DNA from: Chloroflexota bacterium
Lineage (GTDB): Bacteria; Chloroflexota; Dehalococcoidia; UBA2247; RBG-13-53-26
Assembly: GCA_003551705.1 (NCBI GenBank)
Contig: PUNJ01000200.1
Location: 1-45,019, forward strand
DNA length: 45,019 bases
Direction of reading: 5' to 3'
Positions 1-45,019 of this stretch are shown here, in pieces (position 1 is the first letter of the stretch; every line of letters starts with the position of its first letter). Made by a program: the position numbers and the translations under genes. Below the pieces are notes generated by a model, which searched no databases, was not told the origin of the DNA, and worked only from the letters and a program-made list of their open reading frames with translations.

Positions 1-283
1 CGGGTGGCAAATTGAGCGTCATATCAGCAATCTCAATCTGCGTCGACTTCGGTAGGGTTATCTTGTCCAGGGACACTGACCTCCCCATGAAGACCTGTAG
101 AAGAGGAAGCAGGTTGCTCAGATTTATGTCGTCAAGACCTGTTACGCTGGCGTCCACATTGTCGAGGTTCAGGTCGTTCAAACTATCAAGCAGGTCCTGT
201 ATGGTGCCCGCCTGCAGAGCAATACCAGCCACCAGGCCGAAGCAGGCCACCAGCATCAGGATAAGTCCAATTGTTCTTATCAT
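1..283 (-). CDS. Small exported or lipoprotein-like protein, 3' end outside window
   Basis: The reading frame starts at ATG 283-281 and runs off the window, so only about 94 residues are visible. The start is set by an AGAGAGGA ribosome site a few bases upstream. The N-terminus has a basic residue (R3) and a hydrophobic stretch from about residue 5 to 25. Within it, LVAC at residues 11-14 fits a lipobox, although the hydrophobic region before it is short, so an uncleaved membrane anchor is equally possible. The rest is rich in Asn, Asp and Leu, with short repeating N-L/D-L phrases. It lies 43 bp downstream of the large surface protein on the same strand and is probably co-transcribed with it, which suggests a cell-envelope role. 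No family recognised. Confidence 0.7.
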   Translation of the reverse strand, partial: MIRTIGLILMLVACFGLVAGIALQAGTIQDLLDSLNDLNLDNVDASVTGLDDINLSNLLPLLQVFMGRSVSLDKITLPKSTQIEIADMTLNLPP

Positions 284-326
284 CGCAGTCCTCTCTGTTC
301 TGGAAACATGCCGGTCCTGTACATAA

Positions 327-3300
327 CTAGTCCACCATTCCGATCATGTAGTCCCACGAAGCGTCCCTCATGGCCTGGTACGCCTGCTCCAGGAACTCGA
401 GTTGAGCGTCCTCGAAACCAGCCGCCCGCAGGTCTTCTATCACACTCTGCAGCAGGCCGGTGGTCACATATTGGCTGAGCAGTTCATGCCCTTCAGTGGC
501 GAACTCGCCCTCGAGGGACGCCGCCAGATAGTCCTTGTCACTCATCCCGGACCGTTGCGAGTCCCACTTGTACGGGTCATAGCCCAGGACCAACTCCACA
601 ACCGTAGGAAGGCCGTCCCCATCGGGGTCCGCCATGGCCTCCTCCGGGCTCAATCGCATCAGGCTCTCCAGAGTGGCCGTCCTCTCATCAGGCGGGACAG
701 CGTACTCACCGTAGTCCTTTCGCACAGTTTCTTTCACGGCCTGTATTTGGCCCATCAGGTCGTTGACGGTGGCCTGTAAATCGCCGTAGCCCGCATACGA
801 GAGGGGCGCCGCACCCAGGGCCTCCACGTTTCGCTGGGCCTCCCTACCTGCACGGTGGATGCGCTCCCAGGCGCTGTTGCCGCTGGGCAGCAGGCTGCCT
901 CCACGCTCTACCGCATCCAGGAATCCCTCAGCCCGGCTGACGAAGGAACTGACCGATGCCTTAAGTTCACGGGTCCTCTGGTCTATCTCCTCCTGTGTTA
1001 CGGTGCCCGGGTCGTCGGGGTCCAGCGGGTCGGTGCCCCGCACTATCATCTCCTCGTAATCGGAGAGCCCGTCGCCGTCGCTGTCCCACAAAGGAGAAGC
1101 GAAACGCTGACCGTCGACCTGATTGACCAGCCTGGCATCCCCATCGAGCCGCCAGGCATCGTTGGCTATCCTGAACATTCCCAGGGTGAAGGTCTCGGTC
1201 ACACTTGTGCCGGGTCCGCTGGCACTTGCTGAAACTTGGAACCTGACGCCTGCTATGTTGGCAGTTGTCGGGTTGGTGATGGCTATCCTGGCTGTAGCCC
1301 GTAAGCTGTCGCCTGATAGTTCTCCCGTCGTCGTATTGACCGCAGTCCAGTCCGTGAGGAGTTCAACCCCCTCGCTCTGGACCACGTCCAGGCTGAGTGA
1401 CAGGTCGGGCAGGTGCTTCCAGCCTCCGAGGTTGGTAATCACTATGGATGCGTCCATGTACACCTTATCCATCACCAGGTAGTTGTCTGCGGCATCGTAG
1501 AACAAGTCGAAATCCGTTATCTCCGTCCGCAGGGAAGCCCTGAGCCGCAGGTCGAATATCTGCACCGTCCGCCCCGCCTCTATTGCAGGTGAAAGCGGTA
1601 TGATCGCTGCGCCGCTCTGGACCTCATCGATCCTTGCGGTCACCCTCATGCTGCCGAAGTTGCCCCATTCCTCGTCCACAGAGAGATAGTTGCTGGTAGT
1701 CTTGGACTCGCCGGGAGCCAGTGTAACCTCCAACTCCCTCCAAAGGATGCCGGAGGAGGATGTGGGTCTCAGGTATACGTTATAGGGTACCGTTATCTCG
1801 CCGCTGGAGGGGTTCAATACGGTTGTCTTCACCTCCAGCGAGCCGCCTACCCGAACCGGATTAGGATTCACGGCCAGTGTGATCTCAGGCGTTACCAGTT
1901 CCCTCATTCTCACCCGTACCCAGGAAGTGGCGTCCATGTCGAAGTCTGTCCCATCCACTGTGACCGAGGTCACTTTGGCGCCATATTCGATGTTGGCCGC
2001 CTCCGCCGGAGCATTCACTATGGCGCTGACGGTGGCTTTCCCGCTGGCAGTCAAGGTAACACTATCCCCATCCAGGACAGTAACGTTCCAGTCTGTACCG
2101 TCCCAGACCCTTTGCAGTATCTGAATAACTGCTCCTGCAGCGACGTCCATGGGGTTCTCGAGATGGACGTCTACGGTCAGTTCCTCGCCGAAACTTGCCG
2201 AGGTTGCCGATGGGACCACCTGCATGGCCGGAGCCTGGGCATTGCGAACGTAGGTTAACACCGTGGCAGCCGGGTCATTATTGAGCACCAGCTCAAAGCC
2301 CACGTAATCGCCGGCAATGGCCGCCCCGGCAGCGTAGGCCAAGTCCAGGGTCAGTTTATCGCCTGCGGCAACGGTCACCGAATCCTGTTGCCACTGGTCT
2401 CCGCTCGTGTCAAACAGGCCGGTCCGGCTGTTGTGGGTGTAGACCCATATTTCGTAGTCAAGGGTGGCGTCCGTGGCGTCAGGGTTGATCAGTGTAGCCG
2501 TTACGGAGAAGCTCTGCCCCGGGAACACCGAGGCTGGACCGGCGCTTAGCGTGCCGGCCGCTTTCGAGGCGGTGGTGGCCAGGGCCTGCGCGGTTAGCTG
2601 CGGGTTGGCCGTGATGGTTTGGCCGCCGACCGTATAGGCGGTGGCCTGCGCCTTGAGCAAATGGGTCTGTCCTGTCTCCGCTATGGGCCCTGCCGCTAGA
2701 GAGACCTCTTTCTGCCCGTTTGCCGGGACGTCATTTATGGTCACGATTGTGCCGAAGTGCCAGATCAGCTCGTCATCGGCCCAGGCCGGCACTTCCCACT
2801 CCGGCAGTATGCGCACGGGCATGTTGAGAGGAAACGGGAAGGGGTTTGTCACCGTAACACTGAAGTCGACGTCCTGGCCGGCCGTGGCAGGGTTATTCAC
2901 GCTTAGCGACAGGCCCGGCGAGGGCAGGTCGATCTGGGTGCTCGTGGATGCTCTTGCCGGCGAGGGCAGCTTGATCTCATGGCCCATTATCTGGAAGCTG
3001 CGAGCTTCCGCAGTGATCCGCAGCCGGCCGTCGTACATGGGAGCGGTCAGGGTCTTGGTGATGGCCCCGGTGCTGGTCAAGGAAAAGGTCTCAGCAGTGT
3101 GAGCTGACCTGCCGGACTCCTGAGTAAGCAGCACAAGATTGACCTGTTCCACATCAGACGGTGCGTTGACTTGTACATTCACATCGAAGCTGTCCCCGGC
3201 ATCGGCCCGGTCGGGACTACTTATCGTGGCCCTTATAGATGGGAATTCCATGTCGAAGTACTTGATGGAGCCCAATTTCATTTTGAGATCTTCAGGGACC

Positions 3301-3821
3301 TGGTCCTTGACCACGTTCCATATGTCCTCCGGCTCAATCCTTGTTATCTCCAGATGCACCTCGTAGTTGCCGGTAGGGGTCGCACTCGGGAAGACGAAGG
3401 GTGCGTCGAGCAGCGTGTAGGCCACGGTGGTCCCGGCCTTGATATCGATGAGGGGGCCAAAGCTGTCGGAGTAAGTGCCGAATGACACCCTGTGGCCGTT
3501 CGATTTGGCATAGACCTCATACTGCACGTCGATGACCTTGCGGAAATCGATATCTTCGTCGAGCGAACCTTCCACCGAGGCGGTGGCGCGGAACGTTTCG
3601 CCCTTGAAAACGTACCCTTTGCTGAGGCTGAATTGGCCCTCGCCCTCAGCTTCGCCTGGCACGTCGAAATCCAAGTCGCTGTCAGCGAGGACAGGCGCCA
3701 CAGCTAGAATAGGGCAAAGGAGCAGGGAAAGAACGAGCAGGAAACTAAGCCCATATTTGGCAAGTGCCTTGCTCCTTTTGTTCCTAGAGGGCGCGGTTTG
3801 AGAAACTGAGAACCTGGTCAT
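327..3821 (-). CDS. Large secreted multi-domain Ig-like protein with calcium-binding repeats
   Basis: About 1164 residues. I chose ATG 3821 because a strong AAAGGAGGT site lies 6 nt upstream; a longer frame to 3854 lacks a ribosome site. A basic N-region, a hydrophobic stretch (about residues 24-43) and an A-x-A-like site near residue 46 (VLA before DSD) form a Sec signal peptide. The body is a chain of beta-rich Ig-like/CARDB-like modules of roughly 90-130 residues, with recurrent phrases such as NPFPFPLNMPV and NPSSGEITVPY. Two thrombospondin type-3-like acidic motifs follow (DSDGDGLSDYEE and DPDGDGLPTVVE), typical Ca2+ sites. The C-terminus is helical with no obvious anchor. It is probably a surface or S-layer-associated protein. 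The exact function is unknown. Confidence 0.85.
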   Translation of the reverse strand: MTRFSVSQTAPSRNKRSKALAKYGLSFLLVLSLLLCPILAVAPVLADSDLDFDVPGEAEGEGQFSLSKGYVFKGETFRATASVEGSLDEDIDFRKVIDVQYEVYAKSNGHRVSFGTYSDSFGPLIDIKAGTTVAYTLLDAPFVFPSATPTGNYEVHLEITRIEPEDIWNVVKDQVPEDLKMKLGSIKYFDMEFPSIRATISSPDRADAGDSFDVNVQVNAPSDVEQVNLVLLTQESGRSAHTAETFSLTSTGAITKTLTAPMYDGRLRITAEARSFQIMGHEIKLPSPARASTSTQIDLPSPGLSLSVNNPATAGQDVDFSVTVTNPFPFPLNMPVRILPEWEVPAWADDELIWHFGTIVTINDVPANGQKEVSLAAGPIAETGQTHLLKAQATAYTVGGQTITANPQLTAQALATTASKAAGTLSAGPASVFPGQSFSVTATLINPDATDATLDYEIWVYTHNSRTGLFDTSGDQWQQDSVTVAAGDKLTLDLAYAAGAAIAGDYVGFELVLNNDPAATVLTYVRNAQAPAMQVVPSATSASFGEELTVDVHLENPMDVAAGAVIQILQRVWDGTDWNVTVLDGDSVTLTASGKATVSAIVNAPAEAANIEYGAKVTSVTVDGTDFDMDATSWVRVRMRELVTPEITLAVNPNPVRVGGSLEVKTTVLNPSSGEITVPYNVYLRPTSSSGILWRELEVTLAPGESKTTSNYLSVDEEWGNFGSMRVTARIDEVQSGAAIIPLSPAIEAGRTVQIFDLRLRASLRTEITDFDLFYDAADNYLVMDKVYMDASIVITNLGGWKHLPDLSLSLDVVQSEGVELLTDWTAVNTTTGELSGDSLRATARIAITNPTTANIAGVRFQVSASASGPGTSVTETFTLGMFRIANDAWRLDGDARLVNQVDGQRFASPLWDSDGDGLSDYEEMIVRGTDPLDPDDPGTVTQEEIDQRTRELKASVSSFVSRAEGFLDAVERGGSLLPSGNSAWERIHRAGREAQRNVEALGAAPLSYAGYGDLQATVNDLMGQIQAVKETVRKDYGEYAVPPDERTATLESLMRLSPEEAMADPDGDGLPTVVELVLGYDPYKWDSQRSGMSDKDYLAASLEGEFATEGHELLSQYVTTGLLQSVIEDLRAAGFEDAQLEFLEQAYQAMRDASWDYMIGMVD

Positions 3822-3969
3822 TGTTGGACCTCCTTTTGCTGCTTGTGCAGCCATGGACTGGCGTCCTGCGATCTGATATTATGAAAGCCCTGTATGTCTC
3901 CTTCGTAGGCTCACGGACTTGAAACTGTCCGGGAGTCAACAGCACATGGCCAAGTATAACCGACCTATA

Positions 3970-3998
3970 TATTAACCCCGCTTACCTTATGTTGACAA
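3970..3998 (-). promoter_or_regulatory. Promoter of the surface-protein operon
   Basis: Read on the minus strand, TTGTCA (3998-3993), a 17-bp spacer and TTAATA (3975-3970). Transcription would start near 3962, leaving a leader of about 140 nt. The -35 box overlaps the palindrome that also holds the -35 box of the divergent HTH gene. Confidence 0.45.
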
Positions 3999-4021
3999 GC
4001 CCCTGTCAAGTCTTGCATAAT
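3992..4021 (+). promoter_or_regulatory. Promoter of the HTH gene, giving a near-leaderless mRNA
   Basis: TTGACA (3992-3997), 18-bp spacer, CATAAT (4016-4021). The predicted transcript start is near 4028, about 5 nt before the ATG at 4033, and no ribosome site precedes that ATG. TTGACA is also the left arm of a perfect inverted repeat (TTGACA-6-TGTCAA, 3992-4009), a plausible operator. Confidence 0.65.
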
Positions 4022-4032
4022 CCTGATCAGCC

Positions 4033-4437
4033 ATGGCAGAGCGATACTGGAGCATCAAGGAAGCAGCGGCAGTACTGGGGTTGTCCGAGAAGACAATACG
4101 TCGGCGGATCAAGGATGGGAGCATCAAGGCAGAGCAGATTACCGGCAAGTACGGAGTAGAGTACCGGATAATGGACTTGAATAGTGTGCCTGCCGAGGTG
4201 ATGGAGGGGAATGGTTGGGAGTTGGACAGCGGTGGGGAGGAACGCAGACTGTCTGTGGGTGAAGAGGGAGCATTGAACAAGGCCTTGGACATGATCCGGG
4301 ACTTACAGGCTGAGGTAGAGAAACTATCAGCGCAAGTGGGATTCTTGCAGGCGCAGTTGATGGAGGCGCAGAACCGGATCAAGTTACTTTCAGCTCCCAA
4401 GCAGCCGTGGTGGCAACGCCTGCTCTGGTGGAAATAA
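4033..4437 (+). CDS. HTH (MerR/excisionase-like) DNA-binding protein with coiled coil
   Basis: 134 residues. Residues about 5-50 form a winged helix-turn-helix of the HTH_17/excisionase or MerR N-terminal type (WSIKEAAAVLGLSEKTIRRR, then a GVEYRI wing). Residues about 80-122 form a heptad-rich coiled coil likely used for dimerisation. The tail is short and tryptophan-rich (PWWQRLLWWK). There is no metal- or ligand-binding C-terminal domain as in classical MerR regulators. The start lacks a Shine-Dalgarno sequence, but the promoter ends 11 nt upstream, which suggests leaderless translation. It faces away from the surface-protein operon and the two promoters overlap one palindrome, so self-regulation and regulation of that operon are plausible inferences. 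Confidence 0.85.
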   Translation: MAERYWSIKEAAAVLGLSEKTIRRRIKDGSIKAEQITGKYGVEYRIMDLNSVPAEVMEGNGWELDSGGEERRLSVGEEGALNKALDMIRDLQAEVEKLSAQVGFLQAQLMEAQNRIKLLSAPKQPWWQRLLWWK

Positions 4438-4540
4438 AGGAGGGGGCAAGCTTTACCCGTCGCAAGTTCAACCCTCGCCTTGACCAACCCAGGGTATGAC
4501 CCAAGCGACTCCCAACCCAGACTCCACCAGGGGTCCACCG

Positions 4541-5128
4541 TTAACGTATCTGGACAAGTTCCTCTTTGTATTCATCCAGCAGGCGGATATACTGAGAGTC
4601 CAGGTGTGCCTGGGTCCGGCGCCACTCTTCCTGAAACTGCGGCTGTTGTTCTACGTTTAAGCGCGCTGGAGGTGACATGCCCTGCTGCTGCATGGCTTGT
4701 TGTATCTTCATCTGCAAATTCTGCTTCAGCATTTCGTAGGCCTGCTTCTTCTGTTGCTGGCCTTCGTTTTCGTAATGCTCAAACACTCGCCTCATCTTGC
4801 TGAATACATTCTCGGTTGCCGCTTTGTCGCTCTTGATAGACTTCAGTGCCTCCATGGCTTTCTTGTTGTTCCGCCGCACAGCATCATTAGCAGGGAGACC
4901 TACATTGGATACCAGGACTTCTTCAATGCCTTCGACCACGTAAGTCCTTTCCCTTTCGTCGAATTTGCCAAGCTCAGCCAGCAGATTGACATCGTCCTTC
5001 AAATAGTCCGCAGCTAACCTCTTACCCTCCGGGGCATACTTCCATCGCGATGCCTCCTCTTCCGAAGGCTTGTCCAGCCTCGCCACCTTCTCCATGGCTA
5101 TCTCGAATGCACTCTTCATCTCTCCCAT
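4541..5128 (-). CDS. Hypothetical helical, glutamine-rich protein
   Basis: 195 residues, no family recognised. The start ATG 5128 has GAGGAGG 4 nt upstream; a second ATG three codons in is less well placed. The protein is charged and almost wholly helical. Residues about 1-110 hold a conserved-looking acidic/basic helix bundle, and residues about 125-155 are Gln- and Met-rich (for example QAMQQQGM). A helical C-terminus follows. There is no signal peptide, membrane segment or Cys motif, so it is probably cytoplasmic. It is convergent with the HTH gene and transcribed alone from its own promoter at 5232-5260. It could be a scaffold or stress protein, but nothing in the sequence settles this. 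Confidence 0.75.
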   Translation of the reverse strand: MGEMKSAFEIAMEKVARLDKPSEEEASRWKYAPEGKRLAADYLKDDVNLLAELGKFDERERTYVVEGIEEVLVSNVGLPANDAVRRNNKKAMEALKSIKSDKAATENVFSKMRRVFEHYENEGQQQKKQAYEMLKQNLQMKIQQAMQQQGMSPPARLNVEQQPQFQEEWRRTQAHLDSQYIRLLDEYKEELVQIR

Positions 5129-5231
5129 TTGTCCTCCTCGCCAGCCAATTGATACAAGACGGTTGCGGGCTCGTTCATATCATTGCCCGGGCCGGCATTC
5201 TATCCAGGCAGGGATGATTAACATGCTATAA

Positions 5232-5260
5232 AGTATAGACTCTCCAATGTCCGGCATCAA
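5232..5260 (-). promoter_or_regulatory. Promoter of the 195-residue hypothetical gene
   Basis: Minus strand TTGATG (5260-5255), 17-bp spacer, TATACT (5237-5232). The start site would be near 5225, leaving a leader of about 97 nt before ATG 5128. Confidence 0.6.
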
Positions 5261-5378
5261 GAGAGCTGGGCGCTGGGTGCATCGGCTTGAATTGGCACAA
5301 ACGATGTTGTTACTATAGGTATACGGGGATCCTCCTTTCGGGCCTACTCTGCGGGTTTGGAGCATGACCAGCCAAAAC

Positions 5379-5407
5379 TTGACAGCGTTTCGGGGAAACT
5401 ATACATT
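5379..5407 (+). promoter_or_regulatory. Promoter of the riboflavin operon
   Basis: TTGACA (5379-5384) followed by TACATT at 5402-5407 (17-bp spacer); an alternative TATACA at 5400-5405 has a 15-bp spacer. The leader to ribD would be about 112 nt. The rest of the gap between 5129 and 5525 holds the divergent promoter and no supported gene. Confidence 0.55.
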
Positions 5408-5428
5408 CGTAACTGTGGTTTGTGAGCA

Positions 5429-5497
5429 GGAGTAGCTGAAGCACTGGCTATCTTCTCCAAAGCCGGATTTCGGGGTCTCCTCGAGTAATCCTACTCC
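5429..5497 (+). promoter_or_regulatory. Structured leader of the riboflavin operon (three-way junction)
   Basis: A 7-bp helix GGAGTAG (5429-5435) with CTACTCC (5491-5497) encloses two hairpins: GGCT/AGCC (5446-5449 with 5461-5464) and CGGGG/CCTCG (5471-5475 with 5479-5483). It lies between promoter and ribD, where many bacteria carry an FMN riboswitch, but the conserved RFN segments are absent. Function unknown. The fold was done by eye. Confidence 0.4.
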
Positions 5498-5525
5498 GGT
5501 AGTTTAGAATAGGGGATTTGATCTG

Positions 5526-6620
5526 ATGGACTATATGCAACATGCGCTATCTCTGGCGAAACTGGCCTTGGGACATGCAAGCCCCAACCCTGCAGTGGGC
5601 GCTGTTGTGGTCAAGGACGGGGTCATACTTGGTGATGGCTATACACAGCCGCCGGGCTCAAATCATGCAGAAATCGTGGCCCTGCAACAGGCAGGAAACA
5701 AAGCCCAGGGGGCAACACTTTATGTAACACTTGAACCCTGTTGCAACGAGGGAAGAACTCCACCTTGCACCCAGTCCATTATTGAGGCGGGCATTAGCAG
5801 GGTGCACCTGGCCATGATAGACCCAAACCCCTTGGTCTCGGGTCGAGGCCAGGCTGAGTTGCACGAAGCTGGGATAGAAACGGTCCTCGGAGAGCACGAA
5901 GAAGCAGCCCAGGAACTTAACGAAACCTATGTCAAACACGTGACAACTGGACTGCCTTTCGTGACAGGCAAGTTTGCCATGAGTCTGGATGGCAAGATAG
6001 CCACGAAGACGGGCGATTCACGTTGGATAAGCAGTGAACCTTCGCGCCGTTATGTGCACAACCTGAGGCACCAAGTAGATGCCATCATGGTCGGGGTAGA
6101 CACCATTATCGCCGATGACCCTCAACTTACGGCCAGGGCAGGTAGAGATGGAGGCCAGGCCGAGAAACAGCCATTGCGCGTTGTGGTCGACAGCAAAGCC
6201 CGTATACCAACCAGTGCCAGGGTCTTCCAGGTACCGGGCAGGACGGTCGTAGCAGTGGCGAGGGGACATGCTTCGTCGGCCAGGATGAAGGCGCTGTCAC
6301 ACGACCATACAGAGATCATCGAGATATCCCCCCTGGAAGGACTGGTGGACCTGAGAGAGCTTCTCCGGATTCTCGGTCAAAGAGGCGTCACCAGCATCAT
6401 GGTGGAAGGCGGCGCTGGGGTCTTTGGTTCACTCTTTGAGCACCGGCTGGTAGACAAGATGCTGGTCTTCATTGCCCCCATAATCATTGGTGGTGAGGAA
6501 GCCAAGGTACCGGTAAAGGGCAAAGGTGTGGAGAAGGTCGCACAAGCGCTGAGCCTGACCAGGATCAAAGTAGATATGGTCAGCAATGATATTCTAGTTA
6601 TAGGATATGCCCCCAGTTAG
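5526..6620 (+). CDS. ribD: Bifunctional riboflavin biosynthesis deaminase/reductase RibD
   Basis: 364 residues, normal length. It catalyses two successive cytosolic steps: deamination of the GTP-derived diaminopyrimidine and NADPH-dependent reduction of the ribosyl side chain. The N-terminal deaminase domain (about 1-145) has the zinc-site HAE at H47-E49 and the PCCNEGRTPPC motif with C72 and C81. The C-terminal reductase domain (about 147-364) has KFAMSLDGKIAT and a glycine-rich segment (MVEGGAGVFGSL). ATG 5526 is preceded by AGGGG ten bases upstream. It is the first gene of ribD-ribE-ribBA-ribH, behind its own promoter and a folded leader. The order matches the classic rib operon. Confidence 0.96.
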   Translation: MDYMQHALSLAKLALGHASPNPAVGAVVVKDGVILGDGYTQPPGSNHAEIVALQQAGNKAQGATLYVTLEPCCNEGRTPPCTQSIIEAGISRVHLAMIDPNPLVSGRGQAELHEAGIETVLGEHEEAAQELNETYVKHVTTGLPFVTGKFAMSLDGKIATKTGDSRWISSEPSRRYVHNLRHQVDAIMVGVDTIIADDPQLTARAGRDGGQAEKQPLRVVVDSKARIPTSARVFQVPGRTVVAVARGHASSARMKALSHDHTEIIEISPLEGLVDLRELLRILGQRGVTSIMVEGGAGVFGSLFEHRLVDKMLVFIAPIIIGGEEAKVPVKGKGVEKVAQALSLTRIKVDMVSNDILVIGYAPS

Positions 6621-6656
6621 ATCCCCCATTACTGCATGTGGTTTTGAGAAAGAGCT

Positions 6657-7295
6657 TTGTTTACAGGGATTGTCGAAGAGGTCGGCATAGTACAATCAGG
6701 TAGTCCTTCCCGGCTGACGATAAAAGCTGGCATTGTTATGGAAGGGACCAGGCTGGGTGACAGCATAGCGGTAAACGGTGCCTGTCTGACCGTAACCGCC
6801 CTGGAAGCAACCGCTTTTGCCGTCGATGTTTCACCCGAAACGCTGAGAAGGACCAACCTAGGCATGTTGCAACCTGGGGCCAAGGTGAATCTTGAGCGAG
6901 CCCTGACGCTGAGTTCACGATTGGGCGGGCATCTGGTCCAAGGTCATATCGACGCCACAGGCAAACTTACCTCAATGGTCCGCAAGGAGAGCTTCATCGC
7001 CGCCCGGTTCAGCGCTCCGCCGGAAGTGACCCGGTATGTCGTAGAGAAGGGTTTCATTGCTGTTGACGGCATGAGTCTGACGGTTACGGAATTTGGTCCT
7101 GATTGGTTTGCCGTATCTCTCATCCCTTTTACCCTGGAACAGACTAACCTGAGTATTCGCCGGGTAGGAGATATGGTCAACCTCGAAGTGGATATAATCG
7201 CGAAATACGTAGAGAAGCTCAAGGCAGGCAGTAGCGGTGTAACCCAGGAGTTTCTGGCGCGGCATGGCTTTCTATCGAACAGCCCGGCGCCCTGA
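6657..7295 (+). CDS. ribE: Riboflavin synthase alpha subunit
   Basis: 212 residues. It dismutates two 6,7-dimethyl-8-ribityllumazine molecules to riboflavin and a pyrimidinedione. The start is TTG at 6657, fixed by the family's conserved N-terminus (MFTGIVEE); the ribosome site is a weak GAGAAAGAG. Two lumazine-binding barrels are evident, each with its own signature: about residues 1-90 with [10 protein letters not shown] at the junction, and about 95-190 with VDGMSLTV. The gene lies 36 bp after ribD and 18 bp before ribBA. The rare start with weak ribosome site may lower its yield relative to neighbours. The symbol ribE is used here for the synthase; ribC is used in some species. Confidence 0.95.
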
Positions 7296-7313
7296 GCATA
7301 GAGAGGCACACAA

Positions 7314-8516
7314 ATGAGTCTGAACACAATACCCGAAGCAATCGAAGATTTCCAAGCCGGTAAGGTTGTCATCGTCGTCGATGACGAGAGCCGGGAAAAC
7401 GAAGGGGACCTCGCCATACCTGCAGAGAAGGTGACCCCTGAAATTATCAATTTCATGGCCATGAAGGGCAGAGGGCTTATCTGCATGCCGGTGATTGGCG
7501 AGAGGCTCGATGAGCTGCGCATACCGATGATGGTACATGACAATACCGCCCGCTATTCCACCGCCTTTACGGTATCCATTGAGGCCAAGCACGGCGTGAC
7601 CACCGGCATTTCAGCTCATGACCGCGCCGCAACCATCAAGGCCGTTCTCGATCCGGCGACCAAGCCCGATGATATCGCCCGGCCCGGCCACATCTTCCCT
7701 ATTCGAGCCAGGGAGGGAGGCGTGCTGGTACGCGCCGGCCATACGGAGGCCATTGTCGATCTGGCCAGGCTGGCAGGCATGTATCCCGCTGGCGTAATCT
7801 GTGAAATTCTGAATGATGACGGGACCATGGCCCGGCTGCCTCAACTCAAGCAGATGGCTATCGAGCACGACCTGAAAATCATAAGCGTGGCCGATATTAT
7901 CAATTACCGGCGGCGCAATGAGAAGCTGGTACGGAGGGTAGCGGAAGCGATTCTCCCTACCAGGTATGGCGATTTTGTAGCGATAGCCTACAAGAGTACG
8001 GTGGACCCCGATGAGCATATAGCCCTGGTCAAGGGTGACATAGCCACCGACGAACCGGTAATGGTCCGAGTGCATAGCGAATGCCTGACCGGTGATGTAC
8101 TGGGTAGCCTCCGGTGCGATTGCGGTGAGCAATTGGCCCTGGCCTTGCAAAAGATTGAGGCCGATGGCAAAGGTGTAGTGCTATATATGCGACAGGAGGG
8201 CAGGGGCATAGGGCTCCATAACAAGCTGAGAGCCTATGCTCTCCAGGACGAAGGGATGGACACTGTGGAAGCGAACGAGGTCCTCGGTTTTGCTGCTGAC
8301 CTTCGCGATTATGGAATAGGCGCCCAGATCCTTGAAGACTTGGGCCTGACGCGAATACGGCTGCTGACCAACAACCCCAAGAAGGTAGTCGGCCTTGTAG
8401 GCTATGGCTTAGAGGTGGTTGACACGGTACCCATCGTCGTACCGATGACACCGCACAATGCTTCTTACCTGGCAACCAAGGGCGCCAAACTGGGCCATTA
8501 CTATGCAGCCGATTAG
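7314..8516 (+). CDS. ribBA: Bifunctional DHBP synthase / GTP cyclohydrolase II
   Basis: 400 residues, the usual fused length. The N-terminal domain (about 1-200) makes 3,4-dihydroxy-2-butanone 4-phosphate from ribulose 5-phosphate and carries RENEGD at residues 27-32. The C-terminal domain (about 205-400) is GTP cyclohydrolase II, the pathway entry, with zinc ligands C257, C268 and C270 in [18 protein letters not shown]. The catalytic RQEGRGIGL and the C-terminal TNNPKK motif are also present. ATG 7314 lies 18 bp after ribE. Both pathway branches therefore come from one polypeptide, and with RibD, RibE and RibH the operon covers every dedicated step except the pyrimidine dephosphorylation. 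Confidence 0.96.
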
Positions 8517-8573
8517 TCTGCCGGGCTCGCCCCGCTCGGAACGAGAAGAGAAGGATTTGAGAGGAGGCGAATT

Positions 8574-9038
8574 ATGATCAAAGAGTACCATGGTTCATTC
8601 CAGGGAGAAGGCCTCAGATTTGCCATCGTAGTCTCCAGGTTCAACGAGTTTATCTCAGCCAGGCTTCTGGAAGGCGCCAAGGATGGACTGCTCAGGCACG
8701 GCGTCAAGGAGGACGGTGTTGAGATAGCCTGGACACCGGGCTCTTTCGAAATCCCCCTGATGGCCAAGAAACTCGCCTTGACGGGTCGCTATGACGCTGT
8801 CATCTGCCTTGGCGCTGTTATACGTGGAGGGACTCCGCATTTCGACTACGTAGCAGCGGAGGTGAGTAAAGGCATTGCCAGCGCCGGTTTGGAAACTGGA
8901 GTCCCCATTATCTTCGGTATCATAACCGCAGATGCTCTCGAGCAGGCCATCGAGAGAGCAGGTGTCAAGGAAGGTAATATGGGTTTCCGGGCAGCAATGA
9001 ATGCGATCGAGATGTCAAACGCCCTTAAGGCCCTGTAG
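8574..9038 (+). CDS. ribH: 6,7-dimethyl-8-ribityllumazine synthase
   Basis: 154 residues, typical length. It condenses the pyrimidine product of RibD with DHBP and usually assembles as pentamers or 60-mer capsids. Recognisable motifs are [17 protein letters not shown] near the N-terminus, the substrate-site [10 protein letters not shown], and [14 protein letters not shown] with the catalytic His. The C-terminal [13 protein letters not shown] is also conserved. ATG 8574 is preceded by GAGGAGG. It closes the rib operon 57 bp after ribBA. I see no strong terminator in the 27 bp before the convergent gene ends at 9066. Confidence 0.96.
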
Positions 9039-9065
9039 CCACTTTTTGTACAAGGGCTTCCCACC

Positions 9066-9320
9066 TCATTCGCTGACTTTGTAGACTTTGTCCCCTCGCC
9101 TGACGCGGTCCGGGACCCTTATGCCGACGTTGTCTCCAGGATGCGCCTCCTGGATATTCTGGCCGTCGATCTGCATCGACTCGACCACGAATTCCAGGTG
9201 ACTGGTATGCCCTTCGATCCGGATCTTGTCCCCCACCTTGAGACCATTCTCCAGTACAATGCCCGCTACCACGGGTCGCGCAAAGAAGTCGCTGACAATT
9301 CCAAGATTTTCCTCTGCCAT
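9066..9320 (-). CDS. Stand-alone translation elongation factor-like (EF-Tu domain 2) protein
   Basis: 84 residues. ATG 9320 is chosen because GGAGGTG sits 6 nt upstream; a frame extending to 9494 would read through the promoter. The whole protein is one beta-barrel like domain 2 of EF-Tu/IF2, with phrases VVAGIVLENGLKVGDKI and ESMQIDGQNIQEAHPGDNVG, and no GTPase domain. Small proteins of this kind are annotated as translation elongation factor-like in several archaea and bacteria. The molecular role is not known to me; RNA or ribosome contact is a guess. It is monocistronic, with a leader of about 140 nt. Convergent with ribH. Confidence 0.88.
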   Translation of the reverse strand: MAEENLGIVSDFFARPVVAGIVLENGLKVGDKIRIEGHTSHLEFVVESMQIDGQNIQEAHPGDNVGIRVPDRVRRGDKVYKVSE

Positions 9321-9465
9321 GATGAACACCTCCAGAGTTGGCGTCTGGGTGAAGAGAAAGAAATACCGAAGCCGATTACTATTGGGCCCAGCACTCAAGA
9401 AGAAATTCCGCTGCCTCCACAACCCGGGCACCAAACCACAGCATGACTGCGGCTTAATAAGTTGT

Positions 9466-9494
9466 AGTATACCCACAAGACTCGATATGGGCAA
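9466..9494 (-). promoter_or_regulatory. Promoter of the EF-Tu domain 2-like gene
   Basis: Minus strand TTGCCC (9494-9489), 17-bp spacer, TATACT (9471-9466). The leader of about 140 nt contains a possible long stem between GCCCGG and CTGGGC segments. The remainder of 9495-9615 shows nothing else I can support. Confidence 0.6.
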
Positions 9495-9615
9495 TAGGAC
9501 TTGGCCCAGTGTAGCAGGAAGCCCAATCAGTGACTCTGGTGAGCGAGCCCATCTTATCCTTCGGCGGAAAGTGGCAGGAGCACAGGCGCCTCAAAAAGAA
9601 AGCCGGCCAGCCACC

Positions 9616-10431
9616 CTATCCAGGACGATTTGTCTCAATCTGTTGCCGGAAGTCTTCCGCCGCCAGACGTGCTGCCCTGGCAAACTCTGCGCCTCTTGAA
9701 GCAAAGATGACTTGCCTCGAGTTGTTGTAAATGGCCCTCTTGCCCCCGGTATCCACCCCATACTTCACAGCCGCCTTCAAGCTTCCTCCCTGTGCTCCCA
9801 GGCCAGGTATTAGAAAGACCATGTCCGGGCATAACTCTCGGACTTCCCTCAATTCCTGTGGATAAGTGGCACCAAGTACAAGCCCCACATTACCGTACTT
9901 GTTCCACTCCCTGGCCTTCATTGCAACCAGCATGTATAGCGGCTGCTGGCGGCAATCAGGGCGCCCGGACCACAGATTCAATGCCTGGAAATCCAGCGCC
10001 CCCGTATTGGACGTCCTGCATAGTATGAAGATGCCTTTGTCCTTGTAGTCGATGAAAGGCTGGACCGAGTCCTGGCCCAGGTAGGGATTTACGGTGACAG
10101 CATCGAAACCAAATACTTCGAAGAGTGCCTTGGCATAGGCCCGGGCCGTACTGCCGATGTCACCCCTCTTGGCGTCGCCTATTACAGGGATGTCTCCCGG
10201 AATGTAATCGGCCGTTCTCTTGAGAGCCTCCATACCAGCAGAGCCGAGAGCTTCATAGAAGGCAAGGTTCGGTTTATAGGCGCAGACCAAGTCGGCAGTG
10301 GCATCGATGATTGCCTTGTTGAACTCAAAGAGCTCAACATCCGGCATGAGGTCTGGGTCGGGGTCAAGGCCGACACAAACCAGGCTCCGGTTCCTTTCGC
10401 TAGCCTTGTCCAGCTTGTCAACGAAACTCAC
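9616..10431 (-). CDS. pyrF: Orotidine 5'-phosphate decarboxylase, type 2
   Basis: 271 residues, the length of the type 2 subfamily (type 1 is nearer 230-240). It decarboxylates OMP to UMP, the last step of de novo pyrimidine synthesis. The catalytic strand reads GDAKRGDIGSTARAYA, the DxKxxD catalytic array with the type-2-like continuation. Near the N-terminus VCVGLDPDPDLMPD marks the first barrel strand, and VTVNPYLGQD follows the catalytic loop. The start is GTG 10431 with only a weak ribosome site, 10 nt after the HIT gene, so translation may be coupled. Last gene of acyl-CoA dehydrogenase-HIT-pyrF. Confidence 0.95.
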   Translation of the reverse strand: MSFVDKLDKASERNRSLVCVGLDPDPDLMPDVELFEFNKAIIDATADLVCAYKPNLAFYEALGSAGMEALKRTADYIPGDIPVIGDAKRGDIGSTARAYAKALFEVFGFDAVTVNPYLGQDSVQPFIDYKDKGIFILCRTSNTGALDFQALNLWSGRPDCRQQPLYMLVAMKAREWNKYGNVGLVLGATYPQELREVRELCPDMVFLIPGLGAQGGSLKAAVKYGVDTGGKRAIYNNSRQVIFASRGAEFARAARLAAEDFRQQIETNRPG

Positions 10432-10441
10432 GTTTGCTTGC

Positions 10442-10789
10442 CTAACCCAACGAGCCCTTCATCCGGCGACCGCCCAGCAGGTGAAAGTGGATATGCGGCA
10501 CCACTTGCCCGCCCTCACGGCCCGTATTGATCGAAAGCCGGAAACCGCTCTCTGCTACTCCCTCTCTTCTGGCAACCTCATTGGCCGTGTAAATAAGGCG
10601 ACTTACCAGGAACTCATGCTCGGAGCGAATATCGGTCAGATAGGCTATGTGCTCTCTGGGCATAATCAGGACATGGGTAGGCGCTTGCGGGTCAATGTCC
10701 CGTATAGCAACCACATGGTCATCGTGGTATACGAAGTTGGCGGGAACCTGGCCCGCTATAATTCTGCAAAACAGGCAGCTTTCGTCCAT
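10442..10789 (-). CDS. HIT-family nucleotide hydrolase
   Basis: 115 residues, one histidine-triad domain of the HINT/PKCI type. The triad HIHFHLL sits near residues 98-104, preceded by the usual NTGREGGQ segment. The N-terminal CLFCRIIAG resembles the zinc-site CxxC of many HIT proteins. Members hydrolyse AMP-linked compounds such as adenosine phosphoramidate in the cytosol. ATG 10789 has GGAGAGG just upstream. It lies 25 bp after the acyl-CoA dehydrogenase gene and 10 bp before pyrF. No functional link to those neighbours is obvious. The physiological substrate cannot be read from the sequence. Confidence 0.93.
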   Translation of the reverse strand: MDESCLFCRIIAGQVPANFVYHDDHVVAIRDIDPQAPTHVLIMPREHIAYLTDIRSEHEFLVSRLIYTANEVARREGVAESGFRLSINTGREGGQVVPHIHFHLLGGRRMKGSLG

Positions 10790-10814
10790 ACATTCCTCTC
10801 CTTCGCCCGGCGGA

Positions 10815-11945
10815 CTAGAGCCCCATTTTCTGGGCTATCAGTTCACGATGGAAGCGGGCATCGCCGAAAAGTGCCTTGGCAGCTTCTCCGCGCCGGAAAA
10901 ACAGTTGCATGTCGTGATCGGTTATATAACCCACGCCACCATGGATTTGGTGCCCAAGCCGGGTTATCCGTCCAATGGAATCGCTGACCCAGGCCTTGGC
11001 CATGGACACTGCCTGATCAGCAGGCAATCCCTCACTCAACAACCAAGCTGCCTCATAGGTAAGGTATCGTATGCCGTCCAGGTCGATCCTCATGTTCGCA
11101 CAATGGTGCTGTATCGCCTGAAAGGTGCCTATAGGCTTCTCGAATTGAATGCGCTCTCGAGCATAAGCGGCACTCATAGCCAGGACTTCTTCACCCGCGC
11201 CTACCATCTCGGCACACTTGGCCACCGCCGCCCACTGAAGAATCTTCTCTGCCAGCAACCATCCCTGGCCCGGCTCGCCCAGCAAGGCGCTTGCCGGTAC
11301 ACGCACCCCGTTGAACACAACTCCACACTGCCTGTCGCTGGCAATTGTCTGAAGCACGGTCTTGCCAATACGCTCGTCCCGGGCATCCACTATGAACATT
11401 GTAAGTCCCTGCTCGGCAGGCGTGCCTTCGCCTATCCTGGCCAAACACAGGATGTAATCGGCAACATGTGCATCGGGCACCAGTAGCTTGGTGCCGGTTA
11501 TGGTATAGTCGCTGCCATCCCCTGCGGCGGTGCTGCGAATGGAGCCCGGATCATACCTGCCATCTGATTCGGTAAGCGCCAGCGTGAATATCTTGCCTTC
11601 AACGACCTCCGGCAGGTATTTCTTCTTCTGCACCTCAGTACCGGCAGCCAGTATGGGCAGTCCCGCCAATACCACCGTCGACACAAATGGCGCTGGCAGG
11701 CAGGCCCTTCCCATTTCCTCCAATAGTACCGTCAGGTCCAGAAAAGACCCATCTCCACCACCGTAGGCCTCCGGAAAAGGCAGGCCCATCCACCCCAATT
11801 GGACCATCTTGGTCCATAGATCGGGAGAGTAGCCGGCCTCGACTACCTCCATATCACGAACGTGTTGCTTAGTACATTCCTTGATCAGAAAGTCTCTGGC
11901 CATAGTCCTCAACATTTTTTGGTCTTCAGATAGGTCCAGGTCCAA
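10815..11945 (-). CDS. Acyl-CoA dehydrogenase family protein
   Basis: 376 residues, full length for the FAD-dependent acyl-CoA dehydrogenase fold: N-terminal helical domain (about 1-115), central beta domain (LALTESDGRYDPGSIRS onward) and C-terminal helical domain (about 230-376). It would oxidise an acyl-CoA to the enoyl-CoA and pass electrons to ETF, whose genes are at 22559-24540. The C-terminal HQIHGGVGYITDHDMQLFFRR matches the group resembling CaiA and the FadE proteins of steroid breakdown. The usual catalytic Glu near the C-terminus is not evident at its common place, so base and substrate are uncertain. Start is TTG 11945 with AAGGAGG 4 nt upstream. Confidence 0.92.
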   Translation of the reverse strand: MDLDLSEDQKMLRTMARDFLIKECTKQHVRDMEVVEAGYSPDLWTKMVQLGWMGLPFPEAYGGGDGSFLDLTVLLEEMGRACLPAPFVSTVVLAGLPILAAGTEVQKKKYLPEVVEGKIFTLALTESDGRYDPGSIRSTAAGDGSDYTITGTKLLVPDAHVADYILCLARIGEGTPAEQGLTMFIVDARDERIGKTVLQTIASDRQCGVVFNGVRVPASALLGEPGQGWLLAEKILQWAAVAKCAEMVGAGEEVLAMSAAYARERIQFEKPIGTFQAIQHHCANMRIDLDGIRYLTYEAAWLLSEGLPADQAVSMAKAWVSDSIGRITRLGHQIHGGVGYITDHDMQLFFRRGEAAKALFGDARFHRELIAQKMGL

Positions 11946-12034
11946 TTTGCCTCCTTGGTCTGAGCGCCCAGCCGGCAGGTCGTGCCGGTGCCCGGCTTAG
12001 GCGTAAGGTGTACTACATCGTTGCAGATATGCTT

Positions 12035-12064
12035 AGGATAACAAAACATGTGCCGTTTTGGCAA
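12035..12064 (-). promoter_or_regulatory. Promoter of the acyl-CoA dehydrogenase-HIT-pyrF operon
   Basis: Minus strand TTGCCA (12064-12059), 18-bp spacer, TATCCT (12040-12035). Transcription would start near 12028, about 83 nt before the TTG start at 11945. Confidence 0.5.
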
Positions 12065-12107
12065 AGAAGCCGGGACCGGTACGCAGCCGGGGACCCGCTC
12101 GATTTTC

Positions 12108-12136
12108 TTGACGTGGTATGCCTGCGAATGTATCCT
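12108..12136 (+). promoter_or_regulatory. Promoter of hisS
   Basis: TTGACG (12108-12113), 17-bp spacer, TATCCT (12131-12136). Predicted start near 12143, which excludes a start codon further upstream and supports ATG 12158 for hisS. Confidence 0.7.
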
Positions 12137-12157
12137 AGCAAAAACAGAGGAAGTTTC

Positions 12158-13411
12158 ATGATATATAGAACACCCAGAGGCACCCAGGACATACTACCCC
12201 AGTACCAGGCATACTGGCGCTATGTTGAGCAGAAGGCCGCCGCCATAAGCAGCCTGTTTGGGTTCGAAAGAATAGATACGCCTGTGTTTGAGGCGACCGG
12301 GCTTTTCCTGCGCAGCGTGGGTGAGACAACGGACATTGTGGAAAAGCAGATGTACACCTTCGACGACCAGGGTGGCGAGAGCATGACCCTGCGTCCGGAA
12401 GGCACCGCCCCTATCTGCCGCGCCTATATACAGCACGGCATGCACAATCTGCCCCAGCCGGTCAGGCTGTATTACTTCGGCTCAATATTCCGCTATGAAA
12501 GGCCCCAGGCAGGAAGGTTCCGCCAGCACCAGCAATTCGGGTTCGAAGCCATCGGCGAACTGGACCCCGCTCTGGATGGAGAGGTCATCAGTATGGCCTG
12601 GCAACTCTATGCCTCCCTGGGCCTGAAAGGACTCCAGTTGCAACTCAATAGCATAGGCTGCCGCCAGTGCCGGGGTGTCTACCTCGACGTTTTGAGGGAC
12701 TATTATGACGGCCACGATCTATCATTGTGCCAGGACTGCCGGGTCAGGGCCGAGAAGAACCCGCTCCGGCTTCTCGACTGCAAGAACCCCGCCTGTCAGG
12801 AGATAGTCAAGGGGGCGCCAAGGATCACGGACTACCTGTGCGATGAATGCGCCGTGCATTTCGAACAGGTCAAGGAATACCTGGGCGGGCTCAGTATCCC
12901 CTTTGACCTCAACCCTTACCTGGTCCGCGGGCTGGATTACTACACGAAAACGGTCTTTGAAATACAACCGGAGGAACTCGGAGGCCAGAGCGCGCTCGGT
13001 GGCGGCGGCCGGTATGACAACCTGATTGAACAGCTGGGCGGCAGGCCTGCACCGGCCATCGGCTTCGGTACAGGCATCGAGCGCATTATAATGAGCCTGC
13101 GTAACCAGGGTTTGGCACCCCCACCCCTTCCCCGGCCGCATGTGTACGTGGCTTATCTGGGCCAGGATGCCAAGAAAGAGGCTGTCAGGCTGGCGGCACA
13201 GCTGCGCCTGGCCGGAACTGGAGCGATCCTCGCCCTGTCTGACAAGAGCCTGAAGGCGCAGCTGAAGCAAGCCAATTCACTCGGCCTGACGAGAGTGCTC
13301 ATCTTGGGCGAAGCTGAGCTCGCCAGGGGAATGGTACTACTGCGTGATATGGCCAGGGGCGAGCAAGAAGAATTTCCGCTCGGGGAAGCCGTGAGACGGC
13401 TCACAGGCTAA
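12158..13411 (+). CDS. hisS: Histidyl-tRNA synthetase
   Basis: 417 residues, normal for bacterial HisRS. It attaches histidine to tRNA-His in the cytosol. ATG 12158 gives the family start (YRTPRGTQDILP), has AGAGGAAG upstream, and lies 15 nt after the inferred transcript start; a 50-residue extension to 12008 would cross the promoter. Class II motif 2 is IFRYERPQAGRFRQHQQFG; the HisRS motifs LVRGLDYYTKTVFEI and ALGGGGRYDNLI follow, and motif 3 is near GFGTGIERI. The anticodon-binding domain fills about residues 320-417. It stands alone, divergent from the acyl-CoA dehydrogenase operon, and ends in a GC-rich hairpin region. Confidence 0.97.
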   Translation: MIYRTPRGTQDILPQYQAYWRYVEQKAAAISSLFGFERIDTPVFEATGLFLRSVGETTDIVEKQMYTFDDQGGESMTLRPEGTAPICRAYIQHGMHNLPQPVRLYYFGSIFRYERPQAGRFRQHQQFGFEAIGELDPALDGEVISMAWQLYASLGLKGLQLQLNSIGCRQCRGVYLDVLRDYYDGHDLSLCQDCRVRAEKNPLRLLDCKNPACQEIVKGAPRITDYLCDECAVHFEQVKEYLGGLSIPFDLNPYLVRGLDYYTKTVFEIQPEELGGQSALGGGGRYDNLIEQLGGRPAPAIGFGTGIERIIMSLRNQGLAPPPLPRPHVYVAYLGQDAKKEAVRLAAQLRLAGTGAILALSDKSLKAQLKQANSLGLTRVLILGEAELARGMVLLRDMARGEQEEFPLGEAVRRLTG

Positions 13412-13432
13412 GTCCTGGCAGTAAAATGTGTG

Positions 13433-13464
13433 CCGGCCGGCGCCGCACAGATGACGCCGGCCGG
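13433..13464. terminator. GC-rich hairpin between convergent genes
   Basis: A perfect 10-bp inverted repeat CCGGCCGGCG (13433-13442) and CGCCGGCCGG (13455-13464) with a 12-nt loop, placed between the ends of hisS and the convergent FAD oxidoreductase gene. No T-run on either side, so it is a possible bidirectional or Rho-assisted terminator rather than a textbook intrinsic one. Confidence 0.5.
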
Positions 13465-13486
13465 TCAACTAAGCAACGGCGAGGGC

Positions 13487-14857
13487 TCAGCCGGCTTTCA
13501 CCTTCTTCTTGACTGTCTCGATGGTGCGCTTGGCACCCTCGGCTCCTGCAGACGTACCACCTATGCCAGACGAGGCAACAGCGTCCCCTACGTTGAACAG
13601 GTTCTTAACAGGTGTCTCGCGGGGCATATTGTAGGCAGGGCCCAGCCAGGTGCGCCCTTCCGGTAGGTCGTGGTCCATGTTTCGGACCTCTATCTCCACT
13701 ATGCGGCCACCCTTTTTCTGCCAGTCAGGGAAGATCATGTTGATATCCTTCATGATCTGCCTCTCTTCTTCCTCGGGATCGACCGGGAAGAGAACGGAGG
13801 GGGGCGAGGCACAGGCCCAGGTCAGATGGACGCCCTTCGGGGCCATGGCCGGGCAACTATTCGTCAGCGGTATTGCGTCCGTAATCCGCCGTGCATTGGA
13901 TACGAGCATGGCGCCGGCATCGCCCTCTTCCATGCAGATCGGTTCATCGCTGGCAATGTGGATTATTGAGATGGGAGTCGGCCGCATCTTGACTCGCATG
14001 TCCGCCAGGTAGTCCTCGCTAAAGAACTCTTCCCCGGTAAGAGCCACAGTCTCCTTGACGCCGATATTGCTGATAACAACTTTGCATGGTATTTCGAGTT
14101 CTTTTCCTTCCTTCTCCAACACCACCCCAGAGACACCGTTCTTACCCGCCAGTATCCGCTTGGCCGGAGTATTGGTCCACACTTCTCCATTGCGCCTGAC
14201 CACATCAGCCAGCTTTTCCATATTCTTGAGGTTTCCATAAGTGGACATGGCAACATCGTTGAAACCCTTTTGCGTGGCCATGAAATGGAAGAAGTTGTAG
14301 ACGGGTATCTCATATGAATGGGCCATGAGGAACCCTACCGATATGGCATCGAAGATGCCGTGAACGTCCTCGTTGTCAGTGTAGCGAAGCAACCATTCCT
14401 TGATGGTGGTTGATCCCAGCTTCTCGGGGTCGCTTATGGCGCTTCTAATTCCGGACATTACCTTTTGAGAGGCTATCTCCTTCACGATACCACCGACGAG
14501 TTTGGCCCTGTTACTGGCCACCCTGTTACAGATTTCGAACAGGGCATTCATACGGTGCTCGAGCGGTAGTTTGTAACACTCCCCTCTTATCCAGTAATGC
14601 ACGTCAAGGCATTCGGTCAGATCGAAATCGACTCCAACTTCCTTACAGACTTTGGGCACCCATCCGGAAATATGTATGAAGGGTGCGCCTGTCTGCAGCA
14701 AGCAGCCATCAATCTCTTTGCAGGAAAACCGTCCACCAATGATATCCCTTTTCTCTGTAAGGAGGGTCCGGTAGCCCTCCTTGGCTGCCAGCGCCGCTGC
14801 GCATGCTCCCCCCATTCCACCCCCAATGACAACCACGTCGAATTGTTCTTTGTTCAT
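13487..14857 (-). CDS. NAD(P)/FAD-dependent oxidoreductase, phytoene desaturase-like
   Basis: 456 residues from ATG 14857, which has GGGAGGTG 3 nt upstream; a longer frame to 15172 crosses the promoter. The N-terminus is a Rossmann FAD site (VVVIGGGMGGACAAALAA, residues about 8-25, with acidic E35 at the end of strand 2). The C-terminus has the FAD-binding NLFNVGDAVASSGIGG and a final helix starting AGAEGAKRTIE. The layout is that of CrtI/amine-oxidase-like flavoproteins, which desaturate or isomerise lipids such as carotenoids. No carotenoid genes are in the window, so the substrate is unknown. Monocistronic. Confidence 0.87.
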   Translation of the reverse strand: MNKEQFDVVVIGGGMGGACAAALAAKEGYRTLLTEKRDIIGGRFSCKEIDGCLLQTGAPFIHISGWVPKVCKEVGVDFDLTECLDVHYWIRGECYKLPLEHRMNALFEICNRVASNRAKLVGGIVKEIASQKVMSGIRSAISDPEKLGSTTIKEWLLRYTDNEDVHGIFDAISVGFLMAHSYEIPVYNFFHFMATQKGFNDVAMSTYGNLKNMEKLADVVRRNGEVWTNTPAKRILAGKNGVSGVVLEKEGKELEIPCKVVISNIGVKETVALTGEEFFSEDYLADMRVKMRPTPISIIHIASDEPICMEEGDAGAMLVSNARRITDAIPLTNSCPAMAPKGVHLTWACASPPSVLFPVDPEEEERQIMKDINMIFPDWQKKGGRIVEIEVRNMDHDLPEGRTWLGPAYNMPRETPVKNLFNVGDAVASSGIGGTSAGAEGAKRTIETVKKKVKAG

Positions 14858-14885
14858 TTGCACCTCCCTTGACACCAGACACTTG

Positions 14886-14914
14886 AATTTACCAAGAGCA
14901 TGTATGATAGTCAA
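14886..14914 (-). promoter_or_regulatory. Promoter of the FAD oxidoreductase gene
   Basis: Minus strand TTGACT (14914-14909), 17-bp spacer, TAAATT (14891-14886). Predicted start near 14879, a 22-nt leader that just holds the ribosome site. Confidence 0.65.
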
Positions 14915-15015
14915 TAAGCATACGAATCTACCCGTATGGGATGCTGGTACCATGCAGCCGCCTGAGAGCCGGCGCAGAAGTCCTGACATGGGTTCGTACA
15001 ACGATCGCATATGTA

Positions 15016-15045
15016 TTGACACCAGCTTTGTGTGTGTGACATACT
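15016..15045 (+). promoter_or_regulatory. Promoter of livG-livF
   Basis: TTGACA (15016-15021), 18-bp spacer, CATACT (15040-15045). Predicted start near 15052, about 45 nt before the chosen ATG 15097. Confidence 0.5.
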
Positions 15046-15096
15046 TGCTGCAACCCAGGGGGGAGGGTATTTCTATCTGCGGAGGTGGCCAGCGAT

Positions 15097-15960
15097 ATGC
15101 AAGAACGAAGCGGCAATATGGGGCGGGCGGAAAGCCTGGACGTAGTTGCTCCCCCGACTGATACTCAAGCAACGGCTGGCGTGATCAGGCTGGAAGGATT
15201 GAGCCTCAGCTTCGGAGGTGTCCAAGCACTCAATAATGTAAGCTTCGATGTGAAAGAGGGTGATATACTGGGGGTAATCGGGCCGAATGGGGCAGGGAAG
15301 ACCTGCATCCTGAATTGCATCAACGGATTCTATCGGCCCCAACAGGGTTCAATTCACTTCCAAGGCCAGAACCTAACCACGCTCCGACCGGACAAGATAG
15401 CCCGGCTGGGGATCAGCAGGACCTTCCAGAACATCCAGCTTTACACGGGGCTTAGTGTGGTAGATAACCTGATGGCTGCCAGGCACTTCCTGTTCAAGTC
15501 CAATTGGGTCGAAGGCGCTTTTTATTTTGGACGGGCTCATAAAGAGGAAGTTGAGCATCGCAGGGTAGTAGAGGAGATTATCGATTTCCTCGAACTGGAG
15601 CGCTGGAGGAAATCGGTAGTAGGCATGCTGCCTTACGGAATACGCAAGAGGATCGATTTGGGCAGGGCCTTGGCCCAGGAACCAAAGATCCTGCTTCTTG
15701 ACGAGCCAATGGCAGGCATGAACTCCGAAGAAAAAGAGGATATGGCCCGGTTTATCTTGGACGTTGAAGAGGAGAAAGGCGTTACCATAGTCCTTATTGA
15801 ACATGATATGGGCGTGGTAATGGACATCACGGACAGAATAGTGGTACTCGATTTTGGGCGAAAGATCGCCGAGGGCACTCCCAAGGAAGTCAAGCAGAAT
15901 CCAGACGTGATTCGTGCCTATCTTGGTGAGGAACAGTCTGTCCCTGCGGGAGGAAGTTAG
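15097..15960 (+). CDS. livG: Branched-chain amino acid-type ABC transporter ATPase (LivG-like)
   Basis: 287 residues from ATG 15097, with GGAGG 11 nt upstream; an in-frame GTG at 15085 is possible but less well placed. ABC ATPase with Walker A GPNGAGKT at residues 62-69, the LivG-style signature LPYGIRKRIDLGRALA in place of plain LSGGQ, Walker B ILLLDEPMAG, and a switch His in LIEHDMGVV. It would power import of a branched-chain amino acid, amide or other small carboxylate with LivF, LivH and LivM. Only livF follows, 4 bp on. No permease or binding protein is in the window, so partners must be encoded elsewhere. The real substrate is unknown. Confidence 0.9.
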   Translation: MQERSGNMGRAESLDVVAPPTDTQATAGVIRLEGLSLSFGGVQALNNVSFDVKEGDILGVIGPNGAGKTCILNCINGFYRPQQGSIHFQGQNLTTLRPDKIARLGISRTFQNIQLYTGLSVVDNLMAARHFLFKSNWVEGAFYFGRAHKEEVEHRRVVEEIIDFLELERWRKSVVGMLPYGIRKRIDLGRALAQEPKILLLDEPMAGMNSEEKEDMARFILDVEEEKGVTIVLIEHDMGVVMDITDRIVVLDFGRKIAEGTPKEVKQNPDVIRAYLGEEQSVPAGGS

Positions 15961-15964
15961 TCTC

Positions 15965-16768
15965 ATGACGACATTACTTCAGGTAAATAACGTCGAAGTC
16001 AAGTACATGGATGTTATCCTCGTCCTCAGAGGCATTTCCTTCAAGGTTGAGGAGGGTAGCATCGTTGCCCTGTTGGGAGCCAATGGAGCTGGAAAGACGA
16101 CCACGCTCAAGGCGATATCTGGATTACTCAAGTCGGAAGAGGGCAGGGTGACTGACGGTAGCATCGTTTACATGGGCGAGAGGATCGAGAATGGCGACCC
16201 GGAAGTCATTGCCCGCAAAGGCATAATCCAGATCTTGGAAGGCAGGCGAGTACTGGAGCACCTCACGGTGGAGGAGAACCTCAGAGCCGGAGCCTACATT
16301 GCCGCCAACGGTGCTCAGCTCAAATCGGACCTTGCGTATATCTACGAATATTTCCCGAAGCTCAAACAGTTACGAACCCAGACCAGCGGATACCTGTCTG
16401 GTGGAGAGCAGCAGATGTTGGTAGTGGGAAGAGCCCTGATGTCGCATCCTAAACTGATGCTACTGGACGAAGCCTCACTGGGGCTTGCCCCGCTTATGAC
16501 CCAAGAGATTTTCGGAATCCTGAAGAGGGTCAATGAGGAAGAGAAGGTATCCATCCTTCTCGTTGAGCAGAATGCTAACGCAGCCTTGGGGCTGGCCCAT
16601 TACGGCTATGTGGTCGAGAACGGCCGGATCGTGCTTGACGATACGGCCCAGAAGCTCCGCGACAATGCCGACGTGAGGGAATTCTATATGGGGCTCAGTG
16701 CCGTTGGCGAAGCGAAGAGCTATCGCGATATCAAGCATTATAAGCGACGGAAGCGCTGGCTCGGTTAA
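15965..16768 (+). CDS. livF: Branched-chain amino acid-type ABC transporter ATPase (LivF-like)
   Basis: 267 residues from ATG 15965, with GGAGGAAG upstream inside the end of livG. Walker A GANGAGKT is at residues 38-45, the signature is YLSGGEQQML, and Walker B is LMLLDEASLGLAP, all typical of LivF. The C-terminus is longer than E. coli LivF and ends in a basic tail (YRDIKHYKRRKRWLG). I have seen such a tail in LivF copies that sit next to acyl-CoA synthetase genes in other anaerobes, which hints at an aromatic or fatty-acid substrate; this is memory, not proof. Transcription ends at the hairpin at 16792-16818. Confidence 0.9.
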   Translation: MTTLLQVNNVEVKYMDVILVLRGISFKVEEGSIVALLGANGAGKTTTLKAISGLLKSEEGRVTDGSIVYMGERIENGDPEVIARKGIIQILEGRRVLEHLTVEENLRAGAYIAANGAQLKSDLAYIYEYFPKLKQLRTQTSGYLSGGEQQMLVVGRALMSHPKLMLLDEASLGLAPLMTQEIFGILKRVNEEEKVSILLVEQNANAALGLAHYGYVVENGRIVLDDTAQKLRDNADVREFYMGLSAVGEAKSYRDIKHYKRRKRWLG

Positions 16769-16791
16769 AAAGACTCTGGTTGATAGGTTTT

Positions 16792-16818
16792 AAAGGGGAG
16801 CCTTGGCTCCCCTTTATA
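16792..16818 (+). terminator. Intrinsic terminator of livG-livF
   Basis: AAAGGGGAGC, loop CTTG, GCTCCCCTTT, then TATAT: a 10-bp stem with tetraloop. It follows livF by 23 bp and precedes the end of the convergent Zn-ribbon gene. Confidence 0.8.
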
Positions 16819-16839
16819 TCTCTACATTCCCTGTAGCTA

Positions 16840-17169
16840 TCAGCGATCGCTCTTGCCGCGAAATAATTCACCGAAATCACCGTCGAATTCCTGAAGATAG
16901 GTGTACATATCGATCAAATCGTCGGAACTCACGGGATCTGAGAAGCGGCTTGCCTCGGCTTCGGTCAGGTCAGTACTCGCCTCGGTTAGTTTGCCTTCCT
17001 GAATCACTGCGGCTACCAGCCCTTGACTCTTGCAAGAAGAGCAGAAAAGCGACAGGAACCACATGTCTTCCCTGTGGCCAAGCACATTCATGTTTGTTGC
17101 CTCATAGCGCTTGCCACAGACGCCACACTTAATATTACCGAGCATTTTGCGTAGAAACTTGTCATCCAT
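16840..17169 (-). CDS. Small zinc-ribbon protein
   Basis: 109 residues from ATG 17169, one base after the stop of the upstream nuclease gene, so translation is likely coupled; a longer frame would overlap that gene heavily. Two CxxC pairs (C15/C18 in CGVCGKRY and C43/C46 in CSSCKSQG) about 25 residues apart form a probable zinc ribbon. The remainder is acidic, with a helical tail containing SSDDLIDMYTYLQEFDGDFG. No enzyme motif is visible. Its tight pairing with the bifunctional nuclease gene suggests a nucleic-acid or regulatory partner, but this is inference. Family not recognised. Confidence 0.8.
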   Translation of the reverse strand: MDDKFLRKMLGNIKCGVCGKRYEATNMNVLGHREDMWFLSLFCSSCKSQGLVAAVIQEGKLTEASTDLTEAEASRFSDPVSSDDLIDMYTYLQEFDGDFGELFRGKSDR

Positions 17170-17170
17170 G

Positions 17171-17734
17171 CTATTTGGGTTTGTCGTCCTCGCTCCGACC
17201 CCTGTCCAGGTCGTGCAGATCAAGGTTATTAATGAATTCCGTGAAAGCGGACATTTTGCGCAATTCTTCCTCGGTAACTTCCTTCTTTTCATGCAGGGAA
17301 GCTTGCGCACTGGGTATCGGCTTACCCGTTTCCTGGTCAAACACAATCCCCGCTTTTTCCAAGACCTCCTCGACGGCATAGATTGGGACTTTGGCTCTCA
17401 CTGCAAGAGCTATTGCGTCGCTCGGCCTGGAATCAACTTCAATTTCTTTTCCATTGACCGACAGGTTAATCTTTGCATAGAAAGTATCATTTTGGAGGTC
17501 GTTGACCACAATGGATACTACCTTGGCCCCCAGTGTTGAGATCATGGATGAAAGCAGATCGTGTGTGAGAGGACGCGGAACGGCAACCTCTTGCAGCTTG
17601 ATGGCAATCGCATCAGCTTCCGCAGGACCAATCCAAATGGGCAGGTAACGTTCGGCTTCGTTATCCTTAAGGATAACTACCCGCTGGGAATTAACCACAC
17701 TTACCCGTATGCTGTCGATAGTCATCTCAATCAT
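17171..17734 (-). CDS. Bifunctional nuclease (BFN/DUF151) family protein
   Basis: 187 residues. ATG 17734 is preceded by AGGAGAT 6 nt upstream. Residues about 1-135 are the BFN domain: the start MTIDSIRVSVV, LPIWIGPAEADAIAI, the stretch PRPLTHDLLSSMI, and SRPSDAIALAVRAKVPIYA are characteristic. Plant and Thermotoga relatives have been reported with DNase/RNase activity, but the bacterial role is poorly known. The C-terminal about 50 residues are charged and low in complexity. First gene of a two-gene operon with the Zn-ribbon protein. Confidence 0.92.
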   Translation of the reverse strand: MIEMTIDSIRVSVVNSQRVVILKDNEAERYLPIWIGPAEADAIAIKLQEVAVPRPLTHDLLSSMISTLGAKVVSIVVNDLQNDTFYAKINLSVNGKEIEVDSRPSDAIALAVRAKVPIYAVEEVLEKAGIVFDQETGKPIPSAQASLHEKKEVTEEELRKMSAFTEFINNLDLHDLDRGRSEDDKPK

Positions 17735-17766
17735 TTTCCCATCTCCTAACCCACAATCTAGCTCTG

Positions 17767-17795
17767 ATTTTAGTCGGGGTGCCGTTTTCTGTCAA
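17767..17795 (-). promoter_or_regulatory. Promoter of the bifunctional nuclease operon
   Basis: Minus strand TTGACA (17795-17790), 17-bp spacer, TAAAAT (17772-17767). Predicted start near 17760, a 26-nt leader. The rest of 17796-18057 is upstream of the EF-G-like gene: it has TATAAT at 17943-17948 and TATACT at 17977-17982 without good -35 boxes, and an AT-rich hairpin (AACTTTC/GAAAGTT, 17951-17969) followed by a T-run. Confidence 0.75.
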
Positions 17796-18057
17796 ATACG
17801 CTAAGACCCTCAAGCACGAGTGAAAACGACACCTGATCAGCCTACCGCCGGCCGTTGTCGGCGCCAACACATTTGGACGAATCATACCTGGTACCTATGA
17901 AGCTATTGCCAATCAATCTCAAGCGATTTACGCCTTTAAAGGTATAATTTAACTTTCCTTTTGAAAGTTTTTTTATTATACTGGAAATTCGATACCCATT
18001 TTCTACCTATTCCATACGTCCGAAGGTGCATAGGGTTTTAAGGAGGAGCTTCTCTTG

Positions 18058-20082
18058 ATGAAAGATTATCGTGCCGATCAGATACGTAACGTGGTCCTGC
18101 TTTCGCATTCCGGGGCCGGGAAGACAAGCCTGACAGAGGCAATGCTTTTCTCGACGGGTGCCATCCCCAGACTAGGCAAGGCCGATGAGGGAACGACGGT
18201 GTCGGATAATGACCCGGATGAAATTAAAAGGCATATCAGTATCAACCTGTCCCTCCTCCACTGCAACTGGAAGGACACCAAGGTCAATCTTCTCGACACC
18301 CCGGGTTACGCAGATTTCATCGGCGGGGTCAAGGCCGGCCTGAGAGTGGCCGAGGGTTCGGTCGTTGTGGTCTGTGCAACCTCCGGAGTGGAAGTGGGCA
18401 CAGAAACTGCTTGGCAATTTACAGAGGGAAGTTCTCTTCCCTGCCTGATATATATTAACAAGATGGACCGGGAAAATGCTGACTTCGCCAAAGCCGTGTC
18501 GCAAATCAACGAGGCGTTCGGCAATAAATGCGTCCCCATACAAGTGCCCATAGGTTCTCACAATACCTTTCAAGGCATCGTGGACATTATCACCATGAAA
18601 GCTTATATCGGAACCAAGGGCGAAGAGCAGCCTATCCCTGCCGATATGGACGATATTGTTGCCTCATACCGGGAGAAGCTTGCGGAAGCAGTGGCAGAAA
18701 CGGACGAGGCCCTTACGGAGAAGTATCTTGAGGGAGAGAGCATAACATCTGAAGATATTCTTCGTGTACTCGGCAGCGGTATCAAGTCCAGGCAGATAGT
18801 CCCCATCCTGGCTGGCTCCGCCCTGCAGAATACCGGTATCACACAACTCTTGGAGGCCATAGACGCCTACATGCCATCGCCCAAGGATATCCAACCCGAT
18901 GTATCCGATAAAGGCTCCCTGAGTGCCCTGGTATTCCTTACCAGTGCAGACCCATACGTCGGCAAACTGACCCATTTCAGGGTCTATTCAGGGACCATCG
19001 AGAGTAATGCCCAGGTATGGAACTGCACCAAGGACCAACCCGAGAGGGTAGGCCAGTTGTTCATGTTCCAAGGCAAAGGCCAGGAAGCCGTAGCAAAGGT
19101 AAGCGCGGGCGATATAGGCTCAGTTGCCAAGCTGGCGGTGACGGGAACCAGCGACACACTGGGCATAAAGGATGGTCCTGTCAAGCTCGAACCAATAGAG
19201 TTCCCGGAGCCGGTATACTCGTTAGCAATAAAGCCCAAGACGAAGACAGACGTCGACAAGCTGGGCACGGTATTGCCCCGCCTGATTGAAGAAGATCCAA
19301 CTCTGCGCGTGCGCAAGGACCCTGACACGGGAGAGACCGTTCTTTCCGGAATGGGCGATTCACACTTGGACGTGGTCATAGACCGAATGCAGCGCAAATT
19401 CGGCCTTGGCGTCACGGGAGACCCGCCCAAGGTCCCCTACAAAGAGACGGTCAGTGTGACGACCAAAGCCGAATACAAGCATAAGAAGCAAACGGGGGGT
19501 CATGGCCAATATGGTCACGTATGTTTCGAGGTAGAACCGCTGCCGCGCAGCCAGGGTTTCGAATTCGCAGAAAAAGTAGTTGGCGGCTCAGTACCCAAGA
19601 ACTACATTCCAGCCGTAGAAAAAGGCGTTATGGAAGCAAGGACCGAAGGCGTACTAGCCCGTTTCCCGGTCGTAGATGTTAAAGTCACGCTCTACGATGG
19701 AAGCGCCCACCCGGTGGACTCGTCGGAGATCTCTTTCAAGATAGCCGCGTCTCAGGCTTTGAAGAAGGGCTTATCTCAGGCCCGCCCCATTCTTCTCGAG
19801 CCCATCATGCATCTCGAGGTTGTGGTACCTGAGGCCTTTATTGGAGACATCATCTCTGACCTCAACACCAAGCGGGCCAAGGTGCTGGGCATGAACCCTG
19901 CCGACGGCAACCAGATAATCGAGGCACAAGTGCCCCTTGCAGAGCTACTCCGGTATGCTATCGACCTGAGATCCATAACCCAAGGTCGCGGCACCTACAA
20001 AGTCCAGTTCAGCCACTACGAGGAGGTCCCTTCCTACCAGGCAGAGAAGATCATGAGCGAGCGATCCGCAGAGAAGGGTTAG
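18058..20082 (+). CDS. Elongation factor G-like GTPase (EF-G paralogue)
   Basis: 674 residues from ATG 18058, with AAGGAGGAG 9 nt upstream. Domains in order: GTPase (about 1-265), EF-Tu domain 2-like barrel, domain III, domain IV (KHKKQTGGHGQYGHVCFEVE), and domain V. The P-loop is SHSGAGKTSL, not the AHIDAGKTT of canonical EF-G; DTPGYADF and NKMD are present. The length is slightly under canonical EF-G (about 690-700). These features mark the EF-G-like group (EF-G2-type paralogues) rather than the main translocase. Members bind GTP and the ribosome, but their duty (translocation, recycling or stress) is not readable here. Stands alone; convergent with the next gene, 15 bp apart. Confidence 0.92.
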   Translation: MKDYRADQIRNVVLLSHSGAGKTSLTEAMLFSTGAIPRLGKADEGTTVSDNDPDEIKRHISINLSLLHCNWKDTKVNLLDTPGYADFIGGVKAGLRVAEGSVVVVCATSGVEVGTETAWQFTEGSSLPCLIYINKMDRENADFAKAVSQINEAFGNKCVPIQVPIGSHNTFQGIVDIITMKAYIGTKGEEQPIPADMDDIVASYREKLAEAVAETDEALTEKYLEGESITSEDILRVLGSGIKSRQIVPILAGSALQNTGITQLLEAIDAYMPSPKDIQPDVSDKGSLSALVFLTSADPYVGKLTHFRVYSGTIESNAQVWNCTKDQPERVGQLFMFQGKGQEAVAKVSAGDIGSVAKLAVTGTSDTLGIKDGPVKLEPIEFPEPVYSLAIKPKTKTDVDKLGTVLPRLIEEDPTLRVRKDPDTGETVLSGMGDSHLDVVIDRMQRKFGLGVTGDPPKVPYKETVSVTTKAEYKHKKQTGGHGQYGHVCFEVEPLPRSQGFEFAEKVVGGSVPKNYIPAVEKGVMEARTEGVLARFPVVDVKVTLYDGSAHPVDSSEISFKIAASQALKKGLSQARPILLEPIMHLEVVVPEAFIGDIISDLNTKRAKVLGMNPADGNQIIEAQVPLAELLRYAIDLRSITQGRGTYKVQFSHYEEVPSYQAEKIMSERSAEKG

Positions 20083-20097
20083 CCTCATCAGGCCGGG

Positions 20098-20898
20098 TCA
20101 AAGTGAATGCCCATTGACCGCTGCCCAAACCAGTTGGGGTAGCATGACCACCCGGTGATCGCCCTTGGACTGAAGCGCCGGTTGCAGGAAAGCTACACAG
20201 CCTGCACAAACCGTGACCATAATCCTGCTCCGCACCGAAGCGAGCAAGGCATCGAGTTGGTCAGGCCTTGTGCAGCAGAACCGGCTATCGATTTCGTTTA
20301 CTTCCAAACCTTCTATGCGGTCCAAAAGGGCAGTAGCCGATTTCAGGTCAGGCATCAGACCCATTTTCTTGTAGTAAAATTGGCAGCCCTCGTAGTAGTC
20401 AACCTGCATCGGCAGCTTGCCTGCCTCGAAGAGCTGGCCCAGCAAGGTCGGAAACCAGACCACTTCCTCGGCTATGTCCATTCTCCGGTAGACTGCGTCA
20501 CAGCTCACGCAAAAGGTGATGATCTTCTTTGCGCCAAGGCTCCTGACTTGTTGAAGATTTGCCATTACAAACTCATTGACGATGCCCTCGGCCTCTGCCA
20601 TTTGCTCAGCGCCACTACTTCCGCCCTTCGTGGCCTGCCTGAGAATGAGGTTGCCGCAGCAGTGCTCCTTGGGCAACAGCGCATGATCGACCCCGAAATG
20701 TTTCAACAGGTGAGCAAAGGCCCGCATGTCTTCCGAGACCAGGGTGGGAAGAAAGCAACTGGCCAGCATTGCATATTCGGCCTTGCTCTTGACCTCGAAA
20801 CCGAGGTCCTTCAGCAGGTCCATCCGGGCATCAACCTCGGACTGGCCCTGGACAAGCCCGCTCTCCCTGATATTGTCAATCATGGTGTAATCAAGCAT
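20098..20898 (-). CDS. HdrB-like cysteine-rich (CCG domain) protein
   Basis: 266 residues from ATG 20898, with GGAGGTT 4 nt upstream. It has two cysteine-rich CCG-type repeats: the first about 80-135 (EHCCGNLILRQA and CVSCDAVY), the second about 170-240 (YYEGCQFYYKK, RFCCTRPDQLD and CAGCVAFLQ). In heterodisulfide reductase HdrB such repeats bind unusual [4Fe-4S] clusters and split disulfides; relatives include GlpC, LutA and succinate dehydrogenase subunits. No HdrA, HdrC or ferredoxin gene adjoins it, so it is an orphan here. Electron donor and substrate unknown. The 350 bp upstream contains only a weak promoter candidate. Confidence 0.85.
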   Translation of the reverse strand: MLDYTMIDNIRESGLVQGQSEVDARMDLLKDLGFEVKSKAEYAMLASCFLPTLVSEDMRAFAHLLKHFGVDHALLPKEHCCGNLILRQATKGGSSGAEQMAEAEGIVNEFVMANLQQVRSLGAKKIITFCVSCDAVYRRMDIAEEVVWFPTLLGQLFEAGKLPMQVDYYEGCQFYYKKMGLMPDLKSATALLDRIEGLEVNEIDSRFCCTRPDQLDALLASVRSRIMVTVCAGCVAFLQPALQSKGDHRVVMLPQLVWAAVNGHSL

Positions 20899-21255
20899 GT
20901 GGAACCTCCGGCCTGCCGTCTAATCGTGTGCTTCAGGTTAAAGCGTCAGCCTGAGTATGTCAAGGCGCGGCATGGCCAGGTACGAATGCCATATAGGTCC
21001 ACACAGTCCGGTGCAGCCCTGCCCCCCAGTGTCTCCAGGCCCATATGACTCAAAGACCAAGGTTTCCGTGTTACCCCGGCGTCTGGGCACCTTGAATCGG
21101 TCCAGTCTTCGTGCCCACCGATAATATAGCCGACACTCTTTGTTAACCAAGGAGTGACTCTGATTAACGCATCTTAAACCGCTAATGTGGTATGAATTCT
21201 ATATGGTAGAGGTTATCGTATTTGGCTTCAAAACTGATCAAGCGAAGTGAGGGCC
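20899..21255. other. Intergenic region between divergent HdrB-like and radical SAM genes
   Basis: About 357 bp with no supported gene. On the minus strand TTGGTT (21150-21145), a 16-bp spacer and TATATT (21128-21123) could drive the HdrB-like gene but would leave a leader of over 200 nt. I see no convincing promoter for the radical SAM gene and no striking repeat. Confidence 0.4.
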
Positions 21256-22434
21256 ATGATGAGGCATGAACAAGCACAATTGGGACTACGGGAATTATCA
21301 GTTGAGCGTGATCCGAACGAGACCCTGGAACGGCCGCCCGTTCTGCAAGGACACACATACGACCCGCAGGAAGCCTATAAGGCCAGAGACAATGACCGGT
21401 TGCTGACTTTGAGAATTGAAGCAAACATGGCCTGCAACCTGAACTGCCGGTACTGCCCAGAAAGAGACCCGGATGAAGCCGCCGTTGAACTGCCCTATGA
21501 CAAGATGGTATCGGTTGTAAGACAGGCCAGAGAGTTGGGTGCAGAATCCATAGTCATACTGGGAGGCGAACCGACCATGTATTCTCGCTTTCGGGATCTC
21601 ATCAACGCCGCGTACTTACTGGGCATGAGGCCGGTTATAGTCTCGAACCTGATGGATATAGATGCGGAAACGGCCCGGTTCCTGTCCGCCAGCAACGCCT
21701 CCGTACTGGGCAAGGTAGACTCCTTTTACAGGGAATTGCAGGACTTCCTATCGGGCAAAAGAGGGGCCTGGGAACGCATCCGGCAGGGTCTCCACAACTT
21801 GAAACAGGCAGGTTTCACCCGGCCAGCCGACCCACACAGGTCCAGACTAGGGCTCTCCTTTGTGGCAAACAGACTAAACATGGTGGAGATGGACGAGATG
21901 TGGCATTTCTGCCGCCAACATGACATCTTCCCCAATCTGGAACTTCTTCCCCCTCCCGGCAAAGCCGGATATTCCAATCAGAGCCAAGCGCTGTCCCTGG
22001 AAGAGATAGAGGAATGCAAACTGAGGATTCTGCGCCTCGACAGGGACTACTACGGGTTCGACTGGCTGCCTTACACTCCCGTACCGGGAAGTGCTTGCCT
22101 GCAGTATCTCTATAGTCTGTACGTAACAGTACGGGGCAATGTCAGGCCTTGTTGCTCAACCAGGCTTGAGGAAAATCCGGACTTGCACCAAGACAACACA
22201 TACCCGTACAACATTCATCGCATGTCTTTGCGTGACATTTATGGGTCCTCTCTGTTCCGGCAAATAAGAAACGTGGATAGAAATTTGGAGGGGAAATGCG
22301 GTGATTGTGAAAATCTATCCGAATGCATTGGTTGCAGGGGGCAAGCCTACAGTGTTGCGACTGGCAAGGGGCAGGACCCGATGCGAGCCCTGCAAAGTGA
22401 ATGCCCGCTCTGTTTCAGAGACGCCAAACCATGA
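21256..22434 (+). CDS. Radical SAM protein with C-terminal cysteine (SPASM-like) domain
   Basis: About 392 residues. The start is uncertain: ATG 21256, ATG 21259 and GTG 21247 are adjacent, and the best ribosome site (GAGGG) fits the second ATG. The [4Fe-4S] motif CNLNCRYC (C60, C64, C67 from ATG 21256) follows RIEANMA, and GGEPTMY is the SAM-binding GGE motif. The C-terminal about 110 residues carry many cysteines (RPCCSTR, CGDCENLSECIGCRG, CPLCF) as in SPASM auxiliary-cluster domains, which often modify peptides or proteins. No short precursor-peptide gene is evident next to it. The substrate is unknown. It faces the HdrB-like gene, which might supply electrons, though that is speculative. 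Confidence 0.88.
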   Translation: MMRHEQAQLGLRELSVERDPNETLERPPVLQGHTYDPQEAYKARDNDRLLTLRIEANMACNLNCRYCPERDPDEAAVELPYDKMVSVVRQARELGAESIVILGGEPTMYSRFRDLINAAYLLGMRPVIVSNLMDIDAETARFLSASNASVLGKVDSFYRELQDFLSGKRGAWERIRQGLHNLKQAGFTRPADPHRSRLGLSFVANRLNMVEMDEMWHFCRQHDIFPNLELLPPPGKAGYSNQSQALSLEEIEECKLRILRLDRDYYGFDWLPYTPVPGSACLQYLYSLYVTVRGNVRPCCSTRLEENPDLHQDNTYPYNIHRMSLRDIYGSSLFRQIRNVDRNLEGKCGDCENLSECIGCRGQAYSVATGKGQDPMRALQSECPLCFRDAKP

Positions 22435-22507
22435 CCACCCTTGGAATAAGAGCCCAAGCTCCCCCGCTGGCGGCTGCGATGAGGAGACTTATTGCGTATG
22501 TAAGAGA

Positions 22508-22523
22508 CCGGCCCTGGGGCCGG
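22508..22523. terminator. GC hairpin between convergent radical SAM and etfA genes
   Basis: CCGGCCC-TG-GGGCCGG: a perfect 7-bp inverted repeat (22508-22514 with 22517-22523; the hairpin loop would need a pair opened). It lies in the 124 bp between convergent gene ends; no T-run follows. Likely terminator or insulating hairpin. Confidence 0.4.
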
Positions 22524-22558
22524 CCTCCATAACTACCAGAATCTATGAGAAGCGCCCG

Positions 22559-23554
22559 TTAGGCGAGTAACTCTTTGAGCTTCTGCGTAAAGGCCGGAAG
22601 CGCCTGTTTCCAGTCGCCCACAATACCATAGTCGGCTTCCCTGAAAATGTTTGCTTCGGGGTCCTTGTTGATGGCCACAATGGTCTTGGAGCCGGAACAG
22701 CCAGCCATATGCTGGCTGGAACCCGAGAGCGCCACGGCTATGTAAAGGTCAGGCGTCACAATCTTGCCGGTAAGCCCCACCTGTGTTGTAGAAGGAATCC
22801 ACCCATTATCAACTGCGGGACGGGTCGACCCGACGGCACCTTTGAAGAGGCGCGCTAAGGCTTCCAATTGTTGGAAGCCCTCTGGTGCACCCATACCCCG
22901 GCCTCCGCCAATTACAACAGGAGCATCTTCCAGCTTGACGCCGACAACCTCTTCCTTCACTTTCTGGACGAATTTTGCTTTGATCATGGAAGGATCCAGG
23001 CCAGCTGCTACTTCAATGACTTCCCCCTTTCTGGAATCATCTTTTGGCAGGGGAGACATCGATTTGGAGCGCACTGTCACGATTTGCGGCATTCGGTCAG
23101 AGGTGAAGACAGCCCTGGCATTACCGCCATACACTGACCGGGTCTGAAGCAACAGTTTGGTATCCGGATCAATCGCCAGTTCAACACAATCTGTAGAGAC
23201 AGCCGTGCCCAGACGGAAAGCCAGCCTGGGAGCCAGGTCTCGTCCTACGGGTGTCTGGCCATAGAGAATCACTTTGGGCGAAATTTCTTCAGTTACCTTC
23301 TGAGCGGCAGCCAGATACGCCTCAGCCTGGTAGTCCTGCAGCAGCGGGTCATCCACAACATAAGCCTTGTCCGCACCCCAGGCAATCGCTTCCTCAGCCA
23401 GGCCTTTGACGCCGCTACCCAATAATGCTACGGAAAGGTCTTCACCAAGCCCGTCAGCCAGTTGCCTGCCGCAGCCCAAAAGTTCCGTAGTGATACCGGC
23501 TAGTTTCCCTTCAACTATATCGGCAAAAACCAAGACGCCCTTACTATCTGCCAT
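22559..23554 (-). CDS. etfA: Electron transfer flavoprotein alpha subunit
   Basis: 331 residues. ATG 23554 has GAAGGAGG 6 nt upstream, and the start overlaps the end of the small gene before it. The N-terminal domain packs against EtfB; the C-terminal FAD domain (about 200-331) is clear from [39 protein letters not shown], and [22 protein letters not shown]. With EtfB it accepts electrons from acyl-CoA dehydrogenases, such as the one at 10815-11945, or takes part in electron bifurcation. The spacing of the FAD domain is the standard short type. Sequence alone does not decide between classic and bifurcating ETF. Part of etfB-orf-etfA. Confidence 0.95.
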
Positions 23555-23732
23555 CGGTTCCTCCTTCAGTAAGTTCGGTTAAAGTCGTATCTTCCTGGGC
23601 ATTCTTCTGGAGTGACATGAAGTCCTCCAGCAATTTGACTGCTGCCGGAGAGCCCTCTTCGGCAGCCTCCTTCAGCCTGGCGTATAAGTAGTCCATGGTA
23701 AGTCCGCAAGGCATTACGCCTACTTTCTCCAA
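23544..23732 (-). CDS. Small protein encoded between etfB and etfA
   Basis: Up to 62 residues. It begins with TTG 23732, 7 nt after the etfB stop, or with ATG 23714; neither has a strong ribosome site, so coupling to etfB is likely. The end overlaps the etfA start by 11 nt. It looks soluble and helical, with MDYLYARLKEAAEEGSPAAV in the middle and an acidic-polar tail. No motif recognised. The exact tiling between two ETF genes supports a real gene, perhaps a chaperone or partner of the flavoprotein, but that is inference. Confidence 0.6.
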   Translation of the reverse strand: MEKVGVMPCGLTMDYLYARLKEAAEEGSPAAVKLLEDFMSLQKNAQEDTTLTELTEGGTDGR

Positions 23733-23739
23733 GGTCCAA

Positions 23740-24540
23740 CTAGATAACCTTGGCCTCCCTTAGTTTAACGGCCAGATTCGCAGCCGCTTCAGCCACGTCC
23801 TCACCCTCAATAATTTCACATTTTCCAACCTTCACCGGTTGGAAGAGCTTGCCAAGTTTGGCCCGCCGGCCTTGGGCGCCAATCTGAGAAGCATCCACTT
23901 CTATGTCGGCCGGCTTCCAGACCGTGGGCTGTATCTTGGCAGCCTTCATGATGCCTTTTAATGGAGCGTATCGCGGTTCTCCAAATTCGTTGGTGATTGT
24001 AAGTACGCAAGGCGTAGGTACTTCCACAATTTCATGCCCATCTGCAACCATGCGTTCGACGGTGAGTTTGCCATCAGCTACGTCCACCTTCTTCACCAGC
24101 GTCACGACAGGAATGCCAAGTATTTCTGCAATACCGATGCCTACCTGGCCGGCATCCCAGTCCGCCGCCTGCCTGCCACAGAAAATGATATCAAATTGCC
24201 CTATTTTCTTGACGGCCATGGCGAGGGCATAGGCTGTAGACCAGCTGTCGCCATCTTCATAGGCCTGGTCTTCCAGCAGGACCAACTGGTCAGCCCCCAT
24301 GGCCAAGGGTTTCTTGACCACATCCCGCACCAGGTTATTACCCAGGCTCAAGACAGTGATCTTTCCACCTTTGCCATCCTTGACCCGGAGCGCGGCCTCA
24401 ACAGCAATCTCATCGAAAGTGCTGATTACCGGCGGTACACCGGGTGGGGGAACTACCTTGTTGGTGCTGGGATCTACCTTGAAAGTCGCTGGTGGGGCTT
24501 CAGGATCAGGTACCTGCTTGGCGCAAACAATCATCTCCAT
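23740..24540 (-). CDS. etfB: Electron transfer flavoprotein beta subunit
   Basis: 266 residues, usual length. ATG 24540 has GGAGGAAAG upstream. It starts EMIVCAKQVPDPEAPP and has the AMP-binding-type ILSLGNNLVRD-like strand (residues about 60-70), CGRQAADWDAGQVG (about 122-135), and the C-terminal helix of the family. EtfB holds AMP or, in bifurcating ETFs, a second FAD. The GRQAADWDAGQVG loop is the recognition stretch for acyl-CoA dehydrogenases. First gene of etfB-orf-etfA, with promoter at 24596-24625 and a 49-nt leader. Partner dehydrogenases are not adjacent but occur at 10815-11945. Confidence 0.95.
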   Translation of the reverse strand: MEMIVCAKQVPDPEAPPATFKVDPSTNKVVPPPGVPPVISTFDEIAVEAALRVKDGKGGKITVLSLGNNLVRDVVKKPLAMGADQLVLLEDQAYEDGDSWSTAYALAMAVKKIGQFDIIFCGRQAADWDAGQVGIGIAEILGIPVVTLVKKVDVADGKLTVERMVADGHEIVEVPTPCVLTITNEFGEPRYAPLKGIMKAAKIQPTVWKPADIEVDASQIGAQGRRAKLGKLFQPVKVGKCEIIEGEDVAEAAANLAVKLREAKVI

Positions 24541-24595
24541 GAATACTTTCCTCCTGTAGTAACCGTGTAGAGTTGCCGGTATCTAACCAAGCTTC

Positions 24596-24625
24596 ATTGT
24601 ACCCAAGCGCGACTGAGGCTGTCAA
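24596..24625 (-). promoter_or_regulatory. Promoter of the etf operon
   Basis: Minus strand TTGACA (24625-24620), 18-bp spacer, TACAAT (24601-24596). Predicted start near 24589, a 49-nt leader to etfB. Confidence 0.75.
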
Positions 24626-24716
24626 GGAAAGCCCGATCCGGCTTTGTGGACCGGCGGCCATAGTTCCTGAACCCGAAATGGTAAATTGTACGTAATTGCG
24701 CTGTTATAAATCGTAG

Positions 24717-24746
24717 TAATACTATATTCACACAATAATAGTATTA
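24717..24746. repeat. 9-bp inverted repeat upstream of aroH
   Basis: TAATACTAT (24717-24725) and ATAGTATTA (24738-24746), perfect arms separated by 12 bp, in the 320-bp region between divergent etfB and aroH. Spacing of about two helical turns between arm centres fits a dimeric regulator. No protein assigned. Confidence 0.5.
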
Positions 24747-24804
24747 GGGATGTTACCGTGACCCTCACATGAGTAAAGCGGTTCGGTTGCGAACACTGTC
24801 AATG

Positions 24805-24833
24805 TTGTTGGCAACAGTCACTTATGTCATAAT
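24805..24833 (+). promoter_or_regulatory. Promoter of aroH-aroF-ribF-tyrS
   Basis: TTGTTG (24805-24810), 17-bp spacer, CATAAT (24828-24833). Predicted start near 24840, only about 22 nt before aroH; no clear ribosome site lies in that leader. Confidence 0.55.
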
Positions 24834-24861
24834 AGATGCCACAGGATTGTAATGCGAGCAT

Positions 24862-25230
24862 ATGTGGTGTAGAGGCATTCGAGGGGCAACACAGGCCGCG
24901 GACAACACGAGAACCGAGATACTAACCGCCACCAAAGAGTTGATCAATGGCATTATCGAGGTTAACCGGGTCGAGACGGACGCCATTGCCTGTGCTTTTT
25001 TTACTGCTACGCCTGATTTGAACGCCGAATTTCCAGCCCTGGCTGCCCGACAGTTGGGATGGGTCAATGTCCCGCTGATGTGCAACCAGGAAATGGATGT
25101 GCCACAGAGCATGCCCAGGTGCATCAGGGTTCTTATCCTGGTTAATACGGATAAAACGCCCGACGACATAGTTCATGTCTACCAGAGAGGAACGGAGGTG
25201 CTGAGAAAGTATATGGGGGAGGAGAAGTAG
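24862..25230 (+). CDS. aroH: Chorismate mutase, AroH type
   Basis: 122 residues, typical of the trimeric Bacillus-type enzyme. It rearranges chorismate to prephenate for phenylalanine and tyrosine. Family signatures: RGIRGATQAADNT at the N-terminus with the active-site Arg, then IACAFFTATPDLNAEFPA, LMCNQEMDVPQSMPRCIRV containing the catalytic Arg, and HVYQRGTEVLR. ATG 24862 lacks a good ribosome site and the leader is about 22 nt. Its stop codon abuts the aroF start (TAG then ATG), so the pair is translationally coupled. aroH and aroF give the pathway's first step and the branch to Phe/Tyr under joint control. Confidence 0.94.
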   Translation: MWCRGIRGATQAADNTRTEILTATKELINGIIEVNRVETDAIACAFFTATPDLNAEFPALAARQLGWVNVPLMCNQEMDVPQSMPRCIRVLILVNTDKTPDDIVHVYQRGTEVLRKYMGEEK

Positions 25231-26265
25231 ATGATTGTGGTAATGAGCACCGGCTCCGGTGAGAAAGAGATCAAAGAGGTTGTCAAGCGTTTGGAGCAGG
25301 CCGGATTCAAGGGACACCTGTCCACAGGCGTTGAGCGCACGGTCATAGGGGTGGTCGGTGCAGCACCTGGACTTTCAGACTTGCGAGAGACTCTTGTACT
25401 CCTGCCCGGGGTAGATGATGTTGTTCCCATAAGCAAACCATACAAGCTTTCCAGTCGCGAGTTTCAACCAGTAAATACGGTCGTGAACGTGAACGGAGTC
25501 CGCATCGGCGGGGGCCAGTTGGTAGTCATGGCCGGGCCCTGTGCCGTGGAGACTGAGGAGCAGGCCATGAGCACGGCTCATGCTGTTAAAGCGGCCGGAG
25601 CCAGCATCCTGCGAGGGGGTGCATATAAACCAAGTACCTCGCCCTACCAGTTCCGAGGTCTGGGGGAAGAGGGGCTTAAGCTCCTGGCCATGGCCAGGCA
25701 GGAGACCGGATTGCCCCTGATTACGGAAGTGCTAAGTCCCGGTGATGTAGACCTGGTAAGCCAGTATTCGGATATTCTCCAGATCGGCACACGCAACATG
25801 CAGAATTTTGTTCTCTTGGACGAAGTGGGCAAGAGCAACAAACCCGTCCTACTGAAGAGAGGGCTGTCCGCTACAATTCAGGAATGGCTACTTGCCGTCG
25901 AGTATGTACTGTCGCAGGGAAACCGGCAGGTCATCCTTTGCGAACGGGGTATACGCACTTTTGAAACGCACACGAGGAACACCATGGACATAAGCGCTAT
26001 CCCCGCCATCCATTCGCTTAGCCATCTGCCCGTTATCGCCGATCCGAGTCATGGCACCGGCAGACAGGACCTGGTAACACCCATGTCCCTTGCCTCGGTA
26101 GCTGCCGGAGCGGACGGGTTGATGATCGAAGTGCATCCGACACCCCACCTTGCATTGAAAGATGGGGCGCAATCTCTTGATTTTGAACAATTCTCAGAGC
26201 TCATGAACAGAATCGCGCCTGTGGCAGCAGCAGTGGGGCGCAACATAGCCGGGAGGGAAAGCTGA
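25231..26265 (+). CDS. aroF: 3-deoxy-7-phosphoheptulonate (DAHP) synthase
   Basis: 344 residues, the length of the type I-beta DAHP synthase with an N-terminal regulatory domain. It joins phosphoenolpyruvate and erythrose 4-phosphate to start the shikimate pathway. Residues about 1-70 form a ferredoxin-like (ACT-like) regulatory domain (VVMSTGSGEKEIKEV). The barrel follows with VVMAGPCAVETEEQ, ILRGGAYKPSTSPY (active-site Lys), IGTRNMQNF, VLLKRGLSATIQEWL, ICERGIRTFE and ADPSHGTGRQDLV with metal ligands. ATG 25231 directly follows the aroH stop with GGAGGAGAAG upstream. Feedback control through the N-terminal domain is likely but the effector is not readable. Confidence 0.96.
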   Translation: MIVVMSTGSGEKEIKEVVKRLEQAGFKGHLSTGVERTVIGVVGAAPGLSDLRETLVLLPGVDDVVPISKPYKLSSREFQPVNTVVNVNGVRIGGGQLVVMAGPCAVETEEQAMSTAHAVKAAGASILRGGAYKPSTSPYQFRGLGEEGLKLLAMARQETGLPLITEVLSPGDVDLVSQYSDILQIGTRNMQNFVLLDEVGKSNKPVLLKRGLSATIQEWLLAVEYVLSQGNRQVILCERGIRTFETHTRNTMDISAIPAIHSLSHLPVIADPSHGTGRQDLVTPMSLASVAAGADGLMIEVHPTPHLALKDGAQSLDFEQFSELMNRIAPVAAAVGRNIAGRES

Positions 26266-26279
26266 GGTCCACTCCCGTG

Positions 26280-27209
26280 ATGCAGGTAGAAGAAGAACTT
26301 GCTCGGTTCAAGCCGGAGCGCGACACGGTGTTGACCATTGGCGTCTTCGATGGCGTCCATCTTGGCCACCAGCACCTCATTCGCTATGTTATCAGGCAGG
26401 CCCTGGCAAAGGACTACCTGGCCGGCGTAGTGACCTTCCGCAACCATCCACTGGATGTGCTGGCACCGCACCAGAAACGCCTCCGCCTGACCGCAGTGGA
26501 GGAGCGCACCAGACTTATGCTCGCTTTGGGCATGAACTTTGTAGTGCCACTGACGTTCACTCCGGAACTGGCCCGGCTCCCAGCTCGAGATTTCGTAATT
26601 CTGCTTCAAGAGAAACTGAACATGAAAGGCCTGGTCATCGGCCCGGATTTCGCTCTGGGACGACAACGAGAAGGCAATGTCTTCCTTCTGCGACAACTGG
26701 GCAAGGAACTGGGTTTCTGGGTAGAGGTCATGGCACCCATGATGGTTGGCGGGGAGATTGCCAGCAGCACGAGGACACGCGAGGCACTAGCCCAGGGAGA
26801 TATGCCCAAGGTTAGACAGTTGCTGGGTCGAAATTACACGCTTAAAGGCAGTGTCGGCCACGGCGATGAAAGAGGCAGAGAACTCGGGTTTCCTACTGCT
26901 AACCTGGAGGTCAACTCGGGGCAGGCAATACCGGCAGACGGTGTATACGCAACCAGGGCACACTTGGGCAACGAGGTCTACCCGGCAGTGACCAACATCG
27001 GCATGAGACCCACCTTCGGTGGTACCAAGCGGACGGTGGAAATCTACCTGCTCGATTTCCAGGGCAGCCTTTACGGACAGGATCTGCGTGTAGAACTGGT
27101 AGACCGGCTACGCCCCGAAAAACGATTCGCTAATGCCCAGGAACTAACTGCACAAATAAGCAATGACATAGAAGAAGCCAGGGCTATCCTTGGAAGGAGC
27201 GAGCCTTGA
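26280..27209 (+). CDS. ribF: Bifunctional riboflavin kinase / FAD synthetase
   Basis: 309 residues from ATG 26280 (a GTG sits directly before it), usual length. The N-terminal nucleotidyltransferase domain (about 1-180) with IGVFDGVHLGHQHLI makes FAD from FMN; the C-terminal flavokinase domain (about 182-305) with GHGDERGRELGFPTANLE and VYATRAHLGNEVYPAVTNIG makes FMN. The ribosome site is weak (GAGG 12 nt upstream), 14 bp after aroF. Its stop overlaps the tyrS start (TTGA). It sits apart from the rib operon at 5526-9038, so FAD supply is controlled separately, perhaps with tyrS and aro genes. Confidence 0.95.
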   Translation: MQVEEELARFKPERDTVLTIGVFDGVHLGHQHLIRYVIRQALAKDYLAGVVTFRNHPLDVLAPHQKRLRLTAVEERTRLMLALGMNFVVPLTFTPELARLPARDFVILLQEKLNMKGLVIGPDFALGRQREGNVFLLRQLGKELGFWVEVMAPMMVGGEIASSTRTREALAQGDMPKVRQLLGRNYTLKGSVGHGDERGRELGFPTANLEVNSGQAIPADGVYATRAHLGNEVYPAVTNIGMRPTFGGTKRTVEIYLLDFQGSLYGQDLRVELVDRLRPEKRFANAQELTAQISNDIEEARAILGRSEP

Positions 27210-28456
27210 GCCAAACAGCCTCAGAATCTCTGCTTAAGCGCGGTGTTTCCGAAATCATCGTCGAGCAGGAATTGGTTGACTTGCTGCAAACAGGGAAAAG
27301 CCTCCGCCTCAAACAGGGCTTCGACCCGAGCGCGCCTGATATACATCTAGGCCATGTGGTCGGCCTCAGGAAGCTTCGGCAATTCCAGGAGCTGGGGCAT
27401 CAGGTCGTGCTGATAGTCGGCGACTGGACGGCCCAGATTGGGGATCCCAGCGGCCAGTCCGCAACCAGGCGCATGCTTTCCGCAAAGGAGGTCATGGCCA
27501 ACGCCCGGACCTACATGGCCCAGTTCTTCCAGGTAGTGGACAAGGCCAAGACAGAAGTCAGGTGGCAGAGCGAGTGGTTCGCCAACTTCGATCTGGCTGA
27601 CGTGGTCCGGCTCACCAGCAAGTTCACCGTCGCCCAGTTCCTGGCCCGCGAGGACTTTAACAAGCGTTTCCGGGAAGGCCGCCCTATCGCCGTGACTGAA
27701 CTCCTGTACCCCCTCATGCAGGCCTATGATTCTGTGGCTATCGAGGCCGACGTGGAGTTCGGAGGAATTGACCAGAAATTCAATTGTCTGGTGGGCAGGG
27801 AATTGCAGGAAATGATGGGGCAGCGCCGGCAGCAAATATTCCTAGTCCCGCTTCTGGTGGGCACCGACGGCAGCCAGAAAATGAGCAAAAGTCTCGGCAA
27901 TTACATAGGTATCAACGAGCCTGCGGAGATCATGTTCGGGAAGGTGATGTCCATTCCCGACACCTTGATATTCACCTATTTCGAGTTGCTGACCGACGTG
28001 CCGAGCAAAGAACTGGCTGACATGCGAACTGCGATGGTATCCGACAGGGTGAACCCGATGGACTTGAAAAAACACCTGGCCAGAGAAATCGTGTCGCAGT
28101 TTCAAGGGCCAGGACCGGCGAACCTGGCGGAGGAAGAGTTTGCCAGGGTTTTTCAGCAACGGGCAACACCGGACGATATACCCGAATTTGACCTGACCCC
28201 TGAAATGCTCAAGGAGCTGCAGGGGCCTGTAAGTGTGGACAAGGCTGCCTTTGCAGCAGGCGGCTACCTGGTATCCGTGCCCCTTCTGCTGGAACGTTCA
28301 GGCCTGGCCAGCAGCCGTGGCGAGGCCAGGAGATTGATAGCCCAAGGTGCTGTAGACATCGATGATACCCGAATCGATGTTCCGGAATGGTCGATCCGGC
28401 CCGACAGCATTATCAAGGTGGGCAAGCGCCGCTTTCTGAAAGTGGTTGCCAGATAG
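27206..28456 (+). CDS. tyrS: Tyrosyl-tRNA synthetase
   Basis: 416 residues. It attaches tyrosine to tRNA-Tyr. The HIGH motif is HLGH at residues 47-50 (PSAPDIHLGHVVGL) and KMSKS is at 225-229 (GSQKMSKSLGN). The C-terminal about 65 residues form an S4 RNA-binding domain (SGLASSRGEARRLIAQGAVD). The HLGH form with an S4 domain fits the TyrZ-like bacterial subgroup. The start is TTG 27206, which overlaps the ribF stop by 3 nt, so translation is coupled to ribF. No T-box leader is visible upstream. It closes the aroH-aroF-ribF-tyrS set. Confidence 0.97.
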   Translation: MSQTASESLLKRGVSEIIVEQELVDLLQTGKSLRLKQGFDPSAPDIHLGHVVGLRKLRQFQELGHQVVLIVGDWTAQIGDPSGQSATRRMLSAKEVMANARTYMAQFFQVVDKAKTEVRWQSEWFANFDLADVVRLTSKFTVAQFLAREDFNKRFREGRPIAVTELLYPLMQAYDSVAIEADVEFGGIDQKFNCLVGRELQEMMGQRRQQIFLVPLLVGTDGSQKMSKSLGNYIGINEPAEIMFGKVMSIPDTLIFTYFELLTDVPSKELADMRTAMVSDRVNPMDLKKHLAREIVSQFQGPGPANLAEEEFARVFQQRATPDDIPEFDLTPEMLKELQGPVSVDKAAFAAGGYLVSVPLLLERSGLASSRGEARRLIAQGAVDIDDTRIDVPEWSIRPDSIIKVGKRRFLKVVAR

Positions 28457-28466
28457 ACCGGTGGCG

Positions 28467-28494
28467 TTGTCCTCCTTGGTGATAAGCATATATC
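28467..28494 (+). promoter_or_regulatory. Possible promoter of the aminotransferase-serA pair
   Basis: TTGTCC (28467-28472), 16-bp spacer, TATATC (28489-28494), inside the 71-bp gap after tyrS. Read-through from tyrS is the alternative. Confidence 0.35.
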
Positions 28495-28527
28495 CAGGTC
28501 CATGATATAAAGGAGTGGAGGAACACT

Positions 28528-29625
28528 ATGCAGCTACGTATACCCGGACCAACGCCCTGCCCGGAAGAAGTGTTACAGGCACAGACCCGGCAGATGATCA
28601 ATCATCGCGGCAAAGACTTTGCCGAACTCATTGTCAGGTTGACCCAACAACTGAAGACCTTCTTCCAAACCACGAATGACATATATATACTTACCGGCTC
28701 CGGTACGGGAGGACTGGAAGCTGCCGTAGTCAACACTCTGTCGCCCGGCGACAAAGTTCTCGGCATATCAATCGGCTCTTTCGGGGACAGGTTCGCAGAA
28801 ATAGCGCGACAGTATGGAGCGGACGTCAACAGGATTGATTTCGAATGGGGGACCGCTGCCGACCCGGACAAAGTGAAACAGGTGCTGAAGAAGGACGGTC
28901 CCTTCCGGGCAGTGCTCGTTACTCATAACGAGACCTCGACGGGAGTAACCAACGATCTGGCAGAAATCAGCAAGGTGGTCAAGGAGACTGATTCGCTGCT
29001 TCTTGTTGACGGGGTTAGCAGCGTTGGCTCGATAGACCTGCCCGTGGACCGATGGCAATGCGATGTTGTGATAACAGGCTCCCAGAAAGGCTGGATGACT
29101 CCTCCAGGCCTGACCATGTTAAGCATGAGCCAGGATGCCTGGAGGGCCTTCGAACAAGCTAAGATGCCCCGTTTCTACTGGGACTTGGGCAAGGCCCGGC
29201 GGTTCCTCGAGGAGAAGAAGCAGACTCCCTGGACTCCAGCGATTTCCACCCTCTACGCCCTTGGTATTGGTATGGACATGATGGAGAAGGAGACCCTGCC
29301 CAAGATAATCGAACGTCACACCCGTACGGGCGCGGCAGCCCGAGCTGCCGTCAAGTCACTGGGCTTGACACTCTTTGCAGAAGAGGCGCACGCCTCCAAT
29401 ACGGTGACCGCTATTAACGGTCCCCAAGGCGTTGACGTCAAGAAGATGCTTCAGTTGATGCGGGAAGAATACGGCGTTGTTCTCTCAGGCGGCCAATCCC
29501 GCCTGGAGGGCAAGATATTCCGTATCGGTCACCTAGGCTGGGTATCCGAGGCCGACATAGAGGAGGTCAAGAGGGTACTGCAGTCGGCACTGGCCAGGGT
29601 CGCACCGACCCGGTCCGCTGCATGA
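28528..29625 (+). CDS. Class V PLP-dependent aminotransferase (serine/alanine-glyoxylate type)
   Basis: 365 residues. ATG 28528 has GGAGG 6 nt upstream. The fold is class V: the N-terminal RIPGPTPCPEEVL, LTGSGTGGLEAAV for the phosphate, LLVDGVSSVGS, and the PLP lysine in TGSQKGWMTPPGL. Family members swap an amino group between serine, alanine or phosphoserine and a keto acid. It is 24 bp upstream of serA, so the most economical reading is that it supplies the aminotransferase step of serine synthesis in place of SerC. Alternatives are serine-pyruvate or alanine-glyoxylate transamination. Sequence alone cannot choose. Confidence 0.9.
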   Translation: MQLRIPGPTPCPEEVLQAQTRQMINHRGKDFAELIVRLTQQLKTFFQTTNDIYILTGSGTGGLEAAVVNTLSPGDKVLGISIGSFGDRFAEIARQYGADVNRIDFEWGTAADPDKVKQVLKKDGPFRAVLVTHNETSTGVTNDLAEISKVVKETDSLLLVDGVSSVGSIDLPVDRWQCDVVITGSQKGWMTPPGLTMLSMSQDAWRAFEQAKMPRFYWDLGKARRFLEEKKQTPWTPAISTLYALGIGMDMMEKETLPKIIERHTRTGAAARAAVKSLGLTLFAEEAHASNTVTAINGPQGVDVKKMLQLMREEYGVVLSGGQSRLEGKIFRIGHLGWVSEADIEEVKRVLQSALARVAPTRSAA

Positions 29626-29649
29626 AGCATTCTCGTCAAGGGGGTTAAA

Positions 29650-31227
29650 GTGGTCAAGATTCTCGTAACTGAGCCGGTAGCGCCTGACGGCATCAAGATT
29701 ATGGAGGAGGTGGGGCAGGTAGACATAAAGACAGGAATGACTCCGCAGGAGTTGGTTGCCTGTATCGGTGATTACGATGCCCTGCTGGTGCGCAGCGAAA
29801 CAAAGGTGACCAGGGAAGTCATAGAGGCTGGCAAGAAACTGCAGGTGATCGGCCGGGCCGGTGTTGGTGTCGACAATATAGACATCGACGCCGCCACTCA
29901 GAAAGGTGCCATCGTTGTCAATGCTCCCGAAGCAAATACGATTGCCGCTGCTGAACATACCATCGCTTTGATGTTCGCCGTGGCCAGGCACATTCCTAGG
30001 GCCCATGCCCACCTTAGAGAAGGCCATTGGGCGCGGCAGAAGTTTGTAGGGGTCGAACTCCGTAACAAGACCCTGGGGCTTATCGGGCTCGGCAATGTGG
30101 GTTCTGAGGTGGCTCGCAGAGTGCAGGCCCTTCAGATGAAGGTCATAGCCCATGATCCCTTTGTGTCCCCGGAGTACGCGGCCAACCTGCACGTGGAACT
30201 CGTTTCAATGGAAGACCTGCTCACGGTCTCTGATTTCATCTCCCTGCATTTGCCTTCGACGCCTTCGACAAGGAACCTCATAGGGCCCAGGGAACTAGCC
30301 CTGGTCAAACCTACGGTGCGTATGATCAATTGCGCTCGGGGCGAACTCATAGACGAGCAGGCACTCTGCCAGGCACTGCAAGAAGGCCGCATTGCCGGTG
30401 CAGCAGTGGATGTCTTTGCCAAGGAGCCTCCTGTCGACTGCCCCCTGTTGGCCATGGACCAGGTTATAGCCACCCCTCACCTGGGTGCTTCCACGCAGGA
30501 AGCCCAGGTAAACGTGTCCATTGATGCCGCCAGGCAGATCGTGGCAGTCCTCAGGGGGGAGCCCCCGCGTTATGCCATTAACACCCCTCTCATTCCGGCA
30601 GAGACCCTGTCTTTGCTGGCGCCCTTCTCCGGTCTGGCAGTGGTGACAGGAAGAGTTGTTACACAGCTGATGGAGGGTCAGGCCAGCAGCATCTCTATAA
30701 GCTACGAAGGGGAACTCGCTCAATTTGATGTTAGGCCCCTCAAGGCTGCAGTCCTGCGCGGCCTTCTTGAAGAGACCAGCGAGGAAAGAATCAATCTGGT
30801 CAACGCAACCATCATCGCCCAGCGCCGCGGGCTGAAGGTCGTGGAGCATAAGGACCCAACTTGCCAGAGCCACCCAAGTCTGATTACCGTTACGGTCACA
30901 ACTACCACCGGGTCCATTACTGTTTCTGGCACGGTTATGCGAGGAGAAGCCCATATCGTCAGAGTAAAGGACTACTGGGTGGACCTGGTACCCAACGGGA
31001 GGTTCTTCCTGTTCAGCGATCATCTTGACAGGCCCGGGCTCATTGGGTCCGTCGGCATGGTAACCGGCAGTGCGGATATCAATATCAGTTCCATGCAGGT
31101 GGCACGCCTGAAACCACGGGGTACCGCTTTGATGATCCTGGAACTGGACGAGCCCCTGAAAGACGAGCACATTCAGCAACTCCTGTCCATCCCTGACGTG
31201 TATACCGCCAAGATTGTGCAGCTGTAG
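29650..31227 (+). CDS. serA: D-3-phosphoglycerate dehydrogenase
   Basis: 525 residues, the long form. Start is GTG 29650, with AAGGGGG 5 nt upstream. Residues about 1-315 hold the catalytic and NAD domains: the GIGLGNVGSEVARRV-like segment (read as LIGLGNVGSEVARRV), the catalytic Arg in INCARGELIDEQAL, and the His/Glu pair ending TPHLGASTQEAQ. The ASB domain (about 320-450) and a C-terminal ACT domain (DRPGLIGSVGMV, about 455-525) follow, which in relatives binds serine for feedback inhibition. It oxidises 3-phosphoglycerate, the first step of serine synthesis. Operon with the preceding aminotransferase. Confidence 0.96.
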   Translation: MVKILVTEPVAPDGIKIMEEVGQVDIKTGMTPQELVACIGDYDALLVRSETKVTREVIEAGKKLQVIGRAGVGVDNIDIDAATQKGAIVVNAPEANTIAAAEHTIALMFAVARHIPRAHAHLREGHWARQKFVGVELRNKTLGLIGLGNVGSEVARRVQALQMKVIAHDPFVSPEYAANLHVELVSMEDLLTVSDFISLHLPSTPSTRNLIGPRELALVKPTVRMINCARGELIDEQALCQALQEGRIAGAAVDVFAKEPPVDCPLLAMDQVIATPHLGASTQEAQVNVSIDAARQIVAVLRGEPPRYAINTPLIPAETLSLLAPFSGLAVVTGRVVTQLMEGQASSISISYEGELAQFDVRPLKAAVLRGLLEETSEERINLVNATIIAQRRGLKVVEHKDPTCQSHPSLITVTVTTTTGSITVSGTVMRGEAHIVRVKDYWVDLVPNGRFFLFSDHLDRPGLIGSVGMVTGSADINISSMQVARLKPRGTALMILELDEPLKDEHIQQLLSIPDVYTAKIVQL

Positions 31228-31296
31228 TGCGGGCATCCAGGGCCCTTGGTTTGGAGCTTTCGTCCGGGGCCCCTTCTTTGTCTCAGGAGCCATGCT

Positions 31297-31935
31297 TCAG
31301 GGCCAGCCCAGGACCAGCCCGAAGCTGGCAATGATGAACCTGATGCCGAAGGCGGCCAGGACCAAAGCACAGAAGCCAAAGACCGCCCTGTGCACTACCG
31401 GCGTCCAGAACCGCTTGGTCCGGAAGACCACTACCGAGATGAGCAACAGCCAGGCTGCATCCGCCAGCCAGTGTACAGCCCCCAGCGTCAGAATCCCCGC
31501 GTGGCCGAAATCGTGGGCATCCATGACAAGCGCAGCTCCCACAGTTGCCCACCATACGTAGAAATAAGGGTTCGTCAGGCTCGTTATAGCGCCGGCGGCC
31601 AGAGGCCCGCGGCCCACCAGCGCGCTTTCTTTCTCTGAGGAAGCCGGATGCGCCTTCAGGACCTGAAACGCCATCCAGATGAGGATGGTCCCTCCCGCAA
31701 AGCCCACTGCTATACGTACGCCGGCCATATCCAGAAGATAGCCGAAGCCGAAGAATATCAGGACTATCATGGGCATTTCGACCATGGCGTGGCCGGCGGC
31801 CACCAGGGCCCCAGCAGTCTGCTTACGGGCACCGTTCGAAATGGTGACAGCCGTGGTCGGCCCGGGCATCATGACTCCGGAGAGAGATATGCCAAGGACG
31901 CTGACAGCATACAACGCCAGCGAGGCTTCACTCAT
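31297..31935 (-). CDS. LysE-family amino acid exporter
   Basis: 212 residues, about six hydrophobic segments, an inner-membrane protein. The N-terminal helix with SGVMMPGPTTAVTISNGARK is the LysE/RhtB signature; a second conserved patch is AITSLTNPYFYVWW. Members pump out amino acids or related compounds; the substrate cannot be told. ATG 31935 has AGGAT about 9 nt upstream. Monocistronic, divergent from the thioesterase gene with a 94-bp gap, and convergent with serA. Proximity to serA may hint at an amino acid substrate, but the genes are on opposite strands. Confidence 0.9.
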   Translation of the reverse strand: MSEASLALYAVSVLGISLSGVMMPGPTTAVTISNGARKQTAGALVAAGHAMVEMPMIVLIFFGFGYLLDMAGVRIAVGFAGGTILIWMAFQVLKAHPASSEKESALVGRGPLAAGAITSLTNPYFYVWWATVGAALVMDAHDFGHAGILTLGAVHWLADAAWLLLISVVVFRTKRFWTPVVHRAVFGFCALVLAAFGIRFIIASFGLVLGWP

Positions 31936-31980
31936 AGGCTATTATCCTGACCAATCGTGGGCTAGCCGTGCGGGGAGCAG

Positions 31981-32009
31981 TTTACATTCCGGTACGAGTC
32001 AGCTATAGT
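31981..32009 (+). promoter_or_regulatory. Promoter of the thioesterase gene
   Basis: TTTACA (31981-31986), 17-bp spacer, TATAGT (32004-32009). Predicted start near 32016, a 14-nt leader. Confidence 0.65.
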
Positions 32010-32029
32010 CTACCAGGGAGTGACGGAAC

Positions 32030-32449
32030 ATGGCAATCAAGGACCGACAAGAGCGAGACCATCTGGAAGAGTTCAGGGCAAGAGTGGTGAGCGAACCGAT
32101 AAGCACGTTTCTGGGCATGGAGTTGATAGAGGTCTCCCCCGGCTATGCCAAGGTGGTTATGCAGATGCGACCCGAATTTCAGACCTTTACGGGCTTCATT
32201 TTCGGAGGCATACTCATGTCCCTGGCTGACCAGGCCTTCGCCTGTGCGGTGAATTGCGCCGATCGCACCAGCATTGCCACTCAATTCAATATCCACTTCT
32301 TAGCCGGCCCCAGCCCGCAGGATGTTTTGACTGCCGAGTGCCGGGCCGTCCGGCAAGGCCGGAGAGTGGACAGTTGCGAGATGTCGGTTACTAACCAGGA
32401 CGGCAAGCTCATGGCCCGAGCTACAGGCACGGCAATTCCAATAACCTGA
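32030..32449 (+). CDS. PaaI-family hotdog thioesterase
   Basis: 139 residues. ATG 32030 has GGGAGTG 7 nt upstream. The single hotdog domain is recognised from FLGMELIEVSPGYAKVVMQM, the central helix with FIFGGILMSLADQAFACA (where relatives have HGG), and the closing HFLAGPSPQD. In this family Asp/Glu in the central helix and backbone amides of the GG turn hydrolyse acyl-CoA thioesters. The His of the HGG motif is Phe here, as in many 4HBT/PaaI relatives. The substrate, perhaps an aryl- or medium-chain acyl-CoA, is unknown. A strong intrinsic terminator follows at once. Confidence 0.9.
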   Translation: MAIKDRQERDHLEEFRARVVSEPISTFLGMELIEVSPGYAKVVMQMRPEFQTFTGFIFGGILMSLADQAFACAVNCADRTSIATQFNIHFLAGPSPQDVLTAECRAVRQGRRVDSCEMSVTNQDGKLMARATGTAIPIT

Positions 32450-32461
32450 CCACAACGGTAC

Positions 32462-32490
32462 TGGCCCGAGCCGAAGCTCGGGCCATTTTT
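32462..32490 (+). terminator. Intrinsic terminator after the thioesterase gene
   Basis: TGGCCCGAGC, loop CGAA, GCTCGGGCCA, then TTTTT: a perfect 10-bp stem, tetraloop and T-run, 13 bp after the stop codon. It also sits just past the end of the convergent fdhA gene. Confidence 0.92.
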
Positions 32491-32532
32491 CTTCTTATGC
32501 AAGACCCCGGGTACCGCCTATGGCGCCAGGAA

Positions 32533-35214
32533 TTATCCTTTCAGCTTCTGCACCTGTACCGCGCACACCTTCAATTCTGGTGTCTTGGCCACAGGGTCAA
32601 GCGCAGGACTGGTAACCACATTGGTAGGGCTATCAGCGAAATGGAAGGTCATGAACACCACGCCCGGAGGTGAGTCCTTCGTCAACTTGGCATCGGCAGT
32701 CACCAGTCCTCGGCGGGACTTTACTTGTACCCGGTCCCCATTAGCTATGCCAAGCGCAGCAGCATCCGTGGGATTCATTTCAAGAAGTTCCCGGTCACGC
32801 AGCATGTTGAGCCCTTCGACTCTTCCCGTCATTGTACTGGTATGATAGTGATAGAGGCTGCGCCCGGTAGTAAGGACGAAGGGATACTCTTCATCGGCGC
32901 ACTCAGCAGGGGGCTTGTATTCCAAGGGCATAAGCCGCCCCTTACCGCTAGCGGTGAGGAAGCGCTCCGTATGGAGGACCGGCGTTCCGGGGTGTTCCGG
33001 GCTGGGACATGGCCATTGCAGTCCTCCGGCCTCCAAACGCTCGTAGGAAATGCCCTGATAACTGGGAGTCAGCGATGAGATTTCTCCCATGATTTCGGCT
33101 GGGTGACCGTAGTCAAAGCCCTTCCCGCCCAGCTTCTTGGCTATCTCACAGGTTATCCACCAATCAGGCCGGGAGTTGCCGCGAGGCTCTAGTGCTTTTC
33201 GCACTCGCTGTATGCGCCTTTCAGTGTTAGTGAAGGTCCCATCCTTCTCGGCAAAGGTGGCTGCCGGCAAGACAACGTCGGCCAGCATGGCGGTCTCTGT
33301 GAGGAAGATGTCCTGGACGACCAGAAAGTCGAGAGCTTCCAGGGCCTCTTTTGCATGGCTGGCATCAGCCTCGCTCAATACGGGGTTTTCACCGACAACA
33401 TAAAGGGCCTTGACTCGCTTTTCAAGAGCAGCGCCCAGGATCTCGGTGAGGGTCAGCCCGGGAGTGCTGCTCAGGCTGCAACCCCAGGCAGCTTCGAACT
33501 TCTCCCTGATCTCGGCACTGTCCACCTTCTGGTAGCCAGGGTAGACATTGGGCAGGGCTCCCATGTCACAAGCACCCTGCACGTTATTCTGCCCTCTGAG
33601 AGGGTTGACTCCGGATGAAGGCTTGCCGATATTGCCGGTAAGCATTGCCAGGTTGGCAAGGGCCAGGACATTGTCCGTGCCGTGTGAGTGCTGAGTAATG
33701 CCCATGCAATAGAGGATGGACGCCGGGCTGTTGCCGGCAAGCATGCGAGCAGCCTCCGCTATCTTGCCCTGCGGCACGCCGGTAACCTGCTCGACGAAGT
33801 CAGGGTCGAAAGCCTTCAAGGACTCCTTGAAGGCGTCCAGGTTCTCACATCTTTCCTCGATAAAGGACGAGTCGACTAGTCCCTCATCCATAATGACACG
33901 CGCCATGCCCATGAGGAGAGCAACGTCGGTGCCCGGGCGATGCCGGAGCCAGACATCGGCTACGCTGCACAGTTCGATCCTTCTCGGGTTAGCGACTATG
34001 AGCTTGGCCCCATTCCGGGCCGCCTTCTTCACCCGCAGCCCGATTACAGGGTGGGTGACAGTAGTATTACTGCCGATGGAAAGGATGCAAGCGGCATCCT
34101 CTATCTCGTTGATGGAATTCGTCATTGCGCCGCTGCCGAAGCTTGTGGCTAGACCAGCCACAGAAGGAGCATGTCAGAGGCGGGCGCAGTGATCAAGGTT
34201 ATTGGTACCCATTACCGCCCGGGTAAATTTCTGGACCACGTAGTTGTCCTCGGTGGTGATCCTGGCCGACGCAAAGGTGGCAAACTGGTCACCCTTATAA
34301 TCGGTCAGCTTGCTGGCAACAAGGTCAAGCGCCTCCTCGAAGGTTGCCTCGACAAATGCGCCATTTCTTTTGATCAGCGGAGAGGTCAATCTATCGGGAT
34401 GGTTGACAAAATCGTAGCCGAAGCGGCCCTTCACGCACAGATTGCCCCGGTTGGCCGGGCTGTTAACGTCGCCCCTTACCCTCACGATGCGGCCGCCGCG
34501 GACGCCGAGTTTAATGCCACAACCAACCCCGCAATAGGTGCAAACCGTGCTGACTTCACGCGTGGGTCTTTCTGCATTCTTGGGCACCAGTGCCCCGACC
34601 GGGCAGCGGGCCACGCATTCACCACAAGATACACACCTGGACTGCAGGATGGGTTTGCCCCCAACGGTTGCTACCAGGGTCCCGGTACCCCGGAAGGCAA
34701 AGTCGATGGCACCTACATTCAGTATCTCTCCGCAAGTCCGTATGCAGATACCGCAAAGCACACACTTGTTGAGGTCACGTATGAAGAAGGGATTGGAATC
34801 GTCGATTGGCAGGTCCTTGATCACTCGTTTCAACCTTTTGAGGCGGCCTTCTTCGATCCCGATGTAGGAGGCTACGTCCTGGAGCTTGCAATCGGTGTTC
34901 CTGGCACACTCAAGACAATCAACGTGGTGGCTTGCAATTAGCAGTTCCGCGGCAATGCGGCGTACCTTATTGACCTCGGGACTTTCCGTTATTATCTCGA
35001 GCCCTTCCTCGACAGGTACTTTGCAAGAAATCGAAAGGCCCTTCCCTTTAATCTCAACCATGCACAGCCGGCATCCTCCAAAGGGTTCCAGGTCCGGATG
35101 GTCGCAGAGGTGGGGGATGTAGATGCCGTGCTTAAGCGCCGCCTTGAGTATCGTGTCTCCCTTGTTTGCCTTTATCTGTGTACCGTCAATTGCAAACTTG
35201 ATCTCGTCAAGCAT
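32533..35214 (-). CDS. fdhA: Formate dehydrogenase catalytic subunit, selenocysteine-containing
   Basis: 893 residues when UGA at 34176-34174 is read as selenocysteine (Sec347). Formate is oxidised to CO2, or CO2 reduced, at a Mo/W-bis-pterin site. In order: NuoG-like [2Fe-2S] (C37, C48, C51, C64), His/Cys cluster (C100, C103, C109), two ferredoxin clusters (C151-C161 and C194-C204), the proximal [4Fe-4S] (C225, C228, C232, C260), then the molybdopterin domains. The UGA lies in DHCARL-U-HAPSVAGL, the exact Sec place of formate dehydrogenases, followed by a SECIS hairpin. Residues match on both sides in one frame, so this is no frameshift. ATG 35214 overlaps the stop of the NuoF-like gene by 8 nt, with GGAGG upstream. 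Automated calls would split it into two. Confidence 0.95.
34144..34162 (-). promoter_or_regulatory. SECIS element of fdhA
   Basis: In the mRNA, 11 nt after the UGA, a perfect 7-bp stem TGTGGCT/AGCCACA closes a GGTCT loop. The loop begins 18 nt after the UGA. A GGUCU apical loop and this distance are what I recall for E. coli fdhF, where SelB binds the loop. Very strong support for Sec insertion. Confidence 0.92.
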
Positions 35215-37099
35215 TGTCAGCCTCCGTTAGCCTTCCTGGAATACACTCCACCGCCCCAAACCGTTCCGGACATACGCTCATGCATACGCCGCACCGGATG
35301 CACTTGTCCTGATCGATGACATGGACTTCCTTTTTGGCGCCCCGTATGGCATCCACAGGGCACTCCCTGAGACATATCATGCATGCCTTGCATTTGTCCG
35401 CTGAGATGACGTATGAAATGAGGTCCTTGCAGACGCGGGCTGGACACTTCTTCTCATGAATATGAGCTTCATATTCATGCCGGAAGTAGCGGATGGTGGT
35501 GAGTGCGGGGTTGGGAGCACTCTGCCCCAGGCCGCAAATTGAACCTGTTTTTATGGCTTCGCCCAACTCAAGGAGCATGTCGATATCATCCGGATCACCC
35601 TCGCCGGCAACAATGGCTTCCAGGGTCTGTAGCATCTGCAGGGTCCCCAGCCGGCACAGGGAGCACTCACCGCAGGACTCTTTCTGGGTGAAGTCCAGGA
35701 AGTAACGTGCCACGTCCACCATGCAGGTATCCTCGTCCATGACTACCATGCCGCCTGAACCCATGATCGCGCCGGCCGCAGTCAGCTTGTCAAAATCAAC
35801 CTGGGTATCCAGCAGTTCCGCCGGCAGGCACCCGCCTGAGGGGCCTCCGGTCTGCACGGCTTTGAAGGCTTTTCCTTTGGGAATTCCGCCGCCGATGTCG
35901 TAGATGATCTGTCGCAGAGTAGTGCCCATGGGTACTTCTATCAGGCCGCAATTCGCCATCTTGCCGGTCAGAGAGAAGACTGCCGTGCCCTTGCACCTTT
36001 CGGTACCCAGGCTGGCAAATTGGTCGGCCCCCTTGGTGAGGATCCACGGGACGATCGAGTAGCTTTTTACATTATTAAGCAGGGTGGGCATATCCCACAG
36101 TCCCACCTCCGTCGTTCTAGGACGGGGAAGGGGCTTGGGCATTCCCCGTTTGCCTTCAATGGACAGGACAAGGGCAGTGGACTCGCCACAGACAAAGGCG
36201 CCAGCGCCCTGGAATATCTCCAGGTCAAAATCGAAACCGCTTCCCAGTATATTCTTGCCCATGAGTCCCTTTTCCTTGGCCTGGGCAGTAGCGTTCTCCA
36301 GCCGCTCCACCGCCAAGGGGTACTCAGCACGGACGTAAATGTAGCCTTTCTGCGCACCAATGGCGTACCCGGCTATAGTCATTCCCTCCACTACAGAGTA
36401 AGGGTCCCCCTCCAGGACGGACCGGTCCTGAAATGCCCCGGGGTCTCCTTCATCCGCATTACAGACGACATACCTCACATCGCTGGGGACCCGCCGGCAG
36501 GAGTCCCATTTACGGCCGACCGGGAAGCCGGCACCACCAAGGCCCCGTAGTCCTGAGCGGGTAATCTCGTCGATGATATCCTCGGGAGACATACCGGAAA
36601 CAACTTTGTTGAGGGCCTGGTAGCCCCCGGTGGCGATATAGTGGTTGATATTGGACGGGTCGACTACTCCACAATTGAACAGTATTCGCCTCACCTGGAA
36701 TTTGAGCATGGGTAAGTCGGACATGGCAGTAAGGCCATCGACCTGGCCATCTCCGGCAGCACCGAGGGCATGCTCAGCCACGGGACTCCCCTTGACTATG
36801 TGCTCCTCAACCAGTTTCCCTGCCATTTCAGGAGTGACATTGCGGTACCAGACACTGGGTCCACCCGGTCCCTTGATCGTAATCAGGGGCTCTGCATCAC
36901 ATAAACCGAAACAACCGGTCTCCATGATGTTGGCCTCAATCTCGCGCTCTTTCAGCTCATTCCGGAGCGCCTCCATTACCTCCATGGCTCCAGCAGCACG
37001 GCCACAAGTCGCTGTACCCACAACGATCGATGGTTTCGCACTTGCCTGAAGTGCGTCCCATTCCTCTTTAGCTGTTTGCGCTATCTCTTCAAACTTCAT
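35207..37099 (-). CDS. NuoF-like flavin/iron-sulfur subunit of formate dehydrogenase (HndC/HydB type)
   Basis: 630 residues. The N-terminal about 120 residues form a thioredoxin-like [2Fe-2S] domain (VGTATCGRAAG and ETGCFGLCDAEPL). The NuoF core follows with the NADH/FMN site (GLRGLGGAGFPVGRKW, NADEGDPGAFQDR) and the [4Fe-4S] motif ESCGECSLCRLG. The C-terminus adds two ferredoxin clusters (CKACMICLRECPVDAI and CIRCGVCMSVCPERFG). This long form occurs in soluble NAD-linked and bifurcating hydrogenases and formate dehydrogenases rather than complex I. It passes electrons between FdhA clusters and NAD(P), possibly also ferredoxin. ATG 37099 overlaps the NuoE-like gene by 11 nt; its own end overlaps fdhA by 8 nt. 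Confidence 0.95.
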   Translation of the reverse strand: MKFEEIAQTAKEEWDALQASAKPSIVVGTATCGRAAGAMEVMEALRNELKEREIEANIMETGCFGLCDAEPLITIKGPGGPSVWYRNVTPEMAGKLVEEHIVKGSPVAEHALGAAGDGQVDGLTAMSDLPMLKFQVRRILFNCGVVDPSNINHYIATGGYQALNKVVSGMSPEDIIDEITRSGLRGLGGAGFPVGRKWDSCRRVPSDVRYVVCNADEGDPGAFQDRSVLEGDPYSVVEGMTIAGYAIGAQKGYIYVRAEYPLAVERLENATAQAKEKGLMGKNILGSGFDFDLEIFQGAGAFVCGESTALVLSIEGKRGMPKPLPRPRTTEVGLWDMPTLLNNVKSYSIVPWILTKGADQFASLGTERCKGTAVFSLTGKMANCGLIEVPMGTTLRQIIYDIGGGIPKGKAFKAVQTGGPSGGCLPAELLDTQVDFDKLTAAGAIMGSGGMVVMDEDTCMVDVARYFLDFTQKESCGECSLCRLGTLQMLQTLEAIVAGEGDPDDIDMLLELGEAIKTGSICGLGQSAPNPALTTIRYFRHEYEAHIHEKKCPARVCKDLISYVISADKCKACMICLRECPVDAIRGAKKEVHVIDQDKCIRCGVCMSVCPERFGAVECIPGRLTEADNA

Positions 37100-37550
37100 T
37101 TGCCTTCTCTTTTGCCAGTAAGTCCTTTACTTTCTTGGGATTCAGCTTGGCTTCGACCTTCCCATTCACGGTGAGGCAAGGAGCCAGAGCACAGCACCCG
37201 ATGCAGGCCACCGTCTCCAGCGTGTACTCCAAGTCGGGAGTGGTGCCTCCGTCCTCTATAGACAGCTGCCTGCTTACTTCGTCAAGAATCATGGGTGCGC
37301 CGCGTACGTGGCAAGCGGTCCCACGGCAGACCGATATCAGGTTCCTGCCCTGCGGGACAAAACGGAATTGGGTATAGAAGGAAGCCACACCGAAGACCGT
37401 GCTTTCAGGCACATGGGTGAACTCAGCAACCTCAGCTATGACATCATCAGACAGGTAACCGAATTTCTCCTGAGCCTCCTGCAGAATCGGTATCAACTCG
37501 CTTCTCCTTCCCGTGTGGGTCGATAGAATCTCTGCCAGGTGATCTTCCAT
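37089..37550 (-). CDS. NuoE-like [2Fe-2S] subunit
   Basis: 153 residues, usual NuoE/HndA length. ATG 37550 has GGAGGTAG 3 nt upstream. Helical N-terminus (LIPILQEAQEKFGYLSDDVI), then a thioredoxin-like domain with four [2Fe-2S] cysteines in CRGTACHVRGA and CIGCCALAPC. In soluble hydrogenases and formate dehydrogenases it docks on the NuoF subunit and may take part in bifurcation. First gene of the three-gene operon, with promoter at 37719-37748 and a leader of about 160 nt. Complex I is not meant: no membrane subunits are near, and the partner is an Fdh catalytic subunit. Confidence 0.95.
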   Translation of the reverse strand: MEDHLAEILSTHTGRRSELIPILQEAQEKFGYLSDDVIAEVAEFTHVPESTVFGVASFYTQFRFVPQGRNLISVCRGTACHVRGAPMILDEVSRQLSIEDGGTTPDLEYTLETVACIGCCALAPCLTVNGKVEAKLNPKKVKDLLAKEKANEV

Positions 37551-37718
37551 ACTACCTCCAGTACTCGTGAAAATGGACAGATATCATTACCCCCTCATGG
37601 GCCCCGGTTGAGATTTGTGCCGGTTGGGATTCTATCCAATGTAATGACGATAAATTAGCCAAGCTGGCCCGCCCGTCTTAGTAGGGCTCCAGAGATGGTA
37701 TGGGGCTCTGCCATAGCT

Positions 37719-37748
37719 AACATAGCACGAAAGCGGGTCGCTTGTAAA
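37719..37748 (-). promoter_or_regulatory. Promoter of the formate dehydrogenase operon
   Basis: Minus strand TTTACA (37748-37743), 18-bp spacer, TATGTT (37724-37719). The leader of about 160 nt occupies most of the 37551-37849 gap. No regulator site is obvious there, and no gene. Confidence 0.45.
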
Positions 37749-37849
37749 ATATGACGGCTCTCAAGCCATCTTGTTGTTTCTGAGCCAGCCGAACTGGAAG
37801 AATGGTCAACTCGGGGTGGGAATCCGAAGTCGTTCAGGCACCAACCATA

Positions 37850-38479
37850 TCATCCCCGGGAGTCCAGGTCACGGTAGAGGCCATGCTCATGAATGTAGCG
37901 CTCCACGGCGGCCGGCACCATGCCGGTTATGGGCTCACGGCGGGCTACCCGTAGCCGGATGTCCGTGGCACTGATGTCGACCTGCGGTACTTCGATTTGG
38001 ATGGCCCTGGTGGAGATCCCGGGAACGAACGTCTCCAAGCCCTCCAAGGGTGGAAGCGGGCTACCGGGCCTGGAGAACACCACCAGGTAGCACAACTCGA
38101 GCAGCCGTCGGGGTTTCTTCCAGCGCGGCAGATCGCGTAATGCATCGGAGCCGAGCAGGAAGTATATGTCGACGCTGCTATTCTGCTGTCTCCGGATGGT
38201 CTCCAGCGTATCCACAGTACACGTGGGTCCGGGACTATCTATCTCCACTGTTGATACTCGAAAGACGGCATGGTCCTTGACAGCCAGCTCGACCATAGCG
38301 AGGCGGTGACTTGCCGGTGTTACGTAATGGTCCTGCTTGAGCCGGGGCCGCCCCGCGGGTATGATCACTATTTCGTCCATTCCCAGCTTGCTTCGGACTT
38401 CCTCCGCGACCGCTAAATGACCGTTGTGGATAGGATCAAAAGTGCCGCCAAGGATGGCCATTCTGGCGCTACGACTCAT
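37850..38479 (-). CDS. nadD: Nicotinate-nucleotide adenylyltransferase
   Basis: 209 residues from ATG 38479 (GGAGT 9 nt upstream); a second ATG six codons in is possible. It adenylates nicotinate mononucleotide, the penultimate step of NAD synthesis. The nucleotidyltransferase motif GGTFDPIHNGHL is at residues about 11-22, and the C-terminal VDISATDIRLRVARREPITG carries the ISSTxxR motif in a variant form (ISATDIR). The start overlaps the end of the upstream YiiX-like gene by 11 nt, so translation is probably coupled. Length and motifs are ordinary for bacterial NadD. Confidence 0.95.
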   Translation of the reverse strand: MSRSARMAILGGTFDPIHNGHLAVAEEVRSKLGMDEIVIIPAGRPRLKQDHYVTPASHRLAMVELAVKDHAVFRVSTVEIDSPGPTCTVDTLETIRRQQNSSVDIYFLLGSDALRDLPRWKKPRRLLELCYLVVFSRPGSPLPPLEGLETFVPGISTRAIQIEVPQVDISATDIRLRVARREPITGMVPAAVERYIHEHGLYRDLDSRG

Positions 38480-39050
38480 GGTCGACGGACTCCAGCCAGG
38501 GATGATAGTAGATATCGTCAGGGTAGATGAAGGGTCCTCCCAGGGTATCGAGGTCCAGACCTGCCGCCAAGAACGCCCGCCACACGATCTCCCCGCAGTG
38601 AAAGTTGTCCGGGTTGATTTTCAAGGGTATGGAGGCCGTAGCGGTGAAGTTGAAGGGCTTGCTCACCTGATCAAGTGCGTGTTGGGCAGCAGCGTCGATT
38701 ATGCCCTGTCTATCGGCCACATCCTTCAACCTTTTCACATGCATTTCCGCATGGGCATCTCTCTGCAAGAAACTGCGTACCGGTGTGAATGTAATGCCTC
38801 CGTTGTAGGTAGCCTCAATCACCCCGGCTCCCCGAAAGCCTTGGCTCCCATCAGCCTCTATGTACAGCCCTACGTGGTCCCAGTACGTCGCTGTGCACCA
38901 GCCGGCATACAGGTCCACGAAGATGATGTCACCATTCTGGAGCATTTGCGGCACAACCTCAATGCTCGGCATGCGGCTCTGCCTGACGACAACCACGGAA
39001 AGTATGGTAAGCAGAAGAAGAACTCCTACAAACAATCTTTGTCTCAGCAA
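38469..39050 (-). CDS. YiiX/YaeF-type permuted papain-like enzyme with N-terminal membrane anchor
   Basis: 193 residues from TTG 39050, with AGAAGGG 6 nt upstream; a longer GTG-started frame to 39137 has no ribosome site. Residues about 6-22 are a hydrophobic helix (uncleaved anchor or signal). The catalytic domain is a circularly permuted NlpC/P60-like fold (DUF830, peptidase C92 type): GDIIFVDL, then H59 in YWDHVGLYI, E80 in GVIEAT, and the nucleophile C152 in NFHCGEIVWRAFL. Relatives act as amidases on lipids or peptides outside the cytoplasm. Substrate unknown. The overlap with nadD is probably an operon accident. Confidence 0.8.
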   Translation of the reverse strand: MLRQRLFVGVLLLLTILSVVVVRQSRMPSIEVVPQMLQNGDIIFVDLYAGWCTATYWDHVGLYIEADGSQGFRGAGVIEATYNGGITFTPVRSFLQRDAHAEMHVKRLKDVADRQGIIDAAAQHALDQVSKPFNFTATASIPLKINPDNFHCGEIVWRAFLAAGLDLDTLGGPFIYPDDIYYHPWLESVDHES

Positions 39051-39208
39051 CTTCGTCCCTTCTCGCAACAGGCAACAGGCTGCCTGAGCGCATATGTTAT
39101 GCACAATGTGCACACCACAATAAAGAAAGTTTAACACACCCTCAGATAGAATGTATTTGGATAATAGTAGTTAGTAACGGGACGTTTAGGGGTTGTGCAT
39201 TTGTGCCC
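39051..39208. other. Intergenic region downstream of dnaA with a DnaA-box-like site
   Basis: AT-rich 158 bp. TTATGCACA at 39097-39105 fits the TTWTNCACA DnaA-box consensus and forms part of a palindrome TGCACA-A-TGTGCA-like 39100-39112. TTTGGATAA at 39156-39164 is one base from a box on the other strand. A small hairpin CAGGCA/TGCCTG lies at 39069-39086. Too few boxes to call an origin. Confidence 0.35.
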
Positions 39209-40579
39209 TTACTTGGAAGAGATTGTATGCAGGATGGCTTCTATGTTGTCGCGGACAGCCGAGTCACTGCTGGCGAGAGCGGAGATGCGCTGGTATCCAC
39301 GCTGGATGGTGGAATGGTCCCTGCCACCGAGGAGATTGCCTATATCCTGAAGTGGGGACCTGGCCTTTTCCCGGACCAGGTAGATGGCTATCTGGCGGGC
39401 CATAACCAGGTTGGAAGCCCGTTTCTTGTTCTGGAGAGATTCCACGGTTATGTTGAAGTGGTCCGCTACGGCATTCAGGATGGTGAGGGGATGAAGGCCC
39501 GGCGTATGATTGCGTTCTGGGTGTATGTGGCTGGTAAGCTGTAAGGCTTCCCTGGCCAACTCCAAGGTAAGGGGCCGGCACGTCATTTTGGAGTAGGCGG
39601 CTACTCTTTTGAGAAGCCCCTCCAGTTTCCGGACGTCAGTCTGTCGCTGGCCGGCCAGGAAGGATAGCGTGTCCATGCCGATAGAGATGTTGAGTTGTTC
39701 GGCCTTGGCCCTGAGTATATTGAGGCTGGTCTGGTGGTCGGGGTTCTGGACCTTGGTGACCAGGCCCCATTCCAGGCGCGAAGCAAGTTCGCACTTGAGC
39801 CAGTCCAGGTAATGCGGCGCCTGATTGCCTGTGATGACCAGCTGGCGGTTGTTCTGGTAGAGCTCGTCCATTATATGGTACAGGCTCGTTTGTGTCTGGT
39901 GCTTGCCCATCAGGAACTGTATGTCCTCAATGATAAACACTTGAGCGCCCATGTACCGCTGCCGGAAGTGATCGACAGTCTTTGCCTTGATCGCACTGAC
40001 GAACTCGTTGGTGAATTGCTCTCCGCTGGCATAGGCGACGTTGAGCCCATTCTGGACGGCCTCATTGCCGAGAGCGTGGGCAAGATGGGTCTTACCCAGG
40101 CCGGAAGCACCATAGATATAAAGAGGGTTGTATTCGCTACCGGGCTCTTCGGCAGCTCCGAGGGCGGCGGAAAAAGCCAGGCGATTGGAGTTTCCGACTA
40201 CGAAATCGCCGAAGGTATAGCGAGGGTTAAAGCAGGACAACTCGAGGGAGGACTGCATCCCCGCGGCGCCGCGCTTTGCGGAATCGCGGGCGTGGGCCGG
40301 ACGTTTTTCCGGGACGGTACAGATTTCGAACTGGACCTCGATACTCCGCCCTATGACGTTTATCAGGTTCTTATGGATGAGGGAGTAAAGCCGGAGTTCG
40401 AGCCATTCCTTGGCGAAGGCCTTCGGAGTCCCTACAACAAACAGGTTCTGATTGAAGCTGAGCCCGACGGTATCCTTGATCCAAGTGTCATAGTTGGGCT
40501 TGTTAACCTGCACCTGGAGGGCACCCTTAACGGTTTCCCAAATTTCGCTGGCTGGCCTTTCTGCTTTTTTATCGTACAT
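39209..40579 (-). CDS. dnaA: Chromosomal replication initiator DnaA
   Basis: 456 residues from ATG 40579; a TTG at 40594 is an alternative, and neither has a clear ribosome site. A 6-codon mini-ORF (40605-40585) ends 5 nt before the ATG and might couple initiation. DnaA domains: I (about 10-85, binds helicase), a short linker, AAA+ (about 110-330) with Walker A YGASGLGKTHLAHALGNEA, Walker B VFIIEDIQFL, and the Arg-finger-region ASRLEWGLV, then DNA-binding domain IV (350-456) ending in GGRDHSTIQRGYQ. Several hallmarks differ from typical DnaA (GGVGLGKTHL, DDIQFL, RSRFEWGL, GGRDHTT). It may be the main or a divergent second DnaA. Neighbours are not the usual dnaN-recF. Confidence 0.93.
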   Translation of the reverse strand: MYDKKAERPASEIWETVKGALQVQVNKPNYDTWIKDTVGLSFNQNLFVVGTPKAFAKEWLELRLYSLIHKNLINVIGRSIEVQFEICTVPEKRPAHARDSAKRGAAGMQSSLELSCFNPRYTFGDFVVGNSNRLAFSAALGAAEEPGSEYNPLYIYGASGLGKTHLAHALGNEAVQNGLNVAYASGEQFTNEFVSAIKAKTVDHFRQRYMGAQVFIIEDIQFLMGKHQTQTSLYHIMDELYQNNRQLVITGNQAPHYLDWLKCELASRLEWGLVTKVQNPDHQTSLNILRAKAEQLNISIGMDTLSFLAGQRQTDVRKLEGLLKRVAAYSKMTCRPLTLELAREALQLTSHIHPERNHTPGLHPLTILNAVADHFNITVESLQNKKRASNLVMARQIAIYLVREKARSPLQDIGNLLGGRDHSTIQRGYQRISALASSDSAVRDNIEAILHTISSK

Positions 40580-40658
40580 GATGCTTAGAAGCAAGCATAG
40601 AACATCCAGGTATTTCCACTCCTGAGGTGATGATGATTAGTCTCGGCGGAACTAGACT

Positions 40659-40697
40659 GGGGTTTTCTAAGAATCTTAACCCCGAGAACTTCTCTAG
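40659..40697. repeat. Inverted repeats in the dnaA leader
   Basis: GGGGTT (40659-40664) with AACCCC (40678-40683) forms a hairpin. Next to it GAGAA-C-TTCTC (40684-40694) is a perfect short palindrome. Both lie between orf60 and dnaA and could fold in the dnaA transcript. Confidence 0.4.
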
Positions 40698-40876
40698 TTT
40701 AAGCCATGCTTGTTCATGGGCGTCAAGAGCCCCAGGTTATGTATTTCCACGCTTTCCCGAAGGAAGTTCGGCTGTAACCAGGTTACAAAGATATTACAAC
40801 TCCCCGGCTTTAGATGGGGACCAGCTATGTTTGCGCTTGTCGACACGAACCTCCTACCCGACATTCGCAAGCACAT
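40694..40876 (-). CDS. Hypothetical 60-residue protein upstream of dnaA
   Basis: ATG 40876 has a textbook GGAGGTG site 6 nt upstream, formed by the end of the preceding small gene, whose stop lies 2 nt before this start. A downstream GTG has a second AGGAGG. The product is basic with no known motif (CLRMSGRRFVSTSAN near its start). Translational coupling to the 57-residue gene supports it, but composition gives no confirmation and the frame covers a palindrome and promoter-like sequence, so it may be noncoding. Confidence 0.4.
   Translation of the reverse strand: MCLRMSGRRFVSTSANIAGPHLKPGSCNIFVTWLQPNFLRESVEIHNLGLLTPMNKHGLN
40773..40787. repeat. 15-bp perfect palindrome upstream of dnaA
   Basis: TGTAACC-A-GGTTACA. 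Perfect dyad typical of a homodimeric regulator's operator, lying about 190 bp before the dnaA start and inside the putative 60-residue frame. Confidence 0.5.
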
Positions 40877-40878
40877 TT

Positions 40879-41052
40879 TCAACACCTCCATGCTCTAACC
40901 AGTGAAAGCAGGCGGGACAGCATGAACTTGGTGCTGAACTGGGTACCGAAGAGAGCGCTGAGCACCATCTCCCTGGCCAGATGGAACTCCATCGGGGAAC
41001 CGGTGAACAGATCGAGTACATACAGACCAGCGGGCGTTCTGACCCGGACCAT
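40879..41052 (-). CDS. Hypothetical 57-residue protein with consensus promoter
   Basis: ATG 41052 with GGAGGTG 5 nt upstream and a TTAACA-17-TATAAT promoter whose start site would fall about 10-15 nt before the ribosome site. The protein begins MVRVRTPAGLYVLDLFTGSP and ends in a basic, hydrophobic helix (FMLSRLLSLVRAW). No family recognised. Its signals are better than those of many genes in the window. It lies upstream of orf60 and dnaA on the same strand, so the three may share a transcript. Confidence 0.55.
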   Translation of the reverse strand: MVRVRTPAGLYVLDLFTGSPMEFHLAREMVLSALFGTQFSTKFMLSRLLSLVRAWRC

Positions 41053-41070
41053 ATCGGCACCTCCAGTAAC

Positions 41071-41099
41071 ATTATAGCTTCCAATTCGGCGCATGTTAA
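41071..41099 (-). promoter_or_regulatory. Strong promoter of the 57-residue gene
   Basis: Minus strand TTAACA (41099-41094), 17-bp spacer, TATAAT (41076-41071), one base from full consensus. It could also serve dnaA. Confidence 0.75.
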
Positions 41100-41217
41100 C
41101 AGCTGGAAGTATCACCAAGATGCGCCGGGCGTGCCAGCCTTTTGGGCCGGTTGCCACTTGATGCCAGCCCAAGAGGCTTTCCGTCAAGTTTGGGCCGATA
41201 TGCTCTGTTGTGGCCGG

Positions 41218-41520
41218 TTAGCGGTCCCGTTTGGATGCAGACGCCCGGTTGGCAACGGTCTGATTTGCCCCGTTATGCCCGAGATCGTTCATGACCGCAA
41301 GCTTGGGCAGATCCTGAAGCTGCTCGGGGTCCCGGCCGGCGCAACGATGGGCCTGCACGACCTCTTTGTAGATGGCCTTGTAAAAAAGGCCCGCTTTTCG
41401 GCCGATGGCCGATATTTTGCGGTCGTTGTTCCAATCGTCCCTTATGGCAGCGGCGATCTTGGGATCATTGAGGCAGGCAAGAACGATTTGTTGGGCGATG
41501 TCTTCCGGATTGCTGGCCAT
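41218..41520 (-). CDS. Hypothetical 100-residue protein
   Basis: ATG 41520 is chosen over a longer frame to 41595: a GGGGGGAT site lies just upstream, and TATACT at 41569-41564 would start the transcript about 37 nt before it. The N-terminal half is helical (NPEDIAQQIVLACLNDPKIA), with a middle stretch that could resemble a small DNA-binding fold (KISAIGRKAGLFYKAIYKEV). The C-terminus is polar and basic, probably disordered. No family recognised and no functional link visible. Confidence 0.55.
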   Translation of the reverse strand: MASNPEDIAQQIVLACLNDPKIAAAIRDDWNNDRKISAIGRKAGLFYKAIYKEVVQAHRCAGRDPEQLQDLPKLAVMNDLGHNGANQTVANRASASKRDR

Positions 41521-41620
41521 CTCTATCCCCCCAATTTGATGACTAGGTATGAACCTTCTGATAAGTATACCCGTTTTTTGCGAATCCGGCACCATCTCTT
41601 GTTTCGTTTAAAGGGCATGC

Positions 41621-41649
41621 TTGACCGGAATGCAGGGGCCGCCTATGAT
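41621..41649 (+). promoter_or_regulatory. Promoter of the 118-residue helical gene
   Basis: TTGACC (41621-41626), 17-bp spacer, TATGAT (41644-41649). Predicted start near 41656, a leader of about 133 nt that contains CATAGCC (41676-41682) and GGCTATG (41718-41724), a possible 7-bp long-range stem. Confidence 0.65.
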
Positions 41650-41788
41650 AGGTGCACAAAAAGGCCGTGCCCCGCCATAGCCCCGATTGCTCCAAGACCG
41701 TGGTGTACCGGCGTTATGGCTATGTTTGGGGGACAACTTGCCCGCAGGTGCCGGGTAGGGGTTGGCCGAGAGCAAGGGAGGTCAATAA

Positions 41789-42145
41789 ATGGTCTTGAAT
41801 AGCGAGCCGGGCAAGGACCAACCTGAGGCGATGAAAGACATCCTGGTCCAGGAAATAACCGAGCTTCATACCAAGTCCACTCTTCTGGCACGAAAGAGGC
41901 TTGTAAACCTGGCCCAATTCGCTGCCAAATCCAAGAACAAGGACCTGCTAAAGCACGTTAATGACATTGGAGAGGCTTGGCAGGCGCAGCAGGAGGCAAT
42001 GAGTCTCCTGCTGATCAGGACCAGTGTTCTGGCCGAGGCATCGAGGGGAAGGCAGGCCGGCACACCGGCGAACTTTGATGAGATGTTGGCCCGATGCCGG
42101 TCCGTGATTGACAAGGCGGCGAAGGAGTTGGAAGCGAGTGCTTAG
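41789..42145 (+). CDS. Hypothetical helical protein
   Basis: 118 residues. ATG 41789 has GGGAGGTC 5 nt upstream and a good promoter at 41621-41649. All helical, with long amphipathic stretches (ILVQEITELHTKSTLLARK, then GEAWQAQQEAMSLLLIRTSV), a composition that suggests a coiled-coil or helical-bundle dimer. No signal, membrane segment or catalytic motif. It is convergent with the enoyl-CoA hydratase-like gene. Family not recognised. Cytoplasmic location is likely. Confidence 0.75.
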   Translation: MVLNSEPGKDQPEAMKDILVQEITELHTKSTLLARKRLVNLAQFAAKSKNKDLLKHVNDIGEAWQAQQEAMSLLLIRTSVLAEASRGRQAGTPANFDEMLARCRSVIDKAAKELEASA

Positions 42146-42250
42146 CGAAGCAGGGGCCGGAGGTCTTCCTCGTAAGGACGGAATCCAGTACTCCAGCGTG
42201 GCCCTGTTGATCGTTTCTAAAGGAATGTTCCAACGCGGGCCCCGGCCCTC

Positions 42251-43057
42251 TCACGGCCACTCGGGCCAGTCGGCCGTGGGGCTCAGCTTCCAATCCGGTG
42301 TGCGGCGTTCCAGCCAGGCCATGACACCTTCGATGGCATCCGAACGCCCCATTAGGTGGTGATGCAGGGCCGTTTCTTTCCGGTCGACCTCTCCGGCGCT
42401 CAGGCCCAGGCTCTCCCAGAGCAGGCGCTTGGAGATGGCAACTGACAAGGGGGCGGTGTTGACGGCGACGTCCCGGGCTATCTCCAAGGCAGCGGGCAGG
42501 ACCTCAGTTGATGGCAGGGCCTGGATGCCGAGTCCCATGGTCACCGCATCGGTTCCGCTGAAGCGGCGGCCCGTAAGCAGGATGTAGGCGGCCCACTGGG
42601 TGCCAGCCAGCCTGGACAGGGTCCAGTGGGAATAACTATCCGGCATGATGCCGCGGCGTACCTGGACTATGCCGAATAGACCTTCAGTGGCAAATATGCG
42701 CATATCGCAGTGCAGGGCCAGGGTAAGACCGATGCCGATGGCGTGGCCGTTGAGGGCGGCGATGACCGGCTTGCGCACGGTCCAGGCGGGTGGATTGACG
42801 CCTGCCGAGCTGAAGGCAGGGTCGTCCTGCTTGGTGAAGGTATCCTCGCCGGCGGCCATGTCGGCCCCGGCGCAGAAGGCCTTGCCGGCGCCGGTGAGGA
42901 CGATGGCACGGACGGCGTCGTCCTGGTCGCAGCATGTGTAAGCGTGGCCCAGTTCGATGCCCATGCGGCCGGTGTAGGCGTTCAGGTTATCGGGGCGGTG
43001 CAACTCGATGGTGGCCACGCCGTCATTGATGTTTAAGCGGATATCTTGATAGTCCAC
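42251..43057 (-). CDS. Enoyl-CoA hydratase/isomerase superfamily protein lacking both hydratase glutamates
   Basis: 268 residues from GTG 43057, with AAAGGAGG 6 nt upstream; a 13-residue longer frame has no signal. Crotonase fold: LTGAGKAFCAGADM gives the first oxyanion-hole segment and NGHAIGIGLTLALHCD the second, both able to hold an acyl-CoA thioester. The two catalytic glutamates of classical hydratase (E144 and E164 in the rat enzyme) align by eye with T112 and Q132. D140 in GIMPDSYSHW occupies the place of an Asp used by some isomerases and hydrolases. It is therefore more likely an isomerase, hydrolase or other crotonase than a hydratase. Monocistronic, near the thioesterase and acyl-CoA dehydrogenase only at a distance. 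Confidence 0.9.
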   Translation of the reverse strand: MDYQDIRLNINDGVATIELHRPDNLNAYTGRMGIELGHAYTCCDQDDAVRAIVLTGAGKAFCAGADMAAGEDTFTKQDDPAFSSAGVNPPAWTVRKPVIAALNGHAIGIGLTLALHCDMRIFATEGLFGIVQVRRGIMPDSYSHWTLSRLAGTQWAAYILLTGRRFSGTDAVTMGLGIQALPSTEVLPAALEIARDVAVNTAPLSVAISKRLLWESLGLSAGEVDRKETALHHHLMGRSDAIEGVMAWLERRTPDWKLSPTADWPEWP

Positions 43058-43111
43058 GGATGTCCTCCTTTGCTGCGCGGCGCTTGGTCTGTTCACCCGG
43101 GCGTGTATCCC

Positions 43112-43141
43112 ACTTTATTGCAGAGCGGGGGCCTTTTTCAA
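43112..43141 (-). promoter_or_regulatory. Promoter of the crotonase-family gene
   Basis: Minus strand TTGAAA (43141-43136), 18-bp spacer, TAAAGT (43117-43112). Predicted start near 43105, a 48-nt leader. The rest of 43142-43322 has a 40-codon frame without a ribosome site and nothing else supported. Confidence 0.45.
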
Positions 43142-43322
43142 GCCCGGGAGGGTTGCGCAGCTTTCTTTGGCTCCCATCCCCGCGGACAGACTGTGTAACA
43201 AGTCAGAAGTGTGTCATGCAGAATGATAGCACGACCTTTGGGTCATCAGGCGACAAGCCCGGTGCTCGCGTTTTTGTTAGAGGCTTTGCGGGTCCGCATA
43301 CGCAAGCAAGGAGGCTGGCGGG

Positions 43323-43348
43323 AACTATCGAAGGATAGTTGGTACAAT
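43323..43348 (+). promoter_or_regulatory. Hairpin and -10 box before the YwbE-type gene
   Basis: AACTATC (43323-43329), loop GAAG, GATAGTT (43334-43340): a perfect 7-bp inverted repeat ending 2 bp before TACAAT (43343-43348). There is no good -35 box, so the dyad may be an operator that sits where the -35/spacer region should be. Confidence 0.4.
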
Positions 43349-43368
43349 ATCCCGGAGGGTTGACAACA

Positions 43369-43578
43369 ATGAATGTGCCGAATCGGGCGGATATAAGGCC
43401 GGGATCGAAGGTCTTGATCGTTTTGAAGAGGGACCAGCGGTCCGGGAAGCTTACGGAAGGCGTGGTCAAGGACATCCTGACGAAGTCTGTGACCCACCCC
43501 CATGGTGTAAAGGTCCGCCTGGAGAGTGGTGAAATCGGGCGGGTGAAGGAAGTCGAGCCGGGAGCAATGTCGTCATGA
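43369..43578 (+). CDS. ywbE: YwbE-family small protein
   Basis: 69 residues from ATG 43369, with GGAGGG 9 nt upstream; a 10-residue longer frame is less likely. Full match in pattern to the YwbE/DUF2196 family: RADIRPGSKVLIVLKRDQRS, GKLTEGVVKDILTKS, HPHGVKVRLESGEIGRVKEV. These are short KOW/SH3-like beta proteins of unknown role, possibly RNA-binding. It begins a run with the NYN-LOTUS and ArsC-like genes, 60 and 121 bp apart, which may be one transcript. Confidence 0.92.
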   Translation: MNVPNRADIRPGSKVLIVLKRDQRSGKLTEGVVKDILTKSVTHPHGVKVRLESGEIGRVKEVEPGAMSS

Positions 43579-43638
43579 TGCCAGATGGTCCGGCAGCAGA
43601 CGGGATTGATGCCCGGGTAGTAAGCAAGGAAGGATGAA

Positions 43639-44373
43639 ATGGGTGAACAATCGGAGCAGCAACAACGGTTTGCAGTCCTGATCGACGGCGACAACGCTCA
43701 GCCGTCCCTTCTCAACCAGATACTGGCGGAAGTCAGCAGGGTGGGCCTGGCAACGATCAAGCGCATATATGGAGATTGGACCACTACCAACATGACTAGC
43801 TGGAAGAATGAGCTTCATAAGCATGCGATTCAGCCGATACAGCAATTCAGATACACGGTCGGTAAGAATGCAACAGACAGCGCCATGATCATCGACGCCA
43901 TGGATATATTGCACAACCGGCTTGTCGAGGGTTTCTGTATCGTATCCAGTGACAGCGACTACACCCGCTTGGCAACCAGGATCAGAGAGCAAGGGCTTTA
44001 CGTAATTGGGGTGGGACAGAAGTCTACTCCGGAGGCTTTCACTAACGCCTGTAATCAGTTCGTCTACTGTGAGAATCTGGTGGGTACCAAGGCAAAGGGG
44101 AAGAAAGCCAGGAACGGAGAGGAGCCTGATGTTGCCGACCCAAGGCCTCTTCTTGTGCAGGGATTGGAAATGGCTGCCAAGGAAGAGGAGTGGATTCTGT
44201 TGTCGACGCTGGGTCATGTTCTTCGCAAATTGAGTCCGGCCTTCGATCCGCGTTCATTTGGCTACAAGAAGCTGCAGTCGCTGATCAAAGATTACCCGGA
44301 GACGTTCGTACTCAAACTGGATGATTCCAAGACGCCCCCGGTGGCCTACATATCGTTGAAGGCGAGTCAGTAG
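43639..44373 (+). CDS. NYN-domain putative RNase with C-terminal LOTUS (OST-HTH) domain
   Basis: 244 residues. ATG 43639 has AAGGAAGGA upstream. The PIN-like NYN domain (about 8-140) carries acidic residues expected to bind metal: D16 and N19 in VLIDGDNAQ, D80 and D86 in ATDSAMIIDAMD, and D105/D107 in VSSDSDYTRL. A LOTUS/OST-HTH RNA-binding domain fills about 150-244 (EMAAKEEEWILLSTLGHVLR, FDPRSFGYKKLQSLIKDYP). Such LabA/DUF88-LOTUS proteins are thought to be RNA nucleases, perhaps in RNA quality control. Cytoplasmic. It precedes the Sec-containing ArsC-like gene on the same strand. Confidence 0.93.
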   Translation: MGEQSEQQQRFAVLIDGDNAQPSLLNQILAEVSRVGLATIKRIYGDWTTTNMTSWKNELHKHAIQPIQQFRYTVGKNATDSAMIIDAMDILHNRLVEGFCIVSSDSDYTRLATRIREQGLYVIGVGQKSTPEAFTNACNQFVYCENLVGTKAKGKKARNGEEPDVADPRPLLVQGLEMAAKEEEWILLSTLGHVLRKLSPAFDPRSFGYKKLQSLIKDYPETFVLKLDDSKTPPVAYISLKASQ

Positions 44374-44494
44374 AGGGCGGGGAGGTGTGGGGCAGGGGTG
44401 TCGGGCGCCGCAATCCTAGGCGTTCTTCACTCCATCCTTGACGAGAGAGGAGCGCCGGATGGCATAGATGCCCGTTCGGAGAGGAGGACAAGCT

Positions 44495-44845
44495 ATGGCC
44501 GCAAGGATCGACTTCTATTGCTGGGCAAAATGAACCACCTGCCGGAAAGCGAAGGAGTTTCTTTCGCAGAAGAAGGTGGAGTTCAACGACCGTGATTTCT
44601 TCAAGGAGCCTTTCAGCGAGGCTGAGATCAGGGAACTGCTAAAGGGCGGACCGGCTGCCGAGATGTTCAATTTCAAAAGCCCGAGCTTCAAGGAACTGGG
44701 CCTAGGCCGTGAAAACCTGAGTGATGATGACCTGATTGGGCTGATGCTGAAGGAGCCGAGGCTTGTGCGCCGGCCCGTAGTCCGCATTGGGGATGAGGTC
44801 TACTTCAGCGCCGGCACAGCCGTGCTGGAGGGGCTGGTGGGGTAG
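44495..44845 (+). CDS. ArsC/Spx-family thioredoxin-fold protein with selenocysteine (UxxC)
   Basis: 116 residues when TGA at 44531-44533 is read as selenocysteine (Sec13). ATG 44495 has GAGGAGG with a 7-nt spacer, so translation surely begins here. The N-terminus then reads FYCWAKUTTCRKAKEFL: beta-strand, U-x-x-C and helix, exactly the ArsC active-site layout, where relatives have CxxC with the first Cys catalytic. The frame continues unbroken into the rest of the family (FFKEPFSEAEIRELL, PAAEMFNFKSPSF, LMLKEPRLVRRPVVRI) to 44845. UGA is followed by a SECIS-like hairpin. It would be a redox or arsenate-reductase-like enzyme in the cytosol. Last of the YwbE-NYN-ArsC run. Confidence 0.85.
44535..44579 (+). 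promoter_or_regulatory. SECIS-like element of the ArsC-family gene
   Basis: After the UGA, outer stem CCACCT (44535-44540) with AGGTGG (44574-44579) and inner stem GCGAA (44549-44553) with TTCGC (44563-44567) present a 9-nt loop that begins GG (44554-44562), 20 nt after the UGA. This falls within the usual bacterial spacing and has the required loop G, but the loop lacks the GGUC core. Confidence 0.65.
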
Positions 44846-44848
44846 CCC

Positions 44849-45001
44849 TTAGTCCTCTTGCATAGCCCTGATTGTTTCCCTGAGGGATTCTATCTCATTT
44901 CTCAAAGCCTGGACCTTGCTGTATGCCGTACTGCCGAACAGGAAGCCCAGCATGCCGAGGCTGATGCCCGCCAGGGAGAAAACAAAAGCAATGGTATCCA
45001 T
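44849..45001 (-). CDS. Small single-pass membrane protein, 50 residues
   Basis: ATG 45001 has GAGGAGG 7 nt upstream. Residues about 3-24 (TIAFVFSLAGISLGMLGFLF) form one membrane helix; residues about 28-50 are charged and helical (KVQALRNEIESLRETIRAM). It is complete, ending 3 bp from the stop of the convergent ArsC-like gene. The size and layout suggest a membrane-anchored coiled-coil peptide. No family recognised. The ribosome site and composition support a real gene despite its size. Confidence 0.7.
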   Translation of the reverse strand: MDTIAFVFSLAGISLGMLGFLFGSTAYSKVQALRNEIESLRETIRAMQED

Positions 45002-45019
45002 TTTCTTGCCTCCTCATAC

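Follow-up and report, generated by a model that had tools for sequence, protein, structure and literature searches.

The window analysed here, a 45,019-nucleotide stretch of a Chloroflexota genome (contig PUNJ01000200.1), contains close to its 3' end a gene for a selenoprotein of the Spx/ArsC family, the single in-frame UGA of which is almost certainly read as selenocysteine (Sec). We regard its product as a stand-alone reductase with a UxxC active site that is neither a transcription regulator of the Spx type nor, probably, an arsenate reductase, and give this reading as a whole a probability of roughly 0.65. The evidence that the protein is a selenoprotein is strong, and comes from the conservation of the codon and of a hairpin downstream of it, from the Sec machinery of the genome and from the fold.

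The gene and its in-frame UGA

The reading frame opens with the ATG at 44495 and closes with the TAG at 44843-44845, both read from the window (Table 1). With TGA translated as Sec it gives 116 residues, and codon 13 is its only in-frame TGA; the sequence around it reads FYCWAK-U-TTCRKAKEFL, where it takes the first position of a CxxC motif of the Spx/ArsC type. The standard code, on the other hand, leaves an 89-residue ORF beginning at GTG 44576, without the active site. The preliminary description of this DNA had noted a strong ribosome site, had placed the ATG, the TGA and the end of the gene, and had predicted a 116-residue product with one TGA that a usual gene call would truncate to 89 residues; on re-reading the window these features and both lengths proved correct. 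Its assignment of the protein to the ArsC/Spx family stands at the level of the Pfam ArsC model (PF03960), which covers residues 9-102, on both sides of the TGA, with an E-value of 3.7e-15 and 56.4 bits (cut-off 24), but does not extend to ArsC proper, as by sequence the protein is nearer to Spx. Similarly, its proposal that Sec replaces the catalytic Cys is borne out insofar as homologs have Sec or Cys at the same codon, although it is Spx that shows such a CxxC pattern, the published Sec arsenate reductases having UxxS (PMC1088965). Given that the Pfam match spans both sides of the TGA, and that 55 of the 62 sequences compared below have TGA and seven have Cys at this codon, the continuation of the frame through the TGA goes beyond chance.

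Table 1. Coordinates of the selenoprotein gene and its elements in the window
Feature	Coordinates	Strand	Remarks
Ribosome-binding site AGGAGG	44482-44487	+	7 nt ahead of the ATG; read directly
Selenoprotein gene, Spx/ArsC family	44495-44845	+	116 codons plus TAG; TGA translated as Sec
UGA codon, Sec13, first position of UxxC	44531-44533	+	TGA in 55, Cys in 7 of 62 rows; aligns with Spx Cys10
Cys16 codon, presumed resolving Cys	44540-44542	+	Among 61 aligned members, Cys in 60 and Ser in one
SECIS-like hairpin	44549-44567	+	7-bp stem, 44549-44555 with 44561-44567; 5-nt loop 44556-44560, G at 44557

Relatives and the state of codon 13

A first search of 60 genomes, namely the window's own and 59 relatives, recovered matches in nine, the own genome included. 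Six of the eight others are full-length or nearly so, with a TGA in G019, G020, G036, G038 and G043 and a Cys codon in G044, while those in G029 and G052 are confined to the N-terminal part. These two short matches (L016 near 1510-1599 and L017 near 1504-1608) contain a TGA and may represent further glutaredoxin-like selenoproteins, of the UXX-star type. With eight aligned members as the profile, 73 of 393 genomes of the class match at 1e-6 or better. Eleven of these were dropped as partial matches, all but one of them covering the N-terminal half or less, and the 62 genomes retained comprise 55 with TGA and seven with Cys.

Codon 13 was read in 62 rows from 61 genomes, one of which has two copies. 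The one TGA genome without a row is G121, the gene of which is split over two frames. Left out of the count were L030 (identical to L026), L098 (reading frame split in two), the partly masked L027 and the ArsC-type L028 and L029. The codon is TGA in 55 rows, TGC in four and TGT in three, as returned by a script that sought a Sec codon first and otherwise a CxxC motif, and that could return only Sec or Cys. The homologs with Cys at residue 13 and matching flanks that the preliminary description had suggested looking for are thus present, and the in-frame UGA aligns with their catalytic Cys; Sec and Cys together account for all 62 rows. The second Cys of the motif is retained in all but one of the 61 aligned members, the exception being L097 (genome G307), in which a Ser at this position gives UxxS.

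In the phylum, 46 of 400 genomes match at 1e-15 or better, and the 13 loci read from outside the class comprise 11 with a TGA and two with a Cys codon. Within the taxonomic family of the source organism only one of ten genomes, its own, has the gene, which is therefore patchy in its presence. The possibility of a misplaced contig was considered and rejected: the six best matches of the DnaA gene at 39209-40594 of the window all lie in genomes of that same taxonomic family, which favors a correct binning of the contig.

A conserved hairpin downstream of the UGA

The preliminary description had proposed a bSECISearch of 44531-44580, and a conserved SECIS-like hairpin begins 15 nt after the TGA. 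The 55 TGA rows align without gaps over the 57 nt from the TGA, and 86.2% of the cells of the stem (columns 19-25 with 31-37) are paired in them. Two tests were applied to these rows, both partly dependent on the choice of the 7-bp stem, which was picked by inspecting the window and its relatives. Two-sided changes occupy 43 cells, whereas 500 shuffles average 12.7 and all stay below 43. All seven pairs are formed in 42 of the 55 rows; when synonymous codons were reshuffled 500 times, such rows numbered 0.43 on average and never more than 3. The latter procedure was used because the hairpin region codes for protein, and serves as a control for coding constraint. Slid versions of the stem show at most 24 two-sided changes. 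The number of pairs and the pair types with change are not above the shuffles, being reached by 314 and 62 of the 500, respectively. For the window's own row, the chance of seven of seven pairs under synonymous choice is 0.008. Further, G occupies the second position of the loop in 47 of the 55 TGA rows.

The loci from outside the class were fetched after the stem had been chosen and had no part in that choice. Six or seven pairs form in nine of their 11 TGA rows; their two Cys rows have five and four. In the Cys rows of the class, by contrast, the stem is no better formed than synonymous choice would lead one to expect, with 17 of 49 pairs (34.7% of the cells) against 18.4 expected, and none of the seven rows has all seven pairs. 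Counting against the hairpin, no more than four pairs form in 12 of the 55 TGA rows, and RNAalifold returns only five pairs, weakly, at -1.95 kcal/mol. Folded alone, the 55 nt from the TGA of the window are moderately unusual (z -2.62; four of 200 shuffles fold as well), whereas the 43 nt from the TGA are no more stable than their shuffles (z -0.61). The 55-nt fold also shows an extra outer stem, on which no conclusion is based.

Selenocysteine machinery

All four genes that the preliminary description had named for a check of the genome, selA, selB, selC and selD, were found: a tRNA-Sec with the anticodon UCA, selB and selA share one contig (C30), and selD lies on a second (C189). The selD gene (L101 4867-5793) has an in-frame TGA, and SelD is probably itself a selenoprotein in this genome. 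Across the class, SelB exceeds its cut-off in 251 of 393 genomes, which include 53 of the 55 genomes with the TGA form of the gene and 198 of the 338 others (Fisher p 1.8e-9); the seven Cys genomes are among the 338, and four of them have SelB. SelB was not found in the TGA genomes G106 and G257, which are 90% and 79% complete.

These observations bear on whether the TGA might not be read through at all, but be a genuine stop, an error in the sequence or the scar of a pseudogene, with at most the 89-residue fragment from GTG 44576 being made. The standard code does yield that ORF, but 54 other rows have this TGA too, with the frame preserved before and after it, the hairpin accompanies the TGA and is absent with Cys, and SelB co-occurs with the TGA genomes. 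Hence, we consider the lack of readthrough highly improbable.

A further alternative is that the UGA is read as Cys by a SelC-like tRNA-Cys. Contig C189 of the own genome does carry such a tRNA (L101 342-436), with T before the 3' end, and some SelC-like tRNA-Cys elsewhere carry a UCA anticodon (PMC7609411). However, the anticodon here is GCA, so that UGA is not read by it, the genome also has a true tRNA-Sec, with UCA, and the adjoining selB copy is only an N-terminal fragment; a Cys reading is accordingly exceedingly improbable. This fragment (L101 484-942) directly follows the tRNA and shares 87% identity with the full SelB on C30 across 84 residues; in the rest of its ORF the similarity has been lost. 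The same type of tRNA occurs at L136 1501-1595 and, on the minus strand, at L137 1499-1591, in genomes G012 and G004, and a yedF-like gene lies near it in the own genome and at L136. These GCA tRNAs resemble the selC* tRNA-Cys, for which the portion of the published account available to us gives Firmicutes, Thermodesulfobacteria, Nitrospirae and Proteobacteria, without naming Chloroflexota (PMC7609411).

Relationship to Spx and to arsenate reductases

Among solved proteins, the profile of eight members is nearest in sequence to Spx (4.5e-25), followed by ArsC-like proteins (1.5e-17); Sec13 stands opposite Cys10 of Spx in the alignment, and Cys16 opposite its Cys13. In a fold search, a structural model predicted from two sequences (mean pLDDT 83.1, pTM 0.71) retrieves Spx at ranks 1-3 and, with hardly different scores, a putative arsenate reductase at rank 4; hence, the fold alone does not clearly separate Spx from the arsenate reductases. 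Of the curated models, TIGR01617 (Spx/MgsR) is missed narrowly (73.3 versus a cut-off of 75.05 bits), while the protein falls far below both TIGR00014 (arsenate reductase; 47.4 versus 106.05 bits) and NF041106 (ArsC family (seleno)protein; 31.5 versus 85 bits). The last was rejected as a name for the family on this score and because none of the 393 class genomes passes its cut-off.

The affinity to Spx raises the possibility that the protein is a Sec version of this regulator, i.e., a Sec-Cys oxidant sensor acting on transcription through the C-terminal domain of the RNA-polymerase alpha subunit. Apart from the match to solved Spx and the near miss of TIGR01617, this would agree with the redox pair at positions 10/13, where all 61 members have Sec or Cys at the first position and 60 have Cys at the second, and with the retention of Spx Arg60 as Arg or Lys in 54 of 61 members and of Arg92 as Arg in all 61. 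The residues through which Spx acts tell a different story. Gly52 of Spx is required for the contact with RNA-polymerase alpha, and Lys62 is important for activation (PMC2801614); the former is kept in just eight of 61 members, the window protein having Pro, and the latter in none. The contact loop is shortened: of the two positions ahead of Gly52, one is absent from all 61 members and the other from 60. Additionally, the members are 106-118 residues long as opposed to the 131-132 of most solved Spx chains listed, which implies that the Spx C-terminus is missing. In comparison with Bacillus subtilis Spx (1z3e, 3gfk), its nearest solved sequence and top fold match, the window protein thus has an equivalent residue pair with Sec in place of Cys10, but has a shortened contact loop in a family that mostly lacks Gly52 and entirely lacks Lys62. 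We therefore view an Spx-type regulator as improbable.

Arsenic and the gene neighbourhood

The other alternative is a Sec arsenate reductase, in which Sec13 would attack arsenate in the manner of Cys12 of E. coli ArsC. It is favored by the membership in the Pfam ArsC family, the closeness of the fold to arsenate reductases and the presence in the own genome of Acr3, the one arsenite pump covered by the genome searches. Against this, the score for TIGR00014 is less than half of its cut-off, and the motif is UxxC, as opposed to the UxxS of the published Sec ArsC (PMC1088965). Further, among the 59 relatives Acr3 is found in none of the six with the gene but in 33 of the 53 without it (p 0.005); when the own genome is included the former figure becomes one of seven (p 0.036). 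On balance, an arsenate reductase appears unlikely, though it is not a negligible prospect.

No arsenic genes were seen among the neighbours looked at, which were those in the window and, by eye, those at the loci of relatives with flanking sequence. Just upstream in the window are a DUF2196 gene (43369-43575) and an NYN gene with an OST-HTH/LOTUS domain (43639-44373); an enoyl-CoA hydratase gene is a further neighbour, and a convergent 50-residue ORF on the minus strand (44849-45001) has the look of a single-pass membrane protein. None of these four gives a clue to function. In one genome group (f19) the shared neighbours resemble, as judged by eye, ispH, an MFS transporter, prs and secA.

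Apparent replacement of selenocysteine by cysteine

A tree of 61 members (the partial L099 being left out) and two outgroups, in which the base of the family is poorly resolved, requires four switches between Sec and Cys. A supported clade with 13 Sec rows also contains four Cys rows, all of a single genus (g180); the genomes of these four have SelB, while their hairpin is absent. This nesting within a Sec clade, together with the retention of SelB and the disappearance of the hairpin, suggests that Cys took the place of Sec in this genus.

Predicted mechanism and relation to known selenoproteins

The entry cd03032 is the Spx subfamily. Under it, 'Arsenate reductase 2' with UxxC was described in the 2008 Global Ocean Sampling survey with 42 Sec sequences (PMC2398784), and UxxS forms of Sec arsenate reductase go back to a 2005 report (PMC1088965). 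The mention in the preliminary description of Sec-containing ArsC-like proteins from metagenomes is thereby substantiated. Compared by motif and family description, the window protein is like the 2008 group in being an ArsC-family protein with UxxC, and unlike it in coming from a Chloroflexota genome as opposed to ocean DNA; with the 2005 proteins it shares the ArsC family and a Sec at the catalytic Cys, but differs from them in having UxxC. In a 2026 review, NF041106 is the entry for an arsenate reductase-like protein with UxxC (PMC13188914, Table 1), which is likewise ArsC-related, but whose model scores the window protein at the above 31.5 bits. The selenoprotein kind is thus already known, and the finding is less surprising on account of the 2005 and 2008 reports; the window lineage falls below the current curated models. 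Among the titles listed by literature searches, none dealt with the protein in Chloroflexota, though such a paper may exist.

In the mechanism that we favor, SelB charged with Sec-tRNA(Sec) would decode the UGA under the guidance of the in-frame hairpin and place Sec13 just before helix 1. The selenolate of Sec13 would then attack an oxidised substrate, such as a disulfide, a sulfenate or a similar oxidant, and Cys16 would resolve the intermediate as a selenenylsulfide, after which a cellular thiol system, such as thioredoxin, may recycle the protein. This chemistry is suggested by the motif, and a role as a thiol or oxidant reductase is the one we consider reasonably likely. The protein would act on its own, and not bound to RNA polymerase as a regulator of the Spx type, and would probably not reduce arsenate. 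A variant in which the Spx fold serves, beyond any enzymatic role, as a redox switch widespread in Chloroflexota, with Sec for the sensing Cys and oxidant signals passed to partners other than the alpha C-terminal domain, seems a long shot.

Although the family is present in 62 of 393 genomes of the class, the usual code offers only a fragment without the active site for the window gene, and the window protein lies under the two closest NCBIfam models, TIGR01617 by a little and NF041106 by a wide margin. The Cys forms of genus g180, moreover, look like a natural record of the replacement of Sec by Cys, one that could be tested at the bench.
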